Source of the DNA: a virus | Virus record (IMG/VR): IMGVR_UViG_3300005253_000056 | Span: 1-39,961 of that record | Length of the DNA: 39,961 nucleotides | Strand: one strand, 5' to 3' | Shown: in pieces, positions 1 through 39,961 of the stretch | Layout of the letters: the number at the start of each line of letters is the position of its first letter | Numbering within the stretch: position 1 is the stretch's first letter | The notes under the pieces: generated by a model | What the model was told of the DNA's origin: nothing | Seen by the model: the letters and a program-made list of their open reading frames with translations, nothing else | Databases searched by the model: none | Made by a program: the position numbers and the translations under genes

Positions 1-121
1 GGGAAGGAGGGAACTATGGGGAAAATAGAACGATGACAGAACTAGCCAAACGGAACCTGATATGGGACACGCTGGTAGAACTCTTCGGTGAACCAGCACC
101 GACGAGACAAGCCTTGTACGG
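1..121. repeat. Left copy of the 121-bp terminal direct repeat
   Basis: These 121 bases are identical to the last 121 bases of the window. The repeat lies inside a coding frame that continues through it from the right end. It is therefore best read as the overlap left when a circular (or circularly permuted) genome is assembled, not as a functional terminal repeat. The true unit length would be 39,840 bp. Confidence 0.95.
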
Positions 122-362
122 TCGTGTCACCCAATACCTCACCGACGCCGGCGCGACCCCTGATCTCATCCGGCAGCGTGCCACACGCATCGTCACCGAC
201 TGGGGGCCAGCAACACTCACCCTCACCTCCCTAGAAAAGCACTGGTCAAGGTTCGATGGGTTGGCTGGACAAATCACAGACGCTGACGTAGAGGCAGCGA
301 AACGGAAGCAGAGACGTAACCAGATCCGACAAGGACTGGAGGATGCTGATGATAACAAGTGA
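33..362 (+). CDS. Replication-initiator-like protein, C-terminal part (gene spans the circular join)
   Basis: The 109 residues from this ATG resemble the C-terminal helical domain of actinophage replication-initiation or helicase-loading proteins: IWDTLVELFGE, then DAGATPDLIRQRA, then LTLTSLEKHWSRF, then a basic tail. That assignment rests on remembered family patterns, not a search. The frame stays open upstream across the join to an ATG at 39660, giving 180 aa in all. The start is ambiguous. An AAGGAGG at 4-10 serves an ATG at 16 that encodes only MGKIER and stops at 34-36, overlapping this ATG, so start 33 could be translated by coupling. The 39660 start lies downstream of a good promoter. 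The next gene begins inside its last codons. Confidence 0.7.
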   Translation: MTELAKRNLIWDTLVELFGEPAPTRQALYGRVTQYLTDAGATPDLIRQRATRIVTDWGPATLTLTSLEKHWSRFDGLAGQITDADVEAAKRKQRRNQIRQGLEDADDNK

Positions 363-768
363 CGACTGGGACGAGCTCGTTGAATGGCTTGACAAACGGT
401 TCCCGAACAGGTCGTGGCGGCCCGAACAGGCGGTTGCGTATTACGCGGATATGCGTGAACGGTTCGACATGACCGACGTGTGGACTTCGGTGTTCGCGAT
501 GTATGAGAAGGGTCAGACGTTCGCGCCAAACGGTTCACAGTTGATTGCGGACACGATCCGGGTGGTGCGCCAAGCTGCCGTCGACGAGCTGTATCGGGGG
601 TTGCCTGAGTCTGCCGGTGAGCGCCCGCCAGTAGAGGGCTGGATCAAGAAACGGTTCGGTGAAGAAATGACTGGGAGAGAGTTTGTGGCGAGGATCCATA
701 GAGAGAAGGGACCGTGCAAGACGAAGACGTGCAGTGTTTGTTATCGAGTGAAAGTGAGAGCAGGATGA
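349..768 (+). CDS. Conserved actinophage early protein, unknown function
   Basis: This 139-aa protein has an acidic, helical N-terminal part (residues 1-40, WDELVEWLDKRFP) and a middle segment, FAPNGSQLIADTI, that I recall from actinophage genes next to replication initiators. The C-terminus has a CKTKTCSVC cluster that could bind zinc. ATG 349 is preferred over ATG 343 because GGAGG at 338-342 abuts 343 but sits six bases before 349. It overlaps the end of the initiator-like gene by 14 nt and the next gene by 4 nt. A role in replication is inferred from position only. Confidence 0.75.
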   Translation: MITSDDWDELVEWLDKRFPNRSWRPEQAVAYYADMRERFDMTDVWTSVFAMYEKGQTFAPNGSQLIADTIRVVRQAAVDELYRGLPESAGERPPVEGWIKKRFGEEMTGREFVARIHREKGPCKTKTCSVCYRVKVRAG

Positions 769-947
769 GCGACAAGAAGCGCAGAGAGGAGAACTCTGAT
801 CCGACAGACAGAATCCTCGCCGAGATATGTAAAACATCGGGTCTCGACGAATCGGCCACCATCAGAGAATGGGTGGAGGCTCTCAGAGAACTCGGATGGA
901 CAGCAAGCCAACCAGACAAAGATGGAAAATGGAGGTTCGTAGGATGA
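765..947 (+). CDS. Small hypothetical protein (60 aa)
   Basis: It starts at ATG 765 in an ATGA overlap with the previous stop. The first ten residues are charged (MSDKKRREEN). They are followed by one or two amphipathic helices around ATIREWVEALRELGW and a C-terminal KWRFVG. The layout is like a tiny winged-helix fragment, but I do not recognise a family. Codon use and coupling fit the operon. Confidence 0.65.
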   Translation: MSDKKRREENSDPTDRILAEICKTSGLDESATIREWVEALRELGWTASQPDKDGKWRFVG

Positions 948-1123
948 CTGACAAGACACCAGTAACCAAGAAGACGAGGAAGCCTCAGAAGATCACGTAC
1001 CCACGGCTGTTCAACGCAGTCGAGGATCTGGTAAACGAGGCCGGCCTCTTACCGGAGCAAACGATCAAGGATCTGTACGACGCGTTGGAGGCAGCGATCG
1101 TCAGAGACGCGAGAGGGAAATGA
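944..1123 (+). CDS. Small basic/helical hypothetical protein (59 aa)
   Basis: ATG 944 overlaps the previous stop (ATGA), and GGAGG lies upstream at about 931. The first 20 residues are Lys/Thr/Arg-rich and probably disordered. Residues 22-56 form a likely helical hairpin (LFNAVEDLVNEAGLL, then IKDLYDALEAAIV). No known domain is recognised. Translational coupling on both sides supports it as a real gene. Confidence 0.65.
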   Translation: MTDKTPVTKKTRKPQKITYPRLFNAVEDLVNEAGLLPEQTIKDLYDALEAAIVRDARGK

Positions 1124-1356
1124 CCACCACCACCGAGTTCCGTGTGGTTTGCTCCCGGTTCGGTACCCGAGATCACTCAGGTCATGTGTCGGTGAAGACT
1201 GGGAACGATGCGGAGAAGCGCGCGGTGCAGGCTGTGATTGATGCGAATCATCACGCCGAAACAGTCGTCGGATCTGACCACTTCTACCGGCAAGAGGCTC
1301 CCTATCGGATTCAAACGCGTGAGGTGTCGGAATGGGAGGACTCGGATGTTCAGTGA
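1120..1356 (+). CDS. Small hypothetical protein (78 aa)
   Basis: ATG 1120 overlaps the upstream TGA. The N-terminus looks like a beta strand (TEFRVVCSRFGTRDHSGHVSV). A helix follows (EKRAVQAVIDANHH), and the acidic C-terminus is WEDSDVQ. The shape suggests a compact alpha/beta fold, but the function cannot be named. The end of the gene overlaps the next small membrane gene by 11 nt. Confidence 0.65.
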   Translation: MTTTTEFRVVCSRFGTRDHSGHVSVKTGNDAEKRAVQAVIDANHHAETVVGSDHFYRQEAPYRIQTREVSEWEDSDVQ

Positions 1357-1453
1357 TTCGTTCAAGGGCATCATGGCCCTCACACCCGCCATCATCCTCA
1401 GTTTGATCGTGTGGGTAGGGATCGTGTGGCTTGTTAGGTGGGTACTGACATGA
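1346..1453 (+). CDS. One-helix membrane protein (35 aa)
   Basis: ATG 1346 is preceded by GGGAGGA at 1334-1340, and the stop overlaps the next ATG. Residues 10-34 form a single transmembrane segment (LTPAIILSLIVWVGIVW) ending in LVRWVLT. The end closely resembles the C-terminal helix of the 90-aa protein at 37515-37787 (WWIGLWHIVRWIFS). The two are probably related membrane anchors. Function is unknown. Confidence 0.6.
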   Translation: MFSDSFKGIMALTPAIILSLIVWVGIVWLVRWVLT

Positions 1454-1686
1454 ACCTCGATGAAGCCGTCACCATCGTCGCGCGCTGGTCTATATGGAAC
1501 ATGTTTGAAGCATGGGTAGAACAAGGATGGGAGGCGTTGCCAGAGATCACCGAACCGGACTATGAGCGTGTAGTTGAGGCAATCCAAGGACTGTTGCCAT
1601 CCGATATCACGTTCGATGAGTTCGATGCTGCGTACAAGTTCCTGGAGGCGAGAGCAACCGATGAGGAAGAAGCCAGCGATGAGTGA
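1450..1686 (+). CDS. Duplicated acidic small protein, copy A1 (78 aa)
   Basis: ATG 1450 sits in an ATGA overlap; the GTG at 1438 would lengthen it only by reading back into the membrane gene. The protein is acidic and helical: MNLDEAVTIVARWS, then EPDYERVVEAI, then DAAYKFLEARATDEEE. It is clearly paralogous to the protein at 34330-34566, with near-identical N- and C-termini. Here it precedes its partner B; at 34.1 kb the order is reversed. Function unknown. The acidic tail is compatible with a binding or DNA-mimic role, but that is speculation. Confidence 0.75.
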   Translation: MNLDEAVTIVARWSIWNMFEAWVEQGWEALPEITEPDYERVVEAIQGLLPSDITFDEFDAAYKFLEARATDEEEASDE

Positions 1687-1822
1687 CCAGATGAGCGGCC
1701 TCTTTCAACTCGATGAGGACACGCTGAACGCCGGTGGTTTCGCCTGCGACGTGATAAACATGGCACTCCATTGGGGTGTGCTGGTTCCTGATATCCGTTT
1801 GCAAGCCATCGCAGACGCATGG
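1679..1822 (+). repeat. Dispersed DNA repeat, first copy (partner 34091-34234)
   Basis: By direct comparison this 144-nt segment differs from 34091-34234 at four positions only, three of them silent. The repeat covers the start and first 48 codons of the B genes. Similarity also extends upstream into the ends of the A genes (around 1622-1689 and 34502-34569), but there it is attached on the other side. Confidence 0.9.
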
Positions 1823-1933
1823 AACATAGATGTTGCAGTTCGCTCGCTTCCATTCATCGGCCAACATGATCTCCGCATTTACTGGCCCGAGCTTGCTGCC
1901 TTGTTGGATGCGTTGGAGGGAGGAAAATCCTGA
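1679..1933 (+). CDS. Duplicated small protein, copy B1 (84 aa)
   Basis: ATG 1679 overlaps the end of gene A1 by 8 nt. The first 48 codons are almost identical in DNA to those of 34091-34333 (4 differences in 144 nt), including the phrase GVLVPDIRLQAIADAW. After that the two diverge completely. A third, distant copy of the same phrase is at 16034-16279 in the late region. The C-terminal half (IYWPELAALLDALEG) is helical. No known family is recognised. Confidence 0.75.
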   Translation: MSDQMSGLFQLDEDTLNAGGFACDVINMALHWGVLVPDIRLQAIADAWNIDVAVRSLPFIGQHDLRIYWPELAALLDALEGGKS

Positions 1934-2049
1934 TGAACAAACAAGCCAGAGAACTGCTCGTAGGTCTTACTTATGGTGGCATGTTCGGCATAGGCTTCAT
2001 TAGTGGAGCACTCGTCATCAGTATTTTCGTGGCACTATTTCTATTCTAA
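1933..2049 (+). CDS. One-helix membrane protein (38 aa)
   Basis: The ATG shares its first base with the last base of the gene B1 stop (TGATG). After a short charged start (MNKQAREL) the remainder is a single long hydrophobic helix (LTYGGMFGIGFISGALV, then ISIFVALFLF) running to the C-terminus. GGAGGAAAATCC just upstream is the ribosome-binding site. It is one of several tiny membrane proteins in the early block. Function unknown. Confidence 0.6.
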   Translation: MNKQARELLVGLTYGGMFGIGFISGALVISIFVALFLF

Positions 2050-2060
2050 GGAGAGCAGCT

Positions 2061-2273
2061 ATGAAGGAACGACTCTCCTGCATCGAGTCGGACAGGCTCA
2101 GACCGGACTTGAAGCCGTGGTCATCCTGTACGAACTTCGTCGGCGGTGAAGTACTTGACCATACCCGCCCGCCTCACACCTATACCGAATGGTGCAACGA
2201 CGATGAGGTAGTCCGACTGATTGATGTGTTAGATGCTGATGGATGTCGCCACACGGTGGAAGAACCCGAATGA
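2061..2273 (+). CDS. Small hypothetical protein (70 aa)
   Basis: This is the only gene in this stretch not overlapping its predecessor; its ribosome-binding site AAGGAGAG lies at 2048-2055. It contains three Cys residues and several His and Trp residues but no recognisable zinc motif. The C-terminus reads VVRLIDVLDADGCRHTVEEPE. No family assigned. Confidence 0.65.
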   Translation: MKERLSCIESDRLRPDLKPWSSCTNFVGGEVLDHTRPPHTYTEWCNDDEVVRLIDVLDADGCRHTVEEPE

Positions 2274-2374
2274 ACATAGCGTACGTGGTCCCCATTCTCA
2301 CCTTCTGTATCGGTGTCCTCATTGGTATGGCGGTGGTGTTCGTGTGGGTGGCAGTGAACAGGAAAGACAAATGA
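2270..2374 (+). CDS. One-helix membrane protein (34 aa)
   Basis: ATG 2270 overlaps the previous stop and the gene ends in another ATGA overlap. Nearly all of it is one transmembrane helix (VVPILTFCIGVLIGMAVV, then FVWVAV) followed by NRKDK, a positive cytoplasmic tail. It resembles a small inner-membrane peptide. A specific role cannot be assigned. Confidence 0.6.
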   Translation: MNIAYVVPILTFCIGVLIGMAVVFVWVAVNRKDK

Positions 2375-2952
2375 GCGACCAACCGACAAGCGCTGAACGA
2401 TACCGGAGAGCACACATCGAACTGTGCCATGCGTGTGTTGGCGACAAGCGGGTGAATCGTGTCACAAGCCGCAAGAACGGCTCCCACATATCTACTGACA
2501 TTCTTCCTTGCTCAACGTGCAACGGTCGTGGCTATCTAATCACAGCTATTGATCCGTTAGATGAGCAGGACAGCGATGACCACGCGGCGAAGGATCTACA
2601 GGTTCATGTCCGCACTTTGGAACGCCGCAACAGGAAGCTCCAGGAACGTCTGAACAGGATCAGTAACGCCATGGTCGGGAACCAGAGGATATGGGAACTC
2701 GACAGGTTGGCGATGGAGTGTGAAGTGGAAGCCGACCTCGCCATTGCCGAATACAACCTTGACGAAGACATCCCACACGTGTCGGTGGATGCGCGGCTGG
2801 CTATTGAACGGGAAGCACAGTGTCGTGCCGATGCTCTGTTCCTTCGACGTTTGGAATGGGATCTCGGTGAGTTGCATGTAGCTGTGCGGGGTGACACGAA
2901 CAGGCGTGGCGGCAGATACGACCAAGCCGAATGGAAAGGACAGAGACCGTGA
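2371..2952 (+). CDS. Zinc-finger and coiled-coil early protein (193 aa)
   Basis: Starting at ATG 2371, the N-terminal part has CHACVG (residues about 19-24) and CSTCNGRG (about 47-54), the paired CxxCxG layout of DnaJ-type zinc fingers. Residues about 78-100 (VRTLERRNRKLQERLNRI) form a basic coiled coil. The rest is acidic and helical. The longer frame starting at 2233 merely overlaps upstream genes. A chaperone-like or nucleic-acid-binding adapter is possible, but the family is not identified. Confidence 0.7.
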   Translation: MSDQPTSAERYRRAHIELCHACVGDKRVNRVTSRKNGSHISTDILPCSTCNGRGYLITAIDPLDEQDSDDHAAKDLQVHVRTLERRNRKLQERLNRISNAMVGNQRIWELDRLAMECEVEADLAIAEYNLDEDIPHVSVDARLAIEREAQCRADALFLRRLEWDLGELHVAVRGDTNRRGGRYDQAEWKGQRP

Positions 2953-3344
2953 GTGACCTACCGCTTGATCACATCGTTCGTGACGGACCAACATGGACAA
3001 CACTTCCGCAACTCACTGAATGCGGTCGATTGCTCAACGATATCGCAGCAGCCATCGAGTGGGATATGTTTGTTGCAAAAGTGAAGCGACTCGGCAAGCA
3101 ACGCACATCCATGACAACGTGTATGACATGTTGGAATCGGGCAACATACCGACCAGAGTTGGGCGCAGAAAGAGTCGAAGCCGTGAGCCGGTATGTTGGT
3201 CGTGTGTATCGAAACGCCGATGCTGGGAGAGTTGTTCTTGCCGAGTTGGAAGCCATCGAGCGTCTGGTGGAGGCACATAGGGATGAGTACGATGACTTGG
3301 TGAAAGGCATAAGACATGTCGTGAGATTGGAGGGGCAACGATGA
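2949..3344 (+). CDS. Helical early protein (131 aa)
   Basis: GTG 2949 in a GTGA overlap is preferred to ATG 2931: AAAGGA lies about 10 nt before it, and the resulting MSDLP start matches the gene at 3648. The protein has a CMTCW pair in the middle (one CxxC) and a strongly helical C-terminal half (VVLAELEAIERLVEAHRDEY). It is coupled to the next gene by ATGA. No recognised family. Confidence 0.65.
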   Translation: MSDLPLDHIVRDGPTWTTLPQLTECGRLLNDIAAAIEWDMFVAKVKRLGKQRTSMTTCMTCWNRATYRPELGAERVEAVSRYVGRVYRNADAGRVVLAELEAIERLVEAHRDEYDDLVKGIRHVVRLEGQR

Positions 3345-3655
3345 CCATTATCACAGCCATCGTTATCGCTGTTCTGCTCATCATCATCGGTGTCCTCATC
3401 GCCCGCCTCCACCAGCAACACGAACGCACCCTCGGACATCTAGCAACGATCTTCGCCCTTGACGAAACCGTCACCGACTTGGAAGCGAAACTGCGGCCGT
3501 TCGAGTGGCGCATACCGGACACTGAGATGCAATCCACTGTGACGAAGGGACGCCCCGATCTGCCTGCGGTGAGGGAAGCGGCTGTACCATCGGGGGTTGT
3601 TCAGGATTTCACTGACATAGACGACATCCCTAACTTGGAGGCAGTAAATGAGTGA
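3341..3655 (+). CDS. N-terminally anchored membrane protein (104 aa)
   Basis: Residues 2-22 are a strong transmembrane helix (TIITAIVIAVLLIIIGVL), followed directly by RLHQQHERTLGHL, a short coiled coil and an acidic soluble tail. No lipobox or signal-peptidase site is evident, so it is probably a single-pass anchor with a cytoplasmic tail. It overlaps neighbours by 4 and 8 nt. The layout could suit a superinfection-exclusion or spanin-like accessory, but nothing in the sequence decides this. Confidence 0.65.
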   Translation: MTIITAIVIAVLLIIIGVLIARLHQQHERTLGHLATIFALDETVTDLEAKLRPFEWRIPDTEMQSTVTKGRPDLPAVREAAVPSGVVQDFTDIDDIPNLEAVNE

Positions 3656-3941
3656 TCTACCGACAAGGGAAGAGGCACAGGAACGGTGCGATTGGTTTGA
3701 GGAGATCAGAGGTGATAGGTGTAATCAGAGCTGTAGTCACCATCTTGATCTTGGGCTACCTGAGGAACGACTGCTCTCTGCCCGTGCTGCCGGTGGGCTG
3801 TTGACTGAGGCTGAGTGGTGGGCGAAGCTACCTGACGGCGACATGTTCGTGAAGCGACGCATCGAGGACGACAGGTGCGAATATGGAATGGATGAGCATT
3901 TCGGGTTCTGTTGGGAGCTGGTGAAGGTGGAGAGAATATGA
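3648..3941 (+). CDS. TEAEW/LPDGD family small protein (97 aa)
   Basis: The core LLTEAEWWAKLPDGDMFVKR and the ending LVKVERI recur in other early proteins here: 36989-37300 has MTEAEWRAKLPDGDLYV and MKMERGNP, 33604-33882 has LPDGDLL and LVKVERGES, and 37297-37518 has MTEATWQVAFPDG. Several Cys and His residues (CNQSCSHH) precede the core. This is a small expanded gene family of this phage. Function unknown. Confidence 0.7.
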   Translation: MSDLPTREEAQERCDWFEEIRGDRCNQSCSHHLDLGLPEERLLSARAAGGLLTEAEWWAKLPDGDMFVKRRIEDDRCEYGMDEHFGFCWELVKVERI

Positions 3942-4039
3942 CGGCACCGAATGTGACACCGCGGCTGGTGTTGGTCACTGACCGCATCCCTCTGCGAATC
4001 AGGATGTATGTGTGGCTGGTTACGGGTGTGTGGTGCTAG
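3938..4039 (+). CDS. Tiny hypothetical protein (33 aa)
   Basis: ATG 3938 forms an ATGA overlap with the previous stop and AGAG lies upstream. The product is MTAPNVTPRLVLVTDR followed by a short hydrophobic end, MYVWLVTGVWC. It overlaps the start of the next gene by 28 nt. It may be only a coupling ORF for that gene. Confidence 0.4.
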   Translation: MTAPNVTPRLVLVTDRIPLRIRMYVWLVTGVWC

Positions 4040-4509
4040 ATCCTTGTGGCTCTCGTGGAGCGTATTTGAGGCATCACAAGAACAGCGAGAAACCATGCGA
4101 CGCGTGTCTGGTGGCGATGCGGCCGATATGGGCAGCCACAGATCTGAAACGGAGACGGCGTAGGGTCGAGTTGGAGACACCATGCGGCACCTATGTGGCG
4201 TACAGGCGACACCTACGCCGCGGTGAACCGATTGATGAGGCTTGTCGACTGGCTGTGAATAGGGCGCAGAGAGTGTGGTATCACGATCATCGGCGGCGTG
4301 TCCGACGCGGCACTCTGAAGGCTGTCGTAGCGGACTACCTGGAAACACACGGGCTGGTGGAGATGCGTGAACTGGTGGTGCTGATTCAGTATCGGCATCC
4401 TGACATCACGCACCGTCAGGTCAGGGACGCTGTGAAAGGACTACGCAACGACGGGATGGTGGTGTCGGAGGTGGACGAGTGGGGTGTCCGATACCAGTAC
4501 GTCGCCTGA
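4012..4509 (+). CDS. Actinophage CGTY/RRHLRRGE-type protein with C-terminal winged-helix-like region
   Basis: This 165-aa protein has two copies of a Cys/His unit: CGSRGAYLRHHKNSEKPCDAC (split near residue 12 onward) and CGTYVAYRRHLRRGEPIDEAC. This pattern is widespread in actinobacteriophage proteins and usually of unknown, probably nucleic-acid-binding, function. The C-terminal about 60 residues (VADYLETHGLVEMRELV, then THRQVRDAVKGLRNDGMVV) look like a winged helix. The start is GTG 4012, with AGGA eight bases upstream; GTG 4030 or 4033 is possible. It is the last gene of the rightward block and converges on the holin gene. Confidence 0.7.
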   Translation: MAGYGCVVLDPCGSRGAYLRHHKNSEKPCDACLVAMRPIWAATDLKRRRRRVELETPCGTYVAYRRHLRRGEPIDEACRLAVNRAQRVWYHDHRRRVRRGTLKAVVADYLETHGLVEMRELVVLIQYRHPDITHRQVRDAVKGLRNDGMVVSEVDEWGVRYQYVA

Positions 4510-4538
4510 GCTACGAGGCTGCCCCCTACACGGCCCGT
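4510..4538. other. Convergent intergenic gap between the two blocks
   Basis: These 29 bases separate the converging stop codons of the rightward and leftward blocks. A weak AGCTAC/GTAGCT pairing with a long loop spans it. I see no strong hairpin or U tract, so the terminators are either weak or lie inside the flanking genes. Confidence 0.5.
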
Positions 4539-4757
4539 CTAGTAGCTGTACGTGTCGATACCTGTCTGCGGTGTCTCAGCGCCAACCTTGGATGCTGCCA
4601 ACGATTTGACAAGTGACAGGACAGCCATACCACCCGCAACGGCGGCAGCCTGAAGGACTGTGACGTCGATGGTGCCCGACGCGAGTAGGACGGCGGCGAA
4701 GCCTTGGATGAATGTCCAAGCGGCCCGTTCGAGGATGTCTATCAGTAGTGGACTCAT
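4539..4757 (-). CDS. Holin, r1t-like
   Basis: The product is 72 aa, starting at the ATG at 4757 behind AAGGAGAACAAC. An amphipathic start (LLIDILERAAWTFIQGFA) leads into two hydrophobic segments, AAVLLASGTIDVTVLQAAAV and AGGMAVLSLVKSLAAS. This ERAAWTFIQ-type layout is typical of the small two-helix r1t holins of actinophages. Such holins form membrane lesions that release the endolysin. It directly follows the amidase gene and is the last gene of the late block. Confidence 0.85.
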   Translation of the reverse strand: MSPLLIDILERAAWTFIQGFAAVLLASGTIDVTVLQAAAVAGGMAVLSLVKSLAASKVGAETPQTGIDTYSY

Positions 4758-4767
4758 GTTGTTCTCC

Positions 4768-5592
4768 TTACGATATGACTCTGACCATGGCAGCCCAAAA
4801 GTCTGCCCATTCTGGACTGTTCGGATTGAGTGTTTTCCAGTAGTTGGCTTCTCCTGTGAACTCGTCTGGTCGCCCAAGGAACAGGGCGTCGATCATCTGG
4901 TGCCATTGCTGTGTCGGCATGAGTTCACTCCCGAGTTCTGTTTGGATTCGGTTTTGTAAGCCTATCAGTCCACCGGGTGTGAACCAAGGGTCCACAGGTT
5001 TGCGACGTGTCCACGACCGGTGACCCAATGTGCGCTCCTGCCATCCGAACATGCGATGCAGGACGACACCCAACCCGACGAGATGATCGAACACACCTGC
5101 GTCTATAGGTGTGCCGTTGTTGGGGTGCGTGTTTTCGACGTTGAACGTGTGGCGGTTTGCGGCTTTCAGCCCGTCGCGGCCTTGCGCATCCAAAGGAGGG
5201 CGTATGTCGTTGTACATGTCGCCGAGTACGGGCCGATAGCCGTATCCGGCAGAGTAGCGTGCTGGGCCTGCGGACGTCAAATAGATGGTTGGGCGGTTGA
5301 GTTTCCCTATCACCTTCGACGAGTACAGGGTACCGTTGCCGTCGTCTAGTCCGACCCACGCCCCTGCTTTGGACCACACCCTGAGCCTGTTGCGGACGAC
5401 GGGTATGGAACGTGTTCCTGCGGTGCCGTGGAAGATCACACCTGACGGCGGATTGTCATACGACTTAGAACCATCAGGAAGGGTCCAGCGGTAGAAGCCT
5501 TGCGCTGTGTCCCACCCGTCCATCGCGACAACGTTCAAACCGTAGGTCCGGAGCTCGTCGGGCAGACCCAATAGGGCAGAATGTTGTTTCAT
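4768..5592 (-). CDS. Endolysin, N-acetylmuramoyl-L-alanine amidase
   Basis: This 274-aa protein has an Amidase_2-type (zinc amidase) domain. VIFHGTAGT carries the first zinc-ligand His, FNVENTHPNNGTP the central region, and TLGHRSWTRRKPVDPWF the second His plus the K-x-x-D-P motif common to this family. It should cleave the amide bond between muramic acid and the stem peptide. The C-terminal about 55 residues (ANYWKTLNPNSPEWADFW) may be a wall-binding or host-specific end. ATG 5592 in an ATGA overlap is the likely start. There is no signal peptide, so export depends on the holin next door. Confidence 0.88.
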   Translation of the reverse strand: MKQHSALLGLPDELRTYGLNVVAMDGWDTAQGFYRWTLPDGSKSYDNPPSGVIFHGTAGTRSIPVVRNRLRVWSKAGAWVGLDDGNGTLYSSKVIGKLNRPTIYLTSAGPARYSAGYGYRPVLGDMYNDIRPPLDAQGRDGLKAANRHTFNVENTHPNNGTPIDAGVFDHLVGLGVVLHRMFGWQERTLGHRSWTRRKPVDPWFTPGGLIGLQNRIQTELGSELMPTQQWHQMIDALFLGRPDEFTGEANYWKTLNPNSPEWADFWAAMVRVIS

Positions 5593-5948
5593 ATGCTGCC
5601 GACCACCCACGCTACACCCAACGCAAACAGGCCGTTCGCACCGATAATCAGCAACTTGTCGCGGGTGGCCATGGATAGTTTCCCGCCGTTCATCGCCGTT
5701 TTCATCTCGGCGACATCTCTGGACATTCCCCCTACCCGTTTCGATTCACCCGACGCGTTGAATACTTGTTTCCCGTCGAGGATGGTGAGGATGCGTGCAT
5801 TGGTGACTTCCATCTCATCCACCTTCGCGACGTATCTGAGTGTGTCGCCGGGTTTCATGTCGGCGTGATAATCCGACATGTGGGTTTGCTGGTTGGTGAG
5901 AAGCAGATCAATCTTCGGGTCAGATGAGCGTCTGTGTTCGTCGGTCAT
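5589..5948 (-). CDS. Tail-anchored membrane protein of the lysis cassette (119 aa)
   Basis: Soluble residues 1-95 include a probable coiled-coil region (DTLRYVAKVDEMEVTNARIL). A single transmembrane helix closes the protein (LLIIGANGLFALGVAWVVGS). It overlaps the endolysin start by 4 nt and follows the fibre gene. One-helix proteins at this place often act as second holins or lysis regulators, which is the best guess from position. No family match is claimed. Confidence 0.7.
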   Translation of the reverse strand: MTDEHRRSSDPKIDLLLTNQQTHMSDYHADMKPGDTLRYVAKVDEMEVTNARILTILDGKQVFNASGESKRVGGMSRDVAEMKTAMNGGKLSMATRDKLLIIGANGLFALGVAWVVGSI

Positions 5949-5988
5949 GTCAGGAACCCTACCCGTCTACTTGTTCGGTGTCGGTGTT

Positions 5989-7320
5989 TCACCATGTCGC
6001 CAGATCACGCCAAGCGCCATCAGCCCACACTCGCGCTTTGTTGTCAAACGTGTTCACATAAATCTGGCCCTCTGTAGGCGAACCTGGATCACCCGTGTCT
6101 GTTTTGACTGGGATGACACCTTCAACAGTCACAGTGCCGTCTAGGTCCGGGACTGTCCATGTCCTCGTCGTCGCTGTCGTCAAACCTGACACATCCAACG
6201 TCACGATCTTTGTTGTGTCGGTGACGTTGAACACATCGAACTGATTATCGGCAAACGAAGTTACGATACCTGCCGCGCCACCCGACGCTGTCTGTGGTGA
6301 TGTGCCGCGTAGGTCGGTCGTGGATTTGTATTGCCACGTCGTGTTTTTGTGCTGAATTGTCAGGCGGCAAATCAGGAACCCCGTAGACGAGTCGTTCAAG
6401 AACTCCCTGGGGATGGTGAAGTCGTCAAACCCCAAAACGTCGTTCTCGGCATCTGCCTGTGATGTGTACTGGCCTGACGGTAGGTTGATGACTGTCGGTG
6501 TGAACGTCCCCGTTTCGTTCGCCACACCCCACACGACGAGGTTGAAGTATTTGTTGTTCCCAATCGACGTCCCGTCCGACAGATCAACGATGTCGAATAG
6601 GTTTGTGATGTCGTGGTAGGCGTCACCGTTCCAGTTTTTCACCAACACCATATCCCCGCCGCTGGTGTCGAATGCTGGGACGGCATGGCGATGCATCTGA
6701 TAGACGACACCGGACGCGATCTTCAAATCTATCGTCCCGCCAACAATCGTCAGATAATCCGACGTACCCGCACCTGTCAGGCCGGAGAACCATTCCGCTT
6801 GGCTACGTCTGATCCTTTCCGAGAGGTCAGCCATGTGCCCCTGCCCGGACGGGTCGGCTGTGTGATCTTCCCAGTTCTGTTGCACATACACACCATGCGC
6901 GGCAACGAACGCAGCGGACGGTACAAGGAAGAACCCGATCTTGATGTGTTCCGTAGCGGTTGGGAACCCGCTCGTCGACTTCGTCAAGGCTTTCGTGGAT
7001 TGCAGGATGTAGATGTAGTTCGTTGTCGGACTGATATCCGAGCCTGTCGTGAGTGCAATCGTGAGCGCCGGGTCTGTGTCCAGGTTGGTGCGACCGTCGG
7101 AGAACACCATCGTCAAAGTGCCGCCACCCGACTTTTCCAGCGACATCGTGACAGTGCCTGCGGCTTCTGTGACGGCCGCGGTGAATGTTTCGTCAATGGT
7201 GCCGTTGAAGAACCCTGTCTCGTCGAAGATGCGTGTCAGGGTGCCGTTGTTTGTGATCGTGGCAATGTTGCCACCCAGCACTGTACGGTTCGCTAACGTG
7301 TCAACAATGATGCCGCTCAT
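5989..7320 (-). CDS. Tail fibre / baseplate protein (443 aa)
   Basis: ATG 7320 lies in an ATGA overlap with the preceding tail gene, behind GGAGGAGA. The frame extends 14 codons upstream but loses this site. The protein is beta-rich, with Gly/Thr/Asp-rich strands. The middle part contains QMHRHAVPAFDTSGGD and the end is DPGSPTEGQIYVNTFDNKA followed by RVWADGAWRDLATW, a C-terminal motif commonly seen in siphovirus fibre and upper-baseplate proteins. It probably contributes to receptor binding or to the tail tip. Confidence 0.75.
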   Translation of the reverse strand: MSGIIVDTLANRTVLGGNIATITNNGTLTRIFDETGFFNGTIDETFTAAVTEAAGTVTMSLEKSGGGTLTMVFSDGRTNLDTDPALTIALTTGSDISPTTNYIYILQSTKALTKSTSGFPTATEHIKIGFFLVPSAAFVAAHGVYVQQNWEDHTADPSGQGHMADLSERIRRSQAEWFSGLTGAGTSDYLTIVGGTIDLKIASGVVYQMHRHAVPAFDTSGGDMVLVKNWNGDAYHDITNLFDIVDLSDGTSIGNNKYFNLVVWGVANETGTFTPTVINLPSGQYTSQADAENDVLGFDDFTIPREFLNDSSTGFLICRLTIQHKNTTWQYKSTTDLRGTSPQTASGGAAGIVTSFADNQFDVFNVTDTTKIVTLDVSGLTTATTRTWTVPDLDGTVTVEGVIPVKTDTGDPGSPTEGQIYVNTFDNKARVWADGAWRDLATW

Positions 7321-10298
7321 TCTTCTCCTCCTTCGGCTACGTCGTTGCCGATGACGATGCAATCGTCAGATCCGATGAAGATGCCAGCCGTGGCACAGTT
7401 CTCCAGAAACGAATCGTGGATACGGCAATGGTGTGCGTTGGTGAACCCGATCGCTATGCCGTAGCCGCCAGCGCCACCGTCGGTGGTAGCGGAATGAACC
7501 TGCGCACCAGCAATGTTCACCCTCGCGGAGTGAACAACGATGCCATCACCCTTACTCGATTCTGTCACCTCGACATCGGTCAAAGTCATGTCATTGTCGA
7601 CAGCAATTGCGCTGGCCAAAACAGCGTCAGACGGTGAACCCATGTACGCGGTAACGCGTTCCATTGACCCAGCCGACGTGCTGGACGCATCCATGTCTAT
7701 CGCCGCGATGTATCCGTTGTGGAAGACAGACACGTCAACGTCGGTCAACGTCGCGTTGTGTGCCGCGATCTCCACCAGCCCGTTCCTAGTCGACGGTGCG
7801 TTACCGGACGTTTCGATGCGGGTAGCGTTGCGTCCCGCGCCACGCAGCCACACAGCTTTCGACCCGCTTGTCGAAAAGACCCTGTCGGCGCAACTGAAAG
7901 TCCCGTCCGTCAACTGTACTATCCCGCCGTCGGACGAAGACGCCTGCACAGCCGCAAGCGCCGCGTTGATCTCCTCCTCATCGTCAACACCGTCACACAC
8001 ATAGTCTGCCAACACCCGAATATCTGGCCGAGTGTTTGACGCCGCGACAAGATACGTGACTTCGATCGGGCCTCGGAACGGATCAAAGTCAACTGCTGCT
8101 GCTGCTGCTTCGAAGGGTTCTTTGACGCCATCAAACTTCGCTAGGAGCCGTGAGACCGCTTCGTTCATTCCTGAGGCTCCGACGAACACGTGCGCCCCAA
8201 TATCCAAGTCGAACACGGAGGTTGCTTCCTCAATGGTGCCCGTGACCGCAACAATACGATGATTGCCGCGGGGCAAATCGGGGGGCAGTTCGCCACGCAC
8301 CCAGTCACCGGGATCGAAATCTATGAACGGGGAGAACACCCCGTCGTCAAGGATCGTGATCCTCGTCGCGGTTATTGCTGCGCCTCGTTCCACCAGCGAC
8401 GTGTCCGCTGCCTGAGTCAACGTCGCAGGGTCGAGAACGTCGGCTACTGGCACGTACAGTTCGCGGGCACCCCACGCCGTCACACCGGCGGCGTCTTTTG
8501 CGACAGCGAACTGGAAGGCGTCACCCTCCGCGAGCGCGACGGTACGCGACTTCGGTGTCTTCACCACCGGGCCTTTCGTGACGTTGCCGCCTGAGAACCC
8601 GACCGAACCAACAAGATCGTTCGATGCGCCACCCACACGCGTTGTCAGATCGGCGGGGTTGAAGATTTGCAGAATGTGTGACTCAGCATCGCCGGGGTAT
8701 GACGGGTTGGGTTTGATGCGGTATTCGTAGCCGAGTTTCGCAAAATCCGAGCCGAGTACTTTGCCGTACGTTTTGCCACGCACCAACGTCAACGATTCGG
8801 TGGCACGCCACGCGTTACCCGCCGAATCCACCGAAGCGGTGAAGTCTGCTTTGAGCCACAGCAACGTTTCGCGGGCAAGGTCGCCTGCTTCCCCGGAGTG
8901 GTCTGTTTGCGCATCGGCCAACAGTTGACCCATGATGTCACCGATGGTTGCCGGTGCCTGCCCTGTATAGAAATCTGCGTCGTCGACATAGATGTTGCTT
9001 ACGGGTGCGCCAGTCTCGTCATACCGGAGTTCAAGCTCCGTAGTCGTTGTTGTCGCTATACCTGTTGCTGTCAACAGTGTCCATGTCGCTGTCGGTACTG
9101 AGAAGACTTCCGACGCGACGTTCTGCGTGTTCGGGTTCACACCCGGTATGCGCAGAACGATACGGAAATCCTCGTTGACGCCTTCAGTGTGATATACCCA
9201 TATTTCGCCGGTGACTTTCTGCCCCGGAGTCGTGGCTTGGGAAAGGAACAGCGAATCGTTGCCGGCAACACCGGAGTTCGGATGCCACGCCAAAGAGAAC
9301 GTCCCGGTATGCACAGGTGGTGCAGGCACCGTCGTTGATGGTACGACTGCGAACACGTCAACAGTTCCACGTATCGACCAGTCGTCCGTTCCGACACCGA
9401 ACCCTTCGGCCCTCACCTTGTCCAGCCGGAACGTGTTGGTGTCCGTCTGTGACAGTATCGAGACGCCTCCCGATCCGCTATCGGCAACGAACGTAACTGT
9501 CACCGTCTGATATGCGTCGTTCCCTACAGCGTCCGCGTATGCTGCACCGTTGAACAAGCCACCAACCGACACCGAAGCGGCTGGTGTGACCTCCATGCGT
9601 GTCGTGTCACCGGTAGCGACGAACAGGCGGCACGACACGATATACGTTTCACCCTCCACGAGGGGTTTGGTGAAGTCTTGGAACACGCCTTCACCAGTGT
9701 CGCAAACGATGTTGAAATACCAATCGCCGTCGTCGGCGTCACCAGCGTCTTCTATAGCTTCGAACGTTTCGGGTGCGATAGCTTCTGCACGTGTCCCTGT
9801 GGTGGGCCAACCGTTCGTTGTCCCGTCTTCAGCACCGGGGTTGTCCAGCGAATACGGGTTGTCTTCAAACCCTTGGTTCTGTGTATTGAGCAACGATTCG
9901 AAACCCCACGTCCAGTTGGGATCAACGGACGGGATCGTGGGCCAGTCATGCGGATAAACGATCGCCCACTCCAACGCGTCCTCAATTGACGGTGCAGTCA
10001 ATCGGATCAGGTTGCCGGCATCTTTGCGTGGCATAGCGGTCCGACGCAACACATACTCCGCGGCGATCTGCGGGTCACCCGACCTGTCAGTTTGGATCAC
10101 TCGCAGCAACGAACCCACATCGTTTGCGGGGTCCAAGATTTCGTTGAGGCGACCCCAGTCCTGCGGAATGCTGATGTTGAGGCGTCCAACACCTGACGCC
10201 GGTTGTGTGAACTCTAGGCGCCCGGGTACGTCCATGACACGGCGTTGGAACGGTGACGCACCGGGGATCTCCCACGCTTCGACAGACCATTCACTCAT
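7317..10298 (-). CDS. Tail hub protein (Gp37-like N-terminus) with C-terminal beta-helix
   Basis: The 993-aa protein begins with about 120 residues (MSEWSVEAWEIPG, then GRLNISIPQDW, then YVLRRTAMPRKDAGNLIRL) resembling the siphovirus ReqiPepy6 Gp37-like hub proteins that cap the tail in actinophages. A carbohydrate-binding-like middle follows. From about residue 765 (DYVCDGVDDEEEINAAL) a pectate-lyase-type right-handed beta-helix appears, with short repeated strands such as ATLTDVDVSV and MTLTDVEVTE. It therefore combines a structural hub with a probable receptor- or glycan-binding domain. It is coupled to its neighbours by 4-nt overlaps. Confidence 0.8.
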   Translation of the reverse strand: MSEWSVEAWEIPGASPFQRRVMDVPGRLEFTQPASGVGRLNISIPQDWGRLNEILDPANDVGSLLRVIQTDRSGDPQIAAEYVLRRTAMPRKDAGNLIRLTAPSIEDALEWAIVYPHDWPTIPSVDPNWTWGFESLLNTQNQGFEDNPYSLDNPGAEDGTTNGWPTTGTRAEAIAPETFEAIEDAGDADDGDWYFNIVCDTGEGVFQDFTKPLVEGETYIVSCRLFVATGDTTRMEVTPAASVSVGGLFNGAAYADAVGNDAYQTVTVTFVADSGSGGVSILSQTDTNTFRLDKVRAEGFGVGTDDWSIRGTVDVFAVVPSTTVPAPPVHTGTFSLAWHPNSGVAGNDSLFLSQATTPGQKVTGEIWVYHTEGVNEDFRIVLRIPGVNPNTQNVASEVFSVPTATWTLLTATGIATTTTTELELRYDETGAPVSNIYVDDADFYTGQAPATIGDIMGQLLADAQTDHSGEAGDLARETLLWLKADFTASVDSAGNAWRATESLTLVRGKTYGKVLGSDFAKLGYEYRIKPNPSYPGDAESHILQIFNPADLTTRVGGASNDLVGSVGFSGGNVTKGPVVKTPKSRTVALAEGDAFQFAVAKDAAGVTAWGARELYVPVADVLDPATLTQAADTSLVERGAAITATRITILDDGVFSPFIDFDPGDWVRGELPPDLPRGNHRIVAVTGTIEEATSVFDLDIGAHVFVGASGMNEAVSRLLAKFDGVKEPFEAAAAAVDFDPFRGPIEVTYLVAASNTRPDIRVLADYVCDGVDDEEEINAALAAVQASSSDGGIVQLTDGTFSCADRVFSTSGSKAVWLRGAGRNATRIETSGNAPSTRNGLVEIAAHNATLTDVDVSVFHNGYIAAIDMDASSTSAGSMERVTAYMGSPSDAVLASAIAVDNDMTLTDVEVTESSKGDGIVVHSARVNIAGAQVHSATTDGGAGGYGIAIGFTNAHHCRIHDSFLENCATAGIFIGSDDCIVIGNDVAEGGEE

Positions 10299-11083
10299 CG
10301 GTACTGCTCATACAAATCAACTGTGACAGTGCCGCCACCCGTCACCGTGAACGTCACAGCACCGGGTTCCATCTCGATCCAATACGGAACCGATTTCTCA
10401 ACCTGGAATTCGGCTGACGCGCCACCCGTCACGTTCGTTGATTTCCGTAGCCCGCAGTCGACAAGGATGCCGCCCGCAGGTGTAGCACCCTCCACTTGGA
10501 TGTAGTCACCGGTCTGGTCGTGCGTCACTTTCACATCAGTGCCACCCACAATCTTGAAGATCGCATCGGCGACAGGTGCCGTACCGCCGAGTGTGAACGA
10601 CGCGACCGCGATGGCGGTGCGTTGCGCTTCTTCGGACCAGAACGGCCACCGTGTGCGGAACTGCGTGAACACCCTATGGCGCGGTGTGGTAGTGATAGGC
10701 GGCAGGAGGACTTCGACAGGGACCTCAAGTCGACCGGCGGACGGGTCGTCACGCCCCAACCACAGTTGGCTCGTGCCGCCGACGACGAGCTGTCTCCACA
10801 GTTGGAGGTTTTCGTGGATGTGCCCCGGCGCACCATTCGGGTCGGTGACTGCACCGGCCGCGTCGGTGTAGCGGAGGTCGCCTTCTGTCGGGATGTCGAA
10901 CCCTGGTGACCACTTCTTGACGTCACCGACTTCGCCGTGACGGAACGGGACCGTCGCGTTCGCTCCACGCAACCCGCTCGCGGTTTCGGGCTGGTGACGG
11001 AACATGGAGAACAGGTCCGTCACCGCAGTACCGCCCGACGCTCCACGCGAATCGTTTATCTTATAGTCGTACTGCCAGCCCAT
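10295..11083 (-). CDS. Distal tail protein (Dit-like)
   Basis: This 262-aa protein lies between the tape measure and hub genes, the usual Dit position. Its N-terminus (MGWQYDYKINDSRG) and a central stretch (RHRVFTQFRTRWPFWSEE) resemble the N-terminal phage tail family of actinophages. The C-terminal part is a beta sandwich ending in TVDLYEQYR. GGAGAG eight bases upstream supports the start at 11083, which overlaps the tape-measure end by 28 nt. It should form the ring joining tail tube and hub. Confidence 0.8.
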   Translation of the reverse strand: MGWQYDYKINDSRGASGGTAVTDLFSMFRHQPETASGLRGANATVPFRHGEVGDVKKWSPGFDIPTEGDLRYTDAAGAVTDPNGAPGHIHENLQLWRQLVVGGTSQLWLGRDDPSAGRLEVPVEVLLPPITTTPRHRVFTQFRTRWPFWSEEAQRTAIAVASFTLGGTAPVADAIFKIVGGTDVKVTHDQTGDYIQVEGATPAGGILVDCGLRKSTNVTGGASAEFQVEKSVPYWIEMEPGAVTFTVTGGGTVTVDLYEQYR

Positions 11084-13530
11084 TCCACACTCTCCGTAAC
11101 TCCGCCCGCTATCAAACCTGCCTGTACCGCTGCCTGCACATCAACATCAGATGCGAACACTGCACCATTGATCTCCACTACCACCGACCTCGACATTGAC
11201 TGGTTCAAGGTGTTGTTCGGGACTATCTGCCCCGCTTGGTAAGGGATCCATAGCTCCCGGCCGCGTTCCCCAACAATGACTGGTTCGCCTGCCCTTACCG
11301 CACCGCCATGCGCCCGTCCGCTGATTCCACGCAACTCGAAGTCGGACAGACCTGTGCGCCCCAATGCGCCCGACAGTGGCCCCGTAATCCTTGTCTCTAT
11401 TTCGAGGAGCGCCTTGACCTGTGTCCCGTCGAGGATGCCGAGTGTTTCGAGGAGGAGGATCGCTTCGTCACGCGACTTCCCCAACACTGTGCTGATGCCC
11501 TGTAGTGACGCTTCGAGAGTTGTCGGGTCGAACCCGAACGCGTCCAACGCACCCTGAGCCTTCAGCGTCGCCTCAAAGACAGCCAGTTCCGCTTTAGCAA
11601 TCGCTTGTGCTTCCTCGACAGTGATCCGTTTCCCCGCCTTCTTCCTCACAGCCGCCGCATCTGCTTCGGCTTTGTCAAGCGCTTCGACTGCTTTCACGGC
11701 TTTGAATGTCGGGTTCACCATCTCCAACATGGCGTCAGCCAACGACCTGTTCGCCGCTTCCGCTTCCTGTAACGCGTCACGCACGAGGTGCAGCGGCAGG
11801 ACCATGCCTTCCACCGCCTCGGACGCATCCCCAGTGGTGGTGGAGGTTTGACCCATCGACAGTTCAAACGCCGACAATTGCTCGGAGGTGCCACCGATCG
11901 CTGACCCCGCGAACAAGGCTGTTTGGGCCATTGCACCCATGATCGTGTCGAGCCTGTCAACAGAAATACTGTTCAACCCGACAGCGGTCGCTTGCGTCGA
12001 GAAGTCCGTTGTCAACGCAACCATCTCAGTGTCGGTGAACCCGATCTGTGCCTGGAGCGACGCCAAGTTGCTTTCAGTGATCGTGAACCCTTCAGCCATT
12101 TCCTTCAGCGCGGTGAACCCGATCGCGTAGGTTGGTAGCCCGTCCTCCAACGCGTTGAACACCTTGATTTGTGTATTCAAGAATTTGAGGGCTTGCCGGT
12201 CGGCAGTGTCGAACGCTTCTTCCGCGAACCCGAGTGTCGCGAACTGTTGAACCGTTGACGACAGTTTCTTCCATTCCGAAACGATCTTCTGGACACCACG
12301 TACGTGCTGCGGCAGCGAATCGAAGAAGTCGACGACGGGAGGTATCGCCGAAGCACCCAAATCGGTGAGTATCAACGCAAGGTCACCGAACGCCGCGACA
12401 AGGCTGGGTAGGAGTGGCGCAATGTCGTCCATGGCGTCAGCAAGTTTCGGAAGGATCTCCTCCCCCACCGCAAGCATCGCGTTCTCTATCCGTACCTTCG
12501 CTTGTTCGAACGCGAACGCACCCGTGTCTGCGGCAGCCTCAAACGCCGTGTCCAACGCCCCCGTCGATGTAGCGAGCTCCTCGAAGATCTCTTTCGTCGC
12601 ACCGGCGTTCGAACCCATCAGCGACAGGACACCAGTCAACGCACGAACGTTCCCGAACACCCTGACTGTCGCGTCGTCTTGGCCCTCGAATGCGGTGGTG
12701 ATTGATTCCAACGCCGTGAACAGCCCTTTCTCACGGATCTCCTCACGCAACCCCGCTGCGGACAGGCCGACTTCGTTCAACGCTTTCGCGGCGTCGGTGG
12801 TGGGTTTCAACAGGCTGTTCATGATGGCCCGCAAACCTGTCGACGCTTCATTGGCATCCAACCCGACACGAGTCATAGCAGCAATAGCGGCACCGACCTG
12901 ATCGAAGCTGATGCCCATCTGTGACGCAATCGGAATGACCCTCCCCATCGCAGCCGACAAAGATGCAGCCTCAGCTTTTCCTTCACGCACCGTCGCGACA
13001 AGCACATCCGTTGCGGCTGCGGCTCCACCCATCGCAGGACCGTAAGCGTTCACTGCGGAAGTCACAACATCGGCAATCGTCGCGGTGTCACCCAACCCTG
13101 CGGTGGCGGCCCTCGCGGAGGATTCCAACGCATCCAACGCATCCTGACCCTCCAACCCCGCCGAGGTGATGAAGAACAGTGCCTTAGCGAGCTCCTGCGG
13201 CCCCCTAGCCGTTGCTTGGCTGATACCGCCGATAGCGTCAGAGAATCCGGCGACTGCCTCCTTCGATACACCTACCAAACCTGTGATGCGCGACATCGTC
13301 GTTTCAAACTCGCCGAACGCCCTCGCCGCGTCGATACCGACTTTGATCGCGGCGGCACCGATCGCTGCTACACCGACAGCGGCACCCACCACCCCCAACT
13401 TCGCTGCGCCCGTAAACATACTCCCGAGCGATTTTTGGACACCGGTGGTGGCGTTCTCGGCCTTCTTCATGGCGCGCTGATACTGCGCCGTCCTAGCTTT
13501 CAGATCAATGAACACGGCACGGGAAGTCAT
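11056..13530 (-). CDS. Tape measure protein
   Basis: This 824-aa protein is Ala-rich and strongly helical. It opens with MTSRAVFIDLKARTAQYQRA. A hydrophobic Ala/Gly segment follows (VVGAAVGVAAIGAAAI), then the TP901-type tape-measure region (FETTMSRITGLVGVSKEAV). A second membrane-like stretch was not seen. It sets tail length and occupies the tube lumen; at roughly 0.15 nm per residue it would suit a tail a little over 100 nm long. It follows the frameshifted chaperone directly, as in most siphoviruses. Confidence 0.92.
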   Translation of the reverse strand: MTSRAVFIDLKARTAQYQRAMKKAENATTGVQKSLGSMFTGAAKLGVVGAAVGVAAIGAAAIKVGIDAARAFGEFETTMSRITGLVGVSKEAVAGFSDAIGGISQATARGPQELAKALFFITSAGLEGQDALDALESSARAATAGLGDTATIADVVTSAVNAYGPAMGGAAAATDVLVATVREGKAEAASLSAAMGRVIPIASQMGISFDQVGAAIAAMTRVGLDANEASTGLRAIMNSLLKPTTDAAKALNEVGLSAAGLREEIREKGLFTALESITTAFEGQDDATVRVFGNVRALTGVLSLMGSNAGATKEIFEELATSTGALDTAFEAAADTGAFAFEQAKVRIENAMLAVGEEILPKLADAMDDIAPLLPSLVAAFGDLALILTDLGASAIPPVVDFFDSLPQHVRGVQKIVSEWKKLSSTVQQFATLGFAEEAFDTADRQALKFLNTQIKVFNALEDGLPTYAIGFTALKEMAEGFTITESNLASLQAQIGFTDTEMVALTTDFSTQATAVGLNSISVDRLDTIMGAMAQTALFAGSAIGGTSEQLSAFELSMGQTSTTTGDASEAVEGMVLPLHLVRDALQEAEAANRSLADAMLEMVNPTFKAVKAVEALDKAEADAAAVRKKAGKRITVEEAQAIAKAELAVFEATLKAQGALDAFGFDPTTLEASLQGISTVLGKSRDEAILLLETLGILDGTQVKALLEIETRITGPLSGALGRTGLSDFELRGISGRAHGGAVRAGEPVIVGERGRELWIPYQAGQIVPNNTLNQSMSRSVVVEINGAVFASDVDVQAAVQAGLIAGGVTESVEWAGSTTIR

Positions 13531-13872
13531 CTAAGCCTCCCTGGGGAAGAACCCGTATTTGATACCATGCTGATGCGGCAAATCGTTTTGCCGTTCAATT
13601 TGGCGTTCCAACTTTTCGCAGCCGTAGCACAGCGCAGTGTCCACCACAAGTGCAGAGTCTTTGCCCTCATCGGGCCATTGCCAATCAAACGTACCACAGG
13701 CGCTACACCTGCCTCTCTGCTGCAACACCCACGCCAACGCTTTCCCCTGATCCTCATCAGACCACGAGAGGAAAACCGAGTGTGCTATTCCTCGCTCTGC
13801 GCAGTAGTCGAGCTCAAGCCGGAATTCAGGATCTCGCTGATACCAGCTTGCGTAAAAAGCGTGTTCCTCACC
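13531..13872 (-). CDS. Frameshift-expressed C-terminal domain of the tail assembly chaperone (GT part)
   Basis: This frame is open from just after a TGA at 13875-13873 to a TAG next to the tape-measure ATG. It encodes a conserved-looking string (SWYQRDPEFRLELDYCAE, then RGIAHSVFLSW) followed by CSACGTFDWQW and CYGC, a probable zinc site. The conserved part lies before any ATG, GTG or TTG in the frame; the first is TTG 13737. It can therefore only be reached by a -1 shift from the upstream chaperone frame, most simply at the T5 run at 13858-13854 (CTT TTT A). The fusion would be about 270 aa. This is the G/GT arrangement of siphovirus tails. Confidence 0.8.
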   Translation of the reverse strand, partial: GEEHAFYASWYQRDPEFRLELDYCAERGIAHSVFLSWSDEDQGKALAWVLQQRGRCSACGTFDWQWPDEGKDSALVVDTALCYGCEKLERQIERQNDLPHQHGIKYGFFPREA

Positions 13873-14318
13873 TCACGGTTCACCCGATAGGCTGCGTCGA
13901 AGAGTTGATCTATCTCCGCGGCGGACCAGTCCTTACTCGTGAACATCGACCGCACCTGTTTCGCTGTCAGTTTCGGATCAACCGACGACTTCGCGATGAT
14001 GAACACCTCGAAGTCTTCACCCAAATTCCCGTCACCGTCTTCGAACCGTGTGACAGCATCGTTCCAAGCTTTGCGGGGGAACGACTTGAACGTGAACGTC
14101 ACCGTCGCCTCAACCATCTCATCCGATAGGTCCAAGAGTTGCTGACGCAAGCCGGGTAGCGGCGACGCCATGTCCCCGCCATCCAAGCTCTCCGACCTTT
14201 CGTGTCGACGGATCTGTGTGAACAGGTCGTCACGGCGTGTCATCAGATCCTCATCGAGAAGGATCTCGACGCTACGCTGCCTCGGCTGTTTCCGTTTCGC
14301 GATGTCCTTGTAATCCAT
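13785..14318 (-). CDS. Tail assembly chaperone (G-type, zero-frame product)
   Basis: The 177-aa product begins MDYKDIAKRKQPRQRSVEIL and is soluble, helical and charged. It lies between tail tube and tape measure, where the chaperone belongs. Residues about 100-150 (SSVDPKLTAKQVRSMFTSKD, then WSAAEIDQLFDAAYRVN) match the usual DQLFDAAYxxN-like end of actinophage chaperones. The zero frame stops at 13785. A -1 shift near 13854 adds the downstream domain. Together the two forms coat the tape measure during tail polymerisation. Confidence 0.82.
   Translation of the reverse strand: MDYKDIAKRKQPRQRSVEILLDEDLMTRRDDLFTQIRRHERSESLDGGDMASPLPGLRQQLLDLSDEMVEATVTFTFKSFPRKAWNDAVTRFEDGDGNLGEDFEVFIIAKSSVDPKLTAKQVRSMFTSKDWSAAEIDQLFDAAYRVNREVRNTLFTQAGISEILNSGLSSTTAQSEE
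13854..13860 (-). other. Probable -1 ribosomal frameshift site
   Basis: On the minus strand the zero frame reads CTT TTT ACG and the -1 frame reads GCT TTT TAC. TTT can re-pair perfectly one base back on the T5 run. The window between the -1 frame TGA (13875-13873) and the conserved WYQRDPEF codons is only about 15-20 nt, so the shift must occur here. It is not the textbook X-XXY-YYZ heptamer, since only the second codon re-pairs perfectly. Confidence 0.6.
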
Positions 14319-14800
14319 CAGGCAGCTACAACGAAGCCCTCAGTCGGGACATCTGTGATCGCTACCGTAATCACGGCACGCTGCGTATTGTTCCGCCCGT
14401 AGATCACTTCCCGCGACATGATGATGATCGGCCAAATGTCGGCCTCGTCGGCAACCGCCCACGTCCCGCCTGTGGCGAGCGCACGCTGCGACACGGCAAG
14501 ATATCCGACGGTGTCGCGTGCCAACGCTGTGAACACCGTGTCGGCAGCAAGGAGCTGTTCCTTGTGGATCGTGAACGTGCCTGGTGCGCCACCGAAGTCA
14601 CCCGGTGCGGTCTTGTTGAACTTCGATGACATGTCAGCCGAGTCAGCCGAAGACCCATCGAACGGCAACACAAGGTCGCCAACCATCTGCCCCGTCAAAT
14701 CGGTACCTGCGTTCAGTTCCGCTGCCGTTGGTGCCCCAGCCACAGCGATAGTCGGAACGAGATGAACCTCGCCGGTGCCTTCAAATACGTATCTGGTCAT
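14318..14800 (-). CDS. Major tail (tube) protein
   Basis: The product is 160 aa and lies directly before the chaperone genes, overlapping by one base (TGATG). It is beta-rich. MTRYVFEGTGEVHLVPTI starts the tube fold, and the C-terminal strand pair is QRAVITVAITDVPTEGFVVA. Size and position fit the polymerising tube subunit of siphoviruses. No C-terminal Ig-like extension is present. Confidence 0.82.
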   Translation of the reverse strand: MTRYVFEGTGEVHLVPTIAVAGAPTAAELNAGTDLTGQMVGDLVLPFDGSSADSADMSSKFNKTAPGDFGGAPGTFTIHKEQLLAADTVFTALARDTVGYLAVSQRALATGGTWAVADEADIWPIIIMSREVIYGRNNTQRAVITVAITDVPTEGFVVAA

Positions 14801-15069
14801 TTGCTACCATCCTTCTTCGCTGCTTTGGCTTTCGCGTCGGCTTTCGCTTTCTTCAACGCCTTCTGCGCGTCGGCTTCGGCTTCCTTGAATGCTTCGGCTT
14901 CGCCGTCAGCGACCGCCTGTGCTTCAGCCTGCACCAACGCCTGCCTCGTTTTCTGTGACGCTTTCGTGACTTTCGTCCAGCCGTTGTGCGACCACACGTC
15001 ACGGAATGCGGCCTCATCAACCGGACAGACACCACCTGTTTCTTTGTGCTCCATGACAATGAACGCCAT
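14797..15069 (-). CDS. Small Ala/Lys-rich structural-region protein (90 aa)
   Basis: The N-terminal 40 residues (MAFIVMEHKETGGVCPVDEA, then AFRDVWSHNGWTKV) form a compact domain I have seen as a short protein before actinophage tail tubes. The rest is a highly charged Ala/Lys/Glu helix (QKALKKAKADAKAKAAKKDG). It overlaps the tail-tube start by 4 nt. GGAGGAACAGCT upstream is the ribosome-binding site. Role unknown; it may be a head-tail or tail assembly factor. Confidence 0.7.
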   Translation of the reverse strand: MAFIVMEHKETGGVCPVDEAAFRDVWSHNGWTKVTKASQKTRQALVQAEAQAVADGEAEAFKEAEADAQKALKKAKADAKAKAAKKDGSK

Positions 15070-15114
15070 AGCTGTTCCTCCAATTCGCGACCTTCACAGG
15101 AACGATAGAAGACC

Positions 15115-15378
15115 ATGGATAGGTTCTATGTGATTGGTGTCCCGATTAGCATGACACCAATGATTCCCGCACACAGATCCGCACCGGCGAACAGGGGGAG
15201 GCTGCTCGGCATCTCAGAGGTCGCCGACATGTTCGGTGTGCGACGCGACACAGTCGACAAGTGGCGCACAAGGGGTGTGTTACCGGAACCGGACGCTGAC
15301 CTTCACGCCGGTCCTGTGTGGTGGGAAACGACGCTAATCAGATGGGCAAGGTCGACAGGCCGCGAACCGATCCGTTAG
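15115..15378 (+). CDS. Lone rightward helix-turn-helix protein inside the leftward late operon
   Basis: This frame of up to 87 aa encodes an AlpA/MerR-like DNA-binding domain: LLGISEVADMFGVRRDTVDK, then WRTRGVLPEPD, and an aromatic WWETTLIRWARSTGR end. It lies on the strand opposite all neighbours in a gap of about 300 bp and overlaps the next leftward gene's stop tail to tail. The start is uncertain. ATG 15115 gives the longest product, but a perfect 9-bp inverted repeat at 15133-15161 suggests that ATG 15160 is the real start and the repeat an operator. It is related in layout to the HTH protein at 35030. It could be a late regulator. Confidence 0.65.
   Translation: MDRFYVIGVPISMTPMIPAHRSAPANRGRLLGISEVADMFGVRRDTVDKWRTRGVLPEPDADLHAGPVWWETTLIRWARSTGREPIR
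15133..15161. promoter_or_regulatory. Perfect 9-bp inverted repeat, operator-like or hairpin
   Basis: ATTGGTGTC at 15133-15141 and GACACCAAT at 15153-15161 are exact reverse complements separated by 11 nt, with centres 20 bp apart, about two DNA turns. That suits a dimeric regulator, possibly the HTH protein encoded over it. In leftward RNA it could alternatively form a hairpin between the 15375 gene and the tail-tube genes. Confidence 0.6.
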
Positions 15379-15728
15379 ACACGGAAGACAGACACGGTGC
15401 AGGAAGTCACCTGGTCATACTCGACATAGACTTCGTTGGGGTCGGTGCCGCCTGCGGGGTTGTTGTAGAGTTCGGGTGGGAACGGCCCGATGATCTTCTC
15501 GACACCGATCGCCACCGACACGGTCGGGTCCTGAATCGTGAGATTCTTCACGGTCTGTGGTGTCGGGATCGTCACTATGCACGGGTTCACGCCGCCACCG
15601 TTCTTCAATAGTATGAATTCGCGGCCTGTGTTGATGAACCTGTTCCCATCCGTCAATGTCGCTGCTACGTCGGCTGGGATTACGCCAGCGATCGTCGGTG
15701 ATTGAACTGCCAATTCTGTGTACGCCAT
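15375..15728 (-). CDS. Small structural protein, probably virion component (117 aa)
   Basis: The sequence MAYTELAVQSPTIAGVIPAD, then GREFILLKNGGGVNPCIVTI, then KIIGPFPPELYNN is a beta-sandwich pattern that I recall from small phage structural proteins of head or tail. It ends in CTVSVFRV. It sits between the small-gene island and the tail-tube region. Whether it decorates capsid or tail cannot be told from sequence. Confidence 0.7.
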   Translation of the reverse strand: MAYTELAVQSPTIAGVIPADVAATLTDGNRFINTGREFILLKNGGGVNPCIVTIPTPQTVKNLTIQDPTVSVAIGVEKIIGPFPPELYNNPAGGTDPNEVYVEYDQVTSCTVSVFRV

Positions 15729-15785
15729 CTTCGCCTCTCTCTCGTGCTACGATGAACAACGGATCTCTAAGCTTCCGTTGCGAGT

Positions 15786-16037
15786 CTACCTGTTCAACCT
15801 GCGAGACTGTTGCACCATCCTACGACGTGCCTTCTTCACGGGGTGCGCGGTGCGGCGTGCAGAATCAAACCCCGCCTTGTGCGACCCAACGGCAACCATC
15901 TTCGGTTTGCGCCACCACACAAGCCACATCCACCACCTACGTTTGCCGCGGCCCCACACAGAGGTGGTACGCCAACTGCCACGGTTCAGCCACCTGTAGT
16001 CAAGACTGCGATGCTCCTGACGCTGCTTCTTCGTCAC
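15786..16037 (-). CDS. Basic Trp/Arg-rich small protein (83 aa)
   Basis: GTG 16037 forms a GTGA overlap with the previous stop, and GAGGA lies just upstream. The product is very basic, with RGKRRWWMWLVWWRKPKMV in the centre and KKARRRMVQQSRRLNR at the end. The Trp cluster flanked by Arg and Lys suggests membrane-interface or nucleic-acid binding. No family recognised. Coupling is the main support. Confidence 0.55.
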   Translation of the reverse strand: MTKKQRQEHRSLDYRWLNRGSWRTTSVWGRGKRRWWMWLVWWRKPKMVAVGSHKAGFDSARRTAHPVKKARRRMVQQSRRLNR

Positions 16038-16279
16038 TGTTCCTCCTCAGTGAGGGCATACAACAGGTCGTCAACCTCAAGGCGCTTTGTTCCCTTCTTC
16101 AGTGGCGGCGCTTCGATGAACGCTTGCCATGCGTCTGCGATGGCCTGCAAACGACCATCGGGAACCAACACGCCGTAACCAATGAGCTTCGGTACTACTC
16201 CGTCTGGAACGTTTCTCTTAACATCACGCACCAGCGCGGCGTGGGCTTCACGGTCGATTCGGTAGGTTGCTGTGGTCAT
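16034..16279 (-). CDS. Late-region paralogue of the duplicated B proteins (81 aa)
   Basis: ATG 16279 follows GAGGAGGAACA; the frame is open further upstream, but that part overlaps the tRNA-like gene. Residues about 30-50 (GYGVLVPDGRLQAIADAW) match the signature of the early proteins at 1679 and 34091. The rest differs: a basic N-terminus (YRIDREAHAALVRDVKR) and a C-terminus VDDLLYALTEEEQ. So a gene family of the early block has a member within the late block, next to a tRNA-like gene. Function unknown. Confidence 0.7.
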   Translation of the reverse strand: MTTATYRIDREAHAALVRDVKRNVPDGVVPKLIGYGVLVPDGRLQAIADAWQAFIEAPPLKKGTKRLEVDDLLYALTEEEQ

Positions 16280-16304
16280 TGTTCCTCCTCGGTGGGTAGT
16301 TTCG

Positions 16305-16376
16305 TGAAGGCAGTAGGAGTCGAACCTACGTCTACGGGGCAAACGCCCGCTACTTTTGCCTCTCAGCTATACCTTC
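16305..16376 (-). tRNA. Degenerate tRNA-like gene, possible tRNA-Lys(TTT)
   Basis: The 72 nt fold as a tRNA. There is a 7-bp acceptor stem (GAAGGTA with TGCCTTC, one G-U) and an exact 5-bp T arm (GTAGG/CCTAC around TTCGACT). The D arm is weak, with 3 bp including one G-U. The anticodon stem is 5 bp (GCGGG/CCCGT, one G-U) and the variable loop 4 nt. The anticodon loop reads CGTTTGC, placing TTT at 34-36 but G where the invariant U33 should be. CCA is not encoded. It may be a decayed or recombined tRNA, or one with a non-canonical anticodon arm. Confidence 0.65.
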
Positions 16377-16451
16377 GCCACGGGGCGTATCCTGCCACAT
16401 CATCGCAGGCGATTTCGTGTCCGCTGCCGCGGATACCCCCGCACACCCATC

Positions 16452-16652
16452 CTACTCCACCAATGGGACACTTCGCGGGTTCGTTGCCTCCACTGCTACC
16501 ACCCGCGGACCGCACCGGCACACATCTAATGTGACTTGGCTGTTGGAGCCATATCCTCCATGAATCAGCAATGCCAACTGGGTCACGTTCACCGTCACAG
16601 GCTTTTCATCGCACACAGCGCATTCTCGGGTTCGTATCGCAAGCATCCACAC
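16452..16652 (-). CDS. Small zinc-ribbon-like protein (64-66 aa)
   Basis: The start is GTG 16652 or ATG 16646, four bases or more after the previous stop. It has CAVC near residue 11 and CRCG near residue 45, flanking a beta-rich segment (VTVNVTQLALLIHGGYG), so a single zinc site is likely. It lies in the small-gene island between tail terminator and tRNA-like gene. Family unknown. Confidence 0.6.
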   Translation of the reverse strand: MWMLAIRTRECAVCDEKPVTVNVTQLALLIHGGYGSNSQVTLDVCRCGPRVVAVEATNPRSVPLVE

Positions 16653-16655
16653 AGG

Positions 16656-17051
16656 TTAGCTTGTCGGGGCCGTGAACCCTTCCACCGTCTGCGTGCAATA
16701 ATACAACGGCGGTTGCACGTCGTCGTCGCGCTCAGGGAGGTTCGTGACGACTTTGCGCCACGGGTGCATCCTGAACCCCGAGGGTGTCAAGTCGGATGCC
16801 AAGATGAGGGTGCGTAGCAGATCGGCTAGCCCTTCCGCCTGCGCGCGGGTGTCACCGACCGACGTGATCTGAAACTCGAACCAGCCTGTCACATCCAATG
16901 TGCGCATGTCGCCTTCACGTTCCGCCTCATCCAACGGATACAACACCGCATACGGTCTGGTGTCGTCTGCGGGTGCATGGCTGTCACCGATCTTGAACGC
17001 CCCGGAGTTGGTTTTCAGTCGTGTCAACACAGCGTCGGTAAGCAACCTCAC
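16656..17051 (-). CDS. Tail terminator / minor tail completion protein
   Basis: The 131-aa product lies after the HK97-gp10-like gene, as tail terminators do. It begins MRLLTDAVLTRLKTNSGAFK and has PYAVLYPLDE, then a beta strand and helix (WFEFQITSVGDTRAQAEG, then LADLLRTLIL). This alpha/beta layout is that of lambda gpU-like terminators, which cap the tube before joining to the head. The assignment rests on position plus layout. Confidence 0.75.
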   Translation of the reverse strand: MRLLTDAVLTRLKTNSGAFKIGDSHAPADDTRPYAVLYPLDEAEREGDMRTLDVTGWFEFQITSVGDTRAQAEGLADLLRTLILASDLTPSGFRMHPWRKVVTNLPERDDDVQPPLYYCTQTVEGFTAPTS

Positions 17052-17491
17052 ACTCGACCCCCGCCTGTGCTCTTGCCGAGATCCGCTATTCCGGCTTTCC
17101 GCATGCCACGCATGAACGCGCCTTGAGCGGTGGTGTGCTGTTTGAATGATTGGCGGACGAACGGCCGCGGCCCCATTGTGGTGGTGCCGTCGTGAACAAA
17201 CCCAGCATACGTGGATGCCGGACGGCCAGATTTCGGGTTGATAGATTTCTTGATCGACCCGAACCTCAGCCTTGGGATTTTGCGGTTCACCGTGAACCCG
17301 ATGGATCTGCGCAACGCCCCCGTGTCTTCGGGTGCGAACCGTTTCGCCGAACGCACGAACATCGGACCTGTGGCTTTGTACACGTCAGCGACCCGGTCCT
17401 TCACACCTGACCCCGCACGGTCAATGTCGATGAGGAGTTTCAGGATCGCTCGGTCATTGACTTCAACTTGTATCGACAAAACCTGCTCCAA
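17048..17491 (-). CDS. HK97 gp10-like neck / minor tail protein
   Basis: This 147-aa protein contains the hallmark string of the HK97-gp10-like family: RFAPEDTGALRRSIGFTV followed by YAGFVHDGTTTMGPRPFVRQ. It acts at the head-tail joint. It overlaps the upstream stopper gene by 29 nt and the terminator by 4 nt, a compact connector operon. Confidence 0.85.
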   Translation of the reverse strand: MEQVLSIQVEVNDRAILKLLIDIDRAGSGVKDRVADVYKATGPMFVRSAKRFAPEDTGALRRSIGFTVNRKIPRLRFGSIKKSINPKSGRPASTYAGFVHDGTTTMGPRPFVRQSFKQHTTAQGAFMRGMRKAGIADLGKSTGGGRV

Positions 17492-17885
17492 TGTCGAGAC
17501 GGCATCGTACCCTTGTCCTCGTCAAATAGCTGTCGTATTCGATCTCGATGACACGCATCGTCTTCCCCACCAGATCTGTGTCATGGGTGGCAGTGTCGAT
17601 AGTACCGAGATCTTCGGGTTGGAAATCGCCGGCATCGTACGGCATGAACACGTCGAGTTCTACGAGCGTAGTTTCTTGCTGACCGAAGTCTTCGTCGTCC
17701 GTGGTTTTCACTGGCCGTATCAGCGCGACCCCGGAATAGATCTCAGTCTCGGTGTCACCTGTGTACAGCAGTGTCGATGCGTTCAACGTGCCTCGCCCTG
17801 TGGCGCGTACGAACGTAACAGTGTCGATGAACCTTGCCGCCCACTGTGCCCGTAACGTCGCAATGTAGTCACTGGGTGTCGTCAT
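17463..17885 (-). CDS. Head closure / stopper protein
   Basis: The 140-aa product starts at ATG 17885 behind GAGG. It is beta-rich, with DTVTFVRATGRGTLNAST, then YSGVALIRP, then TLVELDVFMPYDAG, then GKTMRVIEIEYDSYLTRTR. This matches the small beta-barrel stopper proteins (DUF6093-like in actinophages) that follow the adaptor. It should bind below the adaptor ring and gate DNA. Family name given from memory. Confidence 0.75.
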   Translation of the reverse strand: MTTPSDYIATLRAQWAARFIDTVTFVRATGRGTLNASTLLYTGDTETEIYSGVALIRPVKTTDDEDFGQQETTLVELDVFMPYDAGDFQPEDLGTIDTATHDTDLVGKTMRVIEIEYDSYLTRTRVRCRLDIGAGFVDTS

Positions 17886-17976
17886 GAGCCTCAGCACCAC
17901 TGATCCAAATAGCTCCCAGCCACCTCACTGTGTTGAACACCGTGACCATGACAAGGATTATGAGAAGCGTGTTCAC
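17869..17976 (-). CDS. Possible one-helix membrane peptide (35 aa)
   Basis: A GTG at 17976 forms a GTGA overlap with the adaptor stop. The frame runs MNTLLIILVMVTVFNTVRW, then LGAIWISGAEAHDDTQ (GTG counted as Met), ending inside the next gene. It has one clear hydrophobic helix and fills the otherwise empty 87 bases between the two connector genes. It could also be only a coupling ORF. Confidence 0.45.
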   Translation of the reverse strand: MNTLLIILVMVTVFNTVRWLGAIWISGAEAHDDTQ

Positions 17977-18587
17977 ATCCGCCGCCTCACGTAAGGACTC
18001 AAGAGTGTCTTCACAGCATCTGAGAGTTCACCGGGCTGGATCGGATGTTCCGCGACTTTGAACTGCAACGAATCAGAACCCTCTAACTGCACCTGCGAGA
18101 CTGGGACTGCGCCCTGCGCCGCGTACTGTGCGCCGTAGCGCCACATGTCTACACAGATTTGGGTAATGCCACGCACCAGATCGTTGGGTGGCGTGTCGAA
18201 CGGTGACGGTGCCCCCGTTCCATACCCGGCGGTGTACACGACAGTCACAGCATTGGGGAACATCGACCACGACGTGTCGAGAGCCCCGTTGACTCTGCGC
18301 AGCCTCCCGTCCTCATAGATCAGGTATTCGTCGGTGACGGTGAGTAGCGTGTCGTCCTCTGTGATAGACGTGACGGCGGTGACAGGGAAACGGTCGGTGA
18401 CATACCACGACTCCCACTGATCGACCTCAAATATCTCAGTGACAGAAGCGTGTTCGAGGGGCTGTTTACACCACCCCTCCGCGACAGCCTGCGCCTGCGC
18501 AATGTACTCCGTAACGGTGGGGTCGGGTTCCGCGGTGACATCTATTTGGAGGGCACGTTCAAGGTTTTGTTGTGTGATGAGCGCCAT
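17973..18587 (-). CDS. Head-tail adaptor / connector protein
   Basis: The 204-aa product starts MALITQQNLERALQIDV and has a helical N-terminal half (TVTEYIAQAQAVAEGWC). A beta hairpin carries the conserved-looking RFPVTAVTSITEDDTLL, and a C-terminal helix follows (NDLVRGITQICVDMWRYG). This is the gp6/gp15-type adaptor that attaches to the portal. It opens the connector operon after the head-fibre cassette. Confidence 0.8.
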   Translation of the reverse strand: MALITQQNLERALQIDVTAEPDPTVTEYIAQAQAVAEGWCKQPLEHASVTEIFEVDQWESWYVTDRFPVTAVTSITEDDTLLTVTDEYLIYEDGRLRRVNGALDTSWSMFPNAVTVVYTAGYGTGAPSPFDTPPNDLVRGITQICVDMWRYGAQYAAQGAVPVSQVQLEGSDSLQFKVAEHPIQPGELSDAVKTLLSPYVRRRM

Positions 18588-18599
18588 CGTTTTCCCTCT

Positions 18600-21119
18600 T
18601 TAGCTGTCTGGCCCTAGCCTAGTATGCGCGACGGGTGCGCCTACGGATGCCGACGGATTCGCTACGGAAGCGACAGGATCGGCGGCTGAGGCTGGAGAGT
18701 CCGGGACGGACAGTACGGGGTCAACTTGCCAGAATCCTTCTGCCGATATTGTTTGGGTCACCGTATCCGTAACACCGATCGGGTCTGTGACGGTGCGGAC
18801 GTACCCTATTGCGCGTTGTGTGCCGTCAGTGAGACCCACCGTATCTGCTATGACACGGACGTAGGAGGCGACGCGTGTGACACTATCGGTGACACCTACA
18901 GGGTCTGTGACGGTGCGACTGATCGTTTTGTTTCCCGATACAGAGTCCGACACGCCTACAGAATCAGTGACCGACGCTGCGATGTCTTTACCTGCAACAA
19001 TCTGATCTGTGACACCGATCGCGTCAGTTGCTACACGTTCCGCGTTGACGCTACGAGCTACAGCATCGGTGACACCGACAGCGTCGGTGACGGTGACTGT
19101 CAGGCCCCCACTTTTCACATCATCTACGTCGTCTACGATCCCTATCGGGTCGGTGACGGTACGTTTCGCGACAAGTTCACGAGCAGTGTCGTCTGTGACA
19201 CCAACGGGATCAGTGACCGTGACAACCGATGCCTTCGCCACACCAACCTGATCCGTGACACCAACCGCGTCAGTGGCGACGACAGGAATCGACTTGACAG
19301 GTGCCGTGTCGTCCGTGACTCCAGCATCGTCGGTGACTGTCCGCTTCGCGTCATGAACTCTGCTTGTCTGATCCGTCACCCCGACCGGGTCCGTGATCGA
19401 GACAGGAATCGTCTTCGCTACTGCTACTGCATCCGTGACTTCCACAGGATCAGTGACCGTGCGTTTCGCGTCAGCCACCCGGCTTGTCGCGTCGGTGACA
19501 CCAATAGCATCGGTGACGGTGACAGCCGACGCTTTCGCTCCGGTTACCTGATCTGTGACCCCTACCGTTTCAGTGATAATAACGGGAATGGTTTTGACAG
19601 CAGCAATATCATCGGTGACACCAACAGGATCAATAACGGTTCTGCTTACATCCACAACACGGATCGTCTGATCGGTAACGGTGACCGCATCGGTGACCGT
19701 TACCGGGATCGTCTTTACATTCGCTGTGTTATCTGTCACGCCAACAGAATCAGTAATCGTGACCTTGATTGCTTTTGCTGTTGCTACACCATCCGTGACA
19801 CCCACCGGGTCGGTGACAGTGACGGGCACAGATTTCGCTACCGCCACTTGATCCGTGATCCCGATCTGGTCAGTGACAGTGGCAGGTGCCGTCTTCGCGC
19901 TGGCTACTTGGTCGGTGACACCAACCGCGTCAGTCACAGTCCCTTCTACTACCGCGCCACCAGCCAAGTTGAAGTTCAGAACCAGCAGCCAACGATGCTC
20001 ATGGTTCCGTGTCGTGGAATCCGTGGCACGCAGATTGTATGTCTTGGCACCAGAGATTGAGATGCGCTGCATCGTGTGTGCAGCTTCCTTGTCCCGTGCC
20101 GTGTCCCAGTTCTGGTTATGTGTCGGTGTCGAATCACCCGTCCTAGTTTCAGTGGTCGTGTCTTCAAGGTGCAGCTTTGCGAGGCCCGCGCCTACGAACC
20201 TGTTGTCGCGGCCCAGGATCAGGTGGTTGCCTGACGTTGACGGCGTGTATGGGCCGACTGTTGCAACTGTGGTTTCGGCACCGACCGACACGGCGGCTGC
20301 GGTGTAGTCGTGCTCGAAGTCTGCAAACGCCGAACCTTTGATCGCGATCAGATACGACCCGTCGTCAGTATGGTTGGCGTCCGCTGCTTCCTCGTAGGCA
20401 TCGATGGCCAGGTCAACGTTCGAGGTGACAGCTTTGTGGCGGCCAACAAATCCGACCATGCGGCCTTCAGCGGTGTCTTCGCCTGCCTCCTGTATCAAGT
20501 TCAGGTCGGAGGCTGTGGCTGAGTCGTCAGCACCGTGGAGGCGCGCAATGAATGCCCTAGTGACGGACCCGATGCCGATTCTGGCGCAGCCCACAACCAG
20601 CCACTCCTCGGTGACACCAAGCGACGACCCCGCAATAGAAGCAAGCTCGGTTCCCCACGCTGAGGTGGACAATTCGGTGCCAGTCAAAGCGTTGATGTCC
20701 TCTACATAGTTGCCCGCCCCGAGGTCGTCGAGGTCGATGAGCTGCATTGTGTATTGATCGATGGTGATCGTGCCGCCACCCACGACAGCTACCCCAAACT
20801 CGACATCCCCAGGTGTCCCATCAGTGGAGAACGAGTGGGCAAAGAACCACGACTTCAGGCCGTTCGGTGCCGTCTGCTGCATCTCGTAACGCGTCTGAGA
20901 TTTCGATGCGAGAATGGCGTCGTCAGCGGACTGGACCTGGATGACGGCATGATTCGTCACACCATCCATGCCGATGAGGGCACGGGCAATCAGGAGATAC
21001 TTTGTGTTCGCAGCCAGCGATCCACCCGAGATGGTGCCGTTGGTTGGAACCTCACCTGTCGTTGAGGTCGACGTGAACGCTACGTTCGTCTCAAGGTAGA
21101 AGTTGTTGATCTCCGCCAT
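18600..21119 (-). CDS. Large repeat-containing surface protein, probable head fibre/adhesin
   Basis: The 839-aa product has an N-terminal region of about 400 residues with two beta-sandwich-like parts (for example SGGSLAANTKYLLIARALIG, and later SGNHLILGRDNRFVGAGLA). It then has 20 tandem repeats of 20 residues with core TVTDPVGVTD, and a Pro/Ala/Ser tail. The repeat type (Thr/Val/Asp with periodic Asp) resembles bacterial and phage surface adhesin repeats that bind calcium or form extended rods. It lies between capsid and connector genes, so a head-bound fibre is more likely than a tail fibre. Start ATG 21119. Confidence 0.7.
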   Translation of the reverse strand: MAEINNFYLETNVAFTSTSTTGEVPTNGTISGGSLAANTKYLLIARALIGMDGVTNHAVIQVQSADDAILASKSQTRYEMQQTAPNGLKSWFFAHSFSTDGTPGDVEFGVAVVGGGTITIDQYTMQLIDLDDLGAGNYVEDINALTGTELSTSAWGTELASIAGSSLGVTEEWLVVGCARIGIGSVTRAFIARLHGADDSATASDLNLIQEAGEDTAEGRMVGFVGRHKAVTSNVDLAIDAYEEAADANHTDDGSYLIAIKGSAFADFEHDYTAAAVSVGAETTVATVGPYTPSTSGNHLILGRDNRFVGAGLAKLHLEDTTTETRTGDSTPTHNQNWDTARDKEAAHTMQRISISGAKTYNLRATDSTTRNHEHRWLLVLNFNLAGGAVVEGTVTDAVGVTDQVASAKTAPATVTDQIGITDQVAVAKSVPVTVTDPVGVTDGVATAKAIKVTITDSVGVTDNTANVKTIPVTVTDAVTVTDQTIRVVDVSRTVIDPVGVTDDIAAVKTIPVIITETVGVTDQVTGAKASAVTVTDAIGVTDATSRVADAKRTVTDPVEVTDAVAVAKTIPVSITDPVGVTDQTSRVHDAKRTVTDDAGVTDDTAPVKSIPVVATDAVGVTDQVGVAKASVVTVTDPVGVTDDTARELVAKRTVTDPIGIVDDVDDVKSGGLTVTVTDAVGVTDAVARSVNAERVATDAIGVTDQIVAGKDIAASVTDSVGVSDSVSGNKTISRTVTDPVGVTDSVTRVASYVRVIADTVGLTDGTQRAIGYVRTVTDPIGVTDTVTQTISAEGFWQVDPVLSVPDSPASAADPVASVANPSASVGAPVAHTRLGPDS
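18735..19940 (-). repeat. Twenty tandem 60-bp coding repeats
   Basis: Counting from the protein, 20 consecutive units of 20 codons (one has 22) fill this stretch. Positions 3-10 of each unit read TD-x-(V/I)-G-V-T-D. The second half alternates between two sub-types, one ending in K-x-x-P-V and one ending in A-K-R. The alternation suggests that duplications also occurred as two-unit 120-bp blocks. DNA identity between units is moderate, so the array is old or under selection. Confidence 0.9.
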
Positions 21120-21122
21120 GGC

Positions 21123-22004
21123 CTACCCCCCGACGGTCGTCACGTCCCACACCGCTACAGGGCCAGCCTTCACACCGTAGCGGGCGTCACCACCCCACAA
21201 GGTGCGATGAAACTCGGCATGGGCAAAGCCACCAGCAGCGCCGTCATCGACACGCACCGTGTAGTTCCCGCCGTTGATGAAACAATCCTCAGCAATCATG
21301 CGCTGCGCCGATCCCGGTGCAAAGACGCTGTTCATCTGGAATGCTGCGTTCCCCAAGTCGGTGCCGTTCTTCGCATCGAAGTACGAGAAGCTGTGAGACA
21401 CATCGGCTGTGCCTTCCAGCTGGTGACAGTCCATGTGTGCGCCAGGCGAACGGAACAGCTTGTGAACCGTTGTCTGGATCGAATCGACATTGTTCTTCAA
21501 CCCGTCTTCAGCGTTCCACACCTCGCAGCGTTCAAGAAATACCTTCCCGCCACCCGACGTGCGGATACACACAGCGCCACCCTGACCGTCCACTTCCGAA
21601 TCGGTCAGGTGGAGCGTCGCGGTGCCTTTGATATTGATCTCGCCACGCACCAGATAGTTGGCGAACGTGTGAACACCCGAGTCGAGTGTCACGTTGCCGT
21701 TCTGCACAGTCGGGTTCCCATCGTGTGACAGGACCGGGCCGTTGAGTTTCGGGATGAACAAGCCAGACGGCGGATCAACAGGTGGCTCTGACCAGTCATA
21801 CATCGTCTTCGACCACGGAACCTGAATCGTTGCGTCAGGGCCACCCAACTCGTACAGCACCGACAGAGCCGACACCCGTGCCTGATGCTGATTCGACTGG
21901 AACGGCTCAGGCATATCCGCCAACACAGAGAGGTCACCAGAGATAACCCCAAGATTGAGGGCATCAATGGCCGATTTCTCGTGATCCGGTATCGTCCACG
22001 GCAT
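21123..22004 (-). CDS. Right-handed beta-helix (pectin-lyase-like) structural protein
   Basis: The 293-aa product has an N-terminal adaptor (MPWTIPDHEKSAIDALNLG) and a linker. From about residue 105 short repeated beta-helix rungs follow: VTLDSGVHTFANYLVRGEIN, then TLHLTDSEVDGQGG, then KVFLERCEVWNAEDG. It lies beside the repeat fibre and three bases before it. It probably binds a surface glycan or decorates the capsid. No catalytic residues can be assigned with confidence. Confidence 0.7.
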   Translation of the reverse strand: MPWTIPDHEKSAIDALNLGVISGDLSVLADMPEPFQSNQHQARVSALSVLYELGGPDATIQVPWSKTMYDWSEPPVDPPSGLFIPKLNGPVLSHDGNPTVQNGNVTLDSGVHTFANYLVRGEINIKGTATLHLTDSEVDGQGGAVCIRTSGGGKVFLERCEVWNAEDGLKNNVDSIQTTVHKLFRSPGAHMDCHQLEGTADVSHSFSYFDAKNGTDLGNAAFQMNSVFAPGSAQRMIAEDCFINGGNYTVRVDDGAAGGFAHAEFHRTLWGGDARYGVKAGPVAVWDVTTVGG

Positions 22005-22017
22005 TAGCAGCCTCTAT

Positions 22018-22593
22018 CTATGCGCCGAGGATGTCGACCTGCCATGTGACCTCAAGGGAGTCACCGGCCTGCTTGTCGATCGTGGCAGCGAACACGAACC
22101 TCGCGACAGTGTTACCGACCGCGCCTGCGACATCGGTCAGCGCAGTCTCATCCGTCAACACAGTCTCAGCGATCGCTCCGTTCGTAACATCACCCGCAAT
22201 CCAAGTGGAAAGAAACGTGGTGCGCCAACCGGCACCTGCACCTTTCGTTGCGTCTGTCGCGGTGGCGTCAAGGGCTTCCTGCGACCCGGAGATGTAGGTG
22301 ACGATCGCTGCACCGGCACCGTTCTTCGCCGCCGCCGTTGCTCCTGTACCGAGACGCATACCGGTAACGATGAGGGCCGCATCGTCGTAGGCGCGTGACG
22401 CCAACCATTCGTCGCCATGGTCGGTGACAAGGTTGCGGCCGCTGACGACCTGCTTGATCTCACCGTCGGGGCCACGCAGAATAGCTTCCACGTTGTCACG
22501 TATCTTTATCGTCGACTCCACGACACGCCGCTTTTCCACTGCCGCGGTGACTGTGTCTTTGATACCCATCTTCTCGGGGGGGATGTTCGTCAC
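22018..22593 (-). CDS. Virion structural protein of the head cassette (191 aa)
   Basis: GTG 22593, in a GTGA overlap and behind AAGGAG, is the supported start; the longer frame has no such site. A basic helical N-terminus (KDTVTAAVEKRRVVESTIKI) precedes a beta domain with GRNLVTDHGDEWLASRAYDD and STWIAGDVTNGAIAETVLTD. The last phrase is common in small phage structural proteins of unknown fold. It is probably a decoration or fibre-attachment protein. Confidence 0.65.
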   Translation of the reverse strand: MTNIPPEKMGIKDTVTAAVEKRRVVESTIKIRDNVEAILRGPDGEIKQVVSGRNLVTDHGDEWLASRAYDDAALIVTGMRLGTGATAAAKNGAGAAIVTYISGSQEALDATATDATKGAGAGWRTTFLSTWIAGDVTNGAIAETVLTDETALTDVAGAVGNTVARFVFAATIDKQAGDSLEVTWQVDILGA

Positions 22594-22742
22594 GTTGTCT
22601 CCTTCTTCCCACAGATGCGGCACCTCGATTCGACAGGCACCTTCACCGCTACCTTCGATCCGCATTGGGTACAGGTCTCGTATTCGGTGTCGTCGTCATT
22701 GTTCGGTACTGTGTCCCCGTATTCGTGTTCATGTTTCGGCAT
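22590..22742 (-). CDS. Small zinc-ribbon protein (50 aa)
   Basis: ATG 22742 is preceded by TAAGGAGAACAA, a strong ribosome-binding site. The product carries CTQCGSK (Cys 24 and 27) and CRICGKK (Cys 42 and 45), a compact four-Cys zinc ribbon, after a very acidic start (NNDDDTEYE). It ends in a GTGA overlap with the next gene. It may be a folding or assembly helper. Function unknown. Confidence 0.7.
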   Translation of the reverse strand: MPKHEHEYGDTVPNNDDDTEYETCTQCGSKVAVKVPVESRCRICGKKETT

Positions 22743-22751
22743 TTGTTCTCC

Positions 22752-23066
22752 TTAGACGTTGACTGTGCGGTACACGACCTTGACGAACATGTTCACAGGA
22801 TGCGTAGATGTGATGGTGAGGTTCTTGTCCTCAGTCAACTCGTCCCACGGCTGCGACCCTGACGGCAGAACGGTGTAACGCTGATTTGAGATGTTGTACT
22901 GACGATGCAACAGTGTGGCACCGTCGTCTTCATACAGTGACACCGTATTGGTGCCGACGCTCATGATGAAGATGGCAAGGATCTGGATCGCCCACCCTGC
23001 ACCGGGTGCAGCGACAAGCTCAGTATCAGTCTCAGCGGCAGCGGAGACGAGTCGTGCATAGGGCAT
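22752..23066 (-). CDS. Small structural protein (104 aa)
   Basis: MPYARLVSAAAETDTELVAA is followed by a beta-sandwich-like segment (IQILAIFIMSVGTNTVSLYE) and a final strand, VNMFVKVVYRTVNV. This size and layout are common among small virion decoration proteins. It overlaps the gene before it by one base. A role on the capsid is inferred from place in the head cassette. Confidence 0.65.
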   Translation of the reverse strand: MPYARLVSAAAETDTELVAAPGAGWAIQILAIFIMSVGTNTVSLYEDDGATLLHRQYNISNQRYTVLPSGSQPWDELTEDKNLTITSTHPVNMFVKVVYRTVNV

Positions 23067-23284
23067 CAGCCGCTCCCCTTATCCTCTACAGCGGCGACCT
23101 CTTTCGTCTCCGCCTTCTTGCTGCTTTTCGGATTGCCCTTCTGAGTCACGAACTGGGTGTGTGTGCGTGGCACTTCACGGCCCTTCCGTGCGAGTAGGAA
23201 TCTTGCTTCACCCGACTTGGCGGTGACACACGCATCCTGATCGGCATTCATGAACAGATCTTGTGCCGCAATGATGTCAATCAT
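23066..23284 (-). CDS. Small hypothetical protein (72 aa)
   Basis: Residues 1-45 (MIDIIAAQDLFMNADQDACV, then EARFLLARKGREVPR) look like a small folded domain, and the Lys/Glu-rich tail is probably disordered. It is similar in composition to the 90-aa protein at 14797, which also has a short domain plus charged tail before a structural gene. No family recognised. Confidence 0.6.
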   Translation of the reverse strand: MIDIIAAQDLFMNADQDACVTAKSGEARFLLARKGREVPRTHTQFVTQKGNPKSSKKAETKEVAAVEDKGSG

Positions 23285-23501
23285 CTTGTCCTCCTGTCGA
23301 GGGGGCTCCCTCGGGGGAACCCCCTATGTCTTGTATCGGAACGGCATCTTCCATCATCAACTCGCCCAGCAGCATCAGAGCGCCACGCACCCGCTCCTCG
23401 TCTGCTTGCGCGTCAACCAAGTCGCGTTCGGCCTGCCGCACATTCAGCACGGCGTTACCGAGAGACGCCTGTAGGGCGGCCTGTCGCTCCACCAGATCCA
23501 T
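23277..23501 (-). CDS. Coiled-coil small protein (74 aa)
   Basis: Residues 2-50 are one continuous coiled coil (ERQAALQASLGNAVLNVRQA, then ERDLVDAQADEERVRGALM). The Gly/Pro-rich tail PEGAPSTGGQDD follows. It overlaps both neighbours. It might be a trimerising or assembly accessory of the head fibres. That is speculation from shape. Confidence 0.65.
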   Translation of the reverse strand: MDLVERQAALQASLGNAVLNVRQAERDLVDAQADEERVRGALMLLGELMMEDAVPIQDIGGSPEGAPSTGGQDD

Positions 23502-24211
23502 CAGAACCCGACAGCCGCATACACAGGTATGTATGCCACGGTCCCTGCGATCTTGACCAACAGGGCATGAGTCGTGTTTCCGCCCGGTGTCGCCACCGAC
23601 GCTACGACACCGTCACCGATCGCTGTTGCTGCTTCCAGCATGGCATCGAACCCGTTTGTTGACGTGTGCGACACTTTCAGCGCCGAGTCGGCTGCGGACT
23701 GAGCAGACTGGTCCGTGTTACGAACCAGAATCCCATGTTTCGTATGCACACCACCGTCGTTCTCGTCCAATAGGACGATATCCAATCCGACGATCGAGTC
23801 TGCCACGTTGCCGTAGTTTTCGGCTGTGAGCGTCATAGCCGCCATCGACGCTGCTGTCCCACCCGAATCGTTACGGACGCTTACGTTCCCTCCATGGCAA
23901 TAGTTGATATTCGTTCCACGGTTACGGGCCAGAACATCGAGGCCACGGATACCGCCTTCGCCTACTGAGTTGCCGGTCGCCCGGTTGGTTGCCCTCAGCT
24001 TGAATCCGGTGTCCGGGTTGCCGTCCCATGACGAGTCGGCTTCCCCTGATCCGCGTTCGATCTCCAAGGAGAGTGCTCCTTGCCGGAACGCTTGCGTACC
24101 GGATAGGACTTCCTGCTCAACGATCAGACCTTTCGGACTGTCACCCCCAGCGTCAGCGAATCGGTAATGCGGGGCTGATCCAATGACCTGCCCACCTGCG
24201 ATTACACCCAT
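23501..24211 (-). CDS. Head-cassette structural protein (236 aa)
   Basis: It follows the capsid gene directly behind GGAGG. The sequence is Gly-rich and beta-rich: GLIVEQEVLSGTQAFRQGAL, then GGIRGLDVLARNRGT, then SIVGLDIVLLDENDGGVHTK, and a final beta strand TVAYIPVYAAVGF. The look is that of a phage fibre or decoration protein. No enzymatic motif seen. Confidence 0.65.
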   Translation of the reverse strand: MGVIAGGQVIGSAPHYRFADAGGDSPKGLIVEQEVLSGTQAFRQGALSLEIERGSGEADSSWDGNPDTGFKLRATNRATGNSVGEGGIRGLDVLARNRGTNINYCHGGNVSVRNDSGGTAASMAAMTLTAENYGNVADSIVGLDIVLLDENDGGVHTKHGILVRNTDQSAQSAADSALKVSHTSTNGFDAMLEAATAIGDGVVASVATPGGNTTHALLVKIAGTVAYIPVYAAVGF

Positions 24212-24220
24212 ATCAGCCTC

Positions 24221-25468
24221 CTATATTCCTGTGACGGTACAGAACGCTACCGCCCTGTAGATCGGCAACGCTGCACGCATGTCGGCACGGATCGCCTGCT
24301 TACCCTTGATGAAGTAATCAGAGTGCGAGTCCGAGACCTTCACTGTGACGCCACGCTTGATGCGCAACTCAATGAAGTTCGCGAAGTCGCCAACCAGCGC
24401 CGTGTTCTCTGTCAGCACCTCGTTGACCACGACAGGGAGACCCCACAACGTGAGCGGCCCTACTTCGGTGGGTGGGCCAAGGATGTAGATCCCGTCCGCT
24501 GTCCTGAGCAGCCTGATCGACTGCCAGTCGTTGGAATGAATCATGATCGCTGACGACACGGAACGACCAGTGACATTCACCAAAGTGATGCCCTTATGGA
24601 TCGCGTCCAAAGCGGGTTCACCCGCCAAGGCGTACGTTTGGATACCGGACTTGTTCAAGATCCCTTCAAGGTTCGGGGGAGTCCCGTCGCCTTGCAAGAT
24701 CTGGTTATCGAGCCGCTGCTCAATACCGAACCTCATCCGACGATCCAGATAGCCGCCAGCTGACGGTTCGTCCTCCAACTGCTCATCTGACGCAGGCACG
24801 AAGTGTGCGATCTTCCGAACGTTCGCTGTCCGTTCAGTGAGTGCGAACTCTGCCTCGGGGAACGTCCCAGCCTCAGCCACTTCGGCAGCAGCCGGTGAAT
24901 AGGTCGTTTCCTCCATGTACACGATCGCCGACTGGTTCGTCGGTGAAGTCGGAATCACTTGCGTGATCTGGATCGGCTTCGTGACTGCGTCCACGACACG
25001 GCCCGTGCGGGTCGTCTCGGGTGCCCAACCGGCTGTCGTCTGGAACAGCGTCTTGACGTCGATGTCGAGCTCAAACTCGGTGTCGTACATCTCCGGTTTG
25101 TATGCGTCCTTGAACGACTCCATGAACCCCTTCGACGCCGAGTTGTTGCCCTTCGCTGCCTCGACAGCGGCGGCGATCATGTTCGTCGGCTGATCCAACA
25201 GATCCAGGACAGACATCAACTGCGAACTGTGGTCCCGTGTCTTCTCCAACTTGATGCGTTCAGCCATCTCCGTGTTCAACTCAGCCAGTTCGGCTTCGCG
25301 TTCCTGCACCCACTTGACCTTGTCCTCATTCGACTTGATGTCGTCACCCTTCAAAGTGGTGACCTTGTCGAAATCGAGATCAGGACCAGCCTCAGTGAAG
25401 ACTTGCGCCATCTCCTCAGACTTGACCTTGATCTCCTCAACCATTTTCTTCAGCGTCTTCGCTGCCAT
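24221..25468 (-). CDS. Major capsid protein, HK97 fold
   Basis: The 415-aa product has an N-terminal coiled-coil delta/scaffold domain of about 115 residues (KTLKKMVEEIKVKSEEMAQV, then VKWVQEREAELAELNTEM). The HK97-type core follows: PTNQSAIVYMEETTYSPAAA, then VRKIAHFVPASDEQLEDEP, then the spine-helix region ending RFGIEQRLDNQILQGDGTPP. The C-terminus has a P-domain strand (LWGLPVVVNEVL) and AIRADMRAALPIYRAVAF. Scaffold is therefore fused to capsid and likely removed by the protease encoded just upstream. GGAGGG precedes the ATG. Confidence 0.93.
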   Translation of the reverse strand: MAAKTLKKMVEEIKVKSEEMAQVFTEAGPDLDFDKVTTLKGDDIKSNEDKVKWVQEREAELAELNTEMAERIKLEKTRDHSSQLMSVLDLLDQPTNMIAAAVEAAKGNNSASKGFMESFKDAYKPEMYDTEFELDIDVKTLFQTTAGWAPETTRTGRVVDAVTKPIQITQVIPTSPTNQSAIVYMEETTYSPAAAEVAEAGTFPEAEFALTERTANVRKIAHFVPASDEQLEDEPSAGGYLDRRMRFGIEQRLDNQILQGDGTPPNLEGILNKSGIQTYALAGEPALDAIHKGITLVNVTGRSVSSAIMIHSNDWQSIRLLRTADGIYILGPPTEVGPLTLWGLPVVVNEVLTENTALVGDFANFIELRIKRGVTVKVSDSHSDYFIKGKQAIRADMRAALPIYRAVAFCTVTGI

Positions 25469-25470
25469 TG

Positions 25471-26238
25471 TTACCCTCCGGTGATTTCGATGGATGTAGC
25501 AAGAGTGCGGCGAGCTGACATGAACAGCAGCGCAGGATCAAAGACTGGCGGTTCGTACGTCAGGTCTGTGAGCATCGCTGCGACGTTCTCAAGTCGGGTT
25601 TTCACGTCGACGAGACGAGCCAAGGCTTCGTCACCCAACATGGAACCTTTCTCTGCACGCATCTGCTTTATTTCTTCGGCGCGAGTGAACAGCATCTCGG
25701 CTGCTTTCGCTACCTGTTCGGCCTGATCCACGAATCGGAGGCCGTCAGATTTGATAGAGGTAGTGCCCGTCCCTACACCCGAGCCGCGAAGCACGGTGGA
25801 GACCTCATGCACATCGACACCCGGAGTGCCGTCGTCTTTGGGTTGCAGGAAACGCACGTCGTCACCCTTGAACTGGCCGAGCCGGGCGCCGCCTTCGAGG
25901 ATGCGATACCCGTAGGACCATTCCTGTAGGTCGCCCATGGCCTTGGCAGTGAGAAACTGTTCCCTGCCTTTGATCGTCTCAAGGAAGTACTTGCCTTTGA
26001 AGACAGCGGTGTCGCCTTCTTCAACGATCGTGCCCTTACCACCGATCTTCGTGCGGTCGTGCGCATCAGCGATCGCGACATCCTGCGACCCGAAGTAGCC
26101 GGGGAGTGTCACGTCACGATCAGCGTCCTTCACATTGAAGCGCGCAAACACGGCGGTGACTGTGCCTGCTTTGTCGTCGAATTTGAATTCGGTTGGGACG
26201 AACTCTTTGATCGCCAGTACGGCTGTCTGTGTGTCCAC
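25471..26238 (-). CDS. Prohead (capsid maturation) protease
   Basis: This 255-aa protein has the HK97-type serine protease layout: VFARFNVKDADRDVTLPGYF, a likely catalytic His in ADAHDRTKIGGKG, then LTAKAMGDLQEWSYGYRI with the WS-x-G motif, then VHEVSTVLRGSGVG. GTG 26238 behind GGAGG is the best start; TTG 26250 overlaps the site. It should remove the capsid delta domain and itself during maturation. It lies next to the capsid gene as usual. Confidence 0.9.
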   Translation of the reverse strand: MDTQTAVLAIKEFVPTEFKFDDKAGTVTAVFARFNVKDADRDVTLPGYFGSQDVAIADAHDRTKIGGKGTIVEEGDTAVFKGKYFLETIKGREQFLTAKAMGDLQEWSYGYRILEGGARLGQFKGDDVRFLQPKDDGTPGVDVHEVSTVLRGSGVGTGTTSIKSDGLRFVDQAEQVAKAAEMLFTRAEEIKQMRAEKGSMLGDEALARLVDVKTRLENVAAMLTDLTYEPPVFDPALLFMSARRTLATSIEITGG

Positions 26239-26336
26239 AGGAACCTCCAAGTGGTTCTGTGAAGCATAGCCGTCTGTTTCGTCATGTCACGGCATAGGAG
26301 AACGCCACGCCCTCAGGAGGAAAGAGTCATAACGTT

Positions 26337-26681
26337 TCAGACATCAACCACATAGCCTCTCCTCAACTCCAAAATCGCGTCATGCTGATCGCTTGGATGC
26401 CACCAGAATTCGATCAGAGGCCCCTCAGGCCCATGCATCACATGCTGAATGCGAGTGAACGGCTGCATCGAATACGGATACGGTGGTGCCTCACGGATCC
26501 ATAACCCTCCGTCCCTGCTGACATGACCGTACTCTGGTAAGAGGTGACCCTGACATGACTGAAATGTCACGAACCCGGCTGCTCTCAGATCCTGAACCAA
26601 AGGCACCATCAGCACATCGGGGAACCCATCTGACATATCGGTAGCAGGCGCACCGTCCCACGTCGCATACGGATCACTCAT
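26337..26681 (-). CDS. Small 'SCQGH'-type protein (114 aa)
   Basis: ATG 26681 behind AAGGAGAACAACC is well supported; the longer frame reads back into the MuF-like gene. Residues about 28-50 (LMVPLVQDLRAAGFVTFQ, then SCQGH) resemble a phage-encoded motif, Q(S/T)C-x-GH, seen in small proteins of unknown function. It is followed by a beta strand (GGLWIREAPPY). The Cys and His could bind metal. Its place between MuF and protease genes suggests a moron or an assembly helper. Confidence 0.6.
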   Translation of the reverse strand: MSDPYATWDGAPATDMSDGFPDVLMVPLVQDLRAAGFVTFQSCQGHLLPEYGHVSRDGGLWIREAPPYPYSMQPFTRIQHVMHGPEGPLIEFWWHPSDQHDAILELRRGYVVDV

Positions 26682-26718
26682 GGTTGTTCTCCTTGTGGGT
26701 CGCTGCTCTGAGTATACC

Positions 26719-27501
26719 CTACCTCGGCTGACGCTGCTGCCTAACTCTCCGGTACTCGACGAAACAACGGCAACCCCGAACCTCTTTTGGTGGCCCCGCC
26801 GGGTCACGTGGATGTTTCAACAGGGCCCCACCGATCAAGAACTTGCCGGGCCGTCCACCCCACCCTTGGTGGTTCACGAATCTTGATGTGCCGTTCGCTT
26901 TCTGATGTGTCGGCCGTACGAGGTGGTCGCCTTGTGTGAACCACACTTTCCGCATCCGATACAGCGCTGTCTCCGACGAGAGGCGGGATGCTTCGTAGCG
27001 AACGGTTTCGGTTGCTTGGAGTGCTTCAACGAATGCTAGGTGTGTGGCACGGTCGACGACTTGTGTGGTGTAGAGGGCGGTGAGTTGTCGTCGCATAGTG
27101 GACCTGAATTTGCGGTCTTTGGGTGTACCCAACGTCACCAGAATGCTGCGCTGATTCGCTGCTGCTTCACGTCCGTGTTCGGTTGCGGTTGCGGTGAGGC
27201 GGGCACGCACCGCCAGTGAGAGTTTGATGTCGGGTGTCCCGAGTGATGCTTGCTGGGTGTCCCACAGGTCTTGGATGGGTTTCGATAGCCACAACGTCAC
27301 ATACGTTGAGACCCACACGGAGTCTTTCACCGCACCCGTAGCGGCACGGATCCAAGCCGCCGGCGTGTCTGAGGTTGCGGTGGCCCGCAGAATCGCGGTG
27401 CGTTCCGCTTTCAACACACGCCTAATCGGTTGCTCAAACGCCGTGGCGACAGCCCTGTCGAGTCTCGCCCTGACTTGGCGTCTAGCCTGTAGGTTCGCCA
27501 T
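26719..27501 (-). CDS. MuF-like head morphogenesis / minor capsid protein
   Basis: The helical 260-aa protein ends in the Mu gpF/SPP1 gp7 signature: RKVWFTQGDHLVRPTHQKAN, a Gly/Pro-rich loop, then FLIGGALLKHPRDPAGPPKE and RGCRCFVEYR. The gene overlaps the portal by 20 nt. In this family the protein sits inside the procapsid near the portal and travels with the DNA. There is no toxin-like C-terminal extension here. Confidence 0.85.
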   Translation of the reverse strand: MANLQARRQVRARLDRAVATAFEQPIRRVLKAERTAILRATATSDTPAAWIRAATGAVKDSVWVSTYVTLWLSKPIQDLWDTQQASLGTPDIKLSLAVRARLTATATEHGREAAANQRSILVTLGTPKDRKFRSTMRRQLTALYTTQVVDRATHLAFVEALQATETVRYEASRLSSETALYRMRKVWFTQGDHLVRPTHQKANGTSRFVNHQGWGGRPGKFLIGGALLKHPRDPAGPPKEVRGCRCFVEYRRVRQQRQPR

Positions 27502-28774
27502 CAGTCATAGCAGTCGGGTCCTCATCGCTGCGTACAGGGAACGTCGAGATGTTGCGCAGGAACACATCATGAGTGTCCTCAGCAGGCAACCCGATCAGTG
27601 TCCTCGCTTCGCCAACGGTCGCCCAGCCGCCCTGCACCGCGGTATCGATCTTGTCGACCTCGTCCTTCTCGTCTTTCTTCAATGCCCTTACTTCGGTGAG
27701 ATCCATTTGGAGGCTGTGATTGAGTTTTGGTGGACCGAACGACTGTTCATCGTGTAGTAGCTGTCGGGTGAGTTGCCGACCCGCCAACTTCCACAACGGG
27801 ATCAGTGTCGATTCGATAGCGTCCTCACGCAACGTCGATGATTCGCCGCGACCCGACGTAGCCGTCAAACCTGCCCCTAGTCCCGCGAGGATCGCAGGCC
27901 AACCCAACACGGCTGAGATGCGTTCCTCCGGCACCCGACGTAGCGCAGTCAGGTCCATGTCTTTCGGTGAGAACGACACCATCTCAACGTTCAACGCTCC
28001 GCCACCCACAAACGGTTCGCCACGTTTCGTGCCAGTGAACTTGGCTTGGAAATCTGTAGCCACCTGCTTCGGATCCGAGATACGGTCGTCCGGGTCCTTC
28101 GGCGATATGACGACACCCGGCACACCAAGGTTCGTTAGCAGCGCGGTGGAGAACTCGGCAGCTTCATGATCCTGCAACACTTCCAACAGGACGTCTTGGA
28201 GCGGTGCGTGACCCAGCCGGAAGTCGTGACGGTTCATCTCCCACCGCAGTTGGATGATGTCCTCCGCGGGTATCGGGAACTCCCGTCCGCCGGGTGGCGT
28301 GTACTTCCAGTCCGTCAGGAACTCCGTGCCGTCTTGTGGCGTCACGGGATGGATGAACTCCGGATACAGAGGCCACAGTTGGATGATGTCACCCATCACG
28401 TTGCGGACCTTGTGCAAATATCCGGCACCAGTAGTCGAGATCGCCGCAACAGCGTACAGCCCGATCATTTCGGGTTCCATATGCGGATTCGGATTCGCAA
28501 GCAACGCCGCTACTTCAGAATCTTCAACGATGTGGTCCTGCCCGTCGATGCGTTCATACTCACGCATCGTGGGTTCACCGTACGCCCGACCCATTGATCT
28601 GACGACCGCCGACACCGCACTGTTCGAAAGTCCGTCACCGACCTTCCGATAGTTCAACACTTTCTGATTCGGGTGGAACCGGAACAGGCCTTCGGGTTGG
28701 GTGGGGAACGGGAGGTCGTTCACGCCTGCTGCTTTCAACGCCACTCCGGTCATGAATTCTTTGACGGGGTTCAA
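27482..28774 (-). CDS. Portal protein
   Basis: This 430-aa protein has HK97/SPP1-type portal features: SAVSAVVRSMGRAYGEPTMR near the N-terminus, IIQLWPLYPEFIHPVT, the stem-like DIIQLRWEMNRHDFRLGHAP, and VPEERISAVLGWPAILAGLG before the crown. The C-terminus is VGEARTLIGLPAEDTHDVF. The start is TTG 28774, with GGAG six bases upstream; the first ATG (28753) has no site. It forms the dodecameric ring through which the terminase packages DNA. Confidence 0.92.
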   Translation of the reverse strand: MNPVKEFMTGVALKAAGVNDLPFPTQPEGLFRFHPNQKVLNYRKVGDGLSNSAVSAVVRSMGRAYGEPTMREYERIDGQDHIVEDSEVAALLANPNPHMEPEMIGLYAVAAISTTGAGYLHKVRNVMGDIIQLWPLYPEFIHPVTPQDGTEFLTDWKYTPPGGREFPIPAEDIIQLRWEMNRHDFRLGHAPLQDVLLEVLQDHEAAEFSTALLTNLGVPGVVISPKDPDDRISDPKQVATDFQAKFTGTKRGEPFVGGGALNVEMVSFSPKDMDLTALRRVPEERISAVLGWPAILAGLGAGLTATSGRGESSTLREDAIESTLIPLWKLAGRQLTRQLLHDEQSFGPPKLNHSLQMDLTEVRALKKDEKDEVDKIDTAVQGGWATVGEARTLIGLPAEDTHDVFLRNISTFPVRSDEDPTAMTDGEPTG

Positions 28775-28836
28775 CGTCTACTCCAATCAGGTAACGAGTG
28801 GTGTGTACGGTAACAGCCACCGGTCTGGTTGTTGTG

Positions 28837-29313
28837 CTACCTCACGTTGGCTTCGAACCATGCGAAGTCGTCCTCGTCAAGATCAGTATATCCCCATCGG
28901 TCGATGTAATCGGATATCAGCCACGCGGTGAATGCCTCAGCGAATGCTTCTTGTCGGTGGCGTGAGGCGTATTCACCGATAGGTACACATTCGCGTTCAA
29001 AGCCTGTCATCTCATCTACGACATGGCCAAGTTCATGAATGGCCGTATGAATGTCGTATTGTCGCCCGCCCACATATCGGTTCCCCGTTGGGTGTCTTGG
29101 CAGCACGATGGTGGTTCGTCGACGTTGCGCTGGACCGTTGATGTGCCACGGATACAGGGTGTGTGCAGTGTCCCCATACTGGCGCCCATCCGGTGCGTTT
29201 CTGAAAGAGTGCAGACCAGCGAAAACGGGATCACGGAGGAACCATTCACAATCCGGGACGATCGGTACGATGTCTAGTGCTCTCCGTATCGGCTCGGACC
29301 AGCTCATCCCCAT
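28837..29313 (-). CDS. HELGH-type zinc metallopeptidase-like protein (158 aa)
   Basis: ATG 29313 follows GAGGAAGG and overlaps the end of the terminase by 10 nt. The centre carries YDIHTAIHELGHVVDEMTGF, a classic HExxH zinc site, and 30 residues on RQEAFAEAFTAWLISDY, whose Glu could be the third ligand (gluzincin layout). There is no signal peptide. It may process virion proteins or act in the procapsid. Phages with similar small metalloproteases exist, but the function here is unknown. Confidence 0.75.
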   Translation of the reverse strand: MGMSWSEPIRRALDIVPIVPDCEWFLRDPVFAGLHSFRNAPDGRQYGDTAHTLYPWHINGPAQRRRTTIVLPRHPTGNRYVGGRQYDIHTAIHELGHVVDEMTGFERECVPIGEYASRHRQEAFAEAFTAWLISDYIDRWGYTDLDEDDFAWFEANVR

Positions 29314-31577
29314 GTGAATTCCTTCCTCTTCGACAGTTCCGTGATAGCCCACACACAGTTGTGGACGACGACACCAGACGCTACGAACTCGTGGACATCA
29401 GCGACTTGGATGTCATACACGTCCTGCGCGGCGCTTGCGTAGCTCGCCACCACAGAGATGGGAACACGTTGCGGGTTTGATCCCATATTTGGATTGCCAG
29501 AACGACCGGCCACAGATCGGGCATGGGATTTGCCGCTGGTATCGGTGTTGACGGTCAGCAACCCGACGCGAGCAACGTCGTGAGCAGTAGCGTTTGTCTT
29601 TGTGCCACGCCTCCGCCTCGATGCCGCATTCCTCACAAACGACAAGGAACGAAACAGCTTGGTCCTGAATGTTGCGGGCGTGCTGACGGTGCCATGCTCG
29701 GCCTTCGTCTGATCGGTGCCAAGCAACGGTGAGCGGTCGAATGGATTCGAGATGCGCCAGATGCTTAGGTGATGTGTTATGAGTGCCGGGATGGACGGTG
29801 GCGTGGTCGCTGGGTGTGAGCGCTTCGAGGTTCGTCGGCTCGTTGTTGTCGGGATTCCCGTCGATGTGATGGACATGGTGTCCGTCTGGGATCGGTCCGT
29901 GATGGTCTTTGTACGTTTCGCGGTGGAGCGACTCGTAGCCTGACCCGCGTGGCGCAGCGTAGTAGACACGGTTCGCCCTGTTTGTGGCGTCGGGGTTTCG
30001 TTTGTAAACGACTCCGCGGTAGGTGACTGATTCCATCCAGACAGTATATCACCACACACCAGTGCATCCAGTCGTGTCCAGGTGTCGTTTGCCAACACCC
30101 GATGGTCATGGGTACCTACCAGACGTTGCCCGTCACTTAGCTCCACAGTCACCGTCGTCGCATCCCTGCGTGTCAACCTGTGCGCCTCCACATTCCGCCA
30201 ACCGTCACGAGTCCACACACGGTCACCTACCCGTATGTCGCTCAACGGCATCTCGCCTGATTCTGTGATGACAGGGGTTTCCCCGATGAGGCACGCATCC
30301 AAGCGGTTCGGCGACCACTCAGACTCACCAGGAACCCACTGAACCATCTCCCCTTCTAGCGCTGCGAGCTCGGTGACGTGATGCACCCTGCCTTGTTCGT
30401 AGAGTGCCAGTATCGGTTCGGCCCTGACCTTTTTGCCCCTCGTGGCGCGCACATACTTGTACGGCACATCCGCATCGATGTTGCGGATGGTGGATTCGAC
30501 CATGTCGCCACCGAAGTTTGATTCAGCGATGACACGGTCACCTGACCATTTGTGGTGGCTGTCGACGGCACGGCCACCCCACCGTTCGGGTGTGAGTTTC
30601 CCTGACACATCTTCGAGGACAGCGAAGTGCGGCTGCTTCTCGCCTCGGCATGGGCAATCACGCAGCACACCAGCAATGATGATCCCTGCTTCGGTTGCTC
30701 CACCGGGCGGGTCAACAGCGACGACGATACGACCAAGGTGACCGATGTCCTGACCATCAACTATCGTCGCGTCTTCGTTGTCGGGTTTCAGGAGATCCCA
30801 CTTCTGCGCCGCAGTAACCAGAGCCATCGTCCAGATAGCGCCGTCGGCTTCTTCGATGAGTTTCCCTTTCAGCTCCTGCTCACCGATCGACGTGCCGTCA
30901 TACAAATCGTGATAGCGCTGCCGAACTTCGGGGTTCAAGTTCGGGTTGTCATCCGTCTCAGCGTGAGAAATGTGGTCGGCTTGCAAACGCACTTTCACAT
31001 ACTCAGGTCGAGGTTTCGGTGTCGTCGTCGCGATGACACGAGGGTTCGGGCCTATGCGTAGACCGAGCATCATGTGTTTCCATGCTTCGTCCAACTGTCG
31101 CCACGTCGCCAACTCTTCAGCCCATACCAAGCACCTGTTGCCGCCGGCACGTAGCCGTTCGACGTCTTGACGGTTGAGTGTCCCGAACAGTCTCACTTGG
31201 GATCCGTTCGGCCACAGCACCGTCGACCCACCGGCACCAGCCGTGAACCTGGCCTTCGGATGCAACCTGACCAGCGCATCATCGTCGGTGACAGCGGATT
31301 CGATAGCGTCACCCAACGTGGGTGCGATAAGTGCGACCCTATGCGGCACCTCTGAGGAGAAGCATGGTGGCCCGTTCAAGTGTTTCGCAACGTAGCGTGC
31401 CGCACCGGCAGACTTTCCCGCGCCTCTACCTTCTTCGGCGAGCCAGAAGAACCAGTCGCCGTCGGGTGGGATCTGATGCGGATACGCTTTCGTATCCCAC
31501 CAATGATCCCCAATCTTGGTACGCACGTCAGCAATCTTCAACCGCTTCCCAGCGATGCGTTGCTGGTCGGTCAGCAT
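29304..31577 (-). CDS. Large terminase precursor (TerL) with intein
   Basis: The 757-aa precursor has N-extein residues 1-428. These include the ATPase with Walker A (EEGRGAGKSAGAARYVA, about 48-64) and Walker B-like CLVWAEELATW (about 149-159), plus the RNase-H-type nuclease (IVVAVDPPGGATEAGIIIAG). The intein (429-740) interrupts the conserved last nuclease motif exactly after SPNRLDA, and the C-extein is CVWAITELSKRKEFTWG. Splicing would give 445 aa, normal for TerL. Without splicing the nuclease motif is broken, so packaging should depend on it. Confidence 0.93.
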   Translation of the reverse strand: MLTDQQRIAGKRLKIADVRTKIGDHWWDTKAYPHQIPPDGDWFFWLAEEGRGAGKSAGAARYVAKHLNGPPCFSSEVPHRVALIAPTLGDAIESAVTDDDALVRLHPKARFTAGAGGSTVLWPNGSQVRLFGTLNRQDVERLRAGGNRCLVWAEELATWRQLDEAWKHMMLGLRIGPNPRVIATTTPKPRPEYVKVRLQADHISHAETDDNPNLNPEVRQRYHDLYDGTSIGEQELKGKLIEEADGAIWTMALVTAAQKWDLLKPDNEDATIVDGQDIGHLGRIVVAVDPPGGATEAGIIIAGVLRDCPCRGEKQPHFAVLEDVSGKLTPERWGGRAVDSHHKWSGDRVIAESNFGGDMVESTIRNIDADVPYKYVRATRGKKVRAEPILALYEQGRVHHVTELAALEGEMVQWVPGESEWSPNRLDACLIGETPVITESGEMPLSDIRVGDRVWTRDGWRNVEAHRLTRRDATTVTVELSDGQRLVGTHDHRVLANDTWTRLDALVCGDILSGWNQSPTAESFTNETPTPQTGRTVSTTLRHAGQATSRSTAKRTKTITDRSQTDTMSITSTGIPTTTSRRTSKRSHPATTPPSIPALITHHLSIWRISNPFDRSPLLGTDQTKAEHGTVSTPATFRTKLFRSLSFVRNAASRRRRGTKTNATAHDVARVGLLTVNTDTSGKSHARSVAGRSGNPNMGSNPQRVPISVVASYASAAQDVYDIQVADVHEFVASGVVVHNCVWAITELSKRKEFTWG
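29413..30036 (-). CDS. HNH homing endonuclease nested in the TerL intein in the -1 frame
   Basis: This 207-aa protein contains a full HNH motif (GHHVHHIDGNPDNNEPTNLE, then ALTPSDHATVH). Two Cys clusters follow: CEECGIEAEAWHKDKRYCSR plus CSRR, and CPICGRSFWQSKYGIKPATC plus CGGE, zinc fingers often found in such nucleases. The frame is offset -1 to the intein. An in-frame TGA lies four codons before its ATG, and its own TGA falls inside block F. It therefore cannot be made by simple read-through of the intein and needs its own start. It probably drives homing of the intein or itself. Confidence 0.88.
   Translation of the reverse strand: MESVTYRGVVYKRNPDATNRANRVYYAAPRGSGYESLHRETYKDHHGPIPDGHHVHHIDGNPDNNEPTNLEALTPSDHATVHPGTHNTSPKHLAHLESIRPLTVAWHRSDEGRAWHRQHARNIQDQAVSFLVVCEECGIEAEAWHKDKRYCSRRCSRRVADRQHRYQRQIPCPICGRSFWQSKYGIKPATCSHLCGGELRKRRAGRV
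30043..30048 (-). promoter_or_regulatory. Possible extended -10 for leaderless expression of the nested HNH
   Basis: On the minus strand TGATATACT ends six bases before the HNH ATG. The same six-base spacing separates TATAAT at 32578-32583 from the ATG at 32590. A TG-n-TATACT extended -10 would place the first transcribed base at or next to the ATG. No good -35 is visible and no Shine-Dalgarno is well placed. Confidence 0.35.
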
Positions 31578-31831
31578 GGGCGGCGGTTCACCGCACCAAC
31601 ATGGACACGGTCATCCAAGTGGATTGAGGCGCCGTGGAGTGTGAGTACGTCGATTGGTACGTCGGCTTGTGTGATGCGGTCGAACACACCGGGATTGCTG
31701 GCACCGATGCTGGTGTTGTTGAGGATGGCGATGAGTGTGTCGGTGTGCATCACCAACTGATACCCGCCCTCCGACTTCTTGGACGCTTCGACCTTGTGGG
31801 CTCTCGCTTGTTCAACCGCTGTGAGTTTCAT
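31571..31831 (-). CDS. Small protein between terminase genes (86 aa)
   Basis: ATG 31831 overlaps the small-terminase stop by 4 nt, and its own stop overlaps the TerL start by 7 nt. The sequence is a helical basic start (AVEQARAHKVEASKKS), then beta strands (GYQLVMHTDTLIAIL, then VPIDVLTLHGASIHLDD). I do not recognise it. Tight coupling suggests a role in packaging or regulation of TerL translation. Confidence 0.65.
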   Translation of the reverse strand: MKLTAVEQARAHKVEASKKSEGGYQLVMHTDTLIAILNNTSIGASNPGVFDRITQADVPIDVLTLHGASIHLDDRVHVGAVNRRPC

Positions 31832-32370
31832 TCGCCCTCAGTCTCTACACGTTCAGCCTCCATCGCCTCATACTCCTTCACCAGCTCCTCAAACTCCTTA
31901 TCCAACCTTGATTCCGCCTGCTCAAACGTGATCTCAGCACGCGACGTGGACTCACCCATCTCCAACCTGTACTTATCAATCAACACAGCGACAGACACCG
32001 CATAGTTCTTCACATCACCCGACGTCGCAGTCGGATACGTGACCTGCTGCGCGTCTTTCCCTTTGAAGTCGATGTGTGGCAGATCCATACGACCCAGCAG
32101 GTCCTCGATTTTGGTGAGGAGACTCGTCTTGATGCGTTCCCTGCGCTCGGCGTTCACACGCGCCAGCTCAGTCCGTGCAGTGTCTGTTTTAATTCTGGCT
32201 TGCGCCACGATCCCTGAGTCTTTCGCCCAGCGTTGGAGTGTGCGTTTCGGGATGCCAGACTGTTGCGATGCTTGGGTGGTGCCATGTTGGATGTAGAGGT
32301 TCACGGCTTTACGTCTCTGAGTGTCGGTGTATTTCGGTGCCGGTTTCTTTGCGGTCTTTGACTTGGCCAT
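31828..32370 (-). CDS. Small terminase subunit (TerS-like)
   Basis: ATG 32370 lies 10 bases after GGAGG; the longer frame crosses the leader hairpin. The N-terminal basic segment (AKSKTAKKPAPKYTDTQRRK) leads into a helix-turn-helix (AVNLYIQHGTTQASQQSGIP, then KRTLQRWAKDSG). A helical oligomerisation region and an acidic C-terminus (LDKEFEELVKEYEAMEAERV) follow. It precedes TerL at the head of the late operon. It should bind the packaging site and load TerL. Confidence 0.82.
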   Translation of the reverse strand: MAKSKTAKKPAPKYTDTQRRKAVNLYIQHGTTQASQQSGIPKRTLQRWAKDSGIVAQARIKTDTARTELARVNAERRERIKTSLLTKIEDLLGRMDLPHIDFKGKDAQQVTYPTATSGDVKNYAVSVAVLIDKYRLEMGESTSRAEITFEQAESRLDKEFEELVKEYEAMEAERVETEGE

Positions 32371-32398
32371 GTGGTCGTACCTCCGTTCGGTGTCGCCC

Positions 32399-32424
32399 GG
32401 TAGAGAGTCTACGGTCCCTCTACC
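32399..32424 (-). promoter_or_regulatory. Inverted repeat in the late-operon leader
   Basis: GGTAGAG (32399-32405) and CTCTACC (32418-32424) are perfect 7-bp inverted repeats with a 12-nt loop. They lie in the likely 5' leader of the leftward late mRNA, about 30 bases before the small terminase start. The element could be an attenuating hairpin or a protein-binding site. Confidence 0.5.
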
Positions 32425-32435
32425 AGATGCACCCG

Positions 32436-32450
32436 ACTGCATAGTGCAGT
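32436..32450. promoter_or_regulatory. Palindromic operator-like site
   Basis: ACTGCATAGTGCAGT is a perfect 6-bp inverted repeat around TAG, in the non-coding region between the divergent early and late blocks. Its place suggests a repressor or activator operator controlling the late operon. No second exact copy was noticed. Confidence 0.45.
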
Positions 32451-32530
32451 GACGGCCGAGGTACGACCCACAGGCCGTCCGTAGATGTTCGGGTTATGGC
32501 GACTGACCCCAGCAACAGGGGCAAGAGGGA

Positions 32531-32536
32531 ATTCTA
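32531..32536 (-). promoter_or_regulatory. Possible leftward late promoter (-10)
   Basis: On the minus strand TGCTAGAAT gives an extended -10 (TG-n-TAGAAT). The -35 region is poor. It would produce a leader of about 150 nt before the small terminase, including the palindrome and the hairpin. It is suggested because the late operon must start in this gap. Confidence 0.35.
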
Positions 32537-32555
32537 GCAGAGGTGTGGGGGCAGC

Positions 32556-32583
32556 TTGACATTACCTAACCTATGTGTATAAT
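32556..32583 (+). promoter_or_regulatory. Strong early promoter, consensus -35/-10
   Basis: TTGACA at 32556-32561 and TATAAT at 32578-32583 are both perfect, with a 16-bp spacer. It fits the vegetative (sigma-70/SigA-type) RNA polymerase of the host, so the block should be transcribed immediately after infection. The transcript would begin at about 32590, which is itself an ATG in frame with the first gene. Confidence 0.9.
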
Positions 32584-32622
32584 GAGGGTATGGACACAGA
32601 CACCAGCAACCAGAGGAACACC

Positions 32623-33012
32623 ATGAGCGCAGACGAACGACGCCAAGCAATGGCAGCGACACTCCCCGAAGGAGAATGCGACTGTAACCCATGCCTCGAC
32701 AGTCTCATTGCCGAAGCAGCCCAGCCAGACACAATAACCACCACATTCATCCTCGAAGATGTCGACGATACACCCGAGACAGTTATGCGACACGTAGAGG
32801 CAGCGCTCCTCAACATTGAGGGTGCGCCTTGGGACAACGTGGCACGGATGCGCAAGGATCAGACAGCGGAATACCAGACGCTGTACCCCCTCGAAACCGT
32901 TATCACGTTCGGTCAGCTCGCAGCTGACGACTCACTATGGGTCGCAAAGATCCAGAGGGCGTTCCTGCGAGCATGGGACGACCACCACAGCGAAGGAAAG
33001 GACTGGCAATGA
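32623..33012 (+). CDS. First early gene, acidic small protein (129 aa)
   Basis: ATG 32623 follows CAGAGGAACACC, and nearly the same leader precedes the ERF gene start at 36316, which supports this start. ATG 32590 would add 11 residues by leaderless initiation, since transcription should start there. The protein is acidic, with CDCNPC near residue 20, helical segments (ETVMRHVEAALLNIEGAPW) and the end WDDHHSEGKDWQ. As first gene after the strongest promoter it is a candidate host-takeover protein. No family recognised. Confidence 0.7.
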   Translation: MSADERRQAMAATLPEGECDCNPCLDSLIAEAAQPDTITTTFILEDVDDTPETVMRHVEAALLNIEGAPWDNVARMRKDQTAEYQTLYPLETVITFGQLAADDSLWVAKIQRAFLRAWDDHHSEGKDWQ

Positions 33013-33374
33013 TTCTGTCGATTGAACTCACCGACACCGAATACGTCGCCGCCATCGAAGCACTCAAACACGCATCGGCATTGAGACGCAGCTTCGCACC
33101 AGACACACACCGTCTGGAACTGTTGCATCTGATGACACTCCTAGCCGAAGCATCAATATCAGACCGACACGACGATGACGTACCGGAATCTGGCATCGTT
33201 GCATCAGTCTATTTGCAAGGTCTCTCAGAGCAATGGAACGACGCAGGCGTCACAATGGACGAAGCTAGAGACTGGCACAAACTACCACCGATCAGGCAGA
33301 TTCAGGTCGTGGAACGCATGCTGAGCATTGTCTCTCTGCTTACCTCCCTCACTGAGCCAGAGACCACATCATGA
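33009..33374 (+). CDS. Helical early protein (121 aa)
   Basis: ATG 33009 overlaps the previous stop. Largely helical: TEYVAAIEALKHASALRRSF, then LLHLMTLLAEASIS, then QIQVVERMLSIVSLLTSLT. It has no Cys. It ends with an ATGA overlap. Acidic and soluble; function unknown. Confidence 0.65.
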   Translation: MILSIELTDTEYVAAIEALKHASALRRSFAPDTHRLELLHLMTLLAEASISDRHDDDVPESGIVASVYLQGLSEQWNDAGVTMDEARDWHKLPPIRQIQVVERMLSIVSLLTSLTEPETTS

Positions 33375-33607
33375 GTGATCTGACAGCGCATGAGGAACAA
33401 GACATCGACGACCACGAGATCCTTTGGCAAGAGAGCCTCGCCGAAGACGCTATGCAGCGCAGACACGACCGCATTATCAGGCAACTCATCGCCAAAGCCC
33501 ACCCGTCACACGACTGGCACCCCAACGACGACATCATCAGTTGTGACCTGTGTGGATGCCGCACCTACAACGACGAAGCGAAACAGCCATGCAAAGGAAC
33601 ATCATGA
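33371..33607 (+). CDS. Small zinc-binding-like protein (78 aa)
   Basis: ATG 33371 overlaps the previous stop. An acidic helical half (EEQDIDDHEILWQESLAED) is followed by CDLCGCRTYNDEAKQPC, which with nearby His residues could hold one zinc. Coupled to the next gene by ATGA. Family not recognised. Confidence 0.65.
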   Translation: MSDLTAHEEQDIDDHEILWQESLAEDAMQRRHDRIIRQLIAKAHPSHDWHPNDDIISCDLCGCRTYNDEAKQPCKGTS

Positions 33608-33882
33608 CCGTACGTATCGACTACGAAGCAGCGCTGATAGAACACGACGATCGCGCAGCGTTTGAAGGTGAACGGGGTGACTGTATCAACCTTGACGACA
33701 TGAAAGCGATTGTTGGCGTTGCCCTGCCTGACGGCGACCTACTCGCAGAGAGATACCCGCATCCAGGCGACGGAACAGAACTCTCCCCGGATGAACTCTC
33801 TGCGTCTGAAACGGCATGGCATCAGGTCCTAATTCTCAAGAAGCAAGGGTACTTGGTGAAGGTAGAGAGAGGCGAATCATGA
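33604..33882 (+). CDS. LPDGD family small protein (92 aa)
   Basis: The segment GVALPDGDLLAERYPHPG and the ending YLVKVERGES relate it to the TEAEW/LPDGD proteins at 3648 and 36989, though TEAEW is missing here. The N-terminus is MTVRIDYEAALIEHDDRAAF. It is coupled at both ends by ATGA overlaps. Function unknown. Confidence 0.65.
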   Translation: MTVRIDYEAALIEHDDRAAFEGERGDCINLDDMKAIVGVALPDGDLLAERYPHPGDGTELSPDELSASETAWHQVLILKKQGYLVKVERGES

Positions 33883-34094
33883 CCGTATTGGATTCACTCA
33901 CCCTCGACATCACATTCGAGAAACGCTACGAACTGAAAGGCCACATCATCGCCTACACGTCGATGCACCGTGACAGCTCTGTGCTGCGCTGCACCGTGTG
34001 CGGCAAGAGTGTTGAGTTGCGGGTGAACGATTTGGGTGGCTGGTGGACATCGAACCGTGACCTAGACAAGGAATGCGAAGGAACCAGCGGATGA
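33879..34094 (+). CDS. Small zinc-ribbon-like protein (71 aa)
   Basis: ATG 33879 overlaps the previous stop. A beta-rich body (LTLDITFEKRYELKGHIIAY) precedes CTVCGKSVELRV and a late CEGT, giving three Cys and nearby His for one zinc site. Coupled to the duplicated gene B2 by ATGA. Confidence 0.65.
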   Translation: MTVLDSLTLDITFEKRYELKGHIIAYTSMHRDSSVLRCTVCGKSVELRVNDLGGWWTSNRDLDKECEGTSG

Positions 34095-34234
34095 GTGACC
34101 AGATGAGCGGCCTCTTCCAACTCGATGAGGACACGCTGAACGCCGGTGGTTTCGCCTGCGACGTGATCAACATGGCACTCCATTGGGGTGTGCTGGTCCC
34201 TGATACCCGTTTGCAAGCCATCGCAGACGCATGG
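34091..34234 (+). repeat. Dispersed DNA repeat, second copy (partner 1679-1822)
   Basis: This segment has 144 nt with four differences from 1679-1822, as counted by eye. In the circular genome the copies lie about 7.4 kb apart in the same orientation and the same operon, so recombination between them would delete or excise everything between, including the ERF, methyltransferase and initiator genes. Confidence 0.9.
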
Positions 34235-34333
34235 GGCGCAACCAGTGACAGGGACCGAGGAAGACTCAGGGGTTGGTCACCTCATCTGGTCGGTGCCATC
34301 GAGGATGCGTTGGTGGAAGGAGAACAGCCATGA
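34091..34333 (+). CDS. Duplicated small protein, copy B2 (80 aa)
   Basis: The first 48 residues are those of the protein at 1679 with one change (DIR to DTR in GVLVPDTRLQAIADAW). The last 32 differ completely (GATSDRDRGRLRGWSPHLV, then GAIEDALVEGEQP). The sharp boundary at the end of the shared DNA shows recombination within the gene. Here B precedes A, the reverse of the first locus. Confidence 0.75.
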   Translation: MSDQMSGLFQLDEDTLNAGGFACDVINMALHWGVLVPDTRLQAIADAWGATSDRDRGRLRGWSPHLVGAIEDALVEGEQP

Positions 34334-34566
34334 ACCTTGAAGAAGCCGTCACCATTGTCGCACGCTGGTCCCTCTTGGGCGCGTATGACGCGTGGACAGA
34401 TGATGGGTGGGAGATGCTACCTGAGATCAACGAACCGGACTATGAGCGTGTGGTTGAGCGTATGGGTGAGTTGCTGATGAGTGACGTGACGCTTGAGCAG
34501 GTTGATGCTGCGTACAAGTTCCTGGAGGCGAGAGCAACTGATGAGGAAGAGGACAGCGATGAGTGA
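34330..34566 (+). CDS. Duplicated acidic small protein, copy A2 (78 aa)
   Basis: Same length as the protein at 1450. It shares MNLEEAVTIVARWS at the start, EPDYERVVE in the middle and DAAYKFLEARATDEEE at the end, with a diverged centre. ATG 34330 overlaps the B2 stop, and its stop overlaps the next ATG by 8 nt through the same GATGAGTGACC junction as in the first locus. Function unknown. Confidence 0.75.
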   Translation: MNLEEAVTIVARWSLLGAYDAWTDDGWEMLPEINEPDYERVVERMGELLMSDVTLEQVDAAYKFLEARATDEEEDSDE

Positions 34567-34777
34567 CCTGTACCGGATCACTGACAGATGCGACACGCCG
34601 GGTTGCTCGAAGCCGCATGTCCACGACCGCAACGGCTACCGGCGCCACTGGGAGAAGGTCGAACCGTGCGAACACGGCAACTACGCACGGCACATACACG
34701 CTACGAAAGATCACACTTGTGCTTCGTGGCATGGATGCTCGATCGACGTGTGGTGTGAGGGTGCGGGGTTGTCATGA
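34559..34777 (+). CDS. Cys/His-rich small protein (72 aa)
   Basis: ATG 34559 uses the duplicated GATGAGTGACC junction. Six Cys and about eight His include CDTPGCSKPHVHDRNGYRRH, then CEHGNYARHIH and CASWHGCSIDVWC. It likely binds zinc at two sites and may contact nucleic acid. Coupled to the next gene by an ATGA overlap. Family not recognised. Confidence 0.65.
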   Translation: MSDLYRITDRCDTPGCSKPHVHDRNGYRRHWEKVEPCEHGNYARHIHATKDHTCASWHGCSIDVWCEGAGLS

Positions 34778-35040
34778 ACAAGATTGAGCGGAAAGCGTCA
34801 GGGTATGTGAACGCAGGGAAAGTCCACGTCAACCAATACACGGTCGCTGAAGACGGGACAATCGAAACCGCCTACGGATACGTGGACGGCACCCGACGAT
34901 ACACCGTCGCTGTCATGCCCGACGGATCCAGATGTGACTGTCCGTTCGGTGAAGCACACGGCATCACCACCAAGACACATTCACACGATACGGCTTTACG
35001 TCTCGCCGCGTGGAAGATAGAGAGAATCAATGAACAATGA
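34774..35040 (+). CDS. SWIM-like zinc-finger protein (88 aa)
   Basis: The pattern YTVAVMPDGSRCDCPFGEAH, then HSHDTALRLAAWKIERI resembles the SWIM-type fingers (CxC...CxH) that occur as short actinophage proteins. Here the third ligand Cys is missing, and His residues may replace it. ATG 34774 is coupled to the gene before. A nucleic-acid-binding role is inferred from the family type. Confidence 0.65.
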   Translation: MNKIERKASGYVNAGKVHVNQYTVAEDGTIETAYGYVDGTRRYTVAVMPDGSRCDCPFGEAHGITTKTHSHDTALRLAAWKIERINEQ

Positions 35041-35236
35041 CCTAATCGGAATCGCCGGTGTCGCAAACCTTATCGGTTTGACGCCGGGCACAGTGAAAGT
35101 GATGCGAGCCAACGGCGACCTACCAGAGCCGGATGTAGTTGTGGACGGTCGCACGATCCTTTGGAGGGAGTCAACAATCCGCGAGTGGGATCGTGTACGG
35201 ACGAAACGGTATGACAACAGAAAACAGCAACAATGA
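35030..35236 (+). CDS. Helix-turn-helix DNA-binding protein (AlpA/excisionase-like)
   Basis: The 68-aa product has a MerR/AlpA-like fold: IGIAGVANLIGLTPGTVKVM followed by RANGDLPEPDVVVDGRTILW and a recognition-type helix (RESTIREWDRVRTKR). It overlaps the SWIM-like gene by 11 nt. It is similar in layout to the lone HTH protein at 15115 (LPEPD in both). It may regulate early or late transcription or aid recombination. With no integrase present, an excisionase role is unlikely. Confidence 0.75.
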   Translation: MNNDLIGIAGVANLIGLTPGTVKVMRANGDLPEPDVVVDGRTILWRESTIREWDRVRTKRYDNRKQQQ

Positions 35237-35469
35237 CAACACCTCAACCATCGAAAGGCCCAGATCGCGTACCCACCCCAGCTAATTACCAAGAGTTCGC
35301 TGACGCTGTCATAGACGCAGACGGTGAATGGATCGAAATGGAGATAGGCCACATCCGAGCATCGCACGGCACAAGTATCGAAAGACAGATCGGACACCTT
35401 GTTGCCGAAGTGTCGGTACGTAACGGCACCGCGTACGGAAGAATGCGACGCAGCAACACGGAGGAGTAA
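35233..35469 (+). CDS. Small hypothetical protein (78 aa)
   Basis: ATG 35233 overlaps the HTH gene's stop. A Pro-rich start (MTTPQPSKGPDRVPTPANYQ) leads into an alpha/beta region (FADAVIDADGEWIEMEI, then GHIRAS) and a C-terminal strand. No recognisable motif. It may assist the HTH or the next gene. Confidence 0.6.
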   Translation: MTTPQPSKGPDRVPTPANYQEFADAVIDADGEWIEMEIGHIRASHGTSIERQIGHLVAEVSVRNGTAYGRMRRSNTEE

Positions 35470-35471
35470 CG

Positions 35472-36032
35472 ATGACAACAGCAACAGAGGACTACGCGAT
35501 CATGCGGAAGATCCGGTTGATCAAGAAACACGCCGCCGAGCTATCCAAACTCTCACCGTCCGACAGCGGGATTGCGGATGCTTGCGGCTTGACACGTGAG
35601 ATCGAAGTGTCCCTCTCGGAGACTCGGCGTGGTTGGGAACAGGTAGCCGCGACCGAGATGGAACCCATTGTCGATCATGACAAGTCGCAGCGTGTGAACC
35701 CGTATGATCGTGGTACTCCGGTGGCTGTCGGGAAACAGTACGAACTGGTGCCGACGTACAAGACAGACCGGTCGTACAACTCGCCTGCGATCCTTGCGGG
35801 GTTGGCCGGTGAAGGCACGATCCTTCAAGCGCTCCGGATGGCGATGGACATGGACGCTGTGCGCCTGACGTGGAGGTTCACACAGTTGAAGCGGCTGCTG
35901 TCGGATCAGCAAGTTCCGTTGCGTATCGAATACCAGGAGATCAGCGACGACGTGGGGACGGATGGTGCGATGATCGGTGAGAACACGTACCAGTCTGGTA
36001 TGAAACGGGTACCAGTCAAAGGAGAGTCATGA
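35472..36032 (+). CDS. Early protein upstream of the annealing protein (186 aa)
   Basis: ATG 35472 lies two bases after the previous stop, and GGAGG precedes it. The N-terminal helices (YAIMRKIRLIKKHAAELSKL) are followed by a mixed domain with TYKTDRSYNSPAILAGLAGE and AVRLTWRFTQLKRLLSDQQV. It is the largest unassigned early protein on this side. Its place before ERF suggests a recombination or replication partner, but I recognise no family. Confidence 0.7.
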   Translation: MTTATEDYAIMRKIRLIKKHAAELSKLSPSDSGIADACGLTREIEVSLSETRRGWEQVAATEMEPIVDHDKSQRVNPYDRGTPVAVGKQYELVPTYKTDRSYNSPAILAGLAGEGTILQALRMAMDMDAVRLTWRFTQLKRLLSDQQVPLRIEYQEISDDVGTDGAMIGENTYQSGMKRVPVKGES

Positions 36033-36262
36033 GCGACATCGGAGCGCCAAAACGCATAATCAGGGTTGAGCCGGAACCTGTCAAGATTCCTATCAAGGAG
36101 CCGGTGAACATGCCGGCGGCGCGTAACAGGGTTGAGGATCTCCGCCGGAAGGATTGGGTGATCGACTCGAAGCATCAGTGTCAGGACGCGAACCATGCCC
36201 ATGACACGCGCCAGATTGAGTACCGCCTGATAGCTGAGCCAGGTCAGTTGAGGTTGGGGTAG
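36029..36262 (+). CDS. Small hypothetical protein (77 aa)
   Basis: ATG 36029 overlaps the previous stop. Residues 1-35 are Pro/Val/Lys-rich and probably extended (RIIRVEPEPVKIPIKEPV). Then come helix RNRVEDLRRKDWVID and a CQDANHAHD segment. It is the last gene before the internal promoter at 36284. Confidence 0.6.
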   Translation: MSDIGAPKRIIRVEPEPVKIPIKEPVNMPAARNRVEDLRRKDWVIDSKHQCQDANHAHDTRQIEYRLIAEPGQLRLG

Positions 36263-36283
36263 CTATCTGTCCTATCGGGAGGT

Positions 36284-36289
36284 TATAAT
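36284..36289 (+). promoter_or_regulatory. Internal early promoter (-10 TATAAT) with shared leader
   Basis: A perfect TATAAT is followed by GAGAGTGTCCAGCAACAGGA. The main promoter's -10 at 32578 is followed by a very similar run (GAGGGT, then CCAGCAACCAGAGGAACACC). No -35 is seen at 16-18 bp, so it may be weak or activator-dependent. It would express ERF and the methyltransferase locus. Confidence 0.6.
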
Positions 36290-36315
36290 GAGAGTGTCCA
36301 GCAACAGGAGGAACC

Positions 36316-36996
36316 ATGACGCATCTACCACGACAGCCACGAACTGTCATTGAGCGCCTGCTCAAAGTCAAAGAAGAACTCGGCACCATCGAGAAGGACT
36401 GGATCGACACGCAAGGCGGCGGGAAGTTCTTCGCGTTCACCATAGACCGTGTCTACGGACATTTGGGGCCGCTGTTCAACAAGCACGGCCTCATCGTCAC
36501 ACCGAGAATGGTATCGGTGGATTACGGCACAGTCACGTCGGCTCATGGCAAACACGGTACCTCGGCGCATGTGATGATGGATTACACATTCTGTGACGTT
36601 GACGGCGGCGAGTTGACGATGCGGTTCGGTGCCGAGGGTATCGACTATCAGGACAAGGCGACGAACAAGGCTGTGCAGCAGGCGTTCAAATATGCTCTTG
36701 TGCAACTGTTCCAACTGTCGACTGGTGATGTGGATCCTGATGCCGCGCAGCTCCCCGACCAGGCATCGGAGAAGGTTGAGGAGAAGCCGCCTTCGTTGGC
36801 GGAGAAGCGTATGAGGAAGATCAAAGACGCCGCATGGTCACACACCGAAGGCGAACAGGATGCTCGGATCGTTGAGACGAAAGCAATCGTCGCTCAGGTG
36901 ATATCGGGGTATGGGCGTGAGCCGAAGAACCAGACTGATGTGGAAGCGATCATCGCCAACATCGACGAGATGTTTGAGAAGGTGACCGATGAGTGA
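36316..36996 (+). CDS. erf: ERF-family single-strand annealing protein
   Basis: The 226-aa product starts behind GGAGGAACC. The ERF core is visible: FFAFTIDRVYGHLGPLFNKH, then GLIVTPRMVSVDYG, a beta strand, then the hallmark DYQDKATNKAVQQAFKYALV followed by QLFQLSTGD. The C-terminal part is charged and helical and may bind partners. ERF proteins form rings on single-stranded DNA and anneal complementary strands during phage recombination and repair. A helper nuclease is not evident nearby. Confidence 0.88.
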   Translation: MTHLPRQPRTVIERLLKVKEELGTIEKDWIDTQGGGKFFAFTIDRVYGHLGPLFNKHGLIVTPRMVSVDYGTVTSAHGKHGTSAHVMMDYTFCDVDGGELTMRFGAEGIDYQDKATNKAVQQAFKYALVQLFQLSTGDVDPDAAQLPDQASEKVEEKPPSLAEKRMRKIKDAAWSHTEGEQDARIVETKAIVAQVISGYGREPKNQTDVEAIIANIDEMFEKVTDE

Positions 36997-37300
36997 AGCA
37001 GTCCTCTGGTGCTTCAGGCACAAGCAAGAAGTCCGGAAGGGCAAACGTGCGTGTGAGTATCGGCTGATATGGAATCTAGACATCAAGAGCGAAGTCATCG
37101 GTGAATGTGACATGCGTGATGCTGTTGTGGTTCCTGTCGATGACGAGTTGATGACTGAGGCTGAGTGGCGGGCCAAGCTACCTGACGGCGACCTGTACGT
37201 GTTTGATGCAACGAAAGGCGACGAACATTACGACCGCCTTGACCTCGTCGCACTCGTAGATAGCGGTGTACTCATGAAGATGGAGAGAGGCAACCCATGA
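36989..37300 (+). CDS. TEAEW/LPDGD family small protein (103 aa)
   Basis: It carries DELMTEAEWRAKLPDGDLYV and ends LMKMERGNP, matching the proteins at 3648 and 33604. The N-terminal half (CFRHKQEVRKGKRACEYRLI) has two Cys and a basic patch. It overlaps ERF by 8 nt and the next gene by 4 nt. Function unknown; the family appears expanded in this genome. Confidence 0.7.
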   Translation: MSEAVLWCFRHKQEVRKGKRACEYRLIWNLDIKSEVIGECDMRDAVVVPVDDELMTEAEWRAKLPDGDLYVFDATKGDEHYDRLDLVALVDSGVLMKMERGNP

Positions 37301-37518
37301 GAACATGCGCCGAATGTGACGCTGTGAACCAATCCGGCTATACGGGGGATTCGCTGCGTTGCGATTCGATGACTGAGGCAACGTGGCAGGTTGCCTTCCC
37401 TGACGGAAGCGACAACGGGCTGCGGTGTCTCAGCGATCTGATAGGTCATCGGTGTGTTCTCGTTGTCGGGCATGATGGGATGCACGAAAGTGATTCATTT
37501 TTGGAGGTGCAACTATGA
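37297..37518 (+). CDS. Small Cys-rich protein of the same family (73 aa)
   Basis: The start MRTCAECDAVNQSGYTGDSL holds CxxC, and a weaker MTEATWQVAFPDGSD copy of the family core follows. Then come CLSDLIGHRCVLVVGHDGMH and a C-terminal beta strand. GHDGMHE resembles DHDGPHE in the next protein. Coupled by ATGA overlaps at both ends. Confidence 0.65.
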   Translation: MRTCAECDAVNQSGYTGDSLRCDSMTEATWQVAFPDGSDNGLRCLSDLIGHRCVLVVGHDGMHESDSFLEVQL

Positions 37519-37787
37519 GTGACATGGAAATTGCGTGCTGGTTCGATATGGGTAGGTCAACTTGTCTACTCCCTGACGACCATGACGGTCCGCACGAACC
37601 GACGCCCGACTCTGAGATCTTCGTGGAGCTGGTAGACAAACCCACGACCGAACCTGTATTGTTGCGTCCGGATGTGACACCCGTCGTATCGCCAACCATC
37701 CGCCTCCCCGGCATACTGGTCGGTGTGGTGCTATCAATCCCTTGGTGGATCGGGTTGTGGCATATCGTGCGGTGGATCTTCTCATGA
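37515..37787 (+). CDS. C-terminally anchored membrane protein (90 aa)
   Basis: The N-terminal part (CWFDMGRSTCLLPDDHDGPH) has Cys and His like its neighbour. The C-terminus is one transmembrane helix (GILVGVVLSIPWWIGLWHIV) ending RWIFS, similar to the 35-aa membrane protein at 1346. Its stop overlaps the methyltransferase start by 4 nt. Function unknown. Confidence 0.65.
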   Translation: MSDMEIACWFDMGRSTCLLPDDHDGPHEPTPDSEIFVELVDKPTTEPVLLRPDVTPVVSPTIRLPGILVGVVLSIPWWIGLWHIVRWIFS

Positions 37788-38434
37788 GAGTCGGGTCGTT
37801 GTTTGCCGGCGTAGGAGGCTTCGATATCGCTGTGGAACGTGCAGGTATGGAAGTAGTGTGGCAGTCAGAGAACGACGAACATGCGTCAAGAGTATTAGAT
37901 CACCACTGGCCTGATCTCAACGTAGGAGACATACATGACATACGTCTCGCTCGATACACGAAGGCAACACGACCGAGATACCTCACTGATCGAGACAAGG
38001 CTGACGCCGTCACGTTCTACAACGCTGGCGAATCAATCGGTTCGGTCGCATCTCGCTTCGCGGTCACCCGACAGGCGATGCACGACATCCTGAAGCGCCG
38101 AACCGAGATGCGACCGAACCTCCGCTATGGGGCAGACAACCACTTCCACAGAGGGACGAAAGCCTCGAAGTCCGCTCACCGCAAGGTCGATAACGCAATC
38201 AAGCGAGGGCGGCTGATACAGCCAAACCGCTGCGAGAACTGTCAAACCGTACCCAAGCCAATGAGCGACGGGCGGACACGGATACAAGCGCACCACGACG
38301 ACTATGACAAGCCGCTCAAGGTGCGATGGTTATGTCAGGAGTGTCACCATGGACAACACAAGCCACGAGGGGAAGGAGGTCAAAGGGAATCCATCGCACC
38401 AGCAGTCGACGTTCTGGTCGGAGGATTCCCGTGA
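37784..38434 (+). CDS. C5 DNA methyltransferase, N-terminal part with in-frame HTH-HNH nuclease insert
   Basis: ATG 37784, coupled by ATGA, begins MRVGSLFAGVGGFDIAVERA, whose FAGVGG is the AdoMet-binding motif I. At residue about 50 (NVGDI) the methyltransferase is broken by about 150 residues. These hold an HTH (GSVASRFAVTRQAMHDIL, then PNLRYGADNHFHRG) and an HNH domain (CENC, then IQAHHDDYDKPLKVRWLCQE, then CHHGQH). The methyltransferase resumes at VDVLVGGFP and stops at TGA 38434, exactly where the catalytic Pro-Cys-Gln should follow. There are no intein splice motifs. The product may act as an HNH nuclease. Confidence 0.85.
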   Translation: MRVGSLFAGVGGFDIAVERAGMEVVWQSENDEHASRVLDHHWPDLNVGDIHDIRLARYTKATRPRYLTDRDKADAVTFYNAGESIGSVASRFAVTRQAMHDILKRRTEMRPNLRYGADNHFHRGTKASKSAHRKVDNAIKRGRLIQPNRCENCQTVPKPMSDGRTRIQAHHDDYDKPLKVRWLCQECHHGQHKPRGEGGQRESIAPAVDVLVGGFP

Positions 38435-38897
38435 AGACCATGCCAAGACTACAGCGTGGCAGGAAACCGCTCGGGTCTGGCTGGAGACCGTGGCGCACTC
38501 TGGTGGCAGTTCCATCGCCTCATCGGTGAGGGACGCCCCACATGGGTTGTCGCAGAGAATGTCCCTGGGCTCCTCAGCAGCCGAGGCGGTGAAGACTTCG
38601 CAACGATCATCGACTCGCTCACCGAACATGGGTATGGCGTGGTCTGGGGGGTGCTTGATGCTCAGTGGTTCGGAGTGGCGCAACGACGCAGACGTGTCTT
38701 CATTGTCGCACATTCTGGAGGTGTCCCCCGACCCGAAGTACTTGCTCTCTCCGAGGGCGTGTTTGGGCATCCTGAACCGGGCCGAGACACGGGGCAAAGC
38801 GTTGCCGGCAGCCTTGAGACACGCCCTACACCAGATCGCTTACGGGCCGAAGAGGGACACATCGTATTCCGGCAGCAGCGAACCACCGACTATGTAG
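38349..38897 (+). CDS. Second-frame protein overlapping the methyltransferase (182 aa)
   Basis: AGGAG at 38337-38341 lies seven bases before ATG 38349. The frame is +1 to the methyltransferase and open through the 9-nt insertion that stops that frame. It contains KTTAWQETARVWLETVAHSG, then GSEWRNDADVSSLSHILE, then YLLSPRACLGILNRAETRG. I recall strings of the type YYLSPKACxGILRRAEKRGK from many phage proteins annotated as hypothetical. They are what the +1 frame of this methyltransferase family encodes. Whether the protein is made and what it does are unknown. Confidence 0.55.
   Translation: MDNTSHEGKEVKGNPSHQQSTFWSEDSREDHAKTTAWQETARVWLETVAHSGGSSIASSVRDAPHGLSQRMSLGSSAAEAVKTSQRSSTRSPNMGMAWSGGCLMLSGSEWRNDADVSSLSHILEVSPDPKYLLSPRACLGILNRAETRGKALPAALRHALHQIAYGPKRDTSYSGSSEPPTM
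38432..38440 (+). other. 9-nt insertion with in-frame TGA at the catalytic motif
   Basis: Removing TGAAGACCA restores GGA TTC CCG TGC CAA GAC, that is G-F-P-C-Q-D, the expected motif IV. The inserted nine bases resemble the following nine (TGCCAAGAC), so it may be an imperfect tandem duplication. It is in frame for both overlapping readings but is nonsense only in the methyltransferase frame. Confidence 0.8.
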
Positions 38898-39301
38898 AGG
38901 ATCAGATTGCTTCAACGGTGGCGGCGAGGGATTACAAGGATGCCACCGATCTCATCGCGTTTGCTCAGAATCAGCGTGGCGAGGTACGCGACCTCGGCGA
39001 TGTGGCTGGTGCGCTCGCTGCCGAACCTGGCATCAAGCAGCAAACCTACGTGGTACACGCCACGCAGACACCGATAGTCGCAGAAGACCGCGCCCATGCT
39101 CTCGGCGTTGAATCGCAGCAAGCCGTTGTCAACTCACAGGTGCGTAAGTTCACGCCCCTTGAGTGTCAGCGCCTTCAAGGATTCCCTGACGACTTCTATG
39201 ACGGCATTAACATGTCCGACACTCAGAAGTATCGGCAGATGGGCAACGCTGTCGCGGTCCCTGTCGTGGAATGGATCATGCGAAGGATCGCAGGATCATG
39301 A
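38435..39301 (+). pseudogene. C5 DNA methyltransferase, C-terminal part cut off by an in-frame TGA
   Basis: The frame resumes directly after TGA 38432-38434 with R-P-C-Q-D-Y-S, so the catalytic Cys is codon 38441-38443 on the far side of the stop. The ENV motif (WVVAENVPGLLSS), WFGVAQRRRRVFIVAHSGG, a target-recognition region and the closing KYRQMGNAVAVPVVEWIMRR follow, and all are intact. The first start codon is GTG 38456, which would give 281 aa without the catalytic Cys. The locus is either a recently inactivated methyltransferase or one needing TGA read-through. Apart from the stop it shows no decay. Confidence 0.8.
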
Positions 39302-39552
39302 GTGTGCGGTCTGAGTTGCGTGCCGAAGCTCTCATCCGAGCTGGTCACCGATGTGAGTGGCCGCAGTGTGACGAGACGAGGTGGCTAGAAATGTCGCACA
39401 TCATCCCGTTGGGTTCCGGCGGCAAGGACGAACTCTCCAACGTGTGGATACTCGATCGTCCACACCACGACCTGTATGACGGGCGGGCCCCGTTCAAACG
39501 GCGGGAGCTCCGTGTCCTAGTAGTCGAGTTGATGAGGTGGCGTCGTGAATGA
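39298..39552 (+). CDS. Stand-alone HNH endonuclease (84 aa)
   Basis: ATG 39298 overlaps the methyltransferase stop. The compact sequence has CEWPQCDETRWLEMSHIIPL, then GSGGKDELSNVWILD and HHDLYDGR, the C-x4-C, H, N and HH-x-x-x-D elements of HNH nucleases. It is a minimal domain. It may cut DNA as a restriction-like partner of the methyltransferase, act in packaging, or be selfish. Linkage to the methyltransferase is by ATGA coupling. A terminator-like hairpin follows. Confidence 0.82.
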   Translation: MSVRSELRAEALIRAGHRCEWPQCDETRWLEMSHIIPLGSGGKDELSNVWILDRPHHDLYDGRAPFKRRELRVLVVELMRWRRE

Positions 39553-39557
39553 GCAGA

Positions 39558-39585
39558 AAGCCGGAGGTGTTGAATCCTCCGGCTT
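39558..39585 (+). terminator. Strong terminator-like hairpin
   Basis: AAGCCGGAGG and CCTCCGGCTT form a perfect 10-bp stem with an 8-nt loop directly after the HNH stop codon. There is no U tract, which is common for actinobacterial terminators. Together with the promoter just downstream it separates the methyltransferase/HNH operon from the initiator operon. Confidence 0.75.
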
Positions 39586-39595
39586 CCAGCAATCC

Positions 39596-39624
39596 TTGCG
39601 AACGCATATCCGATCCGCTAAGGT
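39596..39624 (+). promoter_or_regulatory. Promoter for the initiator-like operon
   Basis: TTGCGA (39596-39601), a 17-bp spacer and TAAGGT (39619-39624) form a reasonable actinobacterial vegetative promoter. Transcription would start near 39631, about 30 nt before ATG 39660. It lies right after the terminator hairpin, a clean operon boundary. Confidence 0.65.
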
Positions 39625-39659
39625 GAGGTCTACGACAACCATCAGAGAGAGCATATCAC

Positions 39660-39961
39660 ATGAGTCTCCCTTCCGCCACAACCAGCGACACCGCAACACT
39701 GGCGCGCTCACCACCCACACACCTCGGGCACGCAAGTCGTGTAGAGACGATGCACCGGTACAGCGCGGAGGAAAACAACGAAGAAGCCCCCGGTGTCGCC
39801 TACACGCTAACCAACGCTCAGGTTGCGAACACTCCTTCGCGGGAAGGAGGGAACTATGGGGAAAATAGAACGATGACAGAACTAGCCAAACGGAACCTGA
39901 TATGGGACACGCTGGTAGAACTCTTCGGTGAACCAGCACCGACGAGACAAGCCTTGTACGG
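39660..39961 (+). CDS. Replication-initiator-like protein, N-terminal part (continues at position 1)
   Basis: ATG 39660 opens a frame with no stop up to the window end and continues in phase to 362 of the circle (180 aa). The first 71 residues (MSLPSATTSDTATLARSPP, then YSAEENNEEAPGVAYTLTN) look disordered. They are followed by the conserved domain described at 33-362. AGAGAGAG about 10 bases upstream could serve as ribosome-binding site. The weak sequence complexity leaves open that translation really starts at the later ATG (39873 = 33). Confidence 0.6.
   Translation, partial: MSLPSATTSDTATLARSPPTHLGHASRVETMHRYSAEENNEEAPGVAYTLTNAQVANTPSREGGNYGENRTMTELAKRNLIWDTLVELFGEPAPTRQALY
39841..39961. 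repeat. Right copy of the 121-bp terminal direct repeat
   Basis: Identical to positions 1-121. It marks the circular overlap of the assembly. Any use of the coordinates should count this segment once. Confidence 0.95.

Follow-up and report, generated by a model that had tools for sequence, protein, structure and literature searches.

Among the TerL inteins of mycobacteriophages, five splice and two cut the uninvaded terL gene (Kelley et al., 2016; PMC5050341), and split inteins with an endonuclease gene lying between their halves are described for the PolB of phage MIJ3, in the passage of PMC6892783 that cites Dassa et al. (2009). The ShiLan domain, for its part, places an out-of-frame HNH in a phage methylase that has no splicing domains (Arsenault et al., 2025; PMC11855218), and PMC12613952 cites the same kind of case. 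For overlapping frames, the citing passage of PMC11855218 refers to the preprint of Gosselin et al. (bioRxiv 2025.01.02.630785) on non-canonical actinophage inteins, which preprint may contain inteins with overprinted endonucleases. Our literature search, which did not cover that preprint, yielded no paper with a complete cis-splicing intein plus an out-of-frame overprinted endonuclease.

The locus presented here is very probably a mobile intein in a phage TerL, with a homing-endonuclease gene overprinted out of frame on the intein linker. The window—that is, the whole stretch of DNA analyzed—carries on its minus strand a capsid-portal-terminase module with the following features:

Positions 1 to 39,961: the window, 39,961 bases, IMG/VR virus record IMGVR_UViG_3300005253_000056.
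29304..31577, minus strand: terL ORF, a 757-aa precursor (Pfam Terminase_6N 4.9e-12, Terminase_6C 7.6e-06), composed of the N-extein (residues 1-428), the intein (429-740) and the C-extein (741-757).
29358..30293, minus strand: intein of 312 aa, from Cys1 to His-Asn312 with Cys at +1 (Cys429 to Asn740 of the precursor, Cys next), as delimited by Pfam, alignment, AlphaFold, Foldseek and the empty site in the relative L012; its blocks are A, CLIGETPV; B, GTHDH; F, VYDIQVADVHEF; and G, VVVHN, then Cys.
29413..30036, minus strand: nested HNH gene, 207 aa from ATG to TGA, in the -1 (=+2) frame relative to terL (HNH_3 4.5e-15).
30037..30051, minus strand: 15-nt stretch spanning the final HNH-frame stop (TGA) and the interval up to the HNH ATG, TGATATACTGTCTGG.
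29304..29357, minus strand: C-extein CVWAITELSKRKEFTWG plus the stop; the uninvaded relative L012 has Leu, not Cys, at +1.

Overlapping the end of terL on the same strand, an ORF at 28837-29352 contains a HELGH metallopeptidase-like motif and has a similar counterpart after terL in L012; a Pfam search with this ORF gave no match.

The sequence-only reading had placed splicing blocks A, B, F and G in the TerL frame, and all the coordinates check (30293..29358, minus strand). A Hint-fold splicing domain lies at both intein ends in frame with TerL, and the catalytic residues—C1, GTHDH of block B, and the terminal HN followed by C—are present in columns that are conserved in the relatives. Pfam Intein_splicing (PF14890) matched in this frame at 1e-7, just under the curated cut-off, yet the fold predicted for it is clear. 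In the AlphaFold model, built with an alignment of 23 inteins, most of both ends has a pLDDT above 90, and the bulk of residues 97-274 has one of 30-40. The splicing halves comprise approximately residues 1-90 and 270-312, with a disordered linker of some 178 residues between them. Foldseek matched this model to mini-inteins such as NpuDnaB (4o1r; TMt 0.84, rmsd 2.0). The stretch between blocks B and F, which had been described as rich in Ser, Thr and Arg, consists of 41% of those residues and is predicted to be disordered. According to the model, the two Hint halves would fold and splice around this linker, giving the mature TerL.

Within that linker the -1 frame had been proposed to encode a complete HNH nuclease with two Cys4 fingers, a proposal borne out by the HNH_3 (PF13392) match (E 4.5e-15) and by an AlphaFold model of mean pLDDT 95 for the product of 30036..29413 (minus strand), which contains an HNH core and two Cys4 fingers (eight Cys). 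The ORF overlaps intein residues 86-294, its ATG falling where the N-terminal splicing domain ends and its TGA inside block F, much as first described; the two frames are likewise both open over the 207 codons, the 757-codon terL ORF being uninterrupted. In these predictions the same DNA specifies a confidently folded protein when read as HNH and a loose linker when read as TerL. A profile search found I-HmuI (1u3e, E 2.7e-4) as the sole solved homologue, and Foldseek on the HNH model returned weak matches only (I-HmuI E 0.16). The catalytic His/Asp/Asn and the eight Cys show no variation across 37 sequences, including three freestanding relatives, and the HNH frame, in which stops in close relatives would have spoken against a nested gene, is intact. 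The proposed comparison of substitutions in both frames was also favorable: in close pairs most of the changes are at the third HNH codon position, corresponding to host-frame position 2, where they alter the host residue; for L145 and L151, 13, 7 and 20 substitutions were at HNH positions 1, 2 and 3, respectively. As judged from these sequences, the HNH is under purifying selection, and the host linker seems constrained mainly to remain open.

The search of databases with the HNH and the intein separately, as had been suggested, uncovered a family. We searched IMG/VR with HNH and intein profiles—those built from the full diverse sets being too loose for scanning—and classed each locus by frame. 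The HNH-profile set comprised 85 loci (75 distinct) in which the HNH lay out of frame between the N and C blocks of an intein, always in the -1 frame, with no stops in the host frame of any locus and 1-33 stops in the third frame; eight further HNH matches were intein-flanked with an interrupted host frame, and nine had no intein nearby. In an HNH-blind check with intein N-terminal profiles instead, 70 inteins possessed both splicing ends along with a match to the HNH profile, of which 63 had it in the -1 frame (48 of them new relative to the first set), 5 in the +1, and 2 in frame. Together these searches give about 120 distinct IMG/VR loci with the nested layout, at GC contents down to 30%, some of the loci counted being near-copies. 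The layout recurs in the isolates Tetrasphaera phage TJE1 and Acinetobacter phage Highwayman, in Rhodobacteraceae phage LS06-2018-MD07, and in a human faecal scaffold; a scan of genomes gave as its only match one Acidobacteria MAG contig, whose position agrees with L039. When 61 host proteins were scanned, terminase and intein/Hint models were the only families among the matches listed. The nested gene seen in this terminase is thus a real arrangement, yet it is common, not unique, and has relatives in split, mini- and +1-frame form.

Since normal inteins carry the endonuclease in frame, sequencing or assembly frameshifts that displaced an ordinary in-frame domain would produce just such an appearance. 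We reject this explanation as next to impossible: a second contig of 5,709 bp is identical, and the same layout is present in the isolates TJE1 and Highwayman and in more than 100 loci across the family, most of which have their own HNH-frame start and stop. Homologues with the HNH and the intein in a single frame, which had been named as the observation that would favor such an error, were absent among the HNH-profile loci, and the only two in-frame HNH inteins of the intein-anchored set, L302 (PolA) and L262, belong to non-TerL hosts. These two inteins also dispose of the notion that the HNH is never in frame within inteins, just as the +1 cases from the same search dispose of a single fixed (-1) frame for every nested nuclease. 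The +1 set includes terL (L322, L331), terL at the Walker B site (L248), DNA polymerase A (L247) and DnaX (L297); further +1 nested ORFs are found in L235, L253 and L254/L259.

Several of these loci merit description in their own right. The nuclease in the DnaX clamp-loader intein (L297:3242-3991, +1, 34% GC) is not an HNH, being instead of the DUF559 (Vsr-like) type behind zinc fingers. In the intein of a DEAD/ResIII-type helicase (L254:3170-3916, L259:3170-3916), a nested +1 ORF of about 249 codons contains the motif GGRGI...DRIDN...YEPGN, resembling phage HNH proteins; a Pfam search with the L254 ORF gave no match. Inteins at the TerL Walker B motif harbor +1-frame HNH ORFs that are long and contain multiple zinc fingers (L248:2954-4273, L253:2612-3799, L235:1573-2373).

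To estimate how often a host frame would remain open by chance, we held the HNH protein fixed and redrew its synonymous codons from the extein usage of the same phage. This null model predicts 3.8 host-frame stops per locus and approximately 4.4 open host frames out of 75 (3.3 out of 63 for the intein-anchored set); because openness of the host frame was a condition for entering either set, the P values are inexact, and the fair comparison is between the openness of most intein-flanked HNH loci and the few per cent expected. That selection, with the eight interrupted intein-flanked matches outside it, is a minor issue, since open frames are rare under the null. In L297, L322 and L235, about 22, 18 and 19 host-frame stops were expected, respectively, and none was seen. 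For the window alone, an open host frame has a P of about 0.016 with the extein codon usage and of 0.10 with the HNH gene's own usage; accordingly, the openness at this single locus is only mildly unusual, whereas the family as a whole rules out chance. The preference for the -1 frame results from stop-codon geometry, the other frame having an expectation of 14.4 stops versus 3.8 in the one used. By these comparisons, the family as a whole maintains the two frames.

With respect to expression, 61 of 70 loci had an in-frame ATG close to where the HNH starts, versus 13.7 expected, and the upstream Shine–Dalgarno pairing had a median dG of -5.8 compared to -2.7 at internal ATGs (p = 2e-9). Because these ATGs and Shine–Dalgarno sites are far above background, internal initiation is the likeliest route by which the HNH would be expressed, although the window's own ATG has a weak Shine–Dalgarno sequence (dG -2.8). 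Programmed -1 ribosomal frameshifting, which would give a TerL-intein-HNH fusion and no separate protein, would suit the prevalence of the -1 frame, the commoner direction in bacterial frameshifting. The HNH-frame stop, however, ends 12 nt before the ATG in the window and lies 3-14 codons before the domain in most relatives, which leaves little room for frameshifting in most loci and would confine the shift site to a tiny, unconserved interval; there is no slippery heptamer in the window's stop-to-ATG interval, and some nested genes are in the +1 frame. Together with the enrichment of ATGs and Shine–Dalgarno sites, which favors separate initiation, these observations render frameshifting highly improbable.

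The TerL of L012, whose protein is 83% identical and whose DNA around the site is 76-79% identical, is devoid of the intein, so that the insertion is precise and at a conserved host site: SPNRLDA is followed directly by LVWAITEL in L012, and by the intein and then CVWAITEL in the window, the mobility of the window's copy resting on this one uninvaded relative. Immediately around the site the identity rises to 90-100%, which may reflect the constraint on the TerL active site rather than homing. The distribution is patchy: other relatives possess split inteins, mini-inteins, or freestanding HNH genes adjoining terL or terS, and in the HNH tree, whose deep support is weak, the nested, split and freestanding states are interspersed. 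The site that in L331 is occupied by an intein with a nested HNH carries a mini-intein in L332, whose DNA is 83% identical. The comparison of L309 with L300 revealed an in-frame deletion of 414 nt that spared the 3' end of the HNH gene; by this alignment, one pair of close relatives documents an in-frame loss of the HNH part, and the nuclease can thus decay while splicing is kept.

Such losses, along with the weak start signal in the window, would fit a decayed element in which the intein still splices and the HNH is only a residual, recently inactivated ORF. We regard that state as unlikely for the window, whose HNH retains every invariant residue, its full length and a confident fold. The position of the freestanding relatives next to terL or terS could in turn point to a function of the HNH in DNA packaging as a partner of TerL, instead of in homing, after the manner of the terminase-adjacent HNH proteins of HK97-like phages; PMC10448857 discusses HNH proteins in this packaging role. 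The L012 terminase, with no HNH at the site, the mini-intein relatives without one, and the similar nested nucleases in PolA and DnaX all argue against this function, which we consider quite unlikely. The predicted HNH enzyme probably serves to spread the insert.

In Lactobacillus phage CL2 (L185:506-2771) the annotated terL stops inside the intein N half, the HNH gene comes next, and an unannotated ORF constitutes the C half, so that a split TerL intein was missed in the record. Vibrio phage 1.238.B (L006) apparently has two inteins in terL, one near the P-loop and another that is split, with an HNH gene between its halves.

In the mobile intein that we favor, the ribosome would read the TerL frame through the entire insert, whereupon the Hint halves would excise themselves together with the linker; the HNH protein would be made separately from the same mRNA, starting at its own ATG, and during co-infection would cut an intein-less terL, after which repair would copy the whole insert into the cut gene. 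The splicing, the HNH expression, the cutting and the target site are steps that we infer from the sequence.

More generally, overprinted homing-endonuclease genes probably represent a recurrent, independently evolved third intein architecture beside the in-frame and the split ones, in which the splicing protein and the nuclease are uncoupled. This architecture would be dominant among the HNH-bearing TerL inteins of phages; it would use either of the alternative frames, involve no fewer than four host proteins and two superfamilies of nuclease, and be able to give rise to mini-inteins through in-frame deletion and, perhaps, to split inteins. Inteins would thereby have a third way to carry an endonuclease, with products that share DNA and not protein, which leaves the nuclease and the splicing function free to evolve, to be expressed and to disappear independently of each other. 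The family also offers a large natural set of overlapping genes, useful for studies of overprinting, in which one frame mainly needs to stay open, as well as natural inteins that appear to tolerate some 180 disordered residues at the endonuclease site. The nested arrangement, usually missed by annotation, explains oversized terminase annotations, and a similar scan would be expected to reveal hidden nucleases in other annotated phage genes.

Compared with the described systems, the canonical large inteins have an endonuclease that shares the frame of the splicing domain, whereas here the HNH is in the -1 frame. The mycobacteriophage TerL inteins, with an endonuclease reported as an intein domain and sites in the ATPase domain (PMC5050341), differ from the window's TerL, whose nuclease is separate and out of frame and whose insertion point adjoins the DA-x-x-W/RY motif close to the C-terminus. 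Group I introns such as that of I-HmuI resemble it in having an HNH gene apart from the host reading frame; the TerL insert, in contrast, is an ORF with Hint blocks whose removal is predicted at the protein level, which argues against a group I intron. Fractured genes with split inteins share the separate endonuclease gene between the intein N and C halves, and split members of the same HNH family exist, for example in Lactobacillus phage CL2; in those systems, though, the host frame is broken and splicing occurs in trans, while terL is a single 757-codon ORF, not two, and its splicing is predicted to be in cis. The ShiLan domain likewise has an HNH out of frame in an insertion with an open host frame—in phage ShiLan we found it in the +2 (-1) frame, the same relative frame as in TerL—and its patchy distribution suggests homing. 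It differs in the order of HNH and zinc finger, in a GTG start with no ribosome-binding site detectable according to its authors (PMC11855218), and in lacking Hint domains, so that the insert is believed to stay in the host protein, whereas in the window a full Hint domain flanks the HNH.

Follow-up and report, generated by a model that had tools for sequence, protein, structure and literature searches.

In the Aeromonas phage Aeh1, the conserved gene nrdA is split by mobE, and its two halves are made as separate chains. A 50-nt programmed translational bypass lies beside a homing endonuclease insertion at mobA/gene 60 of phage T4, where a stop codon adjoins the take-off codon, the take-off site carries a stem-loop and the anti-Shine-Dalgarno helps (PMC5009743; PMC3014915, which also mentions mobE). 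Knowledge of programmed bypass in phages rests essentially on this gene; reviews state that the existence of counterparts, possibly shorter ones, has been assumed for a long time and that no natural hopping over an in-frame stop is known (PMC5009743, PMC3014915). Many short nucleotide blocks are skipped by ribosomes in the mitochondria of Magnusiomyces capitatus (PMC5009743), and hidden HNH insertions have been described in the methylases of the actinophages ShiLan and Pacc40 (Arsenault et al. 2025, PMC11855218).

We analysed a stretch of viral DNA of 39,961 nucleotides (IMG/VR record IMGVR_UViG_3300005253_000056, positions 1 to 39,961; hereafter the window), in which an earlier note had described an HTH-HNH nuclease inserted in frame into a C5 methyltransferase that resumes immediately before its catalytic motif. 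The in-frame nuclease was confirmed by a PF00145 match of the N-part and by a PHROG 2340 match of the insert of about 150 residues (E 2.8e-20). The frame starting at 37784 read MRVGSLFAGVGGF...GDIHDI, continued through the HTH and HNH sequence and returned to the methyltransferase with IAPAVDVLVGGFP, as had been claimed, but it ended directly after GGFP, at a TGA in 38432-38434. Alignment with uninterrupted methyltransferases, which the earlier note had proposed for defining the insert borders, yielded the borders of the nuclease and also a 9-nt insertion directly 5' of the catalytic Cys codon, CCG[TGA AGA CCA]TGC, that had been missed. This stop insert and the hairpin that precedes it, the central feature of the locus, were absent from the note. 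Past the TGA the same frame resumed with R-P-CQDYSVAGNR... and reached the methyltransferase end at 39301, with 286 open codons counted from the Cys. Both halves matched PF00145, and motif I, PCQ, ENV, QRRR and GNAV were all found, with PCQ being contiguous with GGF only when the insert is skipped. Judged from its reading frames, the gene is not one open fusion, and the predicted polypeptide composed of the methyltransferase N-part and the HNH domain ends at the inserted stop before the active-site Cys. The proposal that a free-standing homing nuclease had landed in, and been fused to, a conserved site thus held for the nuclease and its site and was half right for the fusion, given the inserted stop before the Cys; many relatives, moreover, encode the nuclease in a gene of its own 5' of the methyltransferase and nevertheless carry the stop insert. 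The features of the locus are listed in Table 1.

Table 1. Coordinates of the interrupted C5 methyltransferase (MTase) gene and its associated elements in the window.
Feature	Positions	Strand	Basis or remark
C5 MTase N-part, motif I to GDIHDI	37784..37942	+	PF00145 positions 1-55, E 3.8e-12; alignment to uninterrupted MTases
In-frame HTH-HNH endonuclease domain	37943..38392	+	PHROG 2340 E 2.8e-20; alignment with 18 relatives
HTH part of endonuclease	about 37979-38113	+	PF04218/HTH_7-like
HNH part of endonuclease	about 38171-38374	+	PHROG 2340 endonuclease
Shine-Dalgarno-like AGGAGG	38374..38379	+	5 nt 5' of hairpin
Predicted RNA hairpin	38385..38430	+	arms 38385-38392 (GGGAATCC) and 38423-38430 (GGATTCCC); folds, covariation, model match
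MTase segment IAPAVDVLVGGFP	38393..38431	+	ends in putative take-off codon CCG (38429-38431)
9-nt insert TGA AGA CCA	38432..38440	+	stop 38432-38434; putative landing codon CCA 38438-38440
MTase C-part, catalytic Cys codon (38441-38443) to its stop	38441..39301	+	PF00145 positions 70-322 (38441-39298), E 1.2e-51

The view of the earlier note that neither an intein nor a group I intron was likely was borne out. The borders of the nuclease domain (DI|RL and ES|IA) were without the usual Cys/Ser and His-Asn residues, the Pfam scan contained no Hint domain, and no Rfam match to an intron or other RNA family was found up to an E value of 5. Group I introns often carry HNH genes, and RNA splicing of an undetected intron might be imagined to remove both nuclease and insert. 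However, the nuclease lies upstream of the GGFP codons that the enzyme needs, so that no single splice would restore the gene, and the 6-nt insert persists in loci whose nuclease lies outside the methyltransferase, which, together with the Rfam result, renders splicing extremely improbable.

The same junction, GGFP|CQ with an insert of 6-15 nt, was found in about 75 non-redundant virus loci and in one bacterial metagenome-assembled genome (MAG). The search for the same nuclease elsewhere, which the earlier note had also suggested, was based on the nuclease only, neither a methyltransferase nor a stop being required, and retrieved one MAG contig from Desulfobacterales and more than 30 loci from IMG/VR where a methyltransferase is broken at GGFP|CQ and the HTH-HNH nuclease sits within it or just upstream. 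Among 31 non-redundant loci ascertained in this way, the insert measured 6 nt (17 loci), 7 nt (8), 9 nt (3), or else 8, 10 or 15 nt. It began with a stop codon in 29 of the 31, the two exceptions being L117 (GTAAGCCC) and L131 (CGATGACCT). When all virus contigs were scanned with the exact 6-nt stop-insert pattern GGNGGNTTCCCNTRANNNTGYCAR, 68 of the 69 matches corresponded to this methyltransferase site, as did eight of the nine matches to the 7-nt-insert pattern. In a survey of homologues of the methyltransferase C-half, in which the junction played no part in selection, the 73 classifiable loci comprised 65 that were uninterrupted and had no nuclease, seven interrupted with a nuclease and one interrupted without; a second methyltransferase family comprised 75 uninterrupted and five interrupted loci. 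The nuclease was present, the insert absent and the site changed in L133 (GGYPCQ) and L180 (GGFPCG). Since the same codons were hit in dozens of independent loci, the interruption is not due to chance.

A sequencing or assembly artefact was rejected, as dozens of contigs from differing samples share the junction, and so does a MAG that had been produced by another pipeline. An alternative code or a suppressor tRNA was rejected as well, because TGA also serves as the terminal stop codon of the methyltransferase and the record encodes no tRNA other than a tRNA-Lys(ttt) at 16304-16376 on the minus strand. Phage KT997847, which carries an annotated split methyltransferase, was dropped from the comparison because its GFPCQ is intact. 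No close isolate relatives were found among the best matches in 50,697 phage records.

The insert lengths also bear on readthrough of the stop codon, which would join the halves with two or three additional residues. Inserts of 6, 9 and 15 nt keep the frame, as this explanation demands; those of 7, 8 and 10 nt put the C-half out of frame, PCQ would not be contiguous, and the insert of L109 contains two stops, so readthrough is highly improbable. The gap between the methyltransferase halves occurred in any frame (6, 7, 8, 9, 10 and 15 nt) and would be left untranslated.

A strong, covarying hairpin was predicted just 5' of the stop in nearly all interrupted alleles (L140 and L198 are among the few in which it is weak or absent), whereas uninterrupted relatives were without it. 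The GGFP codons supply the 3' arm (GGN-TTC-C), which two unpaired nucleotides usually separate from the stop, and the 5' arm is mostly found 27-61 nt upstream of that stop. In the 60 nt before the stop, interrupted genes had a mean z of −4.61 and a dG of −25.7, with 65 of 74 below a z of −2, as compared with −0.03, −9.7 and 3 of 80 in uninterrupted methyltransferases; over 75 nt, folding per nucleotide was twice as strong in the interrupted genes. Downstream RNA structure did not differ between both groups. In 36/74 interrupted and 0/139 uninterrupted loci, the GGNTTCC of the gene had its exact complement upstream, with the pairings GGCTTCC/GGAAGCC (18 loci), GGGTTCC/GGAACCC (16), GGATTCC/GGAATCC (the window) and GGTTTCC/GGAAACC (1). 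At the third position of the second Gly codon, CG, GC, UA and AU pairs all occurred. For 28 hairpins aligned by sequence only, covariation scored 0.313, as against 0.184 +/- 0.012 in shuffles, none of 500 of which reached it. The hairpin of the window had a dG of −23.7 kcal/mol over 60 nt with a z of only −2.3. A covariance model matched the window at 38381-38434 with 47 bits (E 1.7e-10), the window being one of its 28 training sequences; this model scored uninterrupted methyltransferases with up to 30 bits because GGFP itself is part of it, so that the evidence for the hairpin consists of the fold statistics and the covariation and not of this score.

The inverted repeat travels with the cassette, and it might be argued that it acts at the DNA level, as a binding or repair signal for the nuclease, and not as an RNA element. 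We consider this very unlikely: empty target alleles were without the repeat, G-U pairs accounted for many of the non-Watson-Crick cells of the hairpin alignment, and several loci without a recognisable HNH gene within about 900 nt upstream (e.g. L206, L245, L249 and L253) kept both the hairpin and the insert.

An upstream AGGAG or GGAGG was present in 45/74 interrupted versus 4/139 uninterrupted loci, typically 4-8 nt 5' of the hairpin; with the hairpin folded, this Shine-Dalgarno-like motif lies a median of 10 nt from the codon preceding TGC, the putative landing codon. Such a spacing resembles that of initiation, and Shine-Dalgarno spacing shortened by a hairpin is known in T4 genes 38 and 25, so that the C-half could be conceived as a second chain (re)initiated after the stop, yielding a two-chain methyltransferase. 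However, no ATG, GTG or TTG was found in frame between the insert start and the Cys in the loci examined. TGC is mostly preceded by CCA or CTA; of the codons seen there, only CTG (8/73) and ACG (2/73) could act as weak starts, and initiation would explain neither the hairpin nor a stop codon that adjoins the Pro codon. We regard a second chain as unlikely.

In most loci with enough DNA, the C-half was open from the Cys through motif X regardless of the insert length modulo 3, and the frame starting at the Cys stayed open even with inserts of 7 and 8 nt; in a few loci it stopped early, or motif X lay in another frame. For the first 90 codons of the C-half we used pN/pS rather than dN/dS, whose dS was saturated, and obtained medians of 0.250 for uninterrupted pairs (1033), 0.266 for mixed pairs (483) and 0.240 for interrupted pairs (118), values that come from non-independent pairs and in which part of the divergence may predate the insert, the interruption being polymorphic among relatives. 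Within an interrupted-only group (L206, L210, L211, L216, L217, L245 and others), pS was 0.24-0.39 and pN was 0.04-0.07. By these sequence measures, interrupted C-halves are under the same purifying selection as uninterrupted methyltransferases. This weighs against the explanation that the insertion just kills the enzyme, as a homing scar that protects its carrier while the C-halves have not yet decayed. The scattering of the interruption among uninterrupted relatives, the truncation of some C-halves and the decayed look of L127 would suit that explanation; yet, apart from the constraint on the interrupted genes, it accounts neither for the covarying hairpin and a stop fixed at the first codon nor for the retention of hairpin and insert in loci without a recognisable nuclease, and a dead methyltransferase is quite unlikely.

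Several irregularities were noted in these and related genes. L127 (about 3900-4100) is a nuclease-bearing methyltransferase in which CQ is changed to CK and the frame is shifted, probably a decayed copy. A long +1-frame ORF (..YLLSPRACLGILNRAETRGKALP..) overlaps the methyltransferase of the window at 38304-38897; similar ORFs also overlap uninterrupted phage methyltransferases (L006, L419), and such overlaps may reduce synonymous change. The 3' end of the methyltransferase of the window is overlapped by a second small ORF of the HNH type (39271-39552), and an HNH gene is likewise located 3' of the methyltransferase in the Omegavirus mycobacteriophages L011, L012 and L014. The Omegavirus methyltransferases of L011, L012, L013 and L014 (Dove, NihilNomen, Porcelain and Dallas) are annotated as two genes broken at differing points of the C-half, for which frameshift, recoding or decay are possible causes.

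The HNH relatives conserve C..C, HH(D/C)DY and WLCQ.CHH, consistent with an HNH catalytic domain with Zn-binding Cys pairs, and an HTH-HNH endonuclease was found inside or just upstream of most interrupted methyltransferases. In L193 the upstream protein, of the type-B family, has an HNH_3 domain (PF13392, E 6.2e-15) preceded by an HTH of the same style as that of the window (VTRQ...KRRG/KKRG). The closest pair of an interrupted and an uninterrupted locus, L252 and L339, was nearly identical from the insert into the C-half and differed in the methyltransferase N-halves; an HTH-HNH_3 gene overlaps the methyltransferase start in L252 and is missing from L339. Such a mosaic is the expected trace of double-strand-break repair at GGFP|CQ that copied the nuclease side. 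Presence or absence among close relatives and mosaic flanks were thus found for the type-B relatives; for the window, the comparison revealed no closely related empty allele. Recurrence, presence and absence among relatives, mosaic alleles and the conserved junction make it well supported, at the level of sequence comparison, that a homing-type nuclease is aimed at this conserved methyltransferase site.

Other nucleases were seen in neighbouring contexts. In the +1 frame, the interrupted methyltransferase of L240 contains an HTH and a further nuclease-like domain, in a stretch that starts about 625 nt 5' of the stop insert and reaches 450 nt 3' of it, resembling the hidden HNH of ShiLan. In L196 and L235, a partial copy of the methyltransferase start fused to another zinc-finger HNH lies 5' of a methyltransferase with insert and hairpin. 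Among cultured phages, Cylindrospermopsis phage Cr-LKS3 offers an example of a hidden HNH: a different DNA methylase (L429, 1423-3273) holds an HNH-like domain in a frame other than its own (DGYVAVRVGDDYQLEHRVVMEAHLG..). In Salmonella phage 40 (KR296694, 21675-21872), the annotated DNA polymerase III gene covers an HNH relative.

The insert, the compensatory hairpin, the recurrence, the selection on the C-half, the association with the nuclease and the mosaics that end at the insert are best explained by a mobile cassette in phage C5 methyltransferases that combines a homing endonuclease with a programmed translational bypass element, a reading to which we assign a probability of about 0.8. 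Its first part would be the HTH-HNH nuclease, read in frame with the methyltransferase N-part and presumably cutting intact alleles at GGFP|CQ. The second would be a short bypass element at the same site, made up of the Shine-Dalgarno-like motif, the hairpin, the CCG take-off codon, the immediate stop and the CCA landing codon; a stop directly after the putative take-off codon and a predicted stem-loop ending at that codon were both found. Most likely, the element makes ribosomes hop from CCG to CCA and go on at TGC. Peptidyl-tRNA-Pro would leave CCG, the ribosome would slide 9 nt while the hairpin re-forms behind it, and the tRNA would re-pair at CCA, so that translation resumes at TGC and gives GGFPCQD and a working methyltransferase. 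Ribosomes that terminate would release a truncated protein of methyltransferase N-part and HNH domain that could be the active nuclease, and the insert, by removing the target site of the nuclease, would shield its carrier from cleavage. The landing codon of the window encodes Pro, as does the last codon of every insert of at least 8 nt. In 67 of 73 loci the first two positions of the landing codon are pyrimidines, and such codons could be read by the Pro anticodon via G-U wobble; the remaining six are ACA, ACG or GCG, and these ends of some 6-7-nt inserts fit Pro codons poorly. No shared nascent-peptide signal was noticed, the N-parts before the site differing widely between loci. We consider it likely that such cassettes form a widespread, previously undescribed class of mobile bypass elements, with at least two HNH types, one HTH style and hops of 6-15 nt at the active-site codons of C5 methyltransferases, in which one gene would give a nuclease by termination and a methyltransferase by bypass.

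If this is correct, more than 70 natural variants in gap length, landing codon and stem would make a comparative system of what has been an isolated curiosity, and they would show how a selfish nuclease can strike the active site of an enzyme and yet spare the enzyme. The annotation of many apparently broken phage methyltransferases would need correcting.

A search of open-licence papers retrieved no report of bypass or of a stop insert in methyltransferases, and the described systems resemble the present one in part. The methylases of ShiLan and Pacc40 likewise have an HNH insertion in a phage DNA methylase, with no detectable intron or intein and a disjunct distribution; however, their HNH is not in frame, and the methylase frame gains no stop by the insertion, whereas that of the window is in frame, and neither a stop insert nor a hairpin nor bypass was described in that report. 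In Aeh1, too, a conserved phage gene harbours an HNH homing endonuclease (mobE), but, unlike nrdA with its separate chains, the second half of the methyltransferase has no start codon before the catalytic Cys. The blocks skipped in Magnusiomyces capitatus are similarly short and their landing codons are not always matched; that bypass is mitochondrial and apparently independent of the mRNA context, whereas the methyltransferase sites are marked by a hairpin and an immediate stop near a nuclease gene. The likeness to T4 mobA/gene 60 comprises a conserved phage gene invaded by an HNH homing endonuclease, a further, separate insert downstream that is non-coding, the stop directly after take-off, stem-loops at the take-off site and modest help from a Shine-Dalgarno-like motif. 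The target in T4 is a topoisomerase and not the active site of a C5 methyltransferase, the gap is 50 nt as compared with 6-15 nt, Gly codons are used instead of Pro codons whose landing partner is not always matched, and the stem at the methyltransferase loci, unlike that of gene 60, is located before the stop, with the take-off codon at its end. T4 gene 60 is, moreover, one locus and the methyltransferase element dozens of diverse loci, and we claim no common ancestry. As far as we have searched, a nuclease cassette combined with bypass is known in kind from T4, and its family, target, gap length and abundance in the methyltransferases are new.

Follow-up and report, generated by a model that had tools for sequence, protein, structure and literature searches.

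We found that the C5-cytosine methyltransferase (Dcm) gene of IMG/VR virus record IMGVR_UViG_3300005253_000056, which we analyzed over a 39,961-nt stretch hereafter referred to as the window, carries a nested gene in its +1 frame. Sequence evidence establishes the nested gene to the extent that such evidence can, and comparison with relatives strongly supports the conclusion that this stretch has coded two proteins at once over long evolutionary distances. We consider it probable that the +1 frame holds a genuine gene, overprinted in ancient times, with its own start, most likely encoding the small (beta) subunit of a two-polypeptide C5-cytosine methyltransferase, with the Dcm frame encoding the large (alpha) subunit. 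The initial annotation of the window, which assigned the +1 protein no function, had suggested a widespread dual-coding region, and both the openness of the frame and the substitution patterns across relatives support this suggestion.

The +1 ORF has the start codon, the 182-codon length and the AGGAG seven bases 5′ of the ATG that the initial annotation had reported (Table 1), and it contains GSEWRNDADVSSLSHILE...YLLSPRACLGILNRAETRG. The surrounding alpha gene has the features of a C5-cytosine DNA methyltransferase (PF00145 and TIGR00675 matches and motifs I, IV, VIII, IX, and X), though a TGA interrupts it between motifs I and IV. Its N-terminal part, for which a TTG at 37742 is an alternative start, carries motif I (SLFAGVGGFD), is fused in frame to an HNH/zinc-finger insertion, and ends at the TGA at 38432-38434. 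We set the boundaries of the insertion, between DIR and AVDVLVGGFP, by eye against the relative L001. In L001 and a second relative, L002, the gene is uninterrupted, with no HNH/zinc-finger insertion. The insertion resembles the homing insertions of actinophage methylases, yet it is in frame here. A second HNH-like ORF (HRCEWPQCDETRWLEMSHIIPLGSGGKDELSNVWILDRPHHDLYDG, 39271-39552) overlaps the Dcm stop, and in phage Thibault an HNH gene (gp106) likewise lies just 3′ of the methylase.

Table 1. Coordinates of the nested gene, the interrupted methyltransferase gene around it, and the candidate nested ORF of phage P1.
Feature	Record	Positions	Strand	Description
Nested gene beta	Window	38349..38897	+	+1 frame of Dcm; ATG 38349 to TAG ending 38897; 182 aa
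Shine-Dalgarno AGGAG	Window	38337..38341	+	7 nt before beta ATG; within 3′ end of HNH insertion
Beta conserved helical domain	Window	38670..38840	+	SEWRNDADVSSLSHILEVSPDPKYLLSPRACLGILNRAETRGKALPAALRHALHQIA; from alignment and AF2
Alpha (Dcm) N part	Window	37784..38434	+	PF00145 4e-12; TIGR00675 5e-11; phrog_363 7e-18
HNH-type endonuclease-like insertion in alpha	Window	37948..38398	+	phrog_2340 endonuclease 6.6e-20
9-nt insertion	Window	38432..38440	+	TGAAGACCA; TGA in Dcm frame, three extra codons (EDH) in +1
Alpha (Dcm) C part	Window	38441..39301	+	PF00145 2e-45; TIGR00675 2.8e-44
P1 candidate nested ORF	NC_005856	66728-67201		ATG 66728, stop ending 67201

The 9-nt insertion places its TGA directly before the catalytic Cys codon of the Dcm frame. 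As had been claimed, it breaks the methyltransferase and merely adds E-D-H to the +1 protein, which reads DSR-EDH-AK across the insertion compared to DSRAK or DSHAK in L001 and L002. The C-terminal part of alpha carries motifs IV-X (CQDYS..., ENVPG, QRRRR, FTPLECQRLQGFP, and MGNAVAVPV), and its earliest in-frame start codon is a GTG at 38456, downstream of the catalytic Cys. With the TGA upstream of the catalytic Cys codon and no start codon in between, the window alpha is probably inactive. Beta is intact in the window although alpha is broken by the in-frame TGA and carries the HNH insertion; beta may be on its way out or may be retained for another reason.

Searching by tblastn with the +1 proteins of the window and its relatives returned 140-212 phage records and about 535 plasmid records. 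The window protein alone matched 140 phage records, while for one typical relative the numbers were 197 phage records and 533 plasmid records, the latter including many P1-like ones. The initial annotation had linked this style of sequence to phage hypothetical proteins; the style is real, and all records checked have it in the +1 frame of Dcm. Among annotated phage records checked for frame, the match was +1 relative to a Dcm or Dmt CDS in P1 and in Cronobacter, Acutalibacteraceae, Enterobacter, Sinorhizobium, Streptococcus, Pasteurella, Caulobacter, Mycobacterium, and Pseudomonas phages. IMG/VR loci and bacterial-genome loci of several phyla likewise matched in the +1 frame of Dcm. Beta is thus found in phages and prophages of Proteobacteria, Firmicutes, Actinobacteria, Acidobacteria, and others, as well as in P1 dmt. 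Aligned proteins share the core SEWPxDAxVCSLSDxLETGxVPxRYFLSxKACxGILRRAEKRGKxLPxxLxxALxxVA. Among the loci examined, none had an in-frame version of the beta domain within Dcm, and in five ordinary dcm genes the +1 frame contained stops and no beta motif. The family phrog_16143, labeled DNA methyltransferase, matches 42 of 54 beta proteins (38304-38894 in the window) and probably holds second-frame products; the matched sequence is not a methyltransferase frame, and the label hides its second-frame nature.

The AF2 model of the window beta predicts three helices over residues 131 to 170 (pLDDT about 86-96). For this protein and one relative, the model was confident at the C-terminal helical domain only, with nearly all of the preceding sequence at low confidence. 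Foldseek and VIA-align searches gave no convincing match to a solved fold, with nothing stronger than E 3.6 or Z 4.4 (sigma domain 2, 4x8k), a match that we did not take as evidence. The BFVD matches of beta were proteins named phage cytosine methyltransferase and the 81-aa protein of Thibault. Pfam, NCBIfam, and PADLOC models gave no convincing match for the beta of the common class of loci described below, and the window protein matched no Pfam or NCBIfam model.

An indication of function comes from the distribution of methyltransferase motifs between the two frames, for which we distinguish three arrangements. In the common class, comprising the window, P1, and most loci, alpha carries motifs I-X and beta consists of the domain only. 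The second arrangement, in which alpha has motifs I-VIII and X and beta adds motif IX, is found in a viral clade recovered with the locus L004 (L357-L436). In the 56 distinct loci of this clade, the +1 ORF runs beyond the conserved domain into motif IX (RRLTPTECERLMGWPDGWT); alpha is open over the same stretch, lacks its own motif IX in all 56, and has motif X in 54. In the third arrangement (L325, L329, and L342), alpha has motifs I-VIII and the C-terminal motifs lie in the beta frame. Across all loci examined, motif IX was in beta or alpha and never in both, as judged by a pattern that misses some variant alpha motifs. In L329, L325, and L331 the +1 frame is fused with Dcm parts as one long ORF, resembling an AquI-like split or a frameshift; some of these fusions may be assembly errors.

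In a profile comparison, the beta proteins of the motif-IX clade aligned with E. coli-type Dcm at E 8e-8, co-linearly from the segment between motifs VIII and IX through motif IX. This score is owed mostly to motif IX, and the domain alone matches the same place weakly. A PADLOC type II MTase model also spans both the domain and motif IX of these proteins. When the beta domain alone was compared with the canonical Dcm segment, the best match fell at the right place with a score of 18.5, against a 95% point of 17.2 and a maximum of 21.0 for shuffled profiles; for the common class, the similarity of the domain alone to canonical Dcm is therefore suggestive only.

Based on these comparisons, we propose that translation of beta would begin at its own start within the methyltransferase mRNA and that beta would bind alpha, supplying in trans the segment that single-chain Dcm has between motifs VIII and IX and that leads into the target-recognition domain. 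In that stretch, the alpha frame would have turned into a nearly neutral linker. In window- and P1-type genes, alpha retains motifs IX and X and beta would give the helical domain only; since alpha has all motifs there, beta would be unnecessary as a source of motif IX. The subunit role is the best-supported function on account of the motif-IX clade and the strict linkage of beta to alpha.

We also explored the hypothesis that the nested gene is real but encodes a protein with a role independent of the methyltransferase, such as phage counter-defence or regulation, and hitch-hikes in the gene. The complete motif set of the common-class alpha is compatible with this explanation, as is the retention of a truncated 81-aa beta in Thibault despite a split and interrupted methylase, and some phages seem to drop beta while alpha stays intact. 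In L104, L169, and L120, the Dcm has a different target-recognition stretch and the beta C-terminus degenerates after GIL, possibly representing losses of beta, and L132 has a stop within beta. Where alpha seems complete and beta is degraded, as in these four loci, beta may be dispensable or work differently. However, free-standing beta was absent from roughly 300 distinct loci in viral contigs, bacterial genomes, phages, and plasmids, motif IX is in beta exactly where it is absent from alpha, and the domain aligns co-linearly with the segment of Dcm between motifs VIII and IX. We therefore regard a separate function as unlikely, though it is the strongest of the alternatives, and favor the subunit reading.

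A second alternative is that programmed +1 frameshifting within alpha yields a different C-terminus and no independent beta. The constancy of the +1 frame throughout, and the presence of C-terminal motifs in that frame at some loci (L329, L342, and L346), would fit such a mechanism. In the common class, however, the frameshift product would be without motifs IX-X, and the internal start signals point to independent initiation. An internal start with a Shine-Dalgarno sequence and an open frame to motif VIII was present in 65 of 68 loci, compared to 1.1 expected, with the ORF beginning at this conserved position. The consensus is AAGGAG at a spacing of 7-9 nt before ATG (44) or TTG (22). The Dcm residues at this position read PDE, giving ATG, or NLE, giving TTG, so that the beta start is kept despite changing Dcm residues. 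We consider frameshifting very unlikely.

HNH insertions bear on the start in a few phages. In the window the insertion displaces the original beta start, and a putative replacement, an ATG preceded by AGGAG, lies within the insertion. In Thibault and Schatzie, both Omegavirus phages, an HNH insertion has cut beta to its C-terminal domain, and the putative start overlaps the HNH end; Thibault gp104 (81 aa), one annotated product, is this shortened domain. In the Mycobacterium phage Schatzie (L347, 1375-2898), the annotators' entry for the methylase reads "coding region not determined; unable to determine intron boundaries," and this difficulty may stem from the nested frame together with the out-of-frame HNH insertion.

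That the nested gene is protein-coding is argued by statistics on loci fetched by Dcm motifs I-IV only, a choice in which the +1 frame played no part. Stops in close homologues would have spoken against a second gene; instead, the +1 frame is open across motif VIII in 72 of 73 of these loci, compared to 22.6 expected when Dcm is recoded using its own synonymous codons. In all 67 distinct Dcm-chosen loci, no stop interrupts this frame within the first 50 codons after motif VIII (QRRRR), and 61 of them have the exact motif. Clostridial-type loci (37/37 open, 14.3 expected) and bacterial-genome loci (61/61 open, 22.6 expected) behave in the same way, with the limitation that both sets were selected by the +1 protein and only the Dcm-motif set is unbiased. 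The beta motif is present in 70 of 72 loci, compared to 0.02 expected from synonymous shuffles.

Substitution patterns lead to the same conclusion and are not explained by Dcm alone. In 34 disjoint pairs, differences at the first, second, and third Dcm codon positions were 0.13/0.08/0.43 at motif I and 0.20/0.15/0.49 after the beta stop, compared to 0.39/0.19/0.17 in the overlap core, where the wobble position is the most constrained. Counting changes by their effect in both frames, dN/dS in the overlap core was 0.23 [0.19-0.27] for beta and 0.75 [0.63-0.90] for Dcm, indicating purifying selection on the beta protein sequence. Changes that alter beta while being silent in Dcm are rarer than the reverse (dSN/dNS 0.31, compared to 9.7 in a non-overlapping control stretch). 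Over the first 30 overlap columns, the conservation of each frame exceeds what the other frame explains.

Synonymous constraint alone could also arise from an RNA structure or binding site, for which we found no positive evidence. We regard this explanation as highly improbable: variation follows a clear three-base periodicity in the +1 frame, +1 amino acids are conserved across large divergence, and no Rfam family matched. For the window by itself, synonymous shuffling of the Dcm C part leaves 152 codons of the +1 frame open in 7% of trials; openness there is unremarkable, and the evidence is comparative and very strong. Although that figure would suit a second frame arising incidentally from constraints on Dcm residues and codons, from shared ancestry, or from a GC-rich composition, we count this least credible explanation as refuted, since synonymous shuffles fail to give the openness, motif, start, or conservation across relatives, Dcm wobble bases are least variable in the overlap core, and the five ordinary dcm genes are without the second frame.

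Enzymes of the proposed kind have precedents. In M.EcoHK31I, the small-subunit gene lies inside the large-subunit gene, in another frame. This natural two-polypeptide C5-methyltransferase (YGGCCR) has motif IX only in its smaller chain and motifs I-VIII, the target-recognition domain, and motif X in its larger chain (PMC3404938). Going by this published description, the viral clade L357-L436 has the same motif split, with two predicted chains of which the smaller has motif IX. The window and other common-class loci differ, since they keep motif IX in alpha and beta is the helical domain only; in the window, motif IX is in alpha and none is in beta. M.AquI is a two-subunit C5-methyltransferase split in the variable region (PMC3404938). 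L325, L329, and the Omegavirus phages resemble it in having the C-terminal part in the +1 frame, whereas its small subunit comprises the distal variable region and motifs IX-X, and beta here overlaps motifs IV-VIII of alpha.

The out-of-frame HNH genes of the ShiLan type, as described in the available portion of the ShiLan paper, likewise involve overlapping frames in a phage methylase gene with an HNH insertion. In the same portion, the second frame is a mobile HNH within the insertion, unlike beta, which is a second frame of the methylase itself, and the beta overlap is not described. We considered whether the window +1 ORF might be such an HNH gene and rejected this, as its protein has no Pfam or NCBIfam match and the HNH-like part is in the alpha frame. 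Our literature searches found no paper describing the methyltransferase/beta overlap. While two-polypeptide C5-methyltransferases were already known, the breadth of the family and its common class with a motif-complete alpha appear to be new. To our knowledge, few long same-strand gene overlaps in dsDNA phages are supported by evidence of this strength.

Taken more broadly, and with somewhat less confidence than in the subunit reading itself, we think it likely that a whole branch of phage cytosine methyltransferases, P1 Dmt included, consists of enzymes with two polypeptides, the small one having been encoded by overprinting in the +1 frame of the large one since before these genes spread across bacterial phyla. 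The common-class large subunit would have ceded the target-recognition entry segment to the nested protein while retaining all catalytic motifs. The overlap extends over several bacterial phyla and hundreds of records in which it is unannotated. The C5 activity of phage methyltransferases, including that of P1 Dmt, may thus have been assayed unaware of a second protein, and recoding or codon-optimizing such genes would destroy beta. The overlap also offers a clear natural case for studying how two unrelated protein frames are maintained in a single piece of DNA when the usual codon-position roles are inverted.
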